Below, in pieces: positions 1 through 64,000 of a stretch of 64,000 nt of DNA. The translations under genes and the position numbers were made by a program. Location of the stretch: positions 1,054,001 through 1,118,000 of the forward strand of contig BCJJ01000008.1 of assembly GCA_039545355.1 (NCBI GenBank). Direction: 5' to 3'. The stretch comes from Trichosporon coremiiforme. Taxonomy: Eukaryota > Basidiomycota > Tremellomycetes > Trichosporonales > Trichosporonaceae. A model generated the notes under the pieces. It did not search any database and was not told the DNA's origin. It worked only from the letters and a program-made list of their open reading frames with translations. How positions within the stretch are numbered: position 1 is the first letter of the stretch; every line of letters starts with the position of its first letter.

Positions 1-3000
1 GTGGCGAAGCGATGGGTGTCCGGGGTCAGCTCGGGAGAGATTCAAAGTTAGCTCACGGCCATCTGTGAGGTATCTGGACGGTCAGCTGCAAGGACTCGAA
101 CTTTTTAGCTGCAAGTACACTCACCGTCTGACTGTCAGCTGTGGCGTATGACCATCCGCACGGCCTACTGGAGACAAAGGGATTGGTGTCGGCTGTCGAG
201 ACCACAAAAGCTGAAGGGCGACTCATGGAGGTCGATCTTGGCGTCCGCTAGCAACATAAGTGGAACAAAGCTGACCACTGACTCCACAGTACAGGCAGGA
301 GGCTGAACGGGTCAGCTGGCCGAGACTGCAGCTTGCAGCTCCGGGCTCACAGTCGGTCGTGGTCCGCTCCATCAGCTAGCTGGACCTGCTTCAACTGCAA
401 GCCGGCCCACTGCTGCAGTCAGCTTGCGGGGTTTTCAATAAGCTGCTCCTCCTTGGAAACTGTCGTCAGCTGAGGAGACATATCGCTAGCTGCGGTGCGG
501 ACTCACTGAGGACGAGCTGGGTGTCAACTCCAGGAGGAGAAGGGACGGAGAGCTAACGGTGGCCGAGTACAACTTGGGTTCAGTTTCGGTCCCGACGGCC
601 AAGCTTACAGGACAGCTTGTGAAGGATCGGTAGCGCATCGCCAGGCGTAAGTGACATTCTCTCCTAGTAGTTCTGCAGGTCAGCTGGAGAAACAACCTAG
701 CGATGCCTCCTCAGCAGTTGCAGGTCAGTCTGACCTTTTGCGCCAGTCCGCTCGGCTGGGCTGGAAGTTAGGTTTGAAAGTCTGCTCGTAAGCTGTTGAC
801 CCACGACAGGAGTTAATCAACAGCATCTGGGCTCTCTGAGCGGCTGCGTGTCCGGCTCACTACTTCCCGCATCTGGCTTTCGGAACGAGTCGCGCTGCAG
901 AGAACTGAGACGTCAGCTTTAGGCGGGTGGCCCACCAGCTAAAAGACGGATGGGATCTGAGGCTGTCAGCTAGACCAAGGATAAGTGGTAGCTGTGGCGT
1001 ACCGTGGGGTGCTGGCTGTCAGCTGCGTAGAAGTGTTAAGCTGCGGGCTTACGAGGACCGAGCTGACCGTCAACTCACACACAGAGATTTTGAGCTGTCG
1101 ATTCACATCGCGCGCAGGCCAAGTGCTGACGTCAGCTGTGATGCGGACTGTCAAAAGCTTACGGCAAGAAGACTATGCGCTCAACGCGAAGCGCATACCA
1201 CAATTCCTCGCTAATGCTGTGCGTCAGCTCGGGGCGTCGCCTTCCATAAGCTGCCACACCTACTCTCAGGCTGCCTATCAGCTTCGCAGCTTCATTACAG
1301 CTGTGGCTTACGTTGCTCTTGGGGTCTGGTGTCAGCTATTGACGAAGGATTGGATAGCTGCTGTACGCATGCACCCAGAGTAGAACTACGTGCCAGCTAA
1401 TTCGTGCGTTCTGGCAGGTAGCTTGCGACTCACCCTGCTGCTGAGCCAGGTGGTCTGAAGTCAGCTAGAGAGGAAGGGTCTGTGAGCTAACATATCGCTG
1501 TTGCGGAATCACAGAGACAATCGGCGGTCGGTTGATGGAAGCTCAGGTCTGAGACGTCAGCTGAAGAACAGACTTCTTTCAGCTGCCACGCGTACTGATG
1601 GGCTCAGCCAGCTTCGGGACCTCGCAGAGCTGCGCCTTACGTGCAGTAGGTCGCTGGGTCTGCTTGTTAGCTTCAAGACGACCTTACAGCTGCAGGACGC
1701 TCTCACATATCCTGAGGTCAGCTTCAGACCGCGAACGGAAGCTGTCGGATCTCACGCTGGAGACTAGGATCAATGGCGCTGGAGTCAGCTCTGAGACTTG
1801 ATGAGACAGCAGCTCGCTCAATTCGAATCTCTGCACTGGTCGGTCGGGAAGCACCGACTGGGGTGTCAGCTACGCTACAAGTGGGGGCAGCTGGATATGA
1901 ACAGAGCGTCTTACGCTGGTGGCGATGACCCCCAAAGTCGTGGTTGCCGTCCGTGACAGCGTCTGAGATGTATGGTGGAAGATCACCGTCAGATACCTGT
2001 CAGATGCCCCAGTCGCAGACGACACTTCGCCCTGCAACTCTGGACGCACCAAGCTTGTTGGCCGCACTCGCTGTGGCGTCGCTGTCGAGGACGCTCTGTC
2101 CATCAGCTCAGGTCGAGGCATTGGGCAGCTAACTTACTGGCTGGGACCTGGGATGAGCTCTGGCATCTCAACGAATTGGTAGCTTACGTTGGAAGAGATT
2201 CTTCTGTGTCCGCTGGGTCACATCACACCAGACAGGGAGTTGCCGGCATACTCACTCTTGGATCTACGAATCAGCTAATCCGCTGGCACAATCGAGTTGA
2301 CATCGTGAGTCTGCGCCGTTAGGTACTCACTCAGCACTGACAGCTGGTCGAGAACTTACAGACCTTATAACCTGCGGCCAGTCAGCTAGCGCATGAGGAG
2401 GAAAAGGATAACTGTGCCCTCATTCGTATGACAGTCTGGGTGTGTCAGCTCTCATTCCTCGCGAAGCTGCCATGTGCTCACCTGCGAGCCAGGGAGGTGC
2501 CACATCGACGTGCTGCTGTCCACCAAATGTCTTTGACAGGCTGGAACATGAGCTGGAACCTGGTGAAAGCAGCTCTGAAGACACTTACCAGTTCAAGAGG
2601 CTGCAGACAATCAGCTGAGACCCTCATAGTGCACCTCACTGGAACCGGCCACTGAATTCTGAGCTTGGATCAGAGCCGCAAAGCTACTAGGCACTCACAG
2701 ACTGGAGCAGAGAATGCCACCCCAGTGTTTGAAGGAATGGGGGGTTGGAGACTCACGCCACAAGCGAGTTACTGGGGCATCAGCTGAACTCTGGTTCGTC
2801 AACAGTTACGAGGACTCACTGCGCCAGACAACTGGGGCGTCAGCTGATGGTACAACCGCCTGGCTGTGAAGAAGCTTACTGGACAGTCTGATCGTTAGCT
2901 AACTGAGCCAGGCGCGGTAGCTGTAAAGGAACTCAAGGGGTGCGACTGATGCGTGTCTGAAGGGACAGCTCAGCAAGTGTACAACGTACTGTAGCTGGAT

Positions 3001-3245
3001 GAGACTTACACGGCGAAGAAGGGTACCGTGGCTTCAGCTTCCCACAACATCTCCAAGCTTTCGAAGATGACTCACTGTCCCTGGAGAGCTAGACTGGAGT
3101 GTCAGCTTGTGGAGGACGTTCGCAGCTAGGTACTGGTTATGAAAGCTGGCTTCCATTCACACGGCCAGTAGTGGGGGTCAGCTAAACCAGCCTGAAGGCA
3201 CAGCTCCCCTCAGAGCTCTAGCGTCAGCTGAACGTTACCCGTCGA
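1..3245 (-). repeat. Intron-like unit array 1 (possible intron-dense non-coding RNA)
   Basis: No convincing coding frame is present. On the minus strand the region is filled with donor-like GTGAGT/GTGAGC/GTAAGC motifs, each followed about 30-40 nt later by AGCTGAC (or AGCTAAC/AGCTGAT) and then CAG. Units I could close (donor to acceptor, minus strand) are 124-74, 350-303, 506-460, 1052-1016, 1162-1126, 1311-1271, 2481-2433, 2819-2772 and 2879-2832, that is 37-51 nt each. The last two are separated by only 12 nt. These are the same signals used by true introns in neighbouring genes. Some units are degenerate or lack a donor or an acceptor. The array runs off the left edge, so its full length is unknown. 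Whether it is transcribed and spliced cannot be told from sequence. Confidence 0.6.
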
Positions 3246-4995
3246 GAGTTAGCGCCACGAGGCCATGACAACTCGCAGTCTTGGGTGCGAACTTCCACTG
3301 TAATAGCAACCTAGCACGGATTGAACTGATACTGATGATGTTCTTAAGAGTGTTGCTTCCTTACGACTAGATGTCATGCATTCAAGACGTGTTTTCCCTC
3401 GTTGTCGCATGGCTACGTCCTTTGGAGGACAGTTGCGCCCTAGACAAGTCGAGACGAGCCCCGATTTCGTCTCCTGACGATCATGTCTCAGGTGCCATTG
3501 TGTGGTGCCACATGCCCCTTCACAGTTAGGTGACGGATCGGCGCTTGGCCCTCCAACTCCGACGATCCCGACGACGACGGCCGACGGTCATGTCCTCTTG
3601 ATCCTCTTCCCACCCCGATCTTAAGTCCGAGGAATCACGGCCAGCCTCTGTCGTAAGCGGTATGCGGGCAGACTGCTGGCGAGAGTGGCGAGGAATGATC
3701 GCCGCGGAGCAGCTACGCATAGTGTGGAATATGTGGGATCCTCCGCGGGCCGCCGCCGGTCGCTTTAGCGAGCTGAATGCAGCTCAGTGAAGCTATCATT
3801 AGGCATAGCTCGAGGAATGCCGGGGTGCGTTGACGACTGATGCCCAGGCCGGCGCCCGCAGGTAGCCCGAAAGGATAGCCGAGATATGCTTTGCTCGATA
3901 TAGCTCCTGATGATGTGATCGGCTCAGGTTATCTTAGTCATGCCGTCTGGATCTCAGGCGATCGACGGCGGTACGTTGGCTACAGAGCGGAGAGCGCCAG
4001 AGGTATGGGTGAGTATCGCCCGGAACGGCGTTCAAGGTGTGAAGCTGATATTCCGAGCGAGGACCCAGTGCGTCGCGGAGCGCGCGGATGACGGAGGACA
4101 GACTGCGAAGGATCTAGGGTGCCAACTTCACTGGCCTCGGCGATCGTAAGACCTCGAAGTGGTGTTGCTCCATGGCGCCCCGTCAGTGTACATGATGATT
4201 CAGCCCGATGGCCAGCGAGGACGAGAGAAAGACGATCGAGCGTGCTCCGAAGAGGCTTGGCTCGTGCTCATTGCTCAGGTGCACAGCAGGCGTCGACACC
4301 TGGTCAGACACATGGGGCGACGACGACGACAACGGCCCGGATGTTGTCCGGATGTGAGTCTGGGAGGGACGGAATTAGCACATGAGTGCACTGCACTGGT
4401 TGCCGCGTAGACCGATGCCAGCGATCGTCCTGGATTGATGCCCCTATTGCCAGACTGGTTGCTCGGCTCCGGAAGTGGACTAGAGTCTTGAGTCAAGTCG
4501 CTGTACCGCTGTACCGCTTTACAGCGTTAAGGTAGCTTTAACGTAGCGCGTGAGACCCGGAGCCCGGTCGGCCCGCCATGACTTCATTAACTCGCCGGGT
4601 CTGCCGGGTCTTTACTAGAGCACGGACACTTTGAAGGCACTTTGCAGATCGGGGCTGTTGTGCATGCGCAGCGCGGATGTATCAGCGGTCAACTTCACGG
4701 TTAGGGATGCATGCACTCTTGCGAGTGATCCGCGGATCAGCAGCGGCGAGGGACGACGACGGAGGCATCGCATCGGGGCAACGGTCAACGCCGGCTGGTG
4801 AAGCCACGGGCTGAGGCTGAGTTCGGGTGAGGAATGAAGGTCCGGACATGCGCGGGGCCGTTGCAGCGTGATCGATCCACCACTAACCGTCCGGGCTGCC
4901 GCCCAACTTTGTGACTTTCCTCCCTCCCAGCTTGAATCCGCAACCCCCAACATATATATCCACCGTCGCTCCGCGAGCCCGCGACCCTCCCCACC
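3246..4995. other. Gene-poor stretch upstream of the zinc-cluster gene
   Basis: The intron-like motif of the preceding array stops near 3245. I see only short frames without family signatures, and no tRNA-like or repeat structure. The last few hundred bases before 4996 are pyrimidine-rich and contain a TATATA (4951-4956), so they are probably promoter and leader of the next gene. Confidence 0.4.
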
Positions 4996-7400
4996 ATGGA
5001 GCAGCCATCAGAGGTGGACCCCATCGGAGCCCAAAATATGCTGTTCGCCCAGACCCAGCCGACCCAGCCCCCGCCCCCTTCCGCCCTCCTCGCGTCCCCC
5101 GGCCACCTCTTCCCACTCCTCAACGACAACAATGCTTCGGCAAACCTCGCCACCGAGCCCCTCGCGTCTTCCTCGTCTACATCCTCCATCGATACTGCAC
5201 GCAAGCAGGCGCGGCGTAAAGCTGCTCCGTACAGCAACGCCGGTTCGCGGCCCGGCGTAGAGCGTGCGACGACGGCGACAAGCTCGGCATCTAACGCGGA
5301 TGGAACCGAGGAAGACAGTAACGACCCGCCGACAAGTAACCCGAGAAAGTCACGCGGCGGCGGTGTTGCCCAGACACTTACCAGTGAGCGCTCTAACCGA
5401 GTCGTCAGCTGACCTCAGGTTGTGAAGCGTGCCGCAAGGGCAAGTGAGTTATTCTCCGCTGCTGTTCCGAGCCGAAACTGACCGTTCTCCGCAGGCGACG
5501 ATGTGAACCGTCTCCGCTAGTGCCGCCGGATCACCCCGACGTCGCGAAGCTGCCGTGTGCCCGATGCCGGCGTTTCGCTCTTGACTGCGTCCGCATGCGT
5601 GTATCTCGACGCAAAGGCCCAGCCCCTGTGTAAGTCATTCTGGTGCGTATGGTCGCTAATTTCGTAGCGACCTCAGTGCCATCTCCGATGCAGCCCACGG
5701 CTACACGCAGGCTGCCGCCAGTGTCTTGGAACCGGCGGTGATCGATCCAACCAAGACGGCGACGTCCAGTACGGTGCAGGCGAGCCCGCTGAACTTTGAC
5801 GTCAACAGCCTTGCAGCGTGAGTGTAACTGCCTTGCCTGAAGCACGGGGCTGACAGCATGCAGCACCAGTCTGCCATCGCCCTCGTACCCCCTGCTTGCA
5901 GGATCGTCGCCGAGCACGTGGACAGACAACTCCGCCATCCCCACAAGCCTTGATCAAGTAGTCGCCCCGGCGGTCATGGATAACATCATTGGCCTCTTCT
6001 TCGACTACGTCTATCCTCTTACGCCCGCTCTGCACCGGCCTTCGTTTATGGCGGACCTCGTGGCCCGGCGAGACAAGTCAGATCCCGTCTTCTTCGCCCT
6101 CGCGCTTGTCGTCTTGGCGTCGACGTTGGTCCAGGTGCCCCGTGTGCTGATCAGCCTCGACAAGGACGAGGTCGAGCAGCTCGCCCGCCGATGCGTGCGG
6201 GTTGCTCGTGCCAAGACGGCTTTCATCTGGGACGATGCGGTGCCGATGCGAGCAGAGTTCGGTGAGTCATGTGGCGCCGAGGGTACTCTGGCTGACGATG
6301 CAGTTGTTATTTTCTACTTGGAGGGAATCGTTCATCTTCTTCTCGGCAATAACACGGCACATGTGATCTCAACGGCACAGGCCAACCAGTGCGCCCTCGC
6401 TCTGCGGTTGAACGAGGAATCGGTGAGCTTGCCGGTCCTGTCTACGAAAGCTGACAACCAGAGTTACGAGAACCTCAGCCCGATCGAGTCGGAGGTGCGC
6501 CGGCGCATCTACTGGCTGCTGTTCCAGGCCGACAAGAGCACTGCCTGTCTTCGGGCGCGTACGATCTGCCTGCGCCTGGAAGATGCTCAAGGTCTCCGCC
6601 TTCCCTCGGAGGTCGACGACGAGCAGATTACAGCAGCCGGAATCTTACCTCAGCCGGTCGGCCAGACGCCACTCATCTCGGGCTTCAACGTTGTCACGAA
6701 CCTCTTCCGCATCCTGAACGACGCGCTTTTGCTGCAGCGACGGAAGGCACCGCCGACCGTGGACAGCATCCTGGCCGATCTGCAGAACGTCAACCAGTTG
6801 CGAGACCGAACTGTGAACGCAACAGCTGAAGTTGCGTCTCCACTGAAGTCGCGCTCGGCCTTTGACTCGCGAGCCGCCAGCCCGGCCAAGGGATGGGAGG
6901 CGAATCTGCAAGCCCGTTTCATGGACTTCTTCCAGACGGCGTCGGACTCGAGTCACGTCAACAGCTTCCTGGTCATGCAGGGCAACATACTGGTCACTCA
7001 GCAAGTCGTGCGGCTCGTCCTGTTACAGACGCGGGAGGCGCTGTTGACCCAGCTGGCGGCGTTGACCCAGATGCCGCTGCAGGGTGTCGGTGGCCTCGCC
7101 GGTGTTCAGAACAGCGAAGTCGCCGAGGACATTGCCTGCGACCTGCTGGACGGACTGAATAGCCTGCCCGAGGAGTGCCTGGCGACGAACGGTCCGTCGC
7201 TGGTGCAGAAGGTGCGCTTCGTCGCGATCCAGCTGATGGAGTGCTCGACATCGTCGCGGCCGCAAGCCGTTCGAGCGTGAGTTTACAGGTCTGATGCGTC
7301 AACTGACATCCACAGCCAGAGCCTGCTGATGCAGTTCCTGTCCGTCCTCGGTGTCATTGAGGGAATGTACACCTTTGGCAGGGACGTTTCGGCGGAGTAG
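4996..7400 (+). CDS. Zn2Cys6 fungal transcription factor
   Basis: Seven exons fit: 4996-5383, 5419-5443, 5495-5629, 5668-5817, 5864-6261, 6304-7276 and 7316-7400, giving 717 aa. A binuclear zinc cluster is assembled across three exons: C131-x2-C134-x6-C141-x17-C159-x2-C162-x6-C169. The 25-nt second exon carries the first two cysteines. Downstream, FDYVYPLTPALHRPSF (from about 5998) is the hallmark opening of the fungal-specific transcription factor middle domain, which continues through the long exon. The family binds CGG-type promoter half-sites as nuclear regulators; the target genes here are unknown. The start ATG sits in a good context (cacc-ATG-g). The N-terminus is low-complexity (Pro/Ser/Ala). 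The 17-residue loop between Cys3 and Cys4 is longer than usual. The intron 6262-6303 is 42 nt and stop-free, so retention would keep the frame. Confidence 0.85.
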
Positions 7401-8048
7401 AACCAACAATCTGTACACAACTAGAGCTTCACCTGTAACCAAACTGTCAACGAACAATAGAACGAGAACTCGCTTCGTAGTAGACGGCATGCACCTCTGT
7501 ATTAATAACTTGCTCATCGCCCGTCGCCAGGTCGGTCAACGTTATCCCCCTGTGACCTTCCTTCAGCTTCGGAAGGTGGAGGTGGAGACGGACCAGATGA
7601 GATGGTGCCAGAGCGATGTGCAGCCTCCATTATGCTAGCAGCCACGAGCATGCACCCGTCACTGCTTCCAGCGCAGCACCCACTGCCCGGCGGTGAAGAT
7701 TCGACGGCCTCCACCTCGGCGGTACAAACGCTTACGCTTGATCCTTTGGAATCCGGCATGCGATCCGGCAAGTGGGTGAGCCGTCGGGCGCTCCTACAGT
7801 GAGGGCAAGATCGACGGGCCCAGTTACGTAAGTGTTCTAGCACCCTCCCTGGCCTCCTTCAGACCCTGGATTCGCCGTTGCTGATGCGGACGATGGCGGA
7901 TGCCGAGAGCCGAAGGCTAGACGCACACGTTCACGGGACCTTTTCGGCACGGCTGGATAGTCTGGAGCAATCAGCGAGCAGGGATATTTCATGGTATTGC
8001 GTCTCGTTCTTGCCACCTAACATCTCCTCATCTAACAGAACAACAACA
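7401..8048. other. Intergenic: 3' end of regulator and promoter of MIX17-like gene
   Basis: No recognisable gene. The last bases before 8049 are CA-rich (acaacaaca), typical of a fungal leader. Short frames on both strands show no family signature. Confidence 0.4.
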
Positions 8049-8606
8049 ATGCCTCGTTCAGTGAGTCACCCGCGCCATCAGGAGAAGGTAGTGTGCTGAC
8101 GCACACAGTCTCGTGGATCCGTCCGTCCCTCGTCCTCGCACTCGGCGCCCTCGGGCTCCCGCCAGGCCCACACCGCCTCGTACCCCCAGCAGCACGCTCC
8201 CGCCCCGGCCCAGCACTACCCCGCTGCTCAGCCCGTCCCCGCCGCTGTTCCCCAGAAGCAGCCCGGCCTCATGGCCCAGGCCGCCTCGACCATGGGCGGT
8301 GCCGTCGCCGGTTCCGTCGTCGGCCACGGTATCTCTAACATGCTCTTCGGCTCGTCCCGCCCCGCCGAGGCCGCCCCTCCCCCTCCCGCCGAGTACGCTC
8401 AGCAGCAGCAGCAGCCCATGGCCGGCGCCTCGTGCGATGTCCAGGCTAAGGGTGAGTAAAATGCTCCGTGGAGCTAGGATCTTCTGAACGCGAGCTGACA
8501 GACAGACTTCACCCGCTGCCTCGAGGCTACCAACGGTGACATGACCTCGTGCAACTACTACCTCGAGGCCCTCAAGGCGTGCCAGGCCGCCGCGAAGCCC
8601 TACTAA
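8049..8606 (+). CDS. MIX17: Twin CX9C (CHCH) mitochondrial protein, MIX17/CHCHD2-like
   Basis: Three exons (8049-8060, 8109-8451, 8506-8606) give 151 aa. The first exon codes only for MPRS. A Ser/Arg, Ala/Pro and Gln-rich N-terminal half is followed by a small hydrophobic Gly/Ala segment (MAQAASTMGGAVAGSVVG) and a C-terminal CHCH domain with C113-x9-C123 and C134-x9-C144. This order matches the CHCHD2/CHCHD10 and yeast Mix17 family, which are imported into the intermembrane space by the Mia40 disulfide relay and linked to cristae organisation and respiration. Both introns end in the local GCTGAC...CAG consensus. Assignment to the family is firm; the precise role in this species is inferred. 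Confidence 0.88.
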
Positions 8607-8881
8607 GCTTCTGCAGTAGAGAAAGGGAATCGCAGCAGTCCGGAAAAACGCATAGTGTAGTACTTAGCATGCATTTGTCACCACATCAGCAATATGAGGG
8701 CCCACGCCGTCGACTCTGGTCAGTTCAGTCTTTTTTTCACGACGTCAGTCACCCAGCCCACTTAGCCGCAACCCGTGGGGCGCCATGTTCCAGTTCATGG
8801 ATGTGGTTGACATGGGCACCATGAGTTCAGCCGCAATGTCCAAGAATGAAATGAGATGCGATGCATATGTTGATCTAACGA

Positions 8882-10016
8882 TTACCTCCTCGCCGGCCTC
8901 TTCTTCGCATGGTACATGTAATTAACGAGCTCGCCAAGGGGCTTGAACCAGGTGCCCTCAGCAGCAGACGCGAGCTTCCACCGCCCAGCGAGCGGGTCAT
9001 AGATGATGCCCTGAGTACTCCCGACCTCTCCATCCCTCAGGTCGCTCGCATCCCTGTTAGCCTCCCAAACATCAAGTCCGCCCATCTCAGTCCCGACGTA
9101 ACGGCGCAGCTCCTCCGGCCGTACGAACTTGTGGTAGTGGTGCGTACCCGGCGTCACGAGGCGGAGCACGTCCTCGGCCATTGTCAGCGTCAGGAGCTGC
9201 GCCAACGGCGTGCGGCTGATCGTGGAGAGGAGCAAATGGCCTCCAGGCTTGACCATCGCTCCGAGACATTTGAGGAACTCGCCGGGGGAGTCGACGTGCT
9301 CGAGGACTTCCATCGAGCACACGATGTCGAACTGCTCTCCCTCGGCGAGCAGAGCCTCGGCGGAAGTGTGGCGGTACTCCAGCCGTCCCGGGGCTGAGGT
9401 GTTCGCTTGCTTTCCGTCCTCGTCGACGTAGGGCAGCAGCGGGTCCGCGGAAGCGTGCGTACGCGCGATAGCGATATTGGGCGCCGTAGCGTCGATGGCG
9501 AGGACGTCGCCTCCAAGACGGGCGAGAGTCTGTCGTCAGCCGTGCCGTTCCTTCACTCCCAGTTCATCTCCTTCCTCCTACCACCATCTGGAACCTTCGA
9601 CTCACCTCAGCCAACAGTCCTCCTCCGCAACCAACATCAAGACACCTCTTCCCCTTCAACCACTGTCCGGTGCCCTTGGCCGCCTCGCGCTCCGCGTCCT
9701 GATGTCTTCCCTCAAACGTCCACTCGGGCTCGTTGTCCGGGTCCAGCGCGACCTTCTGGCGGATGAACTCGACACGCTCCGGGTTCATGCGGTGCAGCAG
9801 GCCAAACTCGCCCTGCTCGTCCCACCAGTGCTCGCTCAGCTTGGAGAAGTGCGCGACCTCGTCGGCGTTGATCGTGTTGAGGTGTCGGACCGCCAGGGGA
9901 GCGAGCCGGCCGGTGGTCGCTCGCGGCGACGCCAGAACATGGGGCCGAACGACGGCGGAGCGAAGAGGTGTTGACCGAGCGGCGTTCCGCACTGTCCGTA
10001 GTGATCGCGCCGACAT
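8882..10016 (-). CDS. COQ3: Ubiquinone biosynthesis O-methyltransferase COQ3
   Basis: Two exons (10016-9606 and 9529-8882; intron 76 nt) give 352 aa. The Arg/Ser/Ala-rich N-terminus looks like a mitochondrial targeting peptide. The SAM-binding motif I is LDVGCGGGLLAE at 126-137, ending exactly at the intron, followed by an acidic loop (AIDAT), the family motif CSMEVLEHV and KPGGHLLLSTISRTP. COQ3/UbiG performs both O-methylation steps of coenzyme Q synthesis on the matrix face of the inner membrane, within the CoQ synthome. The length agrees with eukaryotic COQ3. It is divergently transcribed from the NASP-type gene across 263 bp. Confidence 0.93.
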
Positions 10017-10279
10017 GGTCGTTGTTTGTGCTGTTCGCCGAGATGTCTGCCTGATCTCGCAAGATTCCAGACATGAACCTCGGGCTCACCGTAATCTCAA
10101 CATCTCGGACGGAAGCATTCGCATGCAACAACCACGCGAGATGACGCGCAGCCATCTGCCTCCGCGGCGCGCCCTGCCTGGACGCGACGCGCGCTGAAAG
10201 TAAATGATTTCAGCTAGGTCCTTCGTCAAACATTACGTCTACCTAACTCCCTTAGTCCGCATCGCATCCATCCAAAACA

Positions 10280-11639
10280 ATGTCCGTAACTGTTCATCTA
10301 AGAGAACTGAGGAGCCATAGCTGACAGCCCAGGTCGGAGAAGAACAGCCCTGCGCCGGAAGTCAAGGACCAGGCCAAGCCGGAGAAGCCGGAGGAGATCC
10401 AGGCCGCGGTGGCGAAACTGGTTTCCGAGGGCAAGAAGGCAATCGCGCTCAGGCAGTGGGAGGAGGGTGTGGGCAAGTACGCCGACGCGCTTGATCTTCA
10501 GTAAGTTCTTACCCGCTGTACTGTACCAGCCCGCGCCTTCGACTCACGGCGCGCGCTGCGCTCGCTTCGCTTGCGCTAACGGCAGACGCGAGCTCGTCGG
10601 TGACTTCGATCCCACCATGGCGCCCCTTCTCCTCTCGTACGGCAAGGCGCTTTACGAGCTCGCTCTCTCGCAGCAGGGCGTTATGGGCCGCGAGGAGGTT
10701 GCTAAGAACACCAACCCGGCCGCCGCCGAGCCGCCCGCCCCGGGAGCGAAGGGCAACTTCGTGTTCGAGGGCGACGGCGACGACGGTGACGAGGAGGAGG
10801 AGGGCGAGGGCCAGGAGCAGGAGGGGGAAGGAGAGGAGAAGGGACAGCAGGAGGAGGGTGAGGAAGAGCCTGAGGATGACTTCAACGCTGCCTGGGAGGT
10901 GCTCGACGTTGCGCGCACGATCTACGCCCGCGAGGTTGAGAAGCTCCCCAAGGACGAGGGGAAGGAGACCAGGCTCCTGCTCAGCGAGTGTTACCTCGCC
11001 CTTGGCGATGTGTCGTGTGAGACTGGTGAGTGAAGAGGTCGGAGGCAGTGCCCTCTGCCTCCTATCTAAGTTGCCAGGAGGGGATTGGTAGCTAACAACT
11101 CAGAGAACTTTGACCAGGCCGTGAAGGACTACGAGGCCGCCGTCAAGCTGAAGGCGTCTCTACTGCCGAAGTCTTCCCGTGCTCTTGCCTCCGCTGAGTA
11201 CCAGCTGGGCACTGCGCTCGAGTTCACGCCATTCGGCCGCCCAGCGGCTCTCGTGCACGTCCAAGCCGCGCTGGATGGGTTCAAGGCGCGTCTCGCTGAG
11301 CTCACCTCGACCTCGGAGCCGTCTCCCGACGTCGCCAAGCTCAGCGAGAAGGAGCGCGAAAGCGAGCGCAAGGACGTCGAAGCGCTCATCGGTGACCTCG
11401 AGGTCAAGATCGAGGAGCTCAAGGCGGCTCCGGAGGGCGGCGACATTGTGTCCGAGAGCATCAACCACCTCCTCGGCGGCCAGGGCGGCGAGGTTAAGGC
11501 CGACGCTGGACCTGTCAACGACCTCACGAGCATGGTCAAGAAGAAGAAGAAGCCCGCTGCTGCCCCCGCGCCGGCAGCCGAGAAGAGGAAGGCCGAGGAG
11601 CAGCCCGCCGGCACGCCGGAGAAGAAGGCTAAGAACTAG
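10280..11639 (+). CDS. NASP/Hif1/Sim3-type histone chaperone (SHNi-TPR)
   Basis: Exons 10280-10285, 10340-10500, 10586-11025 and 11104-11639 give 380 aa. The protein opens with a TPR-like helix pair (KKAIALRQWEEGVGKYADAL), then APLLLSYGKALYELA. A long acidic insertion (Glu/Gly/Asp, about 10770-10875) follows, then more TPRs including the SHNi-TPR signature ASAEYQLGTALEFTPF. The tail is a lysine-rich probable nuclear localisation signal (KKKKPA... and PEKKAKN). NASP family proteins carry H3 (and H3-H4) and feed histones to assembly factors. The first splice is uncertain: ATG-TCC joins in frame only if the acceptor is the GAG at 10337-10339 rather than the stronger CAG ending at 10332, so the true start may differ. 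The rest of the model is solid. Confidence 0.82.
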
Positions 11640-12107
11640 CCGGTCGTCCCTGTTTCTCCTACTCTTTCGAGGTTCTCTAGAATTAAACTTGTAGCAAGCA
11701 TCCCCGGATGCGTAATGTAACTTGTATCCGTGCACCTGTTCTCTTTTTCGTCCTTCGGAATGGCGGCGAGCGAATGGAGGAGGGGCGGACTTGCAGGGGA
11801 GAAGGCTTCGGAAATCCCCGCCACCAACTAATCACGTTATCGCTATCTGGATAATCTGGCGTAATCTCGCTCGGCGCTTGCTGACAGCGAACCACGTGAC
11901 TCTGGCGTGGGGACCCACACGGTCGCACATGGTTGCGACAGCGAGCATTGTACGCCCGCACGAAGCCGAATACAAGGTAGTGTCCACCTTCCAAGCTGTT
12001 CTTCTCCACCGGACTCTTACCCACAAGCGTTAGAAGTCAAAATGCATACAGTGCAAGAGTCCCCATCCCAAGAGTACAAAGTGCATGCTGATTGATCTAT
12101 TGACGTT
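11640..12107. other. Convergent intergenic region between NASP-type gene and EFL1
   Basis: Holds the two 3' ends. A CACGTG palindrome lies at 11893-11898, but with no promoter expected here its meaning is unclear. No gene is seen. Confidence 0.4.
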
Positions 12108-15100
12108 CTAACGCTTAAGCGTCCTCTGCTTCTCGGCGCTAACGACCAGCCTCTTCCTAACCTCGAGACCCTTCCTGCGCCTAACCTGCTCCATGTAAGC
12201 GAGGGCGGGGTTCTCGCGGTCCGCAATCTCGCCAAGATCCTCGAGTTCCTCCTGAGTGGTGGGGACCCAGAAGGGGTCGATGCCGAGAATCTCACGGAAA
12301 CCTGCGAAAATGAGCTGCGGCTGGGCAGCTCCCGAAGTCTTCTTACGGATCTCATCGACGAATCCGAAACTCTCAACGACGGGCATCTCGGCGCGGATCG
12401 TGAAAAAGTCGGTGCCAGACTTCATCTCCTCGCTCGTGATCTTGCCCCTTCTCCTGTTCAGCACGGCATAGACTTTGCCCAGCACGTCAGAGGACGCCTG
12501 CACGTCGCACGCGTACATGGCGAGCTTGAGGCGCGGGGACCAGTCGAGCAGACCCTGCCTGAAGGCATCTCTCGCGGCGGAGATGAGACTCCCGACGACG
12601 GCGTGAGAAGATGTCGAGGTGGACTTGCTGGGGTCGTAGCGGACATGCTCGACGATGTAGGCCATTCCGACAACGGGCTCGGCACAAAGCGGGCCTTGGA
12701 GGTTCGCGAGCTGGAATCCGGCTTCGAGCGAGTGGTCAAAGTCGCGCGCCATGCGGGCCTCGTCCTTGCTCTCACTCTCGCCGACCATCTCGACACCTCC
12801 AGAGCCGCCGGCAGCCTGGGCCGAAGCCAGCGCCTCGGCGGCAGACTGACCGCGTTCACGCGCCGCAGCGAAGAGCGCTTCCCGCTGCCTAAGCCGCGCG
12901 TTCGAGGATCCCTGCGCATCGAGCAAAATGTTGGCGCCGACACGACGGGGTCCAAAGGCCCAGATCCGGTCTGCGGCACCAGACCACTCCGGACCAGCCT
13001 TGTCGAAGAGCGCCGACAGCTGGGTCCAGAATTCGTCGACGGGCATGGATCGCGTCTCCTCGTTCCGCTCTTCGACCGTCGCGTCCTCATCTTCGTCCTC
13101 GCTGTCAGAATCGTCGTCCTCGGCCGTAGACTTGGGCGTCTCGGTACCGTCGACGGTGGGTTTGGGCTTGGACTTGGCAGCATCAGGTTTCGCCTTCGTG
13201 AACATGCTCGCGATGGTGGACTGGTGGGCGAGGAGAAACTCGGTGATGTTCTCTGGCATCGGGATCGCGCGGACCTGGATCTCGACGAGGCCGTCATAGA
13301 TCGCACTCGTGATTGTTCCGCGCGCCCCACCCTCCTTCGGCGGCGCCATGTCTGGTGCCTTGATCGCCGTCTCGCGGAAGGGCACGATGGGCTCCGACAC
13401 AGTGAGGTCGCACTTTGCGAACCTTTCTTTGAGGTCACGCACGCAGCGCTCCAGGTGCAATTCGCCAGCAGTCAGAATCACATGCTCGCCCGTCTCCTGC
13501 ACGAGGTACTCGGCGCAGGGGTCGGAGGCGTTCAGCACCTTCAGGCCGGCGACAAGCTTAGGCATCTCGGAAGGGTTGACGGGCTCGACGGCGACGCGGA
13601 GGATGGGTGCGCCGCCGAGATTGACGGACGCGAGGTTGACAGGCTCAGCCGTGCGCGCGTTCAGCGTGCCAGCACGGTGGACTACGCCCTCGAGCCCGCC
13701 AACGGCGCAGACGTGGCCAGCAGGCACAAAGTCAACCGACACCAAGTCTCGGCCCATCATCATGTACAGGTCGCCGACACGGGCGGTACGCACCCAGCGC
13801 GCGTTCCGCTTGTGGTTCAGGCCGAGAGAGGCGTCATACTTCGGCAGGGTCACTGTGACCTCGTCTCCGCGTCTAAGCGTGGATGCGAAGACACGCGCAA
13901 AGCCGAGGAGAACCTCATCGTCCTGGTCCTGCTTCGCCTCCTCCTGCGCCGCGATGTGGTCCGGCGCACTCTCCTCGAGCGAGAGCTCCTGCAGCGGGCG
14001 TCCGAGCTCTTCGGCTGTCTTGTCAGCTCCAGCAGCTGCGGCGGCAGCACGCCGCTCGCGCTCAATACGGCCACGCTCGCGCATCTCCTCAGCTGTCATC
14101 TCGCGAGGCCTGTGCTCGGGCAGCTCGGAGCGGCGCACGGCGAACATCTTGGAGACGTACGTGACCATCGGCGCGCTGTCGGACTGGTCGCACTTGTAAA
14201 GCGCCTCCTCGGCCTTGTTCTCCGGCTGGAGCGGGGTGCTGCTCGCAGCAGCCTCCTCGGGGTGCAGCATGAAGGGGCATCGGACGGCTTGCGCGGCATC
14301 GGGTGCAGGAATTACATCGACGACAGCCTGGAACGTTGCCGTGCTGAGGGGCAGCCACTGCTGCATGATGGTCGTCAGGAGGGGCCGCGTGTCCTTGCTC
14401 TTGAGCTCGCGAGGGGCGACGCGGACGCCGAGCGCCTTCACTATCTTCTCGGTAGCCTCAGGTGTGTACTGGTGCTGCTCGAGGACTGTGTCATAGACGC
14501 GCCAGATGTTCTCGAGGACGAACTGGACGAAAAGTGGCTTGAGCGGGCGCCCGTTCAGGCCCTTGCGGGACACGACGCGCTTAGTCTTCGGGTCGAGGTA
14601 CCACTCTCCCCAGAGCGCGCGGCGGAGGTTGGCCTCCTTGACGCCGAGCTTGTCGGCGTACAGGCGTGCAAACTTGCCGAGGCGGAATGCCCAGCCGTCA
14701 ATCGCACTCGCGAAGAGCACGTTCCCCCGCTCAGGCGAGAAGTAGATGTCCTCGTCCTCGCGCTCCTCGAACTCTTCCTCGGGCGCATCGTCCGTCATCT
14801 CTCCGTTAGCGGCGGCCTCAGCACGCTCCGCAAGACGCTTCTCGCGCGCTTCCCGCCATCGCAGGTCGTCCTCCATTCGCTCCGACGCGAAGAAGGAACC
14901 CATAACAGCGTTCACCTGCTCAATCAGGCGCGCGATGTGGTGGTACGCCTCGAGCGGGGAGAGCTGGAGCTCAGTGATGAGGCGGTCCATCTTGTTGATG
15001 ACGAGGAGTGGCCGCAGGCGGTCGATCCACGCTCGTCGCAGCACGGCGATGGTCTGTGTGCACACGCCCTCCCACACGTCGACGAGCACAAGCGCGCCGT

Positions 15101-15538
15101 CGCACAGTCGTGACGCTGTCGACACCTCGGACGCAAAGTCGACATGCCCCGGCGTGTCAATCAAGTTGCAGACGTGCTTCGCAGCAACCGCTGGATGTTA
15201 GCTGACCTGCTGCAACACAGCTAGAAGGGAGTCGCGGTGTAGCTGCCGTCGCAGCCGTCTCAGCTCCACCAAATGCACGTACGTTTTCCATCTGGTCCCG
15301 GGCGCATCATGTCGAATCGCAAGCTGACCGCCGAGCTCTCCATCGTGATGCCGCGCTCCTGCTCATCTTCTCGGCTGTCGAGGAAGCGGAGCTTGCCGGC
15401 GAGTCGGGTCGAGATGATGTTGTTGGACGACAGGAGCGAGTCAGCGAACGACGTCTTGCCGTGGTCGACGTGCGCGACAATCGTCACGTTACGCGTGTTC
15501 GCCAGCGGCGCCGCATACGTCGGTGCTGGTGCTGGCAT
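12108..15538 (-). CDS. EFL1: Elongation factor-like GTPase 1 (60S maturation)
   Basis: Exons 15538-15283 and 15190-12108 (intron 92 nt, donor GTACGT, branch GCTAAC) give 1112 aa, the length of yeast Ria1 and human EFL1. GTPase motifs are visible: G1 AHVDHGKT at 22-29, switch region [12 protein letters not shown]3 DTPGHVDF near 97, and G4 NKMD at 151-154. EF-2-like domains II-V follow, with a charged insertion ([13 protein letters not shown]) and the domain-IV/V pattern YIVEHV...[18 protein letters not shown]1 acts in the cytoplasm with SBDS/Sdo1 to release eIF6/Tif6 from late pre-60S subunits. It is divergent from the Rdx-like gene over 346 bp. It is distinguished from EF-2 by the longer insertions and overall length. 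Confidence 0.94.
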
Positions 15539-15884
15539 TGTTTTGGATAGTAGTAAGGGATGTGGTAGAGTCAGAGTTGACTTGAGGGAAAAGTTGCCGA
15601 ATATCTCTCTGTGTCAGCAGTGACGCATTTGAATCGATCTTCGGATCTGAAGCAGCCTCCACCGGCCTCCACTCGAGTTGCTCGAGGCATCTTGGGAGCC
15701 TCCGTCGCCTCCTCTCTCAACATTTCAAGACACGCTTCATTCATAGTCCACTTTTGTTATTTTCACCGCTTTGCTGTTCTGCCTGCGTTCCGGACACTGT
15801 TTAAGCCGAGTTTCACTGTATGGCCGTTGGGCTTAACCGACATCTTCCCGTCTTCTGATTTCTGCGTTTCGACCATCGCCCATC
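15539..15884. promoter_or_regulatory. Shared promoter of EFL1 and the Rdx-like gene
   Basis: 346 bp between divergent starts. Pyrimidine-rich tracts face the plus-strand gene. I see no TATA box or other named site with confidence. Confidence 0.4.
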
Positions 15885-16719
15885 ATGTCCGCCCAAGCCC
15901 AGGAGACGTGCACCGACTGCCAGCCGGACGTCCCCGCGCACACTGCTGCGTCGCACCAGCAACAGCAGCCCACTGCTTCGACGGCCGACATCCTCCCGCC
16001 AAAGCTGCTCACGCCGCACGTCATCATCGAGTACTGCGACCGGTGTCGGTGGTGAGTGCCTTTCTCCATCACCTCCTTTGTCCCACTTTCCTTCCGCCTT
16101 CCAACAATGCCTTTTTACGCCCTACATTGCTTGCAATGGGGTTTGTGCACGGGGAGAGCAAGAAGCACGGCAACAGCTACGCGTATGGCGAAGTCAAGCT
16201 AACGACAGGGCACCCCGCGCATCGTGGATCCAGACTGAGCTCCTGCTCACCTTCCCGACACCTGCTGTGCGCACGATTTCACTGGTCCCGCTCAAGGCCG
16301 AGGAGACTGGCGGCCGCTTCCGCGTCTGGGTCGACCTCGGAGACGGCGCGAACCCACACCTCGTGTGGGACAGGAAGGTGAGTCAACCTTGAGCTTCTCG
16401 CACCAGCCTCCATCTCCACATTCTTGCTGCTGGTCTTCCCTCCAGCTCTCTTTCGCGCGCTCAACATCTCTATCGAGCAGGACCGTGACTGCTACATTAA
16501 CCTCATCGTAGCAGATGGTGGTGGTGTATCTCGTTGAGATTGAGGGCTGGGTCCTGCAACTACGATCCTCCGCCGCAGCTTCGCGGATCTACTTCGTGAG
16601 CTGACAAACAGACTGAGGGGGGCTTTCCAGAACTCAAGGTTCTGAAGCAGCGCATCCGTAACCTGGTCCAGCCCGACCTCGACCTGGGCCACAGCGACGT
16701 CAAGGGAAAGCAGAAATGA
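15885..16719 (+). CDS. Rdx-family (SelW/SelT/SelH-like) thioredoxin-fold protein
   Basis: Exons 15885-16051, 16209-16377 and 16612-16719 give 147 aa. The core matches the Rdx family: VIIEYCDRCRW carries the redox CxxC (C51, C54) on the first strand-loop, then a hydrophobic helix-strand, WVDLGDGANPHLVWDRK, and the family signature EGGFPELKVLKQRIR at the end. Fungal members use Cys where animal proteins use selenocysteine, and no in-frame UGA is needed here. The introns (157 and 234 nt) are long for this window. The N-terminal extension (about 40 residues, Gln-rich) contains a second CxxC, C9-T-D-C12. The function is presumed thiol redox; the substrate is unknown. Confidence 0.85.
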
Positions 16720-16800
16720 CACAATTCTCTATGTAACATCGAGTGTCTAATCGTACAACTTGGCCGTCCTCCCCAGTAATCGGATGTGCGCAGGCATGGG

Positions 16801-17528
16801 CTAGAGGAACCCAGCCGTCTCATCAAGAATGGAGACGAAACGCTCTGGCTGCTGAGCAGGGAAGACTTTCGGTGCCGACGTCATGAGCGTCTTCAGGCCG
16901 GAGGCGAGGTCTCTGTTCGTCAGCTTACCGAGCACACAAACTTAGCTGCGAGAGAGGGGAGGTACTCACGCCGGCTTGCATGTCACAAGATAGTCCTCTT
17001 CCGCCAGTGCATCGGCCAGCTCGACCTGGTGGTTGTCCATCAGCGCCTCATTCGGCACGACGAGGAGCGGCTTGCCCATCCGGAGTGCGGTCAGGATACT
17101 TCCTGAGCCTGATGTCAGCTTCGTCGGGGCTTGCAACAGCTGGACAGAATCTCTCTGCTCTCTCGTCTCTTCATACTCTGTCTTCTCTGGCATTGTGTGG
17201 ATACGAGCGAGGACTCACCAGCATGACTAACAACCACATCCGCGCTCCTCAACAGCGCGTCCATCTCGACCGCGTCCCGCGTATACCGCAGCGTGCGGAC
17301 GCGGACGTATGCCCCTCCCCGCGTAGTGTACGTGAGTTCCCCTCCCCGCGCGTGTACCGGGATTTCTGCAGATCCAGCCTGCACTGTGACGCTGGCAATG
17401 CCGAGCTCTGGCAGAGCCTCGAGCACGGTGGGTGAGAGGACCGCGTCGGAGAGCGCGGGGAAGGACGTCGAGCCGACAGTAACGACGAGCTGCGCCTGTT
17501 TCCGTGGTTCGCGTTTGACCTCCTGCAT
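16801..17528 (-). CDS. ALG13: ALG13, catalytic subunit of UDP-GlcNAc transferase
   Basis: Exons 17528-17219, 17108-16970 and 16912-16801 give 186 aa. The N-terminus [13 protein letters not shown] is the Alg13 glycine-loop strand. The sugar-nucleotide binding segment [41 protein letters not shown] spans the first splice junction and is the GT28-family C-terminal signature. With membrane-anchored Alg14 it adds the second GlcNAc to dolichol-PP-GlcNAc on the cytosolic face of the ER. The length matches stand-alone fungal Alg13, with no fused Alg14. Both introns use GTGAGT donors and CTGAC branches. Confidence 0.93.
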
Positions 17529-18518
<990 letters not shown>

Positions 18519-18768
18519 GCCACGAACTATGCGAGCCTTAGTGCGAGCTCGAGCCGGGCACCGGCCGAAAGCTCGGCACGTTGTCCATGGCTCTAGTATG
18601 TGTATACCCAAGCATCATCGAGCTGCGGCCGGTGGGAATCAGAAGAAAAGCAGTCGCTGCACTGCACGGCCATGGAAGAAGACGCATCTAGAAGTGATGT
18701 CACTCGTGCACGGTCATAGTAATGGTATCAATGGATCCCCCGTAATGCATACATGAAACACAACAGAT

Positions 18769-19503
18769 CTAGAACATCGTCTCCTCGTCACGCAGATACT
18801 CTCCGACGTCACTGTAGTGTCAGCTCAGCCATCCATTCCCAAAGCTGGGGTACTCACGCCTGGTGGAAGACCACGATACCGGCGGGATCGAGGTCGCGGG
18901 TCTGAATCGTGCTCTTGGCAGTAGCGCCGAACCCGAGCGGGATGTCGCTCATAGAAAAGACGACGACACCCTGGTGCTCCGGCGTGTCTTCGGTGATACG
19001 GCCAAGGTGCGCCTTGAGGACATGGTTGCCGTAGAGGAACGGCAGCTCGCCCGCCGGCTTGATCCACACCTTGTACTTGGCGTACTTGGCCAGCCAGTCC
19101 AGCGCTGTCACGCCCAGCTTGAACTTGCCGCTCTTGCTGAACTTGCCCAGACATGTGCCGAGCGAAACGAGGTTCGGGCGCGCGACAGAGGTCGCGAGGT
19201 GAAGCATCGGTAGCGGGAGGTAGTACACACTGTATGTTAGCTACATAGCAGACGGCGAAACAGCTTCGGAACAAGCAAGGACTTTCAGTGGGTCCTATAC
19301 TGCTGCTTTTCCAGCTCTGATACGTACCGGTCCTTGTGCAGGCGGAAGCAGTACTCGTCGTCATCGTCACGGTCGATGAAGTGCGCCAGGTTCTTCCCGA
19401 CGTAGTTCGAGAGCTCTGCTTGGTCAGCTATCTCAACGGCGGATATTCAGCTTTACTCACTCTCAAAGACCGCCTTGGTCTCCTCTTCGGTGAGGGGGCG
19501 CAT
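18769..19503 (-). CDS. NIP7: 60S ribosome biogenesis factor NIP7
   Basis: Exons 19503-19461, 19415-19328, 19229-18858 and 18811-18769 give 181 aa, the same length as yeast Nip7. It begins [14 protein letters not shown] and ends [14 protein letters not shown], both diagnostic. The C-terminal half is the PUA RNA-binding domain ([27 protein letters not shown] onwards). Nip7 acts in the nucleolus in pre-27S rRNA processing and 60S assembly. The gene is divergent from PRE5; the 306-bp gap carries two CACGTG elements. Confidence 0.95.
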
Positions 19504-19598
19504 CTTGGTGGATGTTGTGTCGTTGCTGACAGCCCGGCTACATGAGTGCTCGATCTCGTGCGCGGGGTGGATCTGCAAGATTCAGAAATCTCTGAGCA

Positions 19599-19689
19599 TC
19601 ACGTGACAACAACATCAGATTGGATTATTACGAGAAAACGGGTGCAAAACAAATTCAGCCCAAGGCTGGGATGAGTGTGTTCCCACGTG
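19599..19689. promoter_or_regulatory. Two CACGTG elements in the NIP7/PRE5 promoter
   Basis: TCACGTGA at 19599-19606 and CCACGTGG at 19683-19690 are perfect palindromes within the 306-bp divergent promoter. CACGTG is the core bound by bHLH regulators such as Cbf1. Binding here is inferred from the motif only. Confidence 0.45.
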
Positions 19690-19809
19690 GCAAGGACGCG
19701 TGAGCGAGAGTTGCGGACTGGTGACGAAGTGTCATCATCGACCTCGAGACCTTCCTTGCCATCGGTACTCTCTTCCTAGCTACCTCGAGTCGACACGAAG
19801 CGGGCCATC

Positions 19810-20906
19810 ATGGTAAGCTCCTCTGCAGACACGTTTGAAGCTGACAGTACAGTTCCGCAACTCCTACGACTCGGACAACACCACCTTCGTGCGTCCACCA
19901 GCTTCTAGTACCGATGGAGTGATAAGCTGACCCATCAGTCGCCTCAAGGCAAGCTGCACCAGGTCGAGTATGCTCTCGAGGCCGTGAAGCAGGGTTCGGC
20001 AGCGATCGGCATGCGCTCCAAGACGCATGCCGTGCTGCTCACCCTCAAGCGGTCGACCGGCGAGCTCGCGACCTACCAGAAGAAAATGATCACCATCGAC
20101 GACCACGTTGGTATCGCCATCGCCGGTCTGACATCGGACGCCCGTGTGCTCAGGTGAGTGGGATGGAAGCTTATGTACTTGCTTGGAAGCTGACAGGACA
20201 GCAACTCTATGAGGCAGCAGGCCATGCAGTCCAGGATGCTGTACGGACGTCCCATCCCCGTCGCCCGTCTCGTCCAGACCATTGCCGACAGTGAGTGCAG
20301 CTGTCGCAGGCTAAGGAACGTCAGCTAACAGGCCACAGAGGCCCAGAACAACACGCAGATTTACGGTAGGAGGCCGTACGGAGTCGGATTCCTCGTCATC
20401 GGCCAGGACGTGAGCCTACTTACACCGACCAACAAACAGCTGACATTCAGGAGACGGGACCGCACCTGTTCGAGTTCTCTCCCGCGGGAACAGCGTTCGA
20501 GTACTACGCTCACTCGATCGGCGCGCGCTCCCAGTCGGCCAAGACGTACCTTGAGCAGAACTACGAGGCATTCGAGGATGCGTCGCTGGAGGAGCTTGTG
20601 CGCCACGGACTGAACGCGCTCGCAGACACGCTGCAGCAGGACAAGAACCTGACCAAGCGTAACACGAGTATCGGCATCATTGGGCCGTCGACCGAGGCCG
20701 TTGACCGCGCCGAGGAGGGCAAGGTGTTGGGCGCCGCGCAGCGCGGGTACTTCCGGGTGATTGAGAATGACGACGTTGAGCCCATCCTCCGCTCGTGGCG
20801 CAGGTCGCGCGGCGAACCTGAGGACGAGCCCGAGGCTGAGGGTGAGGGCGAGGCGCAGCAGGGTGGAGACGCTGCGGCGCCGCAGGACGACGTCGAGATG
20901 GCCTAG
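19810..20906 (+). CDS. PRE5: 20S proteasome alpha-6 subunit (PSMA1 type)
   Basis: Six exons: 19810-19812, 19853-19888, 19939-20153, 20202-20290, 20339-20409 and 20451-20906, giving 289 aa. The first exon is only the ATG, immediately followed by a 40-nt intron. The protein starts [20 protein letters not shown], the alpha-subunit N-terminal signature, followed by [17 protein letters not shown] and later [20 protein letters not shown]. Alpha subunits form the outer gated rings of the 20S particle and are catalytically inactive. MFRNSYDSD and the acidic C-terminal tail ([14 protein letters not shown]...DDVEMA) fit alpha-6. All five introns follow the local consensus. Confidence 0.93.
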
Positions 20907-21105
20907 ACGGGCGAGTAGATTTTTATAGCATAAATTGTGATGTACAAGGTGTGAAGAAGCTAGTACGTTAATGCGATGGGGCCTGGGGGACATGGGTGAG
21001 CATGGGCGGAGATGGGGTGGGGGTCGTTAAAGAGCAGTCCAGAGCTCATGATGGGGGGGTGGGGATGTACAATCGTCGCAGACGACAGTCGATAGCCATG
21101 CAGGC

Positions 21106-21927
21106 TTAGACAACAAGACGCACGTCCTCCTCCACCTCGGGCTCTTCCTGCTCGACCTCCATGGCGCCTACGCGCTGGAGCACCCTCTCAACGACAAGGG
21201 GCAGCATGCGTTCCCTCTCGCGGCGCTCGCGCTCCTGCCTGCGCTTGAGCTCGAGGCGCGCGCGCGCAAGCTGGCTCTCGAGCTGCTCAATCTTCTCCCG
21301 GCTCTCCTCGAGCGACTTGTTGTGCGACAGGTGTGTCCGAATCAAGGACAGGGCAAGGAAAATGGCAGTCGACAGAACGAAAATTGGGATCATCGCTGCT
21401 GGAGTCAGTCAATATGCGAACGGGCGCGGCGCGCGAAGCAAAACGCGGGCGAGAGGCGTCGCTGACGCTGACGGAGTATCGGTGCGCGGAGCGGCCGACG
21501 ACGCTGGCGTAGTCCCGTCTCGGTCTCGGTCATCGGATACCAGCGCGCGGCTCATCATCCGAGGTCAAGACTGCTGATACCGAGCTCATCCGACAGCGGT
21601 CCCATCAGACGACCCGAGCGCAAACCGAGCGTACTTACAAGGGAACACCTCGCGGTACCAGAACTGGTGGTTGTTCTTCGCTGGCGTGTTGATCCCCTGC
21701 CCGTTCTTGGGCACCAGGGGGGAGTGCGCGTGTGTACCGGTCGCATTGGGGGCCGGGGCACGGGATGCCGGTGACGATGACGAGAACGTCCTCCTACCGA
21801 GGAGCTGCAGTGTCCTTGACGGCGGCGCGAGCGGGGCGGACCGCGGGGTCGTCAGCGTCGGCGGACGGACAGTAGGAGCGGAAGGGGTGAAGCGCAGGGC
21901 GCTGCGTGCGAGCGACCGGAGAGCCAT
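21106..21927 (-). CDS. Probable mitochondrial inner-membrane protein, family not recognised
   Basis: Exons 21927-21639 and 21395-21106 (intron 243 nt, GTAAGT...CTGACTCCAGCAG) give about 192 aa. The N-terminus (MALRSLARSALRFTP, Ser/Arg/Pro-rich, with RRTFSSSSP) resembles a cleavable mitochondrial presequence. FWYREVFPS joins the second exon, which opens with one hydrophobic segment (MIPIFVLSTAIFLALSLI) and continues as a charged coiled coil (SREKIEQLESQLARARLELKRRQERER) ending in an acidic tail. One transmembrane pass plus a coiled coil suggests an assembly or scaffold factor, but I cannot name the family. The splice join is supported by the frame and by the continuous presequence-linker-membrane order. 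Confidence 0.62.
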
Positions 21928-22234
21928 GGCGGTGATCGGGTGTGGACGTGTGGAGGCGACGGAGATCTGGGGTCGTGACGAAAGGATGCTTGAGAACCGG
22001 ATCGCGCCGAGCTTGCGAGCAGGCTTGCGCTTGCGCTTGCTCGCCAGCCAGCCGCCAGACTTGACCGCAAGGAGGGCTCATGTGCGGGACCAAATCGGCC
22101 AGCCAGTGACATCAACCTCCCCCCCGGGGCTGTCTTGACTCGGTGTCTAACCTCGTACCCTCCACCACAGCGCCCCCCTGCCCCTCCCACTGGCCCGCCC
22201 GCCCGTCGTCGACGCCGTATCTTGACTTTCGACC
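21928..22234. promoter_or_regulatory. Shared promoter of the mitochondrial membrane protein and RidA
   Basis: 307 bp between divergent starts; nothing distinctive beyond C-rich runs near the RidA side. Confidence 0.35.
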
Positions 22235-23142
22235 ATGCTCCGTGCTGCCCCCCGTCTCGCAACTCTCTCCCGCACTCTGACAACAAGCGCAAGGATGTCC
22301 GCCCCCTACACCGTCGTCTCCACTGACAGTTCGTACCCCCGCTCTTCCCCGCTGACAGCCCAGAGGCCCCCGCCGCTATCGGCCCGTACGTCCAGGCCAC
22401 CAAGTACAACGGCGTGAGTGTTCGCGACCAAGAGTGAGGTGCTGACGACCAGATTATCTACGGCTCTGGCTGCATCCCCCTCGACCCGAAGAGCATGCAG
22501 ATCGTTGAGGGAGGCATCAAGGAGCAGACTGTGAGTGCATGTGCGAGTTGGCGGAGGCGTAATTCCCGATACGGCACATTCTCCGAGTGCTAGCCGCGCG
22601 GAGGACCGGCCGGCCAGAGCAGTTCAGTGCGGTCAACACGGCCGACAGCACCGAGCTGCATGCTCGCCGCATGCACACGGACACTGAGCTGCATCTATGT
22701 GTGCTCCGTTGCGTGGTGCATGCAGCGAGCGCGCTTCACTGCGTGCTTATCATGCGCAGCGCGCCGTTAGCTTCTCATTCCGCATGCTGCGGAATGTTCA
22801 TTGGCCCAGCCCCCCACCGAGGACCGGTCGGTCTTGCTGGCACTGTGTCCCCCCAACTCTTCCGCGCTGAGCCACCGTCGCTCCGCTCCGCTGGATCCAC
22901 TAACATTCCAGGCCCAGGTCCTCAAGAACGTCGACGGCCTTCTCGCCGGTGCCGGTTCGTCCAAGAAGTCGGTCCTCAAGGCTACCTGCTTCCTCAAGGA
23001 CATGAACCATTTCAACGACTTCAACGGCGTGTACGCCGAGTACTGGGGCGAGAACAAGCCTGCGCGCTCGTGCGTCGAGGTCGCGCGTCTGCCCAAGGAC
23101 GTCCTTGTCGAGATTGAGGTTATCGCCGTCGAGGAGAAGTGA
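22235..23142 (+). CDS. MMF1: RidA/Mmf1-type enamine/imine deaminase, mitochondrial
   Basis: Exons 22235-22328, 22364-22413, 22453-22530 and 22912-23142 give 150 aa. The N-terminus (MLRAAPRLATLSRTLTTSARM) looks like a mitochondrial presequence; an internal ATG (SARMSAPYT) could give a cytosolic form. Core signatures are APAAIGPYVQATKYNG, IYGSGCIPLDPKS and PARSCVEVARLPKDVLVEIE, the last with the active-site arginine of the YjgF/YER057c/UK114 family. RidA hydrolyses reactive 2-aminoacrylate and other enamines made by PLP enzymes, such as those of branched-chain amino acid metabolism. The first donor (GTTCGT) is weak, but the frame requires it. The third intron is 381 nt, the longest placed in this window. 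Confidence 0.9.
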
Positions 23143-23371
23143 CTGGCCGAGCCGTCCAAGCTGTGAGGAGACGAGGAGGCGAAGCCGACGAGTATCCGAA
23201 GCACCTCTGTTACTGAGGCTGCGCACAGCTCAGCCTCTGAGTAAAATGGCACCGCCTGTTGTTGACAGAGGTGCAAAGTAGAAACCAAAAGTGGATTAAT
23301 GCTAGCATGCATGTCATGTCGCAGTAACTATGGCTATGTTTTGTGGTGAAAGGGGGGCTATCTACAGACGT

Positions 23372-24769
23372 CTACTTGTTCTCCTTCTGGAGGATCGAGA
23401 GACACGACTCAATAACGGCCATGGCGTGGTCGGCCTCCTCGTTCGTAACCGTAAGCGCAGGGATGAGGCGGACGCAGTCCTTGCCGGCCGTGAGGAGGAG
23501 AACTCCACGCTCGCGCGCGAGCTTGACGAGCTGTCCGGGCTTGCTCTCGTCCTTGAACGCGATACCACGGATGAGACCGCGACCGCGCTTCTCATCCTTG
23601 ATAAGCTCCGGGAAGAGCTTGGGCAGGCGGCTGACCAGTCCGTCAAGGTGCTCCGAAACCTCCTTGATGTGCTTCCGGAAGGCGGGGTCGCGGAGCCGGC
23701 CGACGACGTGCGCTCCAAGCCGAGCGGCAAGCGGCTGGCCTCCGAAGGTCGTTCCATGCGAGCCCTGGCCAATGGCGTCGGCGACCTCGTCACGGACCAT
23801 GATGGCACCGATGGGGAAGCCGTTCGCGAGCGGCTTGGCCATAGTCACAATGTCCGGATAGGCCTCCTTCGGGAAAGCGCAGTGGGCCCACATGTCGCCG
23901 GTGCGGAAGAGACCGCACTGGATCTCGTCGTAGATCAGGACGGCACCCACTTCGCGCGCGCGCTTGGCCACGGCGGTGATGAATTCGGGCGTCGCGGTCG
24001 CAAGGCCGCCCTCGCCCTGCACCGGCTCGAGGATGACGCCGGCCGTGCTCTGGTCAATGAGCGCGTTGAGGACCTTAGCGTTCGCGTCGTTGTACGCGCC
24101 GACCTTGACGTTGGGAATCAGGGGCGCGAACGGGTCCTGATACTTCGGGTTCGGGGTGACGGAGAGCGCACCCATGGAACGGCCGTGGAAGGCGTTGGAG
24201 AAGCACACGAGCCCAGTCTTGGTCGGTCCACCACGGTCCTTACCGACCTTGCGGGCGAACTTGAGTGCGCCCTCGTTCGCCTCAGTGCCACTGTTCGCGA
24301 AGAAGACCTTGGCGCCGCCCTTCTCGCCAGCCTTCAGGCCGAAACCACCAGCCTCCCGCGTTCCCTCGACGAGGGACTTGGCCAGCTCACCAGCCCAGCG
24401 GTTCCAGTACACGTTTGAGACGTGGGAGAGCTCGCCCGCCTGCTCGGCCATGATCTTGGCGACTTCGGGGTCGGAGTGGCCGAGCGCAAGGACGGCGATA
24501 CCGGCGCTGAAGTCGAGGTATTCGCGGCCAGAGGAGTCGGTCAGCTTGAGTCCCTGGCCCTTCTCGAAGAGAATCGGGGGACGAGCGTAGGTGTTCAGGA
24601 GGTAGTGGGAGTGCTCGGCGATCATGTCGTGCGTCGCCTGCGGGGCCTCGGTGTCGGGGTGCGTGACAGAGGTGAACTTTGTGTTCGGCGTGAGCTCGGA
24701 CGCATAGCCGCGAGCGAGCGACAGGCGGGTCGCGCGGGGGATCGCGCGGGTGGCGCGGTAGAGGGACAT
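23372..24769 (-). CDS. ARG8: Acetylornithine aminotransferase, mitochondrial
   Basis: A single exon of 465 aa. A mitochondrial presequence (MSLYRATRAIPRATRLSLARGYAS) precedes a class-III aminotransferase. PLP-binding features are GTEAN at 161-165, FHGRSMG at 194-200, DEIQCG at 281-286 and the Schiff-base lysine K312 in MAKPLANGFP. The start HSHYLLNTYARPPILFEKGQG is typical of Arg8/ArgD rather than ornithine aminotransferase. The enzyme makes N-acetylornithine from N-acetylglutamate semialdehyde in arginine synthesis in the matrix. It is intronless, unlike most of its neighbours. Two TGACTC hexamers upstream may report amino acid control. Confidence 0.93.
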   Translation of the reverse strand: MSLYRATRAIPRATRLSLARGYASELTPNTKFTSVTHPDTEAPQATHDMIAEHSHYLLNTYARPPILFEKGQGLKLTDSSGREYLDFSAGIAVLALGHSDPEVAKIMAEQAGELSHVSNVYWNRWAGELAKSLVEGTREAGGFGLKAGEKGGAKVFFANSGTEANEGALKFARKVGKDRGGPTKTGLVCFSNAFHGRSMGALSVTPNPKYQDPFAPLIPNVKVGAYNDANAKVLNALIDQSTAGVILEPVQGEGGLATATPEFITAVAKRAREVGAVLIYDEIQCGLFRTGDMWAHCAFPKEAYPDIVTMAKPLANGFPIGAIMVRDEVADAIGQGSHGTTFGGQPLAARLGAHVVGRLRDPAFRKHIKEVSEHLDGLVSRLPKLFPELIKDEKRGRGLIRGIAFKDESKPGQLVKLARERGVLLLTAGKDCVRLIPALTVTNEEADHAMAVIESCLSILQKENK

Positions 24770-24857
24770 GATGAGTGTGATGGGTGAGGGAAGAGAGTGT
24801 GGAGGAAGGGAACAAATATAGCCAACCAGCCAGACGTCCGACTTTTGGCTTATCGCA

Positions 24858-24909
24858 GAGTCACTCTAGTCGTGCGGAGCGGAGTTGTTATCGACTCGCC
24901 GCCGAGTCA
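24858..24909 (-). promoter_or_regulatory. Candidate Gcn4/Cpc1 sites upstream of ARG8
   Basis: TGACTC occurs at 24863-24858 and 24909-24904 on the minus strand (the ARG8 strand), 89 and 135 bp upstream of the ATG. Each matches six of seven positions of the TGASTCA core bound by Gcn4-type bZIPs, with the last base T or G. The inference rests on position and pathway. Confidence 0.35.
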
Positions 24910-26168
24910 CCCGTGACTGCTTCTAAGGCTGGAAATTTACTCCCGAAATGCGAGCGAGCGAGATGGCATTCAACTCATTTCGGCCATGAAGCCAGCCATG
25001 TGGAGGTCGATCTCTCACGGGCGCGTTCGTTGGATCGTTACCCGCGATTTGCTAGCCCACCTGACATTGACATTCGATCTGATTACAGAATTGGCGCTAG
25101 GGTGTAATGGGAAGATCGGAGGGATGGATCAAAGTTGTATTAGGTCTGAAGCAGGCTAATCACATCTCATAATCTCATATCTCACAACGCCAAGCGGCCA
25201 GCAGCGATCACGACGTCTGTCTGCGCACGCGATGTGCGTGCGACGCTCCAAGAGAGAGAGCTGCCGTCAACTCAGGGAGATGACCTGCCAGGGACTGACT
25301 ATGACTGACAGACACCCCTCGCGCTCTGGCCCCCTGCAACCGTCTCAGCGTCTCAGCGTCTCGGCTTGGGTGCAGGTGCCCGGCATCATTCCAGACATCG
25401 CAGCTGCACCTCGGCACCTTCACTCGCTGCCCCTGCGCCCTTGCTCACCGTTCATCCATCCCACATCCCACATCCCACATCCCTCATCCCTCATCCTATG
25501 CTTGCCTGTCTTTAAGCATAGCCACACCCCTTCTTCTCCACCCCTTCCACCCCTCTTCTTGTCCGGCATCCCGATCAGGCCACGCCGCGTTCCTTTTCCG
25601 CTCGCGCCGCAACACATCGGTCGCAACTCCCACCTTTAGCTCTTGTGTAAATTCGTCGCCTCCTTCCCCAGCCACCACGGCTCAATCGCCTATCGCTTGC
25701 TGAGACACCACACCGAGTGAGTAGAATACAAATCACACAACGCCAGTAGCCAGCCAGTCCATGGGCACATCCAGACTCGCACCCACCACAGGGAGCCTTT
25801 GTCCCACGCCGACCGATGGATCCACTGCGTTCCCAGTCGTCAGCCAACGTCTGTGGTTAACCGTGTGTGTGAACCCGCTCCAAAAGGAACCGATCTCAAC
25901 CATCTCATGTCTCATCCCCCCTCTTTCGTCAACCCTCTTTTCCTTTGCTTTTGCTGACCACCTCCTGTACAGTTTGACAGCACCGACCACGATACCACTC
26001 ACCAGGAGGCGGTGACAGATACCTTTTTTGAGTTCACGTCTGGCTTGCGTGCCGAAGAGCCTTGGCCCCGTCCCGTCGCCCGTCAACTCTCCGGTACCTC
26101 TACCCGCACCTATTCTCCCACCAACCTACCCCGTCCTCGGCTCAACCCGCTGTCCACCTTCCACCGCG
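24910..26168. other. Long intergenic region and leader of the KH-protein gene
   Basis: 1.26 kb with no coding signature. It contains a short CATCCCA-type tandem tract (about 25454-25496) and long pyrimidine-rich stretches that probably form the promoter and 5' leader of the next gene. An in-frame extension upstream of 26169 lacks an ATG close to conserved sequence. Confidence 0.4.
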
Positions 26169-29100
26169 ATGGACCTGTACACGACCTCGTTCACGTTCCA
26201 GCGCCCGGCGTCCGGCGTGCATAAGAGCTCGCCGCTACGCACGACACTGTCGGTGCCCAAGGGCGGCGCGCAGGCTTCTGCGAGCTCTCAGCAGCCGGCA
26301 GCGGACGCCGCCCAGGCCGAGCGCGAGTGGGACGCCGTGCAAAAGCTCTGCAACGACATCACGTCCCGCGAAGGCTGTCTCGTCACCGTCACGCGCGAGG
26401 CGCCGCCCGGCCACGGCTCCGGTGCATCGGCGGATGCGGGCGACGCTGGTGCAAGCACATCGCAGAAGAACCCCACCGACGCCCAGGTCAGCATGTGGAA
26501 CTTTCACATCTCTGGTGCCTACCAGGCCGTCATGAGTGCACGTGGGGCGCTGCTCCGCGACACGCCGCGCGACAATCGCACCGCGCTGAAAGTGCCCCGG
26601 AGCGACATTCTCGAGCGGCCCCTCGCCCCCGTCTCTGTCGTCAAGCCCGACGTCAAGCACAGGCTCGACGAAATCGCAAACGACACCCGCGCCCGCATCG
26701 CTGTCCTCAACACCGAGGTCGCGGCCGGTGCCTCCCAGCCCTCCGTCCTCGCAACGTCTGAACCTAATTCGGCCGCGAAGGAGCAGACGGACGCAACCGC
26801 TTCGCCCCCTACCGAGAGCAAGCAGGCGTCCACCGACTCGCCCGGCACCCAGCAGAGCCAGGGTCAACAGAGCCAGCACAGCCAGAACCAGCAGCAAAAC
26901 CAGCAGCCCAGCTATGGCCTCGAGACTGAGCGCATGTGCGAGCTTCTGATTTCGGGATCCGTTGAGAGCGTCGAGCTCGCCAAGGTCCGCATCCTCGTCA
27001 TGCTCGACGAGCTCTCGGGCCTGCACTCCGAGGTGTGCGACATTGACTACAAGCTGCATGCGATCATCGCCGGCCGCAAGCGCTGCGTGATCCAGTCGAT
27101 CCAGGAGGAGACCGCCACGAACATCTACTTCCCGACCCCGCTCGTGGGTGTGCTCGACTCGCCCCAGCCCGGATCCCAGCAGGGCGTCGGGTACAACCGC
27201 GTCAACATGGCCTACGGAGCCGCGACCATGTCGCCCCAGATAACGGGTATGAGCTACGCGAGCAACATGAGCATGGGCATGTCGCCTGTGCCGCCTCCGC
27301 ACCACAACCCGCACTCGCGCAACACAAACCAGCCCGTGTACAACCCGCAGCAGCATGTCCACTACCCGTACTCGCCCCAGCCCCTGCACATCAACCCTCA
27401 GACGACGCGAGGCATGCCGTACACCGGCCCTGGCGTCCAGCAGTGGTCGATGCACGCAGGCCCCGGCCCGCACGGCGGCCCTCCCGTTCACCCGGGTCCT
27501 CACGCGCCCCCGCACCAGCAAGCCCCCCTCCAGATGACCCCCACCGGTATGTCGGGTATGAACCAGATGTCGAACGGGCATGGACCCGGAAGCTTCGGCG
27601 GCCGCACCATGGGCACGCCCATGGCGCACAACCAGCCGATGGGCCAGCCGATGATGGGCATGTCGCCCATGGCCTTCGGACAGTCCCACATGCACGTCGG
27701 AATGGGCACTGCGCCCATGGCCGGCATGCCGATGAATCCGGGTGACATGGGCATGGGCCAGTTCGGCCAGGGCCCGCACCCCGGTCTCTCGGTGCACTCG
27801 GGCGAGCAGGGCATGCTCGGCAAGGCGAACCAGATCTGGATCACGGGAGAGTTCTTTGGCGTGCAGCGCGCGCGCGACATGCTCCTCACCGTCGCCGTGC
27901 AGAAGAGCAAGCTCGTCATTTCACGCGACACAGCCATCCTGCCGCGCAAGCTCGACTGGCTCCTGACCGAGCGCATCGATGACATCCGTAACATCATGTG
28001 CGACAACGGCACGTACATCCAGGTGCCGTCTGTCGGATCCCAGGCGAGCCTGATCACCGTGTTTGGCGACCACCGCGTCAACATTGAGCGCACGATCCGC
28101 AGCGTCATGGCCCTCGCGTGCCAGTTCTACGTCGCGAGCTTCTGGCTGCTCCCCGTGTCGTTTGACGTGCTCATGCCGCAGGCGACGCTGAACCCGCCCC
28201 AGATGCAGCCGGCGCTGAAGCGCATCGCGCACGAGACGGGCGCCGAGGTCGTGTTCAAAAGCAACTGCTTTGAGATGCACGGTCTCGAGAAGGAGGTGCG
28301 CGACGCCGTCGTCAAGGTCCTCGAGCTCGACGTCATCAAGAGCTTCCACCACGAGATCCGGTTCCAGATCGAGCTTGCAAACGAGCACCGCGAGTTTATC
28401 AGCGGCAAGAAGAACGGCAAGATCAACAAGATCATGAAGGTGTGCGGCGTCCGCATCAAGTTTGAGACGTTCAACGACTACAACTTCCTCATGGACATCT
28501 CGGGCCAGGACGTGTCTGCTCTCCAGGGCTTGAGCATGCTGCAGGAGGAGCTCCCGGCCGAGGTGTCGTTCCACGTCCCCGAAGGCTACCACAAGCGCAT
28601 CATCGGTGTCGGCGGTAAGAACATCCAGCGCATCATGAAGATGTACGGCGTGTACGTCAAGTTCTCGAACGCGGAAGAGTTTGCCCAGCTCGGCGGCTAT
28701 CTTGACAACGAGGACAATGTCGTCGCTCGCACGCCGGCGAAGAATGCGATCGCGCTCGAGTCGCTGAAGGGCGCTGTCATGGAGCTCGTCTCGCCCAAGG
28801 ACAAGGATTATACGATTGACTCGGTCAACATCCCCCGTCGGTACCACCGCACTCTTCTCGGCGAGAAGAGCATCTTCATCCACGACATTGAGCGCAAGAC
28901 CAACTCGACAATCTGGTTCCCGAACAAAGAGACCGCGTCCGACACTGTAACAATCTTTGGCCCCGAGAGCCAGGTACACATTGCGATCGCGATGCTGCTC
29001 GACCACGTCCCCTTTGAGGCGGACCTGCACGTCCCGCCGTCTGCGGAGCTGACGCGGCTCGTGTCCTCGACCGACTTTGTGCTCTTCACGGAGCGCATGA

Positions 29101-29975
29101 AGCGCGACCACCAGATCGCGATCGCCCCGAGCGCGAGGTTCGGGCAGGGCGACGAGGCCATCTTCAAGTTCCGGTGCCAGCGGTCCAGCGTCGACTTCCT
29201 GAGCACGGTGCACGATGCGCTCGTCGAGTTCCTCGCCGGGCACAACATCCAAGTGTACCCTGCGAACGCGACCAAGCGCGTCGACTCCTTTGCCGACGCG
29301 TTCAGCCACTTTGACTCGAAGCTGCTCTCGACGGCCAAGGCCGAGGGCGAGCGCGAAGAGCGCTCTGGTTCTGGCGCGCGCGCGCGTCCCAGCCCGACGA
29401 ACGTGAAGGCGCTCTTTGACGGTGGTGCGCCTGGTTCCGGCGCTCCGGGCAAGCAGCCCCCGACGTCCGCTTCGCGTGCGTTCAACTCGCCCCTCGCCTT
29501 CAATGTGCCGGAGTACTGGCAGGGCAGTGTCGAGAAGCGCGGCTCGGACACGGCGCTCGAGGAGAAGCTGCGCATGTCGCATGCTCCTGGCCACGCGTCG
29601 CATGCTTCCCACAGTGGTCACCCGTCTCACCAGTCGCACGGCGGACACGCGCACACACACTCGCACCCCGCGGCTCCGCACGCCCCGGGCCACGCCCACA
29701 CACTGTCCCACTCCCACGCGCACCCGCCCCGCGCCGTCGGGGCGCGCACCCAGAGCCTCGACATTACGCATCTCAACTTTGCCCGGGCCCTCGGTGGTCC
29801 CGGGTCCGGTCCCCAGGCGCCGTTCGCGCCCATGCCGCCGAGCCCAACTACGACGAGCTCCCCGAACACGGGCACGGGCAACTACTTCCCCAGTGGACAG
29901 CAGCGATACAACTCGGGCGATCGGACGGAGGGCATCACGCAGGGCCTGAGCAATGTGAACATTAGCCACTCGTAA
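26169..29975 (+). CDS. Multi-KH-domain RNA-binding protein (Khd4-like)
   Basis: One uninterrupted exon; from ATG 26169 it codes for 1268 aa. (An ATG at 26028 in the same frame would add 47 low-complexity residues; 26169, in CGCG-ATG-G context, is preferred.) Several KH-like folds are visible. The clearest is YHKRIIGVGGKNIQRIMKMYG with the GVGG loop near residue 813. Others lie near 297 (IIAGRKRCVIQSIQEE), 594, 675, 737 and 890 (TLLGEKSIFIHDIERK), some with degenerate GxxG loops. Residues about 350-550 are a Met/Gly/Pro/His-rich disordered linker, and the C-terminus is His/Ser-rich. Domain order and size resemble the tandem-KH post-transcriptional regulators of basidiomycetes such as Ustilago Khd4. 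Orthology is inferred. No coding introns. Confidence 0.82.
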   Translation: MDLYTTSFTFQRPASGVHKSSPLRTTLSVPKGGAQASASSQQPAADAAQAEREWDAVQKLCNDITSREGCLVTVTREAPPGHGSGASADAGDAGASTSQKNPTDAQVSMWNFHISGAYQAVMSARGALLRDTPRDNRTALKVPRSDILERPLAPVSVVKPDVKHRLDEIANDTRARIAVLNTEVAAGASQPSVLATSEPNSAAKEQTDATASPPTESKQASTDSPGTQQSQGQQSQHSQNQQQNQQPSYGLETERMCELLISGSVESVELAKVRILVMLDELSGLHSEVCDIDYKLHAIIAGRKRCVIQSIQEETATNIYFPTPLVGVLDSPQPGSQQGVGYNRVNMAYGAATMSPQITGMSYASNMSMGMSPVPPPHHNPHSRNTNQPVYNPQQHVHYPYSPQPLHINPQTTRGMPYTGPGVQQWSMHAGPGPHGGPPVHPGPHAPPHQQAPLQMTPTGMSGMNQMSNGHGPGSFGGRTMGTPMAHNQPMGQPMMGMSPMAFGQSHMHVGMGTAPMAGMPMNPGDMGMGQFGQGPHPGLSVHSGEQGMLGKANQIWITGEFFGVQRARDMLLTVAVQKSKLVISRDTAILPRKLDWLLTERIDDIRNIMCDNGTYIQVPSVGSQASLITVFGDHRVNIERTIRSVMALACQFYVASFWLLPVSFDVLMPQATLNPPQMQPALKRIAHETGAEVVFKSNCFEMHGLEKEVRDAVVKVLELDVIKSFHHEIRFQIELANEHREFISGKKNGKINKIMKVCGVRIKFETFNDYNFLMDISGQDVSALQGLSMLQEELPAEVSFHVPEGYHKRIIGVGGKNIQRIMKMYGVYVKFSNAEEFAQLGGYLDNEDNVVARTPAKNAIALESLKGAVMELVSPKDKDYTIDSVNIPRRYHRTLLGEKSIFIHDIERKTNSTIWFPNKETASDTVTIFGPESQVHIAIAMLLDHVPFEADLHVPPSAELTRLVSSTDFVLFTERMKRDHQIAIAPSARFGQGDEAIFKFRCQRSSVDFLSTVHDALVEFLAGHNIQVYPANATKRVDSFADAFSHFDSKLLSTAKAEGEREERSGSGARARPSPTNVKALFDGGAPGSGAPGKQPPTSASRAFNSPLAFNVPEYWQGSVEKRGSDTALEEKLRMSHAPGHASHASHSGHPSHQSHGGHAHTHSHPAAPHAPGHAHTLSHSHAHPPRAVGARTQSLDITHLNFARALGGPGSGPQAPFAPMPPSPTTTSSPNTGTGNYFPSGQQRYNSGDRTEGITQGLSNVNISHS

Positions 29976-30624
29976 GCGGTGGCCGCCGGCCGGAGCTCTT
30001 GTCTCCCATCTCCGTGCGACCTTCGTCCTACTGGTGGAGCCATCCCAGCTTGAGGCGAGGGACGAGGAGCGACAGGCGACGATCTCAGAGCAGAAGGAAA
30101 AAGACCTCAGAGCAGAAGGAGAAAGAGAGAGTGTAGAGAGTAGAGGAGGCGATAAAGAACTCGGACAATCAAACAGAAAAACAGTTATATCTCTCCAAAA
30201 CCCATCCACAACATACCCACCCACCCCTTCACCCACACCACCCAACACCCACAAGCAAAACATCACCCACAGTGTTACCCTCATCAAACCGCCACCCTGC
30301 ACGCCGATCCCCAGTTATAGTTACCTGAGATGAATAGATTGCACCCTATCGTCCAAGCCAGCGGAAGGAGTGAGGACTGATTTGAGCGCACGAGGCGGAG
30401 GACGCGGGAGGCACAACTGAAGAGTGAGAGTGTGTTGCGGGGTGGGAGGCAGCCTTTGCCACAATCGTTGTCTCCCACGCTGGTCCGTGTCACCCAGTGC
30501 GACCAGTGTGAGTGCCACAAGTGCTGCAGAAGAGAATATGAGAGATGCGTGCATTGATTGTCTACTTCGTTCTACGGCCTCTACAGCAGGCTAGGCTGCA
30601 CTGCAGTGCGCTGCGGCGCTGCGC
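29976..30624. other. 3' UTR and convergent intergenic region
   Basis: Purine-rich sequence with a near-duplicate CTCAGAGCAGAAGGA about 20 bp apart (near 30085 and 30105), then C/A-rich sequence. No gene is seen. Confidence 0.4.
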
Positions 30625-31848
30625 CTACCACATGCGGCGGTACCGCCTCCTGCACACGAGCGCAGTCACGACGCCAGCAATGATACCGCCAATATGTCCC
30701 GCGCCATCAATCTTCGAAGCGGGCTCATAAACCATGCGCCACGCGTCCCACACGAAGACTCCACTCAACAGCGCCCACGCAGGCATGGGCACGACGAAGA
30801 AGAGCAAGAAAGTCGACTTGGGGAACATGGTGCCGAAGAACGCCATGCAGCCGTAGATCGCACCTGAGGCGCCCTCCGATCCGAAAGTACGCCCCGGCTT
30901 GCGGCTCTGCCACCAGAGCGAGGTCAGAGCACTGAAAATACCGGCGCCGAGGTAGAACATGAGATAACCGCTCGTGCCCAGGATCGAGGCGACGGCGGGG
31001 CCGGCGAACCAGAGTCCGATACTGTTGACCAGAATATGCGCCGTCGTCATGTGCGAGAAACACGAGGTGATGAGGACCCAGATACGACCGGCCTGCATGT
31101 TGGGCACGTTCAGGATGAAGTTCTTCAGCATTGCGTAGTACGCCGAGGGGTCGCCGAAGCGTTGCTGCGGGTTAGCTGCCACTCGATGCCAAAGCTGGAG
31201 AGGAGGAAGTGGCGGGGCGCGCCACTCAGCCACACTCAGGCGAGCCAGACGGACAGATTGTGGCCAGATCCATTGTGACCGCCTGCCACGTCGCTATCCT
31301 CCAGCTTCAAGTGAGGATACTCACGTAAGTGTTAATGGCATACTGCCAGCCGAGGAAGACGAGAATGTTGATAGCGAGAATGGCGATGGTCTGGGCTCAG
31401 CTTCCGTCGCAACACGAGTTTCCCTCCTCATCACCGCTGAGCTCTCTAGGCTACCGCCCAGCTCACTGGACAAACTTACCAGGTTCTGCGCCGGAATCAA
31501 GTTCAGGCGGTACTGCGCTCTCCGCCACCAGCTCGGCCTGGGACCCGATCTGCGGCCCTGATTCCGCGTCCACTGCGTGCGGATGATCTCAGTCGGCTTG
31601 GTCGTGCCAAAGGCGCGCTTGAAGAGGCCGCCGACGCCGAGGCCCTTCCACCCGATGCTTCCACTGCCGGCTCCGGAAGAAGCAGGGGCAGTTGGCCGAC
31701 GCAGCGGCGTGAAGAACTGCTTGCTGTCGAGCCTAGGTCCGGTTGAACGAGCCGTGAACTGGCGCACGCCCCGGGCAAGTTGGGGCGAGGCCTGCGAACG
31801 GGCGGCAGCGAGCCGACCAAGAAGGCCGGGGAAGAGCCGCAGTGACAT
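30625..31848 (-). CDS. PCP1: Mitochondrial rhomboid protease (Pcp1/PARL-like)
   Basis: Exons 31848-31480, 31390-31325 and 31164-30625 give 324 aa. A basic, Ser-rich presequence is followed by an extra N-terminal membrane segment (IAILAINILVFLGWQYAI, coded by the 66-nt second exon) and the rhomboid core. HILVNSIG supplies the loop and TM2 His/Asn, GSEGASGAIYG carries the nucleophile S245, and KIDGAGHIGGI carries the catalytic H302. This 1+6 arrangement is that of mitochondrial rhomboids, which process inner-membrane proteins such as Mgm1 and Ccp1 in yeast. It is divergent from ENP2 across 328 bp. Confidence 0.92.
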
Positions 31849-32176
31849 GCTCGAAGTCTAGGGCTCTAGTTTCTGGTCTTGTTAGCACGAAAGTTCCAAG
31901 TTCGCGGCGATCTGCGAACAAACGAACGCATCGAATGCGGAGGAGCACGGACGTCAGCGTTGCAGGGCGTCGTGGGAAAGTTAAGTGAAGAGCGGGGCTC
32001 CAATCGAGTCACGTGGTATTGCGCCCGTTGCCGCTCTCGCTTCAGAAAGATTTCGGACATGACGCGGGCAACAACAACCAGGCTCACTGCATCGCACACC
32101 TGTAACCTACACTCAACTACACCCCATCGCAAGCACTTAACGGAACGACTCCTCGCCACCTAGCAATTTCGGCGAC
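31849..32176. promoter_or_regulatory. Shared rhomboid/ENP2 promoter with a CACGTG element
   Basis: TCACGTGG, with the palindromic core at 32010-32015, lies 162 bp upstream of the ENP2 ATG. The core is the same as the pair upstream of NIP7. Confidence 0.4.
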
Positions 32177-34624
32177 ATGAGCTTCCCCAAGGTGTACACG
32201 GTGAACGGGCCGAGCTCGACCAGCTCGGCCAGCCTTCCCTCGTGGGTCACGATCAAGGCGCGCCCGACACGCACGAGTTCGGGACACAAGAAGCGCGTCA
32301 AGACGCAGCGCGAGCTGGGCCAGCTCGAGCTGATCCAGGACTTCTCCTTCCCCTCTGCCGCCATCAAGATCCGCACAACGGCAGACGGACACCACGCCCT
32401 CGGCACCGGCACCTACAAGCCGATGATCAAGTGCTGGGACCTGGGCGAGCTGACTGAGAAGTTCACGCGTGTCACGGACGCCGAGAACGTCGACTTTGTC
32501 ATGCTCAGCACCGACTGGACGAAGAGTCTCCACCTCCAGAGAGACCGCAGTCTCCAGCTCCACACCCAGGGTGGACTGCACCACACTGTCCGACTGCCGA
32601 TATACGGACGCGCACTCGGGTACCACTCCCCGTCGGCGGATGCCCTCGTCGCGTGCACCGGCACCGAGGTGTTCCGGTTCAATCTCGAGGAGGGACGATA
32701 CATGACCCCGCTTAACGTCGCGAGGGGGTGGGGCAACGGCATGGAGGACACGGTCGAGGGCGTGAATGCGCTGGACGTGAACCCGGTCCATGGCCTGTGG
32801 TCCTTCGGTCTGGATGGTGGTGGCGGTGTCGTCGAGTTCTGGGACCCGCGCTCGCGTACCGCTCTCACCCGCCTGAACCTTCCGGCCACGGCACTCCTGC
32901 CTGCCGAGTCGGACCACAATGCGCTCTACTCGGCTGGCACGCGGCTCAGCGTCACGAGCCTCAAGAGCCATCCGACTGACGGACTCAGCATTGCCGTCGG
33001 AACGAGTACGGGCCACACTCTGCTCTACGACCTGCGTAGCCCGAGCCCGTTCGCGGTCAAGGACCAGGGATACGGAGAGAGCGTGCGGTGCGTCGACTGG
33101 CTGCGTGGCGGAGGACAGCACGAGGACAGCGGAAGGGTCATCTCGGCGGACAGCAAGGTTATCAAGGTGTGGGACAAGAATGAGGTGAGTACCCGAGCGG
33201 AGCGAGTGCACGTAATAGGAGAGGCGAGCTTCGATGTACTTGCTTAGAACCAAGCTGACACACAGCCCGCGCGCAACCATCTGTCGCTCCACCCGCCCAA
33301 CCCGCTAGTGGACCTGCACTGCGTTCCGGACTCCGGCCTGCTGTTCGCAGCCTGCGACGCCTCGCCCTTGAACACCTACTACATCCCGGACTTTGGCCCT
33401 GCGCCTCGCTGGGCTTCCTTCCTCGACAATGTCACGGAGGAGATGGCCGACGACCCGACCTCCTCAACAGCATACCAGGACTACAAATTCGTCGACCGAG
33501 CCGAGCTCGAGACCCTGGGTCTCACGCACCTCATCGGCACGCCTGCTCTCCGGCCGTACATGCACGGCTTCTTCCTCGCGCTCAAGCTGTACCAGACCGC
33601 GCGCCTCATTGCGAACCCGCAATCGTACGCCGAGCACCGCGAGAAGATTGTCGAGGAGCGGCTGGCCAAGAAGGCCGAGTCGCGTATCCGTGCGAAGAGG
33701 GAGCAGCCCAAGGTCAACAAGGCGCTGGCGGAGCGCCTGCGCAAGGAGCAGGAACGCCTCGATGCCGTCGAGGCGCGCAAGGCGGCCAAGCGTGCCGAGC
33801 GCGCCGCTGCCAATGGCGAGATCGCCGAGGAGGTGGCCGAGGGAGAGGAGGAAGGAGAAGGCAAGAAGGAGAAGAGCAGGAAGGACGCCGTGCTCCTCGA
33901 CCCGCGATTCGCGGAGATGTTCTCGAACCCCGACTTCGAGATCGACGAGGAGTCAAAGACGTTCCAGCTCCTCAATCCCGCGACTTCGCACAATGCGCGC
34001 CTTCGCACGGCCGTCGAGGAGGAGGAGGACGACAGCGACCGGTCCTCTGCTGGCCTCTCCGAGGACGAGAGCGAGCCCGAGCAGGAGTCGGAGCCGGAGG
34101 AGTCCGACGAGGAGATGGACGAGGACGAGGAAGCGGAGGAGGAGGAGGAGGAGGAGGAGGAGGAGGAAGAGGACTCGGGCGACGGCGAGGAGTACTCGGA
34201 CGCCTCTGCCTCAGACTCGGAGCCTGCGCCGAAGTCGGCCTTCCCGCTTGCGCGTGGGGCCAAGCCGAAACTCCAGGGTGCCACTCAAGCCAAACCGCAA
34301 ACCTTCGGTCAGAGGCTGCACGCGTCGCGCAAGCCCGAGAAGGAGGAGAAGCCGGAGGGCGTGCTCGCGATGCGCCGCAGTGCCGACGGAGGCATGGAGA
34401 TGTCCTTCATTCCCAAGTCTGGAGGTTCCAAGGGCAAGCTCGAGGACGAGGACGACGAGTATGGCGGCGGTGGCTACCGCCGTCGCTCGAAGGTGGAGAC
34501 GTTTGGAGCGGGTCTCGAGAAGGGAGGACACGAGGAGGAGGACGAGATGCAGGGACGCAACGGACGCACGAAGAGGAGACACATCGAGCGCTCGGCGAGC
34601 AAGAACGCGTTCAGGCGGAGGTAG
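32177..34624 (+). CDS. ENP2: Nucleolar WD40 protein ENP2/NOL10 (SSU processome)
   Basis: Exons 32177-33184 and 33266-34624 (intron 81 nt) give 788 aa. The N-terminal half is a degenerate WD40 propeller with family signatures KRVKTQRELGQLELIQDFSF, KCWDLGEL and SADSKVIKVWDKNE, the last ending at the intron. After DYKFVDRAELETLGLTHLIG come a coiled coil (LAERLRKEQERLDAVEARKA), acidic tracts (a GAG-codon run of glutamates near 34135-34170) and a basic C-terminus. Enp2 associates with U3 snoRNP/Bfr2 complexes in early 18S rRNA processing. Length and domain order agree with NOL10. Confidence 0.93.
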
Positions 34625-35320
34625 CTTGGAGGACAGCCACACACTTAGACTTGTATGCATCACATCGACATTGGACACCAACGCTCGGAGCAGCCACATT
34701 GGCATGTTGGTGCAGCAAGAGCCAACACAACACGGACATGAACAACGCACTACCATTCTCCCCTCTTGACTCTGACATGACCGAGAGTTGACCGAGGACT
34801 TGGGAGCAGTCGCGGAAATAGAGTTGCGCCGAAAGAGGTCCTTCCGCGACGAGAGTGTCAGTGAGATGCCGAATCTGACGTCTCGGCGGCCGTTGAGGGA
34901 CGACCCTGTCGACTATGGGAACTGTTTGCTTAGTGCACTGACTGGGTGCACTGACTGGGTGCACTGACTGGGTGCACTGACTGGGTGCACTGACTGGGCT
35001 GGGGCTGGCTGGTACAGGGTGGGTAGGTAGGTGCACGTGACGCCGTTCCATGTTAAAGGTGGGAGGGAGGCTAAAACGAGCGGCTCTGGTCAGGGCTCGG
35101 CGCACGCTTCGCACGCAGCGTTCCGACTACGTCGCTCTCCGACTGTAGGCGCTCAATCTCGAGGGAGGGTGGGGACCAGGCACGCATCGGTCACTGGGTT
35201 CAGTACTCAGTCATAGCCGCAGTCGGCATGCAGCCACCCGATGAATGAACCATGCACGGCACACGCATCGCTCTCATACCGCTACTCGCTTCTCCCAGTC
35301 TTGATCAAGACACCGCGCCC
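34625..35320. other. Intergenic region between ENP2 and dolichol kinase
   Basis: Contains a 13-bp minisatellite (34933-34997) and a CACGTG at 35034-35039; otherwise no gene or RNA signature. Confidence 0.4.
34933..34997. repeat. 13-bp minisatellite, five perfect copies
   Basis: The unit GTGCACTGACTGG is repeated five times without change. Each copy contains the palindrome GTGCAC and the sequence ACTGAC. Confidence 0.9.
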
Positions 35321-38295
35321 ATGCCGCCAACGTAATCACTTGCATACCACGCTCTCTACTTTCCCACTCTCCTCTCTCCACCTCACACACCACTTTCACG
35401 ATCCTTACCAAACTGTCCAACCCCGCCCCCGCCTCCCGCACCTCGCGCCCGCGGGCCCCGGGCTCCATCCACCAGCACGCCCACGGCCCGCGCCCCCGCT
35501 CCGTCTCCCGCAGCTCAAGCAGTCCTTCCCCCGAACCTCCCTCTTTGCGCAACACTCCCCGCGGCGCCTTCTCCCCTCTCCCTGTCGTGTCTAACAGCCA
35601 CGGCAACGTTCGGGAGAAGAAGCGCTCGTCCTCGCGCTCGTCGCACCGAAGACAGTCGACCTCGAATGGCGTTCCGCAGCGCCCACCGCTCAGGCCAGAC
35701 GGGCCAGGTTGGATGAGCCATTATCTCGGCTCAGCCTCGAGTGCCGGCGGCTGGATGCCAGAGTCGGTCGACGGGGACGGGTTCGTCTTCGTCAAGGCTG
35801 ACGACACCGAGGTCGAACATCAGCAGAAGCGACGCGGCTCCAGTTCTCCGAATGAGGTTCGACCAGCCCCCGCAAACGGTGCACATGTCCGGACGGGGCC
35901 GCCAAAGAAGCTGCCCCCAGACGTCACTGCGCACCCTGTCCAGGCGCGTGTGACGCTGCTCCCGTCAACAGTCCTCGGAATACGCTTGAACAGAAAGCGA
36001 TGCGAGGACGCGATTCTCCTCTCTGCCGTCGTGTTTGCGATCTACAAGCTGGCGTACGGCTGGGGCGAGTGGGCCGTTGCTGGAGGTAAGCTGCAAGTCC
36101 GTCTCCAAGCTGACATCAGAACTGCTCACGCTACTCATCATCAGCGTCGTGTACGTGACGCTTCGCGTGCGCACGATTCCGCGCGGCGAGGTTGAGCTTG
36201 CCCGACCAAGATCTCCGGTTATTGGTACGGGCACCCGGGAAAAGGCGAACCGGCGCTCGGGGCAGTTTGCCAGCGCAGTGTCCTCTGTGTCCCTGCACAG
36301 CCGGGGCGACAGCCGGAGCTCGACCATGAGCGTCGCGTCGACGCTCGACGGAGAGGATCCGGCCAGCGTCGGTTCCCGCGGTTGCGTCTTCGGTACCGAG
36401 GAGAGGGAGTACAGGTGAGCTATCCGCATGGTCAGTAGCTGACGGCAGGGAATGCCTGGACGACGGAGCGTTGTTCGCCCTGCTTCTGGCGCCGCTGACG
36501 GCGGCAGCGATGCTGCACGCTGCGCTGACGCGGCTGTCCTCTGAGCCCGAGACCGCCGTCCCGCAAGGGTGGGTCATCGAGCCGCCACTGGTGAACCCTT
36601 CGACTCCGATCCGACACATCACCGGCGTCGCCTCGAGCGTGAGCGACGCGACGAAGGCGCTGTCCGCCCTCACGATCTCGAGGCGTAACGCCGTGCAGCT
36701 GTTCACGCTGTGTTCGTTCGTGCTGCTCGTCCAGCTGTCCTGGTCGCTGCGGCACGAGCTGAAGCGCGCCAAGTCGTCTGTCGCCGCGGGCGAAGAGCCC
36801 TCGGGCACGTACTGGCTGAAGCGGGGCGAGCTGCGGCGCAACCTCGCTGTCATCGGGTTCGCGTTCTTCGTGACTGCTTGCTGCCTCGTGGTCAAGGCTG
36901 TGACGGCACGCATTGGCCACGGTGTCTGGAGCGACATGACGCCATCGGATATCGTCATCGCGACGCTGTTCTACCAGTTCTGCATCTATGTCTGTGTCCG
37001 CTTAGCTAGGCGCGGGTTCACGCTCGGCGAGATGGGCATCGTCACGCATGCGGGCACGGCGCTGTTCATGGAGACGGTGAACATGACGAGAACAAAGGTG
37101 AGTTGAGACGCCGCAGGTGTCAAGGGCCAGTGCTCCTCCACAGAGTAGCTAACGGCAGATTCCCCTCTTCCGCACAGAGTACATCAAGACGTACCGCCTG
37201 CCGACGCCGCTTCTCATCTTCCAACTGTCTCTCATCCCCGGCAGTCTACTGACGGGTTTCCTTCTCTCGCCGCTGCTCTACCTCTCCCGCCAGCTCGCAC
37301 AGCGCCCGGTCCACCGCCTGCGCTTTCCGCACGAGAAGGTGCAGCACCGCCGCCTCCTAGCCTTGGGCTTCTACGCCGGCGCCGTCCTCATCGTCACCGG
37401 CGTCGTCGGATCCTGGGCCTGGTGGTGTCTCGGCAAGCGCGACCCGTGGCTCTGGACACTGCGCTTCCTCCTCCTCGGCCCGCACGCGTGGACCCGCCCA
37501 GCTCTCATCAGCTACTGGGGCCTGCTCGCTCTGTTCTCCGTGGCCGCGTGGCAGAGGCAACTGAACCGTGCGCGGCGGCACAGGACTTACGACGTCAAGC
37601 CGAAAGCATCGGCCGGCTCTGGCCGCGACTCGGGAAGCGAGGCCGTCCGCGTCGCGACGCAGATGATGGACGCCGCGGACCAGCGCATCCCGACGCTCTC
37701 GATCAACGCGAGACGTAAGTCGTTCCACGCTCTCGCCGTCGCCATGTTCATCCCTGGCATCGCGATCGACCCGGCCTTCACGCATCTCGCCTTCTCCGTC
37801 GCCTTCGCAGCCTTCACATTCGTCGAGTACGTGCGCTACTTTGCGCTGTGGCCGTTCGGACGTTCGATCCATCTGTTCCTGAACGAGTTCATCGACCACA
37901 AGGACAGCGGCACTGCGATCCTGTCCCACTTCTACCTCCTCGCCGGCAGTGCTTGTCCGCTGTGGTTCGAGGGCCAGTCACGGCTTCTGTCCCTGCTCGG
38001 CGTGCTCTTCCTCGGAATCGGGGACAGCATGGCGTCGATTGTTGGGCGGAAGTTGGGGAGTACGCGCTGGTCCCCGGCGAGTGGGAAGACAGCCGAGGGC
38101 AGTCTGGGCTTCACTGTGTCTGTCGTGGGAGTCGCGGCGGTACTCTGGCTCGTCGGTGCCGTTGAGGCCTTCGACCTCGTCGCGTTCACAATCACGACGG
38201 CGCTGAGCACGCTGCTGGAGGCGTTCTCGGCCCAGAACGACAACCTCATCTTGCCCGTTTACGGGTGGGCGATCGGGACTCTTCTCGGTGTGTGA
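35321..38295 (+). CDS. SEC59: Dolichol kinase
   Basis: Exons 35514-36085, 36120-36414, 36449-37097 and 37159-38295 are well supported. The intron at 36086-36119 is only 34 nt. The C-terminal membrane domain carries dolichol kinase signatures: RRKSFHALAVAMFIPG, FLNEFIDHKDSGTAILSHFYLL, and the CTP-binding GDSMASIVGRKLG followed by GKTAEGS. Many transmembrane helices precede it. The enzyme phosphorylates dolichol with CTP on the ER membrane to supply dolichyl phosphate for N-glycosylation, GPI anchors and O-mannosylation. The start is uncertain. The frame is open back to 35305 without an ATG, so I propose a short first exon at 35321-35331 (MPPT join, 182-nt intron with weak signals; total 887 aa). 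The first in-frame ATG otherwise is 35713. Confidence 0.85.
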
Positions 38296-38792
38296 GCGCG
38301 AGCGCAGCGAGTGCGAATGTCTCCCGAGCGAGAAAAACCCAAGAGACAATTCAAAACAGCCATGAAACGTTTCGTGGCCCCTTCTTCGACTCATTGTAGC
38401 ATCACTTCTTTTCACTTAGTTTTCGACTCATCCAGTCCATACCGCATAGCCCTTGCATATCTGTTTCCTTGCATATCTACCATACCTCTTACACTAGTGC
38501 CTGCATGAACATTGTCGAGCTCTCTGCATTTGTTGAGCCGTGGAGAGGATCGTCGGGCATGGGGCAGGGTATGGGGACGGGCGCTCGTGGCGCGCCTCGG
38601 CTCGTGGTTGCAATCCTCGGACGATCCGCTCGATGTGAGTCAGCTCGGACCTCGCAGTGCAATGGCAACGTTGCGCCCTCTTCTCGCTGTGCCGCTGTGC
38701 CATCAGGTGATCCCGCGCCCAGGTGTGCGTGTACGAAACCTCTTTCCGTCCTTCACATTGCCCATTCACTCATCCGTGGAGACGAGCAAGTT
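38296..38792. other. 3' flank of dolichol kinase
   Basis: AT-richer 3' flank; no gene recognised. Frames that run into the following repeats translate to low-complexity sequence only. Confidence 0.4.
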
Positions 38793-38858
38793 TGGCGAGT
38801 AGGTTGGCGAGTAAGTTGGCGAGTAAGTGGGCAAGTAAGTTGGCAAGTGAGTTGGCGA
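38793..38858 (+). repeat. 12-bp minisatellite of donor-like TGGCGAGTAAGT units
   Basis: About 5.5 copies of TGGCGAGTAAGT with small changes. Most copies contain GTAAGT or GTGAGT, so the tract is a string of 5' splice-site look-alikes leading into array 2. A GAGGCGG(T/C)-type run follows at 39011-39050. Confidence 0.8.
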
Positions 38859-39054
38859 ACACATCCAACACATGGAACACATGGGCTAACTGACATCAGT
38901 GTCGGAGGATGGATGGGTACGCTGATGTGTCGTGTCCCCAGAGCTGACTGTCAGGTCTCTGGTCCCTAGTCTCTGGTCCCTAGCCTCTGGTCATGGAAGG
39001 GGGAGAGGGGGGCGGTGAGGCGGTGAGGCGGCGAGGCGGCGAGGCGGCGTGTGG

Positions 39055-41203
39055 TGAGTTGACTTCAAAGTGCCGAACTGACGTCCAGTCTCTGGAGGAT
39101 GGCAGGGTGAGCTGTTCTTTCTGGAGCGTGAAGCTGACGGTCTGGTGACTGGTCTCTGGTCTCTGGTCTCTGGTCTCTGGTGACTGGTCTCTGGTCTCTG
39201 GTCTCTGGTCTCTGGTNNNNNNNNNNNNNNNNNNNNNNNNNNNNNNNNNNNNNNNNNNNNNNNNNNNNNNNNNNNNNNNNNNNNNNNNNNNNNNNNNNNN
39301 NTCTGGTCTCTGGTCTCTGGTCTCTGGTCTCTGGTCTCTGGTCTCTGGTCTCTGGTCTCTGGTCTCTGGTCTCTGGTCTCTGGTCTCTGGTCTCTGCTCA
39401 TGGAAGCCGGACAAGGGATGTGACAGTGGTGAGTGAATTTCAAATTGCCAAACCGACGTCCAGTCTCATGAATGAAATGGCAGAGTGAGCTGTCCGTCTG
39501 CAACCTTCGAGGCTGACGACCAGATCTCCTGCCACAAACCAGGTCTCTTGCCTTCGGGTCTCTCGTCTCAGATCTCTGACAGAGGGAATGAGAAGAGGTG
39601 GGTTAGCCTGTGCGTTTGGGAAACTGACGACCAGTCTCTGGATGAGTTGCGGTGAGCTTATGCAATTGCCTTGCAACTAACTATCAGCCCTCGACATCTG
39701 AAGATGGAGCGGGTCGTGGGGGTAGACGTGGGGGTAGAGTTGAGTTAACATGTAGTACACGTGTTGAACTGACGACTGGCAGATGTCTGGAGTAGAGGAG
39801 GCTGGATTGGTCTATGACCGTTCAACTGACATCCAGTACTTGTGTATGGAAGATAGAAGAGGTGTGGAGGTGAGCTGCATGGACTTCGCAGAGCTGACGA
39901 TCGGACTTTGGGAAGGGGCGAGGATGGGTGTGAGTTTACATGCTACTGTGCTGCGAACCAACCCCCAGCACTTGTGTCTGGAGGGGCATGGGGTGAGCTG
40001 TGGCGAGCGCTACGAGCTGACCGTCAGACTTCGAGCTGTGGCCGGGAGAGTAAGTTGACATGGTGCTGAATGAAACTGGCGTGCAGTCTTCTTTGGCTGG
40101 AGGAGGTGAGTTGTGACGAGCTTAGACCAGAACAACAGATGAGATGTAAGTTGGGCAGCCGTGACTTGAACTGCCACGCAGCTGCGGGCATAACAGGAGG
40201 CTGAGGAGCAGGAGAGTTGAACTGGGGCAAGCTATGAAGAGGGCGTGAGTTGACCTGAGTGCTTCAACAACTAACATGCAGTACTGAAGCTGTCAAGATG
40301 GAGGAGACAGAGGTGAGCTTTCGTTCTGCGTGCGAAGCTGACAGTCAGTGGTAGCCAGGGGCGTGGTGAGTAAACAGGCTATGGCTCGATTGAAAAGAGC
40401 GGGAATCTCTTTCCTATTCCACAGCTGACGATCATAGCATCGAGGCGGACGCGGGTGTGAGTGAGTTAACATCGCCTTGCGTGAACTGACACGCAGCATT
40501 AGCACTAGGAAAGTGAGGATGAGGAGAGGTGTGCCGAGGTCATTAGAGTATAGCTGACGGTTTCCAGATGGGAGGTGAGCTGACACGCCGTGAAACCAGC
40601 GGTGAAGGTGAGTTGGCTTACAGCTGCTAAGGATTGACGTCCAGTCTTGCACTCTGGAGAGAGATGCGAGTGCGAGCTGTCGTGAACTTCGGCGAGCTGA
40701 TCTTCAGGACGTCTGCTCCAGACTATGGGGCATAAGGCAAGGGTAGGATTGAGTTCCTTTCAGCAGACGAAGAACTGACACACAGTACTCATATGTGGAG
40801 GCGAACGGAGTGCCTTGGGGTGAGCTAAAGCGACATTCCTGAGCTGACATTCAGAACTTCTGCTGAATACTTCTCGGCATGAGGAAAGGGCGGGGTAAGT
40901 TACCTCAGAGACTTGGTGAACTGACAAGCAGACACGCCTAGCCAGCAGGAACGAGCTTATAGCGCGTTACTCAAGCTGACATACAGACGAGGCTCGGGCC
41001 GACAGAAGGATAGAGGGCAGGTCAGTTGGCATGCCACTAGTATTTGTGTGACATGGTGCCTAAGAGGTAGTGAGCTGGCTCCACCTGGCCTTGAGCTAAC
41101 AATCCAAGCGGACGTTGACGCAGTAGGGGCCGGCAGACATGGTCCAATGGAATGAGATGTTTGAGGTCAGTTGGAGAATCCTTGTCTTTGAACTGACATG
41201 CAG
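39055..41203 (+). repeat. Intron-like unit array 2 with alternating A and B units
   Basis: Two unit types alternate on the plus strand. Type A opens GTGAGTTGAC/GTGAGTTAAC/GTAAGTT and closes GAACTGAC..CAG: 39055-39089, 39429-39463, 39598-39634, 39930-39968, 40050-40086, 40146-40181, 40245-40281, 40461-40496, 40608-40644, 40749-40785, 40895-40931, 41166-41203. Type B opens GTGAGCTG and closes GAGCTGAC..CAG: 39485-39523, 39652-39687, 39870-39904, 39993-40027, 40313-40348, 40672-40707, 40820-40854, 40951-40986. Most units are 35-39 nt; spacers are purine-rich and often start ACTT/TCTCTGGA and end GG or AG. Some units have a mutated donor (TTGAG, GCGAG, ACGAG) or no final CAG. No coding frame crosses the array. 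It may be a non-coding RNA with many minimal introns, or a diverged satellite. Confidence 0.7.
39151..39396 (+). repeat. (TCTCTGG)n tract containing an assembly gap
   Basis: Tandem TCTCTGG heptamers flank 85 N bases at 39217-39301, so the true copy number is unknown. The heptamer equals the first seven bases of spacers in array 2 (after the acceptors at 39089 and 39634), suggesting it expanded from a spacer. Relatives occur at 38954-38996. Confidence 0.9.
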
Positions 41204-41542
41204 GATCCGTCTTCGGTTGACGTCAGGGAGTGAGGAACGGAGAGGGTCAATGTTGTTCGGCGCTAGACAGCGAAGGGACTGGCGAGAAGTTGGGATGTGT
41301 TTATTATCAACTGGCGAACAGAGCTCAGCAAGGAGGGCAGTGCTGTGGTGCGCTCGTCAGGTCGTCGGTTGTTCAGGGAGGACTGGGGGGCGAGAAAAAC
41401 CATATGCCGGACATTGTTTCAGGCGTCTCTCAAGACTCACGACACTGTCCGATTGGGACCCGGCCATCGACCCTGACGCGAGGCAGAGCCGCGGCTGCTT
41501 AGCTCTGTGACATCTCCCGAAAGCTGAGGTCAGTTGTCAACA
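41204..41542. other. Flank between array 2 and the broken F-box-like gene
   Basis: The intron-like periodicity fades after 41203. No conserved coding signature. Confidence 0.35.
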
Positions 41543-42765
41543 CTACATCACTATCACTCCACACGTTTCTCGCTCGACCTCTACTCTCAATGGCAGCTGA
41601 CAATGCCCCCATTCACCATTACCCGAAACAAGCCCAGATGAAGTTCCTGGTATCATCAAGGGGGTGCAGACGAGATCCGGGTCAGTCTTGTGGCTGAGGA
41701 GACTGCAGAATCTCAGGGCGCCGATCCTCTCCGCGCCGACGATGGTGACATGTCGGATATTCGATGCAGCCAAAATGCCAGCCAAAACCACAAGGATCTT
41801 CATGACGGCGCGGCACTTGGCCGGCGTGCGGCAGCGGTGATCGCAGGTTCCGAAGAAGTGCCCACACGGCGATCTCCATGGGAACTCTGCATCCGTAAGC
41901 GGCTGCCAGATTACTACCGTGAGCTTGACTGTCGTGGAGGGCGGTTTGGGTCGAATACCCCATTGCGGCACGAGACGACAGTCGTAGCGCCGGGGCAATT
42001 CGCCATTGTCATAGTCGTATCAGTGCCACCGGTCCGCCGAGTCAAGCACGACGATGAACTCCTCGCCGCTGGGCCACCGAGCAAAACCTGTCGCGCATTG
42101 CGGATGACAACCTTGCGCGGATTCACGCTCAGAACCCCGCCATCGCCATCTTTGAGCATGTAGCATACAACCGGCAGTCGGGCCGCGAGTGCGCTTCGTT
42201 CCTCGCATCCACCGTTGTGACGGGCTCTTGGCAGAATCCTTGGTAATCATGGTGCGTGAATGCGCCAATGAGCGTACCTGCAAAGACCTCGTGAACAAGG
42301 CACTCGTGTAGCTCGACGTAGAGCACGTCAACTTCGTTCTTAGGTATCCTTACGTATCAGCTGTCCACACCCCAGCCCGTAGAACGCGCTGCAAGCGTGC
42401 GCCGTGTGCTTCTTCAATTCGAGCCGGCGAATACCATCGAGCAGGCGTCGCCGCTCCTGGCCGTTGAACTCGAAGTTACCCAGTTCCGGCAGATCCAGAC
42501 ATGGAAATGGGTTCGGCGCCTGTGGAAGGTACACTCCAAATCGTGACAAGCTGCCGAAACGGTAAAAGAATGGGCGAATGGGCGTGTGAACGCGAGGAAA
42601 GAACTTAGATACACCTCGCAGCTGAGCCAGGTCGTCATGCCCAAGCTTATCGCACACCATCTCCCAAAGCTTTACCGGGAGTCCGAATCCTAAAATGGCA
42701 TATGTGATTANTTGTCCTCGAATTGCTGGGTTTCGTGCTGTGTGGCGCCAGGAAAGGTCCATCAT
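41543..42765 (-). pseudogene. F-box-like protein gene, broken by frameshifts
   Basis: The minus strand codes for a protein-like sequence spread over several frames. From 42765 it contains LPVKLWEMVCDKLGHDDL, which resembles an F-box helix opening, then FFPRVH...FGSLSRFGVYLP to a stop near 42340. The sequence then continues sensibly one base out of phase (NEVDVLYVELHECLVHEVF, about 42330-42130), later as WPSGEEFIVVLDSADRWHW (about 42080-42020) and YDCRLVPQWG...VMKILVVLAG...RHVTIVGAERIGAL (41998-41700). No splice pair with CTGAC explains these shifts, so I read it as a decayed gene; a rapidly evolving multi-exon gene or sequencing indels are alternatives. There is one ambiguous base at 42711. 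F-box proteins of this kind are substrate receptors for SCF ubiquitin ligases. Confidence 0.5.
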
Positions 42766-43247
42766 TTACTGCGATTGTTGATGATCGAGAGACCCTTGCG
42801 AGCGTTGATGGAGAAATGGGTGGGGTATGAGTGCGCTGCGGATCAGTTCAGTGAACGTGAGAGTGGACCATAGAGTGGAGGTCATGTGCGGGGTTGTGGT
42901 CGTTGCTGAAACCGCCGAGCATGGACAGGAATCGGACCGACATTTCGACACGCTCGGCTCATCATGAACTCGACGCGAAGATACCATTTGCAGCCTACTC
43001 TGTAACCGTTTGTCTAACTGAATGCAGCTAGTATGGTCGGGTCAGAGCGAGCGCACGAACCCCCATGGTACAGTGTGCCAAACGTTTCGGCGGTAGGCGC
43101 ATGGAGTGCTCATGGGCAACACAGAGCCACCGTTTCGGAGCGTAGCTTCGCTAGATATCGAGTCCCCCAAGGCGCCCACAGCGCGGAATCCGGTTGCACA
43201 ATGTCTATGCTGCTGTATGCATCTCTGCTATGTCTAGAGATACATTC
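42766..43247. other. Intergenic region, broken gene to PRP31 3' end
   Basis: 482 bp with nothing recognisable; it probably includes the PRP31 terminator. Confidence 0.35.
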
Positions 43248-44876
43248 CTACTTCTGCATGCCTCCCGGGAGCGTGTTCTTGTCCTTCTTGACGTGCGTGA
43301 ACGTTCCGCTCGCGAACCACCGGTCGTTCGCCTCCTGGACCTTCTGCGCCGCGCTGAGACTCGGCGTGACGATCTCGATACCCTGAACAGGGGTGAACGA
43401 CAGCGAGGTCGAGGTACCGCTGGCCGAGTCGGAGGAGAGCGCACTGCGGCCGAGCATCTGGGTACGCAGCTTGTTGGCGCGGGACAGGCGCGCACGACTG
43501 CGCTGGTCGACGACCTGCGCGCGCACCTTGCCGCTTCCGATCATACCCAGGCCGACGGTCTCGTCGTCGACGCCCGTCTCCTCCTCTGGCTTGCCGAACT
43601 CCATCCGGTTCTGCAGCTTCTGCAGCTCCGTCTGCGCATAGCGTTCCTTCAGCGCACGCGCGCGGCGGCCACCACGCTTCTTCCGCGCCGTTTCTTGCGG
43701 CACAGGCAGAGCCTTGATCATCTTGTTGGGTGGCGGCTCGGACATCTTCGCGATCTTCTTCTCAAGATCCCGCAGGAGCTTGCGCCCGTAGCTTCCGTCA
43801 CGAGACGACTTGCCCGCATCGATGCGCGCCGCGAGAGCGACCTTGGCAGCGACAGCACGCTGAGCTCGCCACCGGTCCTCAGGCTGAGCACTCTGTACGA
43901 GTCCGGACTGGAAGATGAAGCCTGTGTGTCGTTGCTGTCCCGCCGCGCTCAGATGCGTCGTCGCCAGAGACTTCTTTAGCGCACCGTACAGCATGACGTT
44001 GCACGAGGGTGCGCGAGAGAAGGCGTTCAGACCACCGGCAAGACCGAGCAGCTTGGCTGCAATGTTCGTTCCTACGATCGCACTGATGTTCGGTGCGACA
44101 GCGGACATTCGACTCTCGACGAAGCGGAAGATTTCCTCGCGCGCAGACTTGAGCTGGTTCGCAACCTCGATCGCCTTCAGCGTGGTCTGCCACTCGGCCT
44201 CCGTGATGGGCTTGCCGCGGGAGCTCGTCGCCGTCAGCGTGATTGAGAGCACGGTCGCTGCCGGGAGTGATGACGGAAGCGTCGCCTTCGTGAGGTCGTC
44301 AATGTTGCCAATCGCCTGCACGGCGGCGATGTACGTCCATGGGTCGTTGATGAGCTGCTCGAGCTCGGGGAAGCGCACGCCGTAGTGGTCGCGGATGAAC
44401 TTGTGTACGAGCATGATCTCGTTGTCGACCTCGACGCTCATGTTATTCGCAGTCACGACAAGGTGGTACTCGGGGTTCTCCTCGAGCGCTCCGGCCGCGG
44501 TCGACATGTCGGTCGGCGAAGCGGTATACCGCTCGATGTCGGCGAGCACCTCCTTCAGCTTCTTGCCCGTCATCAGCTTCGCGACCTTGGTCACGTCACC
44601 ATAGTCCGTCATGTCCGTCGCGTTGACCTCTTCCTGATCCAGCTCGTCGGCGGGCCTAACGCCGCCCTCAGGCACAAAGCCGACGGCATCGGTCCCGTCC
44701 TCCATCTTCAGGTCGCCATCCTGCTCGACGTCATCCTCGAGGTCGTCGAGTAGTGACCGTTTGCCGTTGGCGTTGAGAGCCGGTGGCGGCATCGAGGACG
44801 ACGACTCCTGAGGCGCCTCCTCCTCTCCGTCTGAGAGGCCATCGAGGTCCGCGAGCAGTCGGTCCGCGAGAGACAT
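43248..44876 (-). CDS. PRP31: U4/U6 snRNP protein PRP31
   Basis: A single exon of 542 aa, starting MSLADRLLADLDGLSD. An upstream in-frame extension is not used because 44876 begins the conserved N-terminus. NOSIC-type helices (NEIMLVHKFIRDHYGVRFPEL) lie near 152-172, and the Nop domain follows with NISAIVGTNIAAKLLGLAGG at 263-282 and GLNAFSRAPSCNVMLYGALKK. The basic C-terminus (ARKKRGGRRARALKERYAQTELQKLQNRMEFGKPEEE) is the family's tri-snRNP-binding region. Prp31 clamps U4 snRNA and Snu13/15.5K and tethers U4/U6 to U5. Intronless. It is divergent from the PPR gene over about 665 bp. Confidence 0.95.
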   Translation of the reverse strand: MSLADRLLADLDGLSDGEEEAPQESSSSMPPPALNANGKRSLLDDLEDDVEQDGDLKMEDGTDAVGFVPEGGVRPADELDQEEVNATDMTDYGDVTKVAKLMTGKKLKEVLADIERYTASPTDMSTAAGALEENPEYHLVVTANNMSVEVDNEIMLVHKFIRDHYGVRFPELEQLINDPWTYIAAVQAIGNIDDLTKATLPSSLPAATVLSITLTATSSRGKPITEAEWQTTLKAIEVANQLKSAREEIFRFVESRMSAVAPNISAIVGTNIAAKLLGLAGGLNAFSRAPSCNVMLYGALKKSLATTHLSAAGQQRHTGFIFQSGLVQSAQPEDRWRAQRAVAAKVALAARIDAGKSSRDGSYGRKLLRDLEKKIAKMSEPPPNKMIKALPVPQETARKKRGGRRARALKERYAQTELQKLQNRMEFGKPEEETGVDDETVGLGMIGSGKVRAQVVDQRSRARLSRANKLRTQMLGRSALSSDSASGTSTSLSFTPVQGIEIVTPSLSAAQKVQEANDRWFASGTFTHVKKDKNTLPGGMQK

Positions 44877-45541
44877 GGTCGGATGGGTTTTGTTGGTTTT
44901 GTTGTGACTGACCGACCAACTTGTTCGTCGCAGGTGGCAACATTGCAAGTCGCGACGCGGGGATATAGGGGGTGACGGATAAGTTATGACGGTGTATGAT
45001 TGCCACGCGGGGAGACGTCAGTGTGAGCCTTCACCGTAGGGCGACTCCGAATTTCAGCCCCCTACTACGAAAGACAGTCTCTGGCTCCCGAGAAGGCTTA
45101 TGCATGGGAAGGATCTCGCTCCCGATCCGACGCGACCTGAGCGACCGACGCCGGCTACGTCTGTCTCTGTTGTGACTGCACTGTTCATCACAACGACCAG
45201 CTTTGACGACCGCACACGAGTTGCCAGCTCGTTGAGACCAGCGATTCAGCAACCGACCAAGAGGAAGCCGTTGATTTCGTGGTGGCAGCGGTCGCGGAAT
45301 CAAAACGACACCTGACTTCACCGTATCAGCATTTCCGTCCGAGACCACCACCAAAAGTCTGGCCTCCGCGATTTTCCGTCCACTGCCCAACCCCATATAC
45401 CACCAAAGCGCGTGCTTCGCGACGACTGAAGCGCCGCCGACACGCCCGCGAACCCCGCCTCGACACTCCGACCCCCAGCTCACTCGTGCTATGCTCTCTT
45501 TCGACTGCTGAGCTAGCTGAGACGCATTCCTTACGAAGGCG
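44877..45541. promoter_or_regulatory. Shared promoter of PRP31 and the PPR gene
   Basis: 665 bp between divergent starts. No TATA box or named site stands out; short frames here lack family signatures. Confidence 0.35.
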
Positions 45542-48500
45542 ATGGCCGGAAGAAATAAACAGGCCATCGCCATGTCGCGACTGGTCTCCAGCACCGGCGC
45601 TCATGTTCTGAGGCTTGTCACGACGTCTTATCTTGATGGAGCCGGACCATCTACGCAGGCGTACAGAAGGCTAGCGAAGCAGGCTTCCTCGGTGAGTGTT
45701 CCTAGCTCCGCTCACTCTACAGACCGGCTAACGGTCCAGCGTCGCTCTTCGGTCCCTCTGCGACGGTTTGCGTCCTCGGCTTCGGCTCTCGAGCAGGGAC
45801 TGGAATCGGAACTGCCGGTCGTGTTCACTCCGAGAAAACCGCTGCGAGTCAAGGTTCGGCCGTCCACGGTGCCGCTGCCCGACTGGGTGCGGCTACCGCC
45901 AGCCGAGGAGCATTCGCTTTTCCTTCAGCCTCAGATGCCGGAAGAGTTCGTCCAGCGCTTTCGGGACGGAAAGTACGAACCGGGGATAATTTTGCCCTAC
46001 CGAAGACTGCTCGCCATCACTAAGCTTTTCTGCGGATCACCGCAAACGACGCCAGAGGCATGGGAGTGGCTTGCAGCCACTTTGACTCAGGCTAAGCAGC
46101 TGGACAAGGAGAGCTGGGACCAGCTTCCTTTGTCCTTCGGGCTTGGTCGCTGTTTGCTGGGCCTCGCTTTGGCTCATACCGGCGAATGGGTCGGTGCCCT
46201 GCGGTCGATGGCTTACGGTCTCAAGATGTCGATGGTCGATGCGGAGAAGCTCTCAGCGGATCAAACCGTTATCGACGCACTGCCGGCAGGAACGGCTGGT
46301 GTAGTTCAAGCCTACGTCGATCTCGTACGAAACGCAGATAGGGCTGCAGACATCCCAGAAGTTGTTCTGAGGTCGTCGCCAAAGCTCATGAAGATCCTCA
46401 CCGGAATCGACAGCACTCGACACGATACAGCAGCGATTCGCGAGCTGCGCGTGGCTCTCCAGTCTGGGCTCAGCCGTATCTCTGATCCCATCGGTTGGCT
46501 CAGCAAGAAGCTGGAGAAGGGCCAGAACTCGAAACCGCAGCAGGTCTACATGCTCGGCAACGTGTTTCTCGCCTCCTTCCTCGCCGGCTCTAACCGTAGC
46601 GTTGGTGAAGCGTACAGTGTGTGGCGCAGCATCACGCAGGTGTTCAACTCGACATTCGTGCCGGCGCATCTGGCTGCGGAGCTTGCTCAGCGGTTATCGG
46701 CACAGGGGCATGTGTCCGCGGCTGTGGAGGTTTTCGCCCGCATGCGCGAGAAGTGGGCGAACCTTCCTCACTCTTCAATCTCCATCGAGCTTCGCGTCTA
46801 CGCCAATGCGGGTTTGACGGAGGAAGCTCGGGACATCTGGAATCATCTCACCGCTCGCTATGGCCCCACGCGCGAGGACAAGCTGGCACTCGCTAATGCC
46901 TTTGCGGCTAGAGGCGACGTGGAAGCGGCCGAGGAAGCCCTTCGGCACCTTCTCGGAAACTCTGCGATGCAGAGCGCCGACGCCCTCTTCATCATGCAGC
47001 GTGCTCATGCTGTCGCCGGAGATCTTGAGCGCTCGCACGAGTGCCTGAGGCGGGCATCTGAGATTGCTCCGAAGCTAGGACCTTACTTGAGCTTGCTGTC
47101 GCGATACGCCGACCGAGGCGACTCCGACGCTGCCGTGCGTTTGTTCGACGAAATGATCGTCAGCGGCGTCCAACCAACAGTTGAGAGCTACACTTCGCTC
47201 ATTTCCGCCTTTGCCAAGAACGGCGATTACGTGAACGCCGACCTGATGTTTGAGGGCATGGTTAGAGCAGGACGTACGCCAGACGCCGTTACGTACTCGG
47301 CCGTGATCAATGCCGCCCTCGAAGCCGGAGAATGGGACCACGCAGCTGACTGGTGCGACCAAGTGCCGAAGCGTCTTCTGAGCAGTGAGGTGCTCGCGGG
47401 CATCATCATGAAGGCTTTCGTTCTGATCAACGCGCCGCTCGAAGTCACTCTCCGACAGTTTAGGCAGGTGACGATACCCAGCGAGCACCTGTGGGCGTTG
47501 GCCATGCAGGCTGCCGCTGATCACAGCGATCTGCTAATGGTCCAAGCTCTCTTCGAAGAGATGGACGCCAGAAGCAAACTCGACTTCCTTTCGCCCGCTC
47601 CGAACGTGTATACCTTTTCGATCCTCCTCTCTGCCTTCATCCGATCCGGCGATCGAGCAAGGGCGAAGGACACGTACGACGCCATGGTCTCGCGGAAGGT
47701 TATTCCGAGCAGTGTCACGTACGGTCTTCTGACGAAGTCCTTCGCCGATGCCCCGGGAAACAACTCCTTCGAGCAGGGCGACAACTTCGCCAAAATGGTG
47801 TACAAGCATATCACGTCCACGAACCATGCGGAGTCCGAGGGCCTTGTAGCCGCCAACATCTTCTCGCCCTTGATTGCCGCAGCCGGTCGAAACGGTGACA
47901 TGGACCTGGCGCGGCGGTACTTCGACATCGTGAAGGAGAAGGGCGGCAATTCGATCTACCTGACGACTGTTCTCATGGATGCTTACCGGCGGACGGGTAA
48001 CACGAAGATGGTGTACCGTCTTTGGTCCAAGCTGTTCCGGGACGCACGCCGCACCATCCCTCAGAAGACCCCGGAATCCTCAGTCATGGACGCGGTTCGA
48101 TCGCGCAACAACCTGCTCTGTATCCCTCTCTCGGTCACGATTCAATCGTTCACGGCGGCAGGCCTGCACGCCCGCATTCAGCAGCTCTGGACAGCTGTAC
48201 GGTCATCCGGGTTCGGTTTCGACGCACACAACTACAATCATCTAGTCCGCGCCCTCGCACTCACCGGAGACGTCGAGTCGGCTTTCCGCGTAGTCGAGCG
48301 TGTCCTTATTCCCCGCTTCGACGAAGTCCGGAGACGCAGGTTCCGCGCCATGCGTTCCGAAGGGGAACTGCAGGCTGTGGATGCCGCTGCGAATGTGCAC
48401 GCCAATGCGCCTGAGCTTACGGACGCCGAGGTCGAAGCTCATGCAGATGTCCCGGAACGGAAAAAGCCCGAGTTTGGTCTGAAGAGTGCCGACGACGAAC

Positions 48501-48991
48501 TCGAGCAGACCCCGGTTGACGAGACGCACCTCACTTCCGCCGATATCGCGTCCAACATGCGGCGGCCGAACCGCCGCTCCGAGATCAAGGCGTACGCGCC
48601 GGCTGAGTACCGGGAGCCTGGGGAGGACGACGACTGGAGGCAGAACGACCTGACTCTGATCAGATATTGGCGTCCGACGGATGTCATGTGGCGCCCGTCG
48701 AAGCAGACGCTGGCGATTCTCGACCAGGCTTACCGCCAGCTCGAGGAGCAGCGCGAGTACCGTGCATGGGTCGGCGTCGGTGCGGACGAGGAGGCCGACG
48801 ACCAGCCGGTCAGGCTGCCCGAGTTCAACAATGTGGCCGTTAAGAACGAGGACAGCACGGTGAGCAAGCGCTCGCCCACGCTGCTTCTCGCTCGGCTGAA
48901 CCGGTTCTACGCGAAGACAGTTGGTCTCATGATGCTGCACCGGCGGAAGCAGCAGCGGAGGAAGCTGAAGATGGAGCGGAGCGAAGTGTAA
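45542..48991 (+). CDS. Mitochondrial pentatricopeptide repeat (PPR) protein
   Basis: A long frame of 1149 codons containing a 48-nt stop-free intron at 45692-45739 (GTGAGT...GGCTAACGGTCCAG); spliced length is 1133 aa. The start is 45542 or the second ATG at 45572 (MSRLVSST), the latter opening a better presequence. From about residue 370 helical pairs with PPR spacing are seen: EAYSVWRSITQVFNSTFVPA, SAAVEVFARMREK, DAAVRLFDEMIVSGVQPTVES, NADLMFEGMVRAGRTPDAVTYSAVINAALEAG, RAKDTYDAMVSRKVIPSSVTYG. The C-terminal 250 residues are not repeat-like and are rich in charged residues. Fungal long PPR proteins bind specific mitochondrial transcripts, for example for COX1 expression or RNA processing; which one applies here cannot be told. 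Confidence 0.85.
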   Translation: MAGRNKQAIAMSRLVSSTGAHVLRLVTTSYLDGAGPSTQAYRRLAKQASSVSVPSSAHSTDRLTVQRRSSVPLRRFASSASALEQGLESELPVVFTPRKPLRVKVRPSTVPLPDWVRLPPAEEHSLFLQPQMPEEFVQRFRDGKYEPGIILPYRRLLAITKLFCGSPQTTPEAWEWLAATLTQAKQLDKESWDQLPLSFGLGRCLLGLALAHTGEWVGALRSMAYGLKMSMVDAEKLSADQTVIDALPAGTAGVVQAYVDLVRNADRAADIPEVVLRSSPKLMKILTGIDSTRHDTAAIRELRVALQSGLSRISDPIGWLSKKLEKGQNSKPQQVYMLGNVFLASFLAGSNRSVGEAYSVWRSITQVFNSTFVPAHLAAELAQRLSAQGHVSAAVEVFARMREKWANLPHSSISIELRVYANAGLTEEARDIWNHLTARYGPTREDKLALANAFAARGDVEAAEEALRHLLGNSAMQSADALFIMQRAHAVAGDLERSHECLRRASEIAPKLGPYLSLLSRYADRGDSDAAVRLFDEMIVSGVQPTVESYTSLISAFAKNGDYVNADLMFEGMVRAGRTPDAVTYSAVINAALEAGEWDHAADWCDQVPKRLLSSEVLAGIIMKAFVLINAPLEVTLRQFRQVTIPSEHLWALAMQAAADHSDLLMVQALFEEMDARSKLDFLSPAPNVYTFSILLSAFIRSGDRARAKDTYDAMVSRKVIPSSVTYGLLTKSFADAPGNNSFEQGDNFAKMVYKHITSTNHAESEGLVAANIFSPLIAAAGRNGDMDLARRYFDIVKEKGGNSIYLTTVLMDAYRRTGNTKMVYRLWSKLFRDARRTIPQKTPESSVMDAVRSRNNLLCIPLSVTIQSFTAAGLHARIQQLWTAVRSSGFGFDAHNYNHLVRALALTGDVESAFRVVERVLIPRFDEVRRRRFRAMRSEGELQAVDAAANVHANAPELTDAEVEAHADVPERKKPEFGLKSADDELEQTPVDETHLTSADIASNMRRPNRRSEIKAYAPAEYREPGEDDDWRQNDLTLIRYWRPTDVMWRPSKQTLAILDQAYRQLEEQREYRAWVGVGADEEADDQPVRLPEFNNVAVKNEDSTVSKRSPTLLLARLNRFYAKTVGLMMLHRRKQQRRKLKMERSEV

Positions 48992-49358
48992 GAGGCAGGC
49001 AGTGGGCAGTGGGCAGAACAGATACAGCATTATCATTCCAAGCATTTCCAGCATATACAGCATACTATACTCCTCTCCCCATTCAATTGCATATGCATTG
49101 CCATGACTCTCACCTTGCAGGCTGTCTGTGCCGCCATGCTCGCTACCACCCATGCAGATCCCACTCCAAAGACACCGAGGAAGTGAGCCTGGCCCGATCG
49201 CGCCACCCGAGAGCCAACCAGCTGGCGCAGTAATATGACGTCGGACCTGAAACACTGAAATCGGCACCGCGTCCGGCGAGATCCAGGTCGCAGCTGTTAA
49301 CTTCTCTCTCTTCGCATTGCACACTACACGCCCGACTCTCAGACAGAACGTATCAGCA
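48992..49358. other. Intergenic region between PPR gene and YME2
   Basis: 367 bp with no gene recognised; a GTGGGCAGTGGGCAG duplication follows the PPR stop. Confidence 0.35.
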
Positions 49359-52300
49359 ATGATCCCGAGAGGACGGGGATCGCTGTCCTTGATGCGGCGC
49401 CAGTCGTTGATGGGCAGCGCGCCTTCCCTGCTGCGGCCGCAGTACCTGACGGCATCACTCGCACGACCGAATGTCGCCACCGGCTCCCCGTCACGCCTGC
49501 TCGCCCCCAGTGTCCGGTTCTACACCGACGACGCGCAGCGGCCTCCAAAGGAGGAAGACGCTGCCAAGAAGGAGGTCTCCGAGGCGGCCAAAGAGGAGAA
49601 GCCCGATGAGACGAAGGCGGAGGAGCCAGAGCTCGACGCGTCCGACCCAGAAGCTGTCGAAGCCGCGCGGCAACACGCGTCGTTCTACATCTCAAACGTG
49701 CTCCCGATAAAGCTGAGTGGGTTCGACATTCGCCCCAAGCTGGCCCAGATCCGGGAACAGACGATCATGGAGCAGCTGAACCAGATCGTCGGCGGGTTGA
49801 AAGGGCGGCACGCGTTCCGGCTCGAGTCGTGGGAGATTGCGCGCAAGGACGGGGGCGTGTTCTGTCACTTCACCTATCTGAAGCCGAAGCTGACGCAGCT
49901 TCCGCGCAAGCACCAGGCCTGGACGCATGAGCACGCGCCCGAGGACGAGGCGCCGGAACCCACCAGCGCCGCCTCGCTCTTCCTCCCGCCCCTGCTGGAG
50001 AGTGCGCAGCGGCACGGCGGATGGCCCTCCTGGCTGGGCAAGTGGTGGAGCAACTTCACCGACCGGCACAACTCGCCCAAGACGGAGAGCGGGCATGAGT
50101 ACTACCGCGGCGGCGAAGCGCCAATCCGCGAGCCGGAGCTCCGCGGGTGGCAGCGCGACGCCGGTGCCGGCCGCGCCTGGGTCGTCAAGGGCCGCCAGTG
50201 GACGGAGGACCTGTCGCGCTACCCGTCGTCGCAGCTCAAGGTTGCGTTCGCGGGCCCCGACGTCGGACAGGAGGTGCTTTACTCACTGTTCCGCCCTTAC
50301 GGGCGTATCATCGAGATTGTGCCACCGTCGCCGGTCCCGGCGGGATCTCTGAGGTACTGCATCTTGAAGTTCTCCCGTATCTCAACGGCCGTCGCGGCAA
50401 GCAACTGTCTGCACTCGTACTCGACGCCGATAAGTCAGATTGACTATGATATGGTGAAGCGCCAGCCGGAGCAGGACGTGACGCGGTCCACCCTCAAGAT
50501 CTGCTACGAACAGCCGCTCAAGGGGCACTACTTCCGCGACTGGGTCAAGGACCACCCGAAAATCGCGATCCCGATTCTCGCGTTCCTCCTCGGCGGCCTG
50601 TCGTACAGCTTCTTCGACCCGATCCGCTCGTTCTTCGTCCGTAACGACATTGAGGGCACGTGGGACCTTGAGAAGTACCAGACCGTCAAGTTCGTGCGCG
50701 ACAACGTCTGGCTCCCCATCTACAACACGCTCACTGGACAACGCAACCGTCCCCAGCGGAAGCTCAACGTCGATGACCTCGGCCGCGCCTCGTGGCAGGA
50801 CAGGATGGAGGCCGAGGCGAACATTGAGAAGTGGATCCGCGAGTTCCCTAGTACCTTCATCGCGGTCACGGGTCCTCCGGGAAGCGGAAAGCACGAGCTC
50901 GTGCACCGCATGATTGAGAGCTCGCACCGGCCTTCGCTCGAGATCGACTGCGCCGAAGTCGCAAAGGCGAAGACGGACGGCGACCTCGTCAAGAACCTGG
51001 CGGCGCAGACGTCTTACTGGCCTGTCTTCTCATTCCTGCAGAGCGTGAACGGTCTGATCGACCTGGCGTCGCAGGGTCTGATCGGTCAGAAGGCCGGCTT
51101 CAGCACGCCGATCGACGAGCAGTTGCGCAACATGCTCGACGTTGTGACTGGTGCGCTGAAGGGAGTCACAGAGGACGAGCAGGAGGACCGACGCGAGGCG
51201 GCGCTGCACGCCGAGCGCGAGAAGAACACGCACTCCATGCACGAGGCCGCGCGCGAGTCCATCAATAACGGAACGTACCACGACGGCCGTCTCGACTGCA
51301 TCGCGGGCAACGGCGTCATGTCCGAGCTCGGTTTCGGACAGGAGCCGATGACATCCAAGGACGCACGCGCCCCCAAGCCGAAGCAGGATAGCACGGAGGA
51401 CCTGATGGCTCGCGCCGAGGCAGCGCTCGCGGACAAGCCCCCGCCCGACGAGCAGCCCCAGGACACAACCGAGGAGGAGGCGCCGGTGCTCGACACGAAC
51501 GCCGAGACGATCAGCACACTCCCGATCGTGGTTCTGCGGAACTTTAGCGCTAAGCCAGCCCGAGGCGACCTCTGGAAGGTGCTTGCCGAATGGGGAGCGG
51601 GTCTGCTGGACAGCAAGATCGCGCATGTCATTGTCGTCGGCGAGGGCTCGCTCACGACGAAGACGCTGATGCACGCGCTGCCGTCCAAGCCGCTGAACCA
51701 CGTCACGCTCTCTGACGCGGACACATACAACTCTCTTGAGTTTGTGCGGGAGAAGCTCTCCACGTCCGAGAAGGACAAGGACGGCAACCCGAAGCAGTAC
51801 GTGCTCTCCGAGAAGGAGAAGGACGCGATCGCCAAGCTCGGCGGACGCATGGTCGACCTCGAGTTGCTCGTATACAAGGTCCGCGGCGGCCAGAGCATCA
51901 CGCAAGCCGTTGCCGACCTTGTGTTGAGGAACGAGGTCGAGCTGCGGAAGCAGGCATTCGGCGATGACAGCGAGGACGCTGCGTCCTTGCCCTGGTCGCG
52001 TGCTCAGGCTTGGAAGCTCGTCACCGAGCTCGCCCGCGCCCCGGAGCTCAGCTACGAGAAGCTCCTGCAGTACTACCCTTTCAAGGGCGGCGACATGGCA
52101 CTGAAGGCGATGGAGGAGCGGGACATTGTGACGATCATCTATCGCGACGGACGCCCCTATGCCGTGCGCCCGGGCAAGCCCGTGTTCCGGGAAGCGTTCC
52201 GGCAGCTGGAAGCCGATTCCACGTTCTCAGCCGCGAGCCAGATCGCGTACAACAATGCGATCATTTCTGCCGCCGAGTCCGCAATCAAGGGATACGAGGA

Positions 52301-52553
52301 GGAGCTGAACAAACTGAAGGCGCTGATCGGGGATGGCGACGGGCTCAAGCTGTCTGATAAGAGCAGAGGTTGGCTCACGTCCTGGTGGGGCGAGAGCTCG
52401 CCCATCAACCAGCGCGCCAGGTATCTGCTCGAGCAGATGGACGCCAACATGAAGAAGATCGCGGCGGCTAACGCGGACAACGCGTGCCAGCTCGAGAAGT
52501 TCAACCCCCCCACTGAGGGACAGTCCAAGCGCCGTACCCGTCTGGCTTCGTAG
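49359..52553 (+). CDS. YME2: Mitochondrial inner-membrane protein YME2 (RNA12)
   Basis: A single exon of 1064 aa from ATG 49359. After an Arg/Ser-rich presequence and an acidic Lys/Glu stretch, an RRM-like domain lies at about 292-370 (LKVAFAGPDVGQEVLYSLFRPYG). One membrane segment (IAIPILAFLLGGLSYSFF, about 402-420) follows, then the RNA12/AAA-like domain with Walker A GPPGSGK at 505-511 and LPIVVLRNFSAK as the Walker-B-like strand. The C-terminus is coiled-coil. Yme2 keeps mtDNA nucleoid number and structure and was found through mtDNA escape in yeast. Size and domain order match the family. Confidence 0.92.
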   Translation: MIPRGRGSLSLMRRQSLMGSAPSLLRPQYLTASLARPNVATGSPSRLLAPSVRFYTDDAQRPPKEEDAAKKEVSEAAKEEKPDETKAEEPELDASDPEAVEAARQHASFYISNVLPIKLSGFDIRPKLAQIREQTIMEQLNQIVGGLKGRHAFRLESWEIARKDGGVFCHFTYLKPKLTQLPRKHQAWTHEHAPEDEAPEPTSAASLFLPPLLESAQRHGGWPSWLGKWWSNFTDRHNSPKTESGHEYYRGGEAPIREPELRGWQRDAGAGRAWVVKGRQWTEDLSRYPSSQLKVAFAGPDVGQEVLYSLFRPYGRIIEIVPPSPVPAGSLRYCILKFSRISTAVAASNCLHSYSTPISQIDYDMVKRQPEQDVTRSTLKICYEQPLKGHYFRDWVKDHPKIAIPILAFLLGGLSYSFFDPIRSFFVRNDIEGTWDLEKYQTVKFVRDNVWLPIYNTLTGQRNRPQRKLNVDDLGRASWQDRMEAEANIEKWIREFPSTFIAVTGPPGSGKHELVHRMIESSHRPSLEIDCAEVAKAKTDGDLVKNLAAQTSYWPVFSFLQSVNGLIDLASQGLIGQKAGFSTPIDEQLRNMLDVVTGALKGVTEDEQEDRREAALHAEREKNTHSMHEAARESINNGTYHDGRLDCIAGNGVMSELGFGQEPMTSKDARAPKPKQDSTEDLMARAEAALADKPPPDEQPQDTTEEEAPVLDTNAETISTLPIVVLRNFSAKPARGDLWKVLAEWGAGLLDSKIAHVIVVGEGSLTTKTLMHALPSKPLNHVTLSDADTYNSLEFVREKLSTSEKDKDGNPKQYVLSEKEKDAIAKLGGRMVDLELLVYKVRGGQSITQAVADLVLRNEVELRKQAFGDDSEDAASLPWSRAQAWKLVTELARAPELSYEKLLQYYPFKGGDMALKAMEERDIVTIIYRDGRPYAVRPGKPVFREAFRQLEADSTFSAASQIAYNNAIISAAESAIKGYEEELNKLKALIGDGDGLKLSDKSRGWLTSWWGESSPINQRARYLLEQMDANMKKIAAANADNACQLEKFNPPTEGQSKRRTRLAS

Positions 52554-52971
52554 CCTGAGCCTCGAGCCTGTAGCCTCTGGTTTCCACATGTCCACTTTCC
52601 CACGAGGATCCCAACCCATCTCGTCCCATCGCATCACATAAGCCACACGATCTATGAGCACATCAGTAGTCACATGTAATCATGCATTGCCTGTCCAGAC
52701 AGTTATTCGGGAACTGGCGGTAGCCTGCAACAAACTCTTTGCGTAGCGTGATGTATGCATTTTTGCGGGGTATATAGGTCTGTTGTTCTCACTGTATGAT
52801 AAAAATGCCAAAAACCATATGGAGTGTGTTAATTATCGTCTGCGCTGAGCGCTCGTCTAGTCTAAGTCCTCCCCTGTACCGCTGTCCACTGTCCGTGATC
52901 GTTCCAGATCATCCCAAGATCATCCGCGACACTGCTGCTGGCACTCTCTCCGCGCTTTGCGCTCCAGGTGC
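52554..52971. other. Convergent intergenic region YME2/ERG13
   Basis: Two 3' ends; AT-richer stretch with aaaatgccaaaaacc near 52802. No gene is seen. Confidence 0.4.
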
Positions 52972-54928
52972 TTAGGCGACAGGCTTCTTCTTGTAGGTGC
53001 GGCGGAAGAGGCTGTCAATGTTGTCGAGGTAGTACGCGCCGGGCCAGATGTTGTCGATCGAGCCCTTGGGGACGTACTCGATGGCGTTGTGGTTCTCCTC
53101 GCGGAGCTTGAGGGCGTCGACGTACTCCTGGCAGGGGACGACGTCCATGGACTCGAGGCGCTTGGTGAGGTCCATCTTCTTCTGGATCTCGGACACGTCG
53201 CCGTCAACGCGGAGGCCGTAGAAGGACGCGGCGCAGCCAGAGCCGAACGCGAACATGCCGATACGCTTGCCCTTGAGCTCGTCGGCAGCGATGTTGTTGA
53301 CAAGCGAGGAAAGGGCACCGTAAAGCGAGGCAGTGTACATGTTGCCGCAGCGCTTGACGCACGACGAAGCGGGATCGGTCGCGCGCTTGTAGTGCTCGCC
53401 GGCGTGGGCCATGAACGCCTTCTCGACAGTCTTGTCCGTGTACGTCTTCTCCTTCTCGCTGTCCTTGAGCTCGGCAGGGATCGAGGCGAACTCGGGGTTC
53501 GACGGGTCGCGCAGGTAGTCGTTGTAGAAGAGGCGCGCGTGGCCCTTCTGCACCAGCTTGCCGTACGGCGAGTGCAGGCAGACGTAGTCGAACTGGTTGA
53601 TGCTGTCGTACGACGAGGTGCCGTTAGCGGTGCCGTTGGCCTGGCCCGAGGCGGCGGCCTTCTTGGCAGCGCGGGCGCGCGAGGCGTTGGCCTTGTCGAT
53701 GTAGGTCGAGTAGGCGTTGTCGAGAGCGCCGAGGTACGCCTTGATCGTCCAGGGGCCGTCGACGGTGGGCTGCCTGTCAGCTATGCACGAAGTGGAGTGT
53801 GATGGCGCCGCGCGCAGGAAGAGGCGGAGCGGGACGCTGGCAGGGCGGGCGCACAGGCCTCCACCCTCCCATACCTCCACATGTCACTTTCCGGACTCCG
53901 GCGGCGAGAAAAAAACAAATCATCGGATTGATACTCACGTACTCAGCCGTCAGGTCAGGCTTGTAGAAGTCCCAGGTGTTGGCAATGTAGGTGCCGTGGA
54001 CGGCTGGAATGTCAGCTGAAGAATTCTTGCGATACAGCCATTGTGCTGCTGGTCACAAGACTACTCACGCTCCATGACAATGGGGGCGTTGGGGCCGATG
54101 AGCATGGCGCAAGCACCCATGCCGCCGACAGGGCGGGCAGAGCCCTCCTTGTAGATAGCAATGTCTCCGCACATAACAATGGCGTCACGGCCGTCCCAGG
54201 ACTCGGACTGGATCCAGTTGACACAGTTGAAGAGAGCGGCGGTCGAACCGTAGCACGCGTTCTTCGAGTCAATGCCCTCAATGTCGTGGTTGCCGTGCTC
54301 GGCGAAGAGGTCCATGAGGAGGGTCTTGGTCGACTTGGACTTGTCAATGATAGTCTCAGTGCCGACGTCCAGGCGACCGATCGACTTGGGGTCGATGTTG
54401 TACTTCTCAAGAAGGCCCGAGACGACTGCACACTGTCAGCTATCCAGTCCGTTGGAACGTCCTAAAGCTGCAGCTAGATTGCTAGAACCACGCCGATAAC
54501 GCTTCGTTCATAACTAGCTCGGCGCGGCTGGGGGAAGCGTCCAGGCCACACGACTTCTGCCGCCGGCACCAGGCGGCTCCCCGCGACCTCTACTCACCAG
54601 TCAGGGCGATGGAGTTGATGTCCTCCCTGCGATCGTCAGCTCTTGCTACAGGTCCATCATAGCTGGGACGGCACGCTTTCTCGCCCCCGCCGGAGATTTG
54701 CGATGGGGGACGAGCTTAAAAACAATGCCCAAGCCACTAGTTTGCTACTCACTTGTCGTCGGTGAAGGCCATGAACTTCTGGCCGAGACCGATGGTGTAC
54801 TTGCCCTTCGAGACACCGTCGAACTCCTCAAGAGCCTCCTCGGAGATGCACCTCTTGGGGAAGTACATCTCGATGGCCTTGATGCCGACGTTGGCGGGGC
54901 GCTGGGGAATGTCGAAGGCGGCAACCAT
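52972..54928 (-). CDS. ERG13: Hydroxymethylglutaryl-CoA synthase
   Basis: Exons 54928-54753, 54626-54598 (29 nt), 54425-54069, 54003-53939 and 53769-52972 give 474 aa. The N-terminus [19 protein letters not shown], the catalytic C126 in [35 protein letters not shown] and [21 protein letters not shown] are all HMG-CoA synthase signatures. The enzyme condenses acetyl-CoA with acetoacetyl-CoA, the step before HMG-CoA reductase in the mevalonate/ergosterol route. Before the HSPYGK motif there is a low-complexity Ala/Asn/Gly/Thr insertion ([20 protein letters not shown]). The last intron is 169 nt and GC-rich. The 54.9-56.4 kb upstream region is long, suggesting regulated expression. Confidence 0.95.
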
Positions 54929-56274
54929 GTTGAATGTAGTGTTGCGGGGTATGGGGTTGAGGGGAAGAAGAAGAGAGGGAGAAGATTAGGGTAGAAATAT
55001 GTACGGATAGGACAATGCCAGACGGTGAACGAGCGAGGTGGAAGGTGGTAGGCTGGAGGTGCCGTATGATACGATTGCTGTGGGTTGAGGGTGTGGTGGT
55101 CTGATACCTGACGCGGTGGTTGGGCGTGGTTGGGTGCGGCTGGGTGTTAGTCCGGGACGAGATTGCTGTTAATCCGATGCGATCTCTCGTACTAACTTTT
55201 TTTTAATCAGCCGGCGCTACGCGACACGACAGCACCGGGCCACGAGGCCCTCAGGCCCGGGTGGGGTAAGGGGTAAGGGCAAGACCGTGGAAGCTGCCGA
55301 CTATGCAGCTCATGCGGGCCACCTGCCTATGGCACGATCTTCGCTTGGTCTTGCGCTGCTTTTGGCTCTGGATCAGCCCATAGCATCAGCCCACAGCTTC
55401 CACACCGGCCCACAGGTACATGGTACCACCTTGCTCAGGTCGAATCAGGGCGCTACTGATGTGCATTATCTTGGACATCGACCCATCCTGCCTCTTCCCT
55501 TGCCCGTCGCCCTTTCCCTCCCTTGCCCTCGCCTGCCCCATCGCAGCCTGCCGTTCGCCGTTGGGTCGTTAAACGGCCAGGGCCATTTGACTGACACCTT
55601 CCGACGCTCTTCAGCCCTTGAGGCTCGAGCCTGGAGCACAGATGGGAGGGATGAGGGAGGTCGAGGGAGCAGGGAAAACAGGGATGGCGCCACGCGTCTC
55701 TGCTTTGCACTGCTCTGCTGGGGTGCGTTGTGCTGGCGATGATTTGATGCGAGGTAGGGCGGTAACCCTGTTTTCTCGTTTTCGTCGTACGATGTCGGTC
55801 GGTACGCGTCCTCATCTACGCGCGCTCTCTCATGTCCCTCCCTCGATTGCCCTCGATCTCGCGCCGCTGGCCGCAACGCCTGGGCGCGAGCGCGCTCATA
55901 AAGTGGAGGGACCAGGTACACCCGGGCACGTGTTTGGCCCTGAGCCGGCTCTCAGATGGATCTTTTTGCTTCCGACAAATCACGTGGATGGCCGGGCCAG
56001 TAGGCCCGCCAAGTAGGCAAGCAGCCATTCCAGGCATGCCAAGAAAGCCCAGACAGCATAGGCGGGCGGTGCCTGACAGCCGGCAAGACCCGCATGTTCA
56101 GGCATGCCACATGACGTCAGTTGACCAGGCATCAATCAGACGCTGCGGGTGAGTTCTCAATGGCGTATACTGGCGTTGAATGCCGGAGCCGTCTGTCAGC
56201 CAGCCTGCAGAACACCACGTAGCACTCCGCCAAGTATCACCGTACACCCGGCATCCTTCGCAGGCGAGAAACAC
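54929..56274. other. Divergent promoter region between ERG13 and RTC3
   Basis: About 1.35 kb. Two CACGTG palindromes (55927-55932 and 55981-55986) lie on the RTC3 side, and a GGTTGGGCGTGG-like repeat near 55115-55145 on the ERG13 side. No coding signature was found. I looked for sterol-response-like sites and saw none I could defend. Confidence 0.4.
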
Positions 56275-56281
56275 TATATAA
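56275..56281 (+). promoter_or_regulatory. TATA box of the RTC3-like gene
   Basis: TATATAA, 72 bp upstream of the ATG at 56353 and followed by a CA-rich leader (ccaaccaacacaac). One of the few clear TATA boxes in the window; TATA promoters in fungi tend to mark stress-inducible genes. Confidence 0.6.
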
Positions 56282-56352
56282 CCAGTCGTTCAGCCAAGAT
56301 CCAACTTCCCATCCTCTCACCAACCAACACAACTTCAATCCAACACCCAACC

Positions 56353-57066
56353 ATGACCCAGGACCTTCTCGCCGTCATCTACCGCCCCTCGGAGCACGAG
56401 GACCAGTACATCGTCTTCATCTCGGACGAGGACGAGTTCCTGCAGTGGAGGGAGCAGCCCGAGGGACAGAAGTCGATCGCCCTCGCCCGCTTCATCGGTA
56501 ACTTCAACATCGTGAGTGAACTCACCGCTGGCCATCAGGCCGGCCAGCTAACTGTCGCCAATTCTTAGCTGACCCTCACAGTACAAGTCGAACATGTCTG
56601 GACACACCGGCATACTCTCTCTCGTTTCGAGGCAGGAGTACGAGAACGCGTTCTTCGGCGGAAACAACAAGAACGTCAAGGACAAGTCTCAGGAGTGAGT
56701 GAAAGGGCATCGGAACGAGCGCAGCGAGCGAGCCGAGTGACGGGGCGACAGCCGAGTGGGATGCGAAGGCTCCAGCATCGGTTCGCCCACCATCAATTGG
56801 ACTCGGAGATGACTGGGGCAGTGGGCACCCCACTACGGATGCAGGACGCCCTCTCCCCATCAGTTCGACCTCTGGCAGCTCACAAGCGCTCGCCTACACA
56901 GCTTTCCCAGGATATGTCAACTAACAAACGTAGGGCCGCGATCAAGGTCATCCTCCAGTACGGCACCCCGCAGAAGAAGCAGTTCAAGGTCGAGGGCCAG
57001 TCTGACCTGAACCCTTCGCGCGGCGGTGGTGAGGTCAAGGTCGGCGCCAACCAGCTCGGCAGGTAA
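56353..57066 (+). CDS. RTC3: RTC3-like single-domain SBDS-family protein
   Basis: Exons 56353-56511, 56582-56694 and 56934-57066 give 134 aa. The fold follows the SBDS N-terminal domain: LLAVIYRPSEHEDQYIVFISDEDEFLQW, SGHTGILSLVSRQEYENAFF, then AAIKVILQYGTPQKKQ in the last exon. Size and lack of SBDS domains II-III match yeast Rtc3 (YHR087W), a small stress-induced protein implicated in RNA metabolism; true SBDS/Sdo1 is about 250 aa. The second intron is 239 nt and ends in an unusual TAG acceptor after ACTAACAAACG. A TATA box 72 bp upstream fits inducible expression. Confidence 0.85.
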
Positions 57067-57616
57067 ACGCGCTCCATGCCGCACGCCGCAAGAGGGACAG
57101 TGACGACGCCGCGCCAAGCCCGGCCACGTCCGCTTGCTCCGCCCGGAACGCTGCCGATCGAGAGACCAAGAGAAGTACATGTAGCCGACGTACTTGGAAG
57201 TAGAGTCAGAAGAAACTATGCATGAATACCCCTGCACAATACACGCAACTCCCCGAGCGTTTCCATGTGCGAACAGTCTTTCCTTATGCATCGTCACCAG
57301 CAGCGACGAGCACGACTCGCACAACGAGCAGCTGCGAGCGACAAGGGCGGGGCCCGCGATCTGACGTCGAAGTAGCGGACAAATGACGCTGCGATCGGAG
57401 CGGGACCAATCACGCCTCATTCTAGAGCGAGCGAGTCAGGCTTCGGATCCGGGGTACCGCAGGTGCGTTCGTGGGCGCTGAATGCGGCGATCGGCGCATG
57501 GCTAACTGACCAGTAACAAAGCTCTGCACAAGGTGGCATATAGGCTACATGGGTATTTCTATTCGCTGCCTGCTGCGGCATTCTTGAATATGACGGAGGG
57601 GGCGTCTACGATACTC
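57067..57616. other. Convergent intergenic region RTC3/MFS
   Basis: 550 bp holding two 3' ends. No gene or structured RNA is recognised. Confidence 0.4.
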
Positions 57617-59525
57617 CTAAGCTGGGGCGTCATCCTCCGTGCGTCGCTCCCCGACCCTATCGCCATCGCCGATGGCACGCTCATCCTGAACCTCCTGGAC
57701 TTGCTGTTTGCCAGGCAGGCGCTTCTCCTTGATGAACGTGCTGGCCAGGAGCGTGCAGCAAGCCAGGACGGCGGCGACGGCCCACGTCGCCCGCAAGCTC
57801 GCGAGATACGCCTCGACAGCCTGCTCCTTCTGCCCCTGGGGGAGCGTGTACATGAAGCTCTTCTGGCGGACAATGTTGTTGATGAGTTTCCGGCTACCCG
57901 GGCCATAGAACCTCTTGTGAAGTTCGCGGACGAGCGCCCAGATCTGCACGCAACCGCCCAGACTGATTCCCAGCGTGGCGCCGAGAGAACGCACAGTGTA
58001 CAGAAGCGCGGTCGCTTTCGGCATTGTCGCAGCGTCTACGGACGCAATCGTGCTGACGAGAGACACGACGAGGAAGATGGCGTACCCCAAATTACTCGGC
58101 AGCACGGTCGCGTAGTACGCCCACTGCGGCCAGGAGGATGTCCACTCTGTCGCGGCGATGGCGCAGGTCAGAATGGGCGGGATGAGCGCCAGCTTGCCCA
58201 GGCGCGTGTAGCTCCCGACCCCGCGGCGGATGTACCACCCCCCAATGAGCGAACCGAGCGCGAGGCCGACACCGGAGCAGATACTCACGACGAGGCCTGA
58301 GGCGGAGCCGCTGGCGCCAATCAGGGAGAAGTACAGCGGCACATAGAAGAGGAACATCTGGCTTGAGCAGAGGAGAAGGAATCCTGAGAGCCAGATCGCA
58401 CGGAGTTGGCCGCGCGCAAACATGCCGAGCGGGATGATCGGGTTCTTGGCGCGGAGTTCGGCGCGGAGGAAGAGCACGAACGTGACCGCTGCAATGGCAA
58501 GCAAGCCAGCGACGCGAATGTCGGACCAGGAGAGGAAGAATGCCGTGTGGAAGCTCAACCCCACGATCAGCGCCGAAAAGCTCACAAAGAGTCCCGCGAT
58601 GCCCGCAAAGTCGAGGCCTTTGAGAGCCGTGGAGAGTGGAATCGGCTGCGCCCGCACCATTTCCCCCGCCGTCGTCGAGGACGGCAGCTTCCGGTCCGGC
58701 AGGAACGAGCGCACGGTCACAATGCAGAAAAGCACGATCGGCAGTTGAAGGTAGAACGCCCACGGCCACTCGCCCCGATCCATGATCCACCCGGATACTG
58801 GACCACCCAGAAGTGCCCCAAGTCCGAAAATACTCATCATGATGCCCTGGTAGAAGCCGCGTTCCTGGAGTTCGACCAGGTCAGTCAGAATCACGGCGGA
58901 ACAGGCGAGAAGGCCGCCGCCGCCCAGACCGCTGACGGCGCGCCACGCGATGAGAGCCCAGATACTCCTCGACAGACCGCACATCAATGACCCAAGTCCG
59001 AAGAGAGACGCGGCGAGAGTCATTGCGTCCCGACGGCCCAAGCTGTCGAGAAGAACGCCGTACACTGGAATGCCGAGCGTGTTCGTCAGCGAGAAGGAGA
59101 AGCCGAGATAAGACGTCAACTCGGAATGCGCGAACTGCGACGCCAGTGTCGGTGCGAGCACGGGGATCGCAGTCGACTGCAGTGCGAAGACAAAGTTCGA
59201 GGACCAGATGCCGGCGCTGCGTGTCAGCTATTTCACGAAGTCCAGGAAGCTCGGACTCCCTGCAAAACATCTCAAAACATGCTTCCAATGACCGCCATAT
59301 GCGGGCTAGAAAGCTATCTCAAACGTGATAGGCGCATCTTCGGCTCCCGCCGGAGAGTACTCACAGGATGGCGACGAATCTCGGCGTCGACAGCTCATAC
59401 TTCAATGGCGGAGGGCGATTGCCAACAGCGGCCTTCGGTCCACTCGCCGCAGCCCCATTGCCGTTCCCATTCGTGCGGCCGTTCCCGTTCGCAACGAGGG
59501 GTGTTCGTTCGCTAGCGCCCGGCAT
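57617..59525 (-). CDS. Major facilitator exporter, 14-TM DHA2-like
   Basis: Exons 59525-59365 and 59216-57617 (intron 148 nt) give 586 aa. After a polar Asn/Gly-rich N-terminus the exons join at VAIL-AGIWSSNFVFALQSTAIPVLAPTL, the first membrane helix. The motif GVLLDSLGRRDAM is the cytoplasmic motif A, and RAVSGLGGGGL matches the antiporter-type motif of drug:H+ families. About 14 hydrophobic helices can be counted. Relatives include fungal multidrug/toxin exporters and the vacuolar basic amino acid transporters; the substrate cannot be assigned. Array 3 lies directly upstream on the same strand, so a long transcript starting within the array is possible. Confidence 0.87.
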
Positions 59526-59748
59526 CGTTTGGATTTGTGGGAGACAGATGAACGAGTGGGCGATTGGGCGAAAACAAACAGAGCAGGGCCGAGATATTTG
59601 GAGTGCTGACTGAGCAACTGCACTTCCCAGGGCGGGCCGTCGGATATCGCCGGTCATGACGTAGGGTAGGCGGACGTTAGAAGACCGAAGCATCGATATT
59701 GCACAGATCTCGACGTTACACAGTGGTGCATACTGACTACGGAGAGGG

Positions 59749-61730
59749 ACTCACGGAGCTCATAGAATCTGAAGTTAGCTGAGAAGTGTAGGTCCTTCAT
59801 AGCTTACGGGTCGCAATGCGCGTCGAACAGGATGGCGCTTTGTACGACTCCTGGCACTGTGGGTTAGCTGGGGATGGGCATTGTCCTAGCTCACTTTGAG
59901 ACATATGCAGAACTGATGTAGTGGACGGCATCAGCCTACCTTGAGCTAAAATAGCTCACGCTGAAATCAGCCGATTGCCAGGAGCTGTTCAGCTTACTGA
60001 TAATAACAGACAGGAAGCTGGGGCTAGCTGGCTCTTGGGATGAGTGGTTGAACGGAGGATCACCTACATTTTGGCAAGGCTGCTCTTTCTTCCGTCTTCC
60101 GCTTCAGTCAGATTCGCGAAGATAGGCACGAGGATAGGGGGGGATAAAAGTAGAGTTTGGGAGTCGTGCGTCTGTCGCTGGTGACGTGGGTTCACGTCGA
60201 CACACCACCTGCGCCCCTCGACGTCCGACATACCATGCGGCCTCTGATTCTCCCGACTGGCTTCACAGCAACCCCTTCAAAAACCCAGAACCTGCACATG
60301 TCGCTTCGCTATCTGGATATGCTCCAGCGGCTGGGTGAAATCGCTCTGAGAATTGCAGGATTCCGCTTCCCGTTCATCGTGGCGGTGGCACACCCTTCTC
60401 AGGCCTGCGCGTGCACTACCGTTCTCCAACCTGAGAGTCAGCTTGCAACTGCGGTTGGCCAGCTCGCCAGTTCTTCGGAGTGCAGTCCCCGCGGATCTGC
60501 ACGTTAGCTTGGAACTGTGGCTGGCCAGCTGATCGGGAGCCGCGCCCCAACACTCAGCTCTCGTCAGAGGTGATCACAGCCCTCGTCCTCTAGCCGAGAT
60601 TCGCCTCGTGAACGTCTGTTCCAGGCTGTTCGTGTCAGCTAACAAAGGAGATATGTCTAGCATACCCTCTGTTCCGCCGCAGATGTTGTTGGCACGCGCG
60701 ATTGATTATGGGCTAAGGCTGTAGTTGCCATGGCTCGCGGTCCGCCATGCTGTTCGTCAGCTCGGTGACAGATACACAGCAGATCACCAGTGTTCTGAAC
60801 CTGTGCAGTTCCACACCGCAACTCTTTTCAGCTGACCTTGGTAGCTGATGGGAGACATCTTTTAGTTCACCCATGCTAACGTGCTCCACGGCTTTATCGT
60901 CTCGGTTGAATGTTAGCTAACCTGGACGACGCATTAGCTTACAATATTGACCGCACACTGGATGTCAGTTCCCAGCCACCGATGTTGTCTTCAAGCTTAC
61001 CTCCCCATCTCTCGACCGGCGTCCCCTCAGGCTGGAGCCAGCTGTATCTCTCACCACAGCAGGCCACTGCCCCGTCTTTCTCTTCGCGCACAATCCATAG
61101 TGCTGACATGTCAGGGTAGTAGCTCTCCGTCAGAATCGAGTATCTGCTCGTCAGTTCACAGTTCAAACGTTGAAACTCACCTCCTGTCACTTTCCAAGCA
61201 GCCTGGTGTCGTCAGCTGCGTGCTGTCAGTTTGCAGCTTACCCTCCACTTCCGGTAGGGCGCGTGACTGAGATATGCTTGAGGATTCACTGCTAGCTCAT
61301 GAGACCGACTGGGGTTCAGCTTCTCGTCGAGGGTGGGACAGCTCTCACCAGACTGAACTATGACCAGTCTCAACATTGGCAATGTCAGCTTTGGATCGAT
61401 CCGCCAGCTCACCATCCTCTGAAACACCACGCTCTGAGATGAGTTAAACGTCCACTCATTGGTAGCTCACGAGTGCCTGCAGGTCAGCTTTCAGCAACAT
61501 GGTCAGCTACACTCTTACGCCCTGATGGCGTCAACTTCGTTATCTTACCTGTTAGCTCGCTGTTCCGTCCACGGAGAGGTCTGGCGTAAGCTGGGCAACC
61601 TTTCTGCAGCTTACAAACAGTCTGTGGGTCAGCTGGAAAAGGTGAGATGGTAGCGTGCCGATCCGCGCCTGTTGAGGGAGGTGACACCGTGTCCTGTTGT
61701 CAGCTACTTTTGCCCCTGTTCGCAGCTCAC
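59749..61730 (-). repeat. Intron-like unit array 3 (possible intron-dense non-coding RNA or leader)
   Basis: Minus-strand units with donor, branch-like and acceptor motifs include 61730-61694, 61518-61477, 61241-61203, 61180-61144, 61000-60958, 59997-59961, 59894-59857 and 59807-59769, each 37-43 nt. Unit 61180-61144 is type A (GTGAGTT...GAACTGAC..CAG) and 61241-61203 is B-like (GTAAGCT...AGCTGAC..CAG); their spacer is 22 nt. The middle (about 60000-60900) is sparser. No coding frame spans the region. It ends about 220 bp upstream of the exporter ATG on the same strand. Confidence 0.6.
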
Positions 61731-62188
61731 CCTTCTGTCGGCATCGTTTATGAAGAGATGGGAGGAAGAGAGAAGATGAGACGGACTGGGGCTAGTTATA
61801 TAGACTAGAGAGGGGTGGGATGTGGACTCCTCGACCCATGGGCGAAGATGGAAGGGGCGCAACTTTCGTGCGAAAAGGGAAGGCGGGGCGGACGCGGGAT
61901 GGTGTGGCCCACATCCTCCAGTCTCTGGCGCATAGAGTGCGACGTCGTCCGTCCGCTGAACACGCGGCATCGAGAACAGCAAGAAGCGGAGAGCGCAGCG
62001 ATGCGAGGTAGAGAGGCGAGCGATTCTGCAGGTGGAACAATAAGGCGGTGTCTTGCTTCTTCCTACCCCTTCCTCACCGTCATCACTCCATCCCCAACCG
62101 CCTTCACGGCTTCACAACATCAGCACATCCCCTAACGCCCTCTGAAAGACCACCAGCCAGACAGGACTCGACAGTCCAGCGAGCGAGC
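61731..62188. other. Divergent region between array 3 and the kinase-fold-like gene
   Basis: 458 bp; if array 3 is transcribed its promoter would lie here, facing the plus-strand gene. A TATATAG occurs at 61797-61803. No coding signature. Confidence 0.35.
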
Positions 62189-63169
62189 ATGGCCTCGATC
62201 CCACAACGACTCAACTTCTCAGCCGCAACCTCCGTCTCCCCCCTCGCCTGGCTCCGTTACTATCCAGGCGACATAGCCCGCTCTCACCCTCCGCGGGCCG
62301 CCCAGACCTTTCCCTTGCAACACCTCTACTCTCTCTCAGACTATCCCGATCTGCCCTCTGACTTACCACTCCGATCCCTCCTCAACCAGGACGTGGGAGA
62401 GTTGGTCCCCTGGTCTATCGCCGGTTATCCTCCGGGTGCCACCACCAGCAATGGTCACGACGAGGAGAGGTCTTATGGGATTTTGAACGTGCCGCCTGCC
62501 GCTCCCCGCCTCATCGCTCCCCGGTCTGAGTCGTACATCCCGTACATCCCTCTTGGGAGTCGCGGAGGCACACCTACCCCGCCCGCCGCTCCCCGCCCTC
62601 AGCGTCCCTCTCACTCTCGCTCACGCTCGCCCCGCCCATCGACGCCCTACACCCGCGGCGTGCTCACGCTGCAGCACTATATCTACTCCGCCAGTATCTT
62701 CGACATCTACGCGGCCTATCTCGGCAATATCCCCGTTCTTCTGAAGCTTACCGATCTGCGTTCCTTCGAAGCCTCCGAGCTCCCCGGCCTCCTGTCTACT
62801 TTCGATCGCGAACTCCGCCTGGGCGCTAGGCTAGCGGCACAGGGACTTGCCTCGGGGTTCTTGGGAATGTATGGCTCCATCCAGCCCAACCGGAGCCTGT
62901 TGGTAGTTCTGGTCCATGCCCAAGCGAAAGAGCTTACGCGGATCGAGAGGCATGATGCCAAGACCCTGGAGCAGGTTGTGAGGGCGTATAAGCGCCTGCA
63001 CGAGGCCGGCGTCGTGCATGGGAGCGTTGGGTGGCGATTCGTTCGGATGCTGGGCGACGAGGTTGTCCTGTTCGACTTTGAGCATGCGTCTGAGCGTGGA
63101 GACCCCGACTGGGAGGAGAAGAGGGAGGAGGAGATGGCCAAGATCAAGGCGTTTGTCAAGTGGAAGTAA
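62189..63169 (+). CDS. Hypothetical protein with a kinase-fold-like C-terminus
   Basis: A single exon of 326 aa from ATG 62189. The N-terminal half is Pro/Ser-rich (PRPQRPSHSRSRSPRPS). The C-terminal half recalls a minimal protein-kinase-like fold. IPVLLKLTDLRSF could be the strand with the ATP lysine, AYKRLHEAGVVHGSVGWRFVRM (about 265-287) resembles a catalytic loop with HG in place of HRD, and VVLFDFEHAS near 297 stands where DFG would be. The glycine loop is not evident, so activity is doubtful. Such short kinase-like proteins occur in many basidiomycetes. No named family is assigned. Compositionally it fits its neighbours. Confidence 0.65.
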   Translation: MASIPQRLNFSAATSVSPLAWLRYYPGDIARSHPPRAAQTFPLQHLYSLSDYPDLPSDLPLRSLLNQDVGELVPWSIAGYPPGATTSNGHDEERSYGILNVPPAAPRLIAPRSESYIPYIPLGSRGGTPTPPAAPRPQRPSHSRSRSPRPSTPYTRGVLTLQHYIYSASIFDIYAAYLGNIPVLLKLTDLRSFEASELPGLLSTFDRELRLGARLAAQGLASGFLGMYGSIQPNRSLLVVLVHAQAKELTRIERHDAKTLEQVVRAYKRLHEAGVVHGSVGWRFVRMLGDEVVLFDFEHASERGDPDWEEKREEEMAKIKAFVKWK

Positions 63170-63262
63170 GCCGACGTAAGTACAATATCTCATGCATGTT
63201 GTCACAACTAGTCTATGTGTTTCTCTGCATACTCGGCCACTACACCCGCGCCTACGCCGCGG

Positions 63263-64000
63263 CTAGGTCGAGAGACAGCCTACGTCAAAGTCGTCCGTGA
63301 AGAGGCGGTCAAAGACGTCGCCGTGCACGAACTGCGGGAGCGGACGCATGCTGACCTCGCCCGCGGCCTGGCGCTGCTCGTACTCGACCTCGTAGATGGC
63401 GCGGAGGGAGCGAATTACGTTGTACACGCCAAAGATGAAGCCGAGGTCGGGCTTGGTCGCCGACTTGGGCGGGAAGCGGGCGAGCTGCAGCCCCGTCTTC
63501 GGGTCTGTGATCGCGAGATAGCCCTTGCCGAGGTTCGGGGGGTCCTTGATGTTCGGCGGGTATGGGAACTCGATGTCCTGGCCTGTTGTCGTGTGCGCGA
63601 AATCGACGATGCGCACGACAATCTCGCCACGGATCTTGCGCCCGTCCTTCGGCTGTGACACGTCGACCGAGCGCGACCGCCGGTTCTGCGTATCCCGCGA
63701 GTGCGACGGGCGAGAGGACGTCCGCTGACTAGGGAACTCACCCCGGTCAGACAGGTACCGCACGTGCTTCGTGAAGTATTCCTGGACCTCGGCGTCGCCG
63801 TCGTAGATCAGCAATAGCGAGCAGCCGTAGAACCGGAACCCGTTCAGCTTGAGCAAGATCGCCGCAAGCGTGTACAGCTTCTGCATGAGGACTGGCACCT
63901 GGTCAATGAGCATGCGCCCGCCGTCAGACAGAAACGCCTTCATGACGCGCGGGAAGTCCTCCGTCTTAAGGGAACGCCCCTTGTACTTGTTCTTGGCCAT
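63263..64000 (-). CDS. Inositol polyphosphate kinase (IP6K/Kcs1-like), C-terminal part
   Basis: 246 codons from the window edge to the stop at 63265-63263. Signatures of the inositol phosphate kinase family are NKYKGRSLKTEDF, GFRFYGCSLLLIYDGD, IVDFAHTTTG and the C-terminal PDLGFIFGVYNVIRSLRAI. The catalytic PxxxDxKxG motif would lie upstream, outside the window, so the ATG at the edge is internal and the gene is truncated here. Between the two conserved blocks lies a Ser/Arg-rich insertion (SRPSHSRDTQNRRSRSVDVS). Kcs1-type enzymes pyrophosphorylate InsP6 to InsP7 in phosphate and stress signalling; Arg82-type IPMK is an alternative until the N-terminus is seen. Confidence 0.85.
   Translation of the reverse strand: MAKNKYKGRSLKTEDFPRVMKAFLSDGGRMLIDQVPVLMQKLYTLAAILLKLNGFRFYGCSLLLIYDGDAEVQEYFTKHVRYLSDRGEFPSQRTSSRPSHSRDTQNRRSRSVDVSQPKDGRKIRGEIVVRIVDFAHTTTGQDIEFPYPPNIKDPPNLGKGYLAITDPKTGLQLARFPPKSATKPDLGFIFGVYNVIRSLRAIYEVEYEQRQAAGEVSMRPLPQFVHGDVFDRLFTDDFDVGCLST

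Follow-up and report, generated by a model that had tools for sequence, protein, structure and literature searches.

The window analysed here is a 64,000-nt stretch of the Trichosporon coremiiforme genome (C8:1054001-1118000 of the 42.0-Mb assembly). It holds an array of minimal intron-like units of two alternating forms, A and B (array 1; 38847..41203, +), which is flanked by a dolichol-kinase-like ORF (37153-38295, +) and an F-box-like ORF region (about 41600-42800, -). Both flanking ORFs are named by eye from their translations, and a Pfam search returned no match for the dolichol-kinase-like one. The F-box-like region adjoins PRP31 (43248-45017, -), which carries Nop and Prp31_C domains. 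Among the named relatives of this PRP31, those of Vanrija come first (75-77% identity), with those of Kwoniella, Cryptococcus and Cutaneotrichosporon next at about 70-75%; three further proteins are closer to it than Vanrija, one of them at 95%.

At the start of array 1, Tandem Repeats Finder reports about six copies of a tandem 12-mer, CGAGTAAGTTGG, which contains GTAAGTTGG (38783..38858, +). These copies are repeated A-type donor-like sequences in front of the single branch and acceptor of the first A-type unit, which is 53 nt long and has an intron-model score of 26.5 (38847..38899, +). A B unit follows at 38917..38954. An earlier note on this DNA had set the start of the array at 39055, i.e., downstream of both units; the first unit it listed begins at 39054.

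Units were located with a trained intron model and with a consensus scan, and all units given in this paragraph lie on the forward strand. Besides the B unit just mentioned, both approaches identify the A units 39054..39088 (intact donor GTGAGTT, branch AACTGAC and CAG), 39429..39463 (degenerate), 39598..39634, 39740..39782 (donor TTGAGTT), 40050..40086, 40146..40181, 40245..40281, 40461..40496 (intact) and 40895..40931, together with the B units 39485..39523, 39993..40027 (intact), 40313..40348 (intact), 40820..40854 (intact). The scan adds the A units 39930..39968, 40749..40785 (donor TTGAGTT) and, as the last of the array, 41166..41203 (donor GTCAGTT). It likewise adds the B units 39107..39143, 39870..39903 and 41070..41105 (all without a CAG acceptor), 40529..40567 (weak donor), 40575..40623 (weak), 40672..40707 and 40951..40986. 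A B donor is combined with an A branch at 39652..39687 (scan), the sole discordant unit among the 25 of the scan. Further weak units, noticed by eye near 40102, 40605 and 41022, fall below the cut of the scan and are not among the 25. A tract of TCTGGTC heptamers lies at 39141..39396 (+) and is split by 85 N (39217-39301), which are either an assembly gap or a masked stretch.

The intron model was built from about 228 seed introns (the size of a near-identical set) of a 264-kb sample, with array 1 excluded and the introns of arrays found later left in. It predicts 21 non-overlapping introns at 38700-41260 on the plus strand and 0 on the minus strand; each of the 21 follows the U2-type consensus, i.e., donor, branch and acceptor at the usual spacing. 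The consensus scan finds its 25 intron-like units at 38.9-41.2 kb (+), compared to 1 in the reverse complement and 0 in the reversed sequence. Shuffled sequence, the control put forward in the earlier note, gives a mean of 1.85 introns (maximum 8) for the model over 60 dinucleotide shuffles and a mean of 0.44 units (maximum 2) for the scan over 100 mononucleotide shuffles. The at least 20 minimal units counted by eye in that note are thus confirmed by either approach, and their length of 35-39 nt holds for most of them. With regard to density, we ranked 2.2-kb stretches of the 264-kb sample, each strand separately, by their number of introns with a score of at least 18. Array 1 (19) is second only to a further array of the window (array 2; 24 and 23), followed by array 3 (13), and values elsewhere are at most 9. 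A CAG acceptor is present in 22/25 units of array 1 and absent from 3/25. Several of the exons are about 20 nt long, and the smallest spacing between units is 7 nt. Missing acceptors and gaps of 7 nt would make serial splicing hard.

In type A units, donor positions +4 to +7 read AGTT and the branch has AACT, while type B units have AGCT at both sites, such that each pair is complementary. Within array 1, the donor type, set by T or C at +6, is concordant with the branch type, set by A or G, in 24/25 units. Donor types alternate in 19/24 steps (permutation p=0.006) and branch types in 17/24 (p=0.05). The alternation described in the earlier note is therefore present, but its wording, 'almost without exception', is slightly too strong. 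From the introns that it cited as real counterparts, 7277-7315 is indeed A-type, whereas 5384-5418 combines a B branch with the donor GTGAGCG.

The agreement between donor and branch extends across the genome. Exact patterns on both strands of the whole genome sum up to 1290 GTGAGTT/AACTGAC and 1879 GTGAGCT/AGCTGAC matches, compared to 415 GTGAGTT/AGCTGAC (wobble, U opposite G) and 106 GTGAGCT/AACTGAC (mismatch, C opposite A). This corresponds to an odds ratio of 55; homeologous gene pairs cause many introns to be counted twice in these totals, such that the effective number is smaller while the ratio should hold. Reversed-pattern controls for the four cells are 0, 0, 0 and 3. The wobble cell is four times the mismatch cell, in line with the pairing prediction. 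Among 193 introns of the sample outside arrays 1 and 2, the highest donor-branch mutual information (0.102 bits) is found for +6 and the base before CT. A Watson-Crick partner is present in 44% of these introns compared to 27% after branch swapping (maximum 33% in 300 swaps). Respective values are 67% vs. 38% (maximum 62%) for array 1 and 82% vs. 46% (maximum 76%) for its homeologous array on contig C22. That is, A and B would be compensatory Watson-Crick forms of one 4-bp stem used genome-wide, not two intron classes. The 'alternating intron types' of the earlier note thus stand as two alternating forms but not as two kinds, since both appear to express the same donor/branch complementarity.

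The complementary arm can also lie inside the intron. The pattern CAGYT, 13-21 nt, ARCTGAC, 2-7 nt, CAG has 2023 matches in the genome (reversed control: 42). A hand count of 100 listed matches gives 7 CAGTT/AACTGAC, 8 CAGTT/AGCTGAC, 5 CAGCT/AACTGAC and 80 CAGCT/AGCTGAC (Fisher p=2e-4 among these 100, with an AACT branch in only 12/100). Such internal arms prevail in array 2, which comprises 57 intron-like units on the minus strand from 3009 to -2012 (window part 1..3009, continuing to about C8:1051989) and has a homeolog of 53 units at C22:559751-564945. Here, it is mostly an internal AGCT that matches the AGCT of the branch. Among the 104 introns of array 2 and its homeolog, 76 combine an AGCT branch with an unpaired donor; 58/76 of these have an internal AGCT, and 9 have TCGA, the reversed control. 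Three introns of this set have an AACT branch, with the internal arm AGTT in 1 and AGCT in 2. Introns without a donor arm are on average longer than those with one (45.5 vs. 38.6 nt, both homeologs). The loop between the arms is about 14-20 nt in array 1, where mostly donor arms are used, as well as in array 2, where the arms are mostly internal. Branch swapping produces no clear drop of the pairing score for array 2 (0.61 vs. 0.65 swapped) or its homeolog (0.74 vs. 0.69), because nearly all of its branches are AGCT. Two spliceosome variants were considered as the source of A and B. Since an internal arm distinct from the donor also covaries with the branch, intramolecular pairing is favoured over two versions of the spliceosome.

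Next to covariation, we considered predicted stability. The mean predicted pairing probability of the stem is 0.47 in array 1 compared to 0.35 with swapped branches, and 0.30 compared to 0.22 in ordinary introns; shuffling the loops leaves it unchanged. When three introns were folded, the donor/branch stem was the lowest-energy fold in one (40313-40348) and not in the other two. A 4-bp stem across about 17 nt is thus predicted to be marginal. For the A-exon-B dimer, a covariance model was built from a 10-sequence alignment. Covariation of its pair counts does not exceed that of shuffles, because A and B occupy separate helices.

Both genes flanking array 1 are duplicated on contig C22, with 96-97% protein identity and their order kept. 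Haploid Cutaneotrichosporon assemblies are reported to have a size of about 20 Mb (PMC10568926). Given this size and the second copies on C22, the present assembly looks like that of a hybrid or otherwise doubled genome. The window was compared with the corresponding, syntenic gap of C22 by blastn with a word size of 7 and an E threshold of 1e-3. Alignments reach up to 38304 and start again at 41483 with one 25-base piece, followed by longer pieces from 41665; across the longer pieces of both flanks, identity amounts to 76-88%. Within 38305-41482, i.e., for the whole of array 1, blastn at these settings finds no match to the C22 gap. Though nothing aligns, the gap holds a second A/B array with 16 units in the consensus scan (3 on its reverse complement) and 17 units predicted by the intron model. 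Donor and branch agree in 16/16 units and types alternate in 12/15 steps (p=0.011). PRP31 lies near this array on the opposite strand, too. By eye, the terminal unit of the homeologous array resembles unit 41166-41203 of array 1.

The strand distribution of the units also bears on a DNA-level reading, in which a dimeric protein would bind inverted GTSAGYT/ARCTGAC repeats. In its favour, some units, e.g., GTCAGTT...AACTGAC (41166-41203), form inverted repeats without any mismatch. The arms are, however, asymmetric between strands: the left one is mostly GTGAG, the right one is CTGAC and is followed by CAG in 22/25 units, and there are 25 units on the plus strand vs. 1 on the reverse complement (16 vs. 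3 in the homeolog). Since the same patterns also match thousands of times genome-wide, we consider a DNA element highly improbable.

With regard to conservation among the units of array 1, donor and branch positions carry 1.0-2.0 bits (one at 0.70), loops 0.01-0.53 bits and exon positions 0.03-0.6 bits (except 0.98, 0.73 and 0.70), a contrast that is biased upward since the units were picked by their splice signals. The non-alignment of the spacers to C22 is independent of this choice. Because arrays are found at both homeologs, their spacers cannot be aligned and information is concentrated in the signals, the splice signals seem to have been kept while exons and loops turned over. Some likeness between exons remains. 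In array 1, exons of the same type are more similar to each other (mean z 0.99 and 0.91) than exons of unlike types (0.41, compared as plain means), and the homeolog shows this tendency weakly (0.23 and 0.20 vs. -0.07). This fits array growth through duplication of A-B dimers, with the signal in the homeolog being weak. For the intron loops of array 1, mean z values are 0.58 (A-A), 0.10 (B-B) and 0.24 (A-B).

Neutral remains of a tandemly duplicated A-B intron dimer in decay would be in line with the slight similarity left among same-type exons in the window and with the units that lack a CAG. Decay would, however, erase donor and branch as quickly as loop and exon, yet information sits mostly in the signals, and an array is still present at the homeolog although nothing aligns. 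We therefore judge this origin quite unlikely. A satellite that mimics introns, which the earlier note had offered as one option, is disfavoured on the same grounds, i.e., information lies in donor and branch and not in loops or exons. Moreover, similar head-to-tail copies as in a tandem array were not found by Tandem Repeats Finder in 39055-41203, where the TCTGGTC tract is the sole tandem repeat; short 14-mer, 8-mer and 12-mer repeats are reported just upstream of 39055. Elsewhere in the window, the 13-mer GTGCACTGACTGG, which includes CTGAC, is repeated five times without mismatch at 34933-34998. A search of the genome with the array 1 DNA (skipping simple repeats) returns only itself and one 60-base match just upstream on the same contig. 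Introner-like elements of fungi are multiplied introns as well, and their near-identical copies are alike over their full length. In contrast, the loops of array 1 show little or no similarity (z 0.58, 0.10 and 0.24), and near-identical copies were not found.

Conserved intron structure combined with unconserved exons is also known from schistosome micro-exon genes and aphid bicycle genes. Array 1 has the same pattern (introns kept, exons not), and could accordingly be a micro-exon gene for a fast-evolving protein. Splicing in silico, based on incomplete splice predictions (21 units in array 1, 17 in the homeolog), yields longest stop-free runs of 109 codons for array 1 and 83 for its C22 homeolog, compared to shuffled means of 101 and 95. 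For array 2, the run is 159 codons vs. a shuffled mean of 146, and 132 vs. 151 for its homeolog. Exon lengths that are multiples of three are not in excess (8/20 in the window, 3/16 in the homeolog). As far as these incomplete predictions go, coding by splicing is not supported, in agreement with the earlier note's statement that there is no open frame to interrupt, and we rate a protein-coding gene as improbable. The strand opposite array 1 has an unspliced stop-free run of 150 codons and that of the C22 homeolog one of 209, both given as raw lengths with no control. No Rfam family reaches its gathering score in the window, i.e., no known RNA host such as a snoRNA was matched.

Homeologs apart, four further intron-dense loci exist besides array 1, two of them inside the window. 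The predicted exons of array 2 range from 3 to 292 nt, with no long frame. Array 3 is looser, with 14 intron-like units at 59769..61730 (-), and its longest spliced frame within the 3.5 kb examined is 162 aa. It lies upstream of an ORF on the same strand (57617-59227, -; transporter-like by eye) and might be the long 5' leader of this ORF. The other two loci, C1:2037746-2040982 (+) and C5:736713-733769 (-), were found via the micro-exon pattern. Both look noncoding, consist mostly of B units and do not align to each other; the C1 array is just upstream of an apparent coding start on the same strand. Arrays hence come in different flavours, i.e., A/B in array 1, internal arm in array 2 and mostly B at C1 and C5.

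Exact A-exon-B matches (exons of 8-38 nt) number 39 in the genome, 4 of them in array 1 and 3 in its homeolog (two distinct starts). No other locus has more than 2, where arrays with degenerate signals escape this pattern. The earlier note knew of no comparable class of locus; while more intron-dense loci exist, repeated exact A-exon-B matches are confined to array 1 and its homeolog. We also asked whether alternation is a general guard against exon skipping. A hand count of neighbouring types around micro-exons in 100 listed of 370 matches gives 5 A-A, 9 A-B, 18 B-A and 68 B-B, such that no genome-wide preference is visible among those listed. At C4:1543395-1543785, four micro-exon matches follow each other at a spacing of about 120 bp; one 30-base match is identical at C2:509061.

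Given the signals that persist at the homeolog and the lack of a long frame, the intron-dense noncoding RNA that the earlier note had listed among its options is the best supported reading. Here, array 1 would encode one noncoding transcript, in which minimal spliceosomal introns, about 25 or more in number and mostly 35-39 nt long, separate micro-exons. We regard it as rather probable that many of the units are transcribed and spliced. Within each intron, a 5' arm AGYT, provided either by donor +4 to +7 or by CAGYT inside the intron, would pair with ARCT in the branch sequence ARCTGAC and leave a loop of about 14-20 nt. This transient stem would bring the donor beside the branch, such that each tiny intron is probably self-defined by its own matching pair. 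The A/B alternation most likely results from array growth via duplication of A-B dimers. The transcript would be spliced intron after intron, with each one recognised through its own donor-branch match. Splice signals, and hence serial splicing, would be maintained while exon and loop sequences are free to vary. With nothing but the signals kept, selection likely acts on serial splicing as such. We hold this complete explanation, i.e., a noncoding, intron-dense transcription unit of self-pairing mini-introns, with moderate confidence, while any single use of the RNA that can be named at this point is unlikely.

One such use is a source for nuclear RNAi that is coupled to the spliceosome, i.e., crowded introns would stall spliceosomes, and the transcript would serve as the template for double-stranded RNA and siRNA. 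In the related Cryptococcus, SCANR acts on transposon transcripts that are inefficiently spliced, where introns signal to nuclear RNAi (PMC5851062). The present genome offers a like setting with Piwi-domain (Argonaute) matches at 4 loci and RdRP-family matches on 5 contigs; moreover, introns are tightly packed and several exons are about 20 nt long. Unlike those of SCANR targets, the splice signals of array 1 are near consensus and not weak, such that only crowding could cause the stalling. Furthermore, bar the 60-base match just upstream, the search that skipped simple repeats found no other genomic copies to silence. We thus see an RNAi source as a doubtful, though not far-fetched, option.

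A spliceosome trap, another option of the earlier note, is possible. As a decoy or buffer, the transcript would titrate splicing factors and could feed back on the nearby PRP31. It is the presence of introns and not the exon sequence that persists, and PRP31 is found nearby on the opposite strand at both homeologs. Array 1 is, however, separated from PRP31 by the F-box-like minus-strand ORF region, and further arrays are located at other places in the genome, which renders the decoy improbable.

A broader version of the noncoding reading assigns the arrays to a class of intron-dense noncoding RNAs that work via serial splicing. Intron number and self-definition would be selected, exons would be disposable, and one helix with two codes would serve the whole genome. 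A/B alternation would stop neighbouring introns from pairing across a micro-exon, because the A branches on either side offer no partner to a B donor. In being spliced serially, the RNA could then, for example, feed nuclear RNAi or buffer the spliceosome. As micro-exons elsewhere show no preference for alternation, such a role against mispairing would be special to array 1. We consider this version speculative and, as a whole, unlikely.

With regard to known systems, the donor/branch stem is best compared to the zipper stems in introns of Saccharomyces cerevisiae (PMC12350175, PMC2536676). The present case differs in that donor positions +4 to +7 and the branch nucleotides are themselves complementary, and in that the complementarity sits in introns of 35-39 nt. 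Yeast zipper-stem modelling found these recognised splice-signal positions unable to pair in the A complex (PMC12350175). From the features expected of a zipper-type stem, complementarity and covariation are observed here while predicted stability is marginal. With regard to the transcripts, the miscRNAs of Cryptococcus neoformans are the closest parallel. For these, 1,434 introns in 1,197 miscRNAs, 765 miscRNAs with spliced introns, and exons down to 1 bp in this genome are reported (PMC3990503). As in our reading of array 1, these are spliced transcripts of a related yeast without obvious coding capacity. They differ in intron density from the present arrays, identified at the DNA level, where a single 2.3-kb stretch has 25 intron-like units and array 2 has 57. 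Judged by titles and abstract openings, the literature searches brought up nothing on such donor/branch covariation or such arrays.

The covariation of donor position +6 with the base before CTGAC, which includes compensatory as well as wobble combinations, is evidence at the sequence level that recognised splice signals pair with each other. It bears on the question of how very short introns are defined. The arrays represent natural minigenes with dozens of putatively self-pairing introns, and they raise the question of why a cell should retain transcripts with irrelevant exons.
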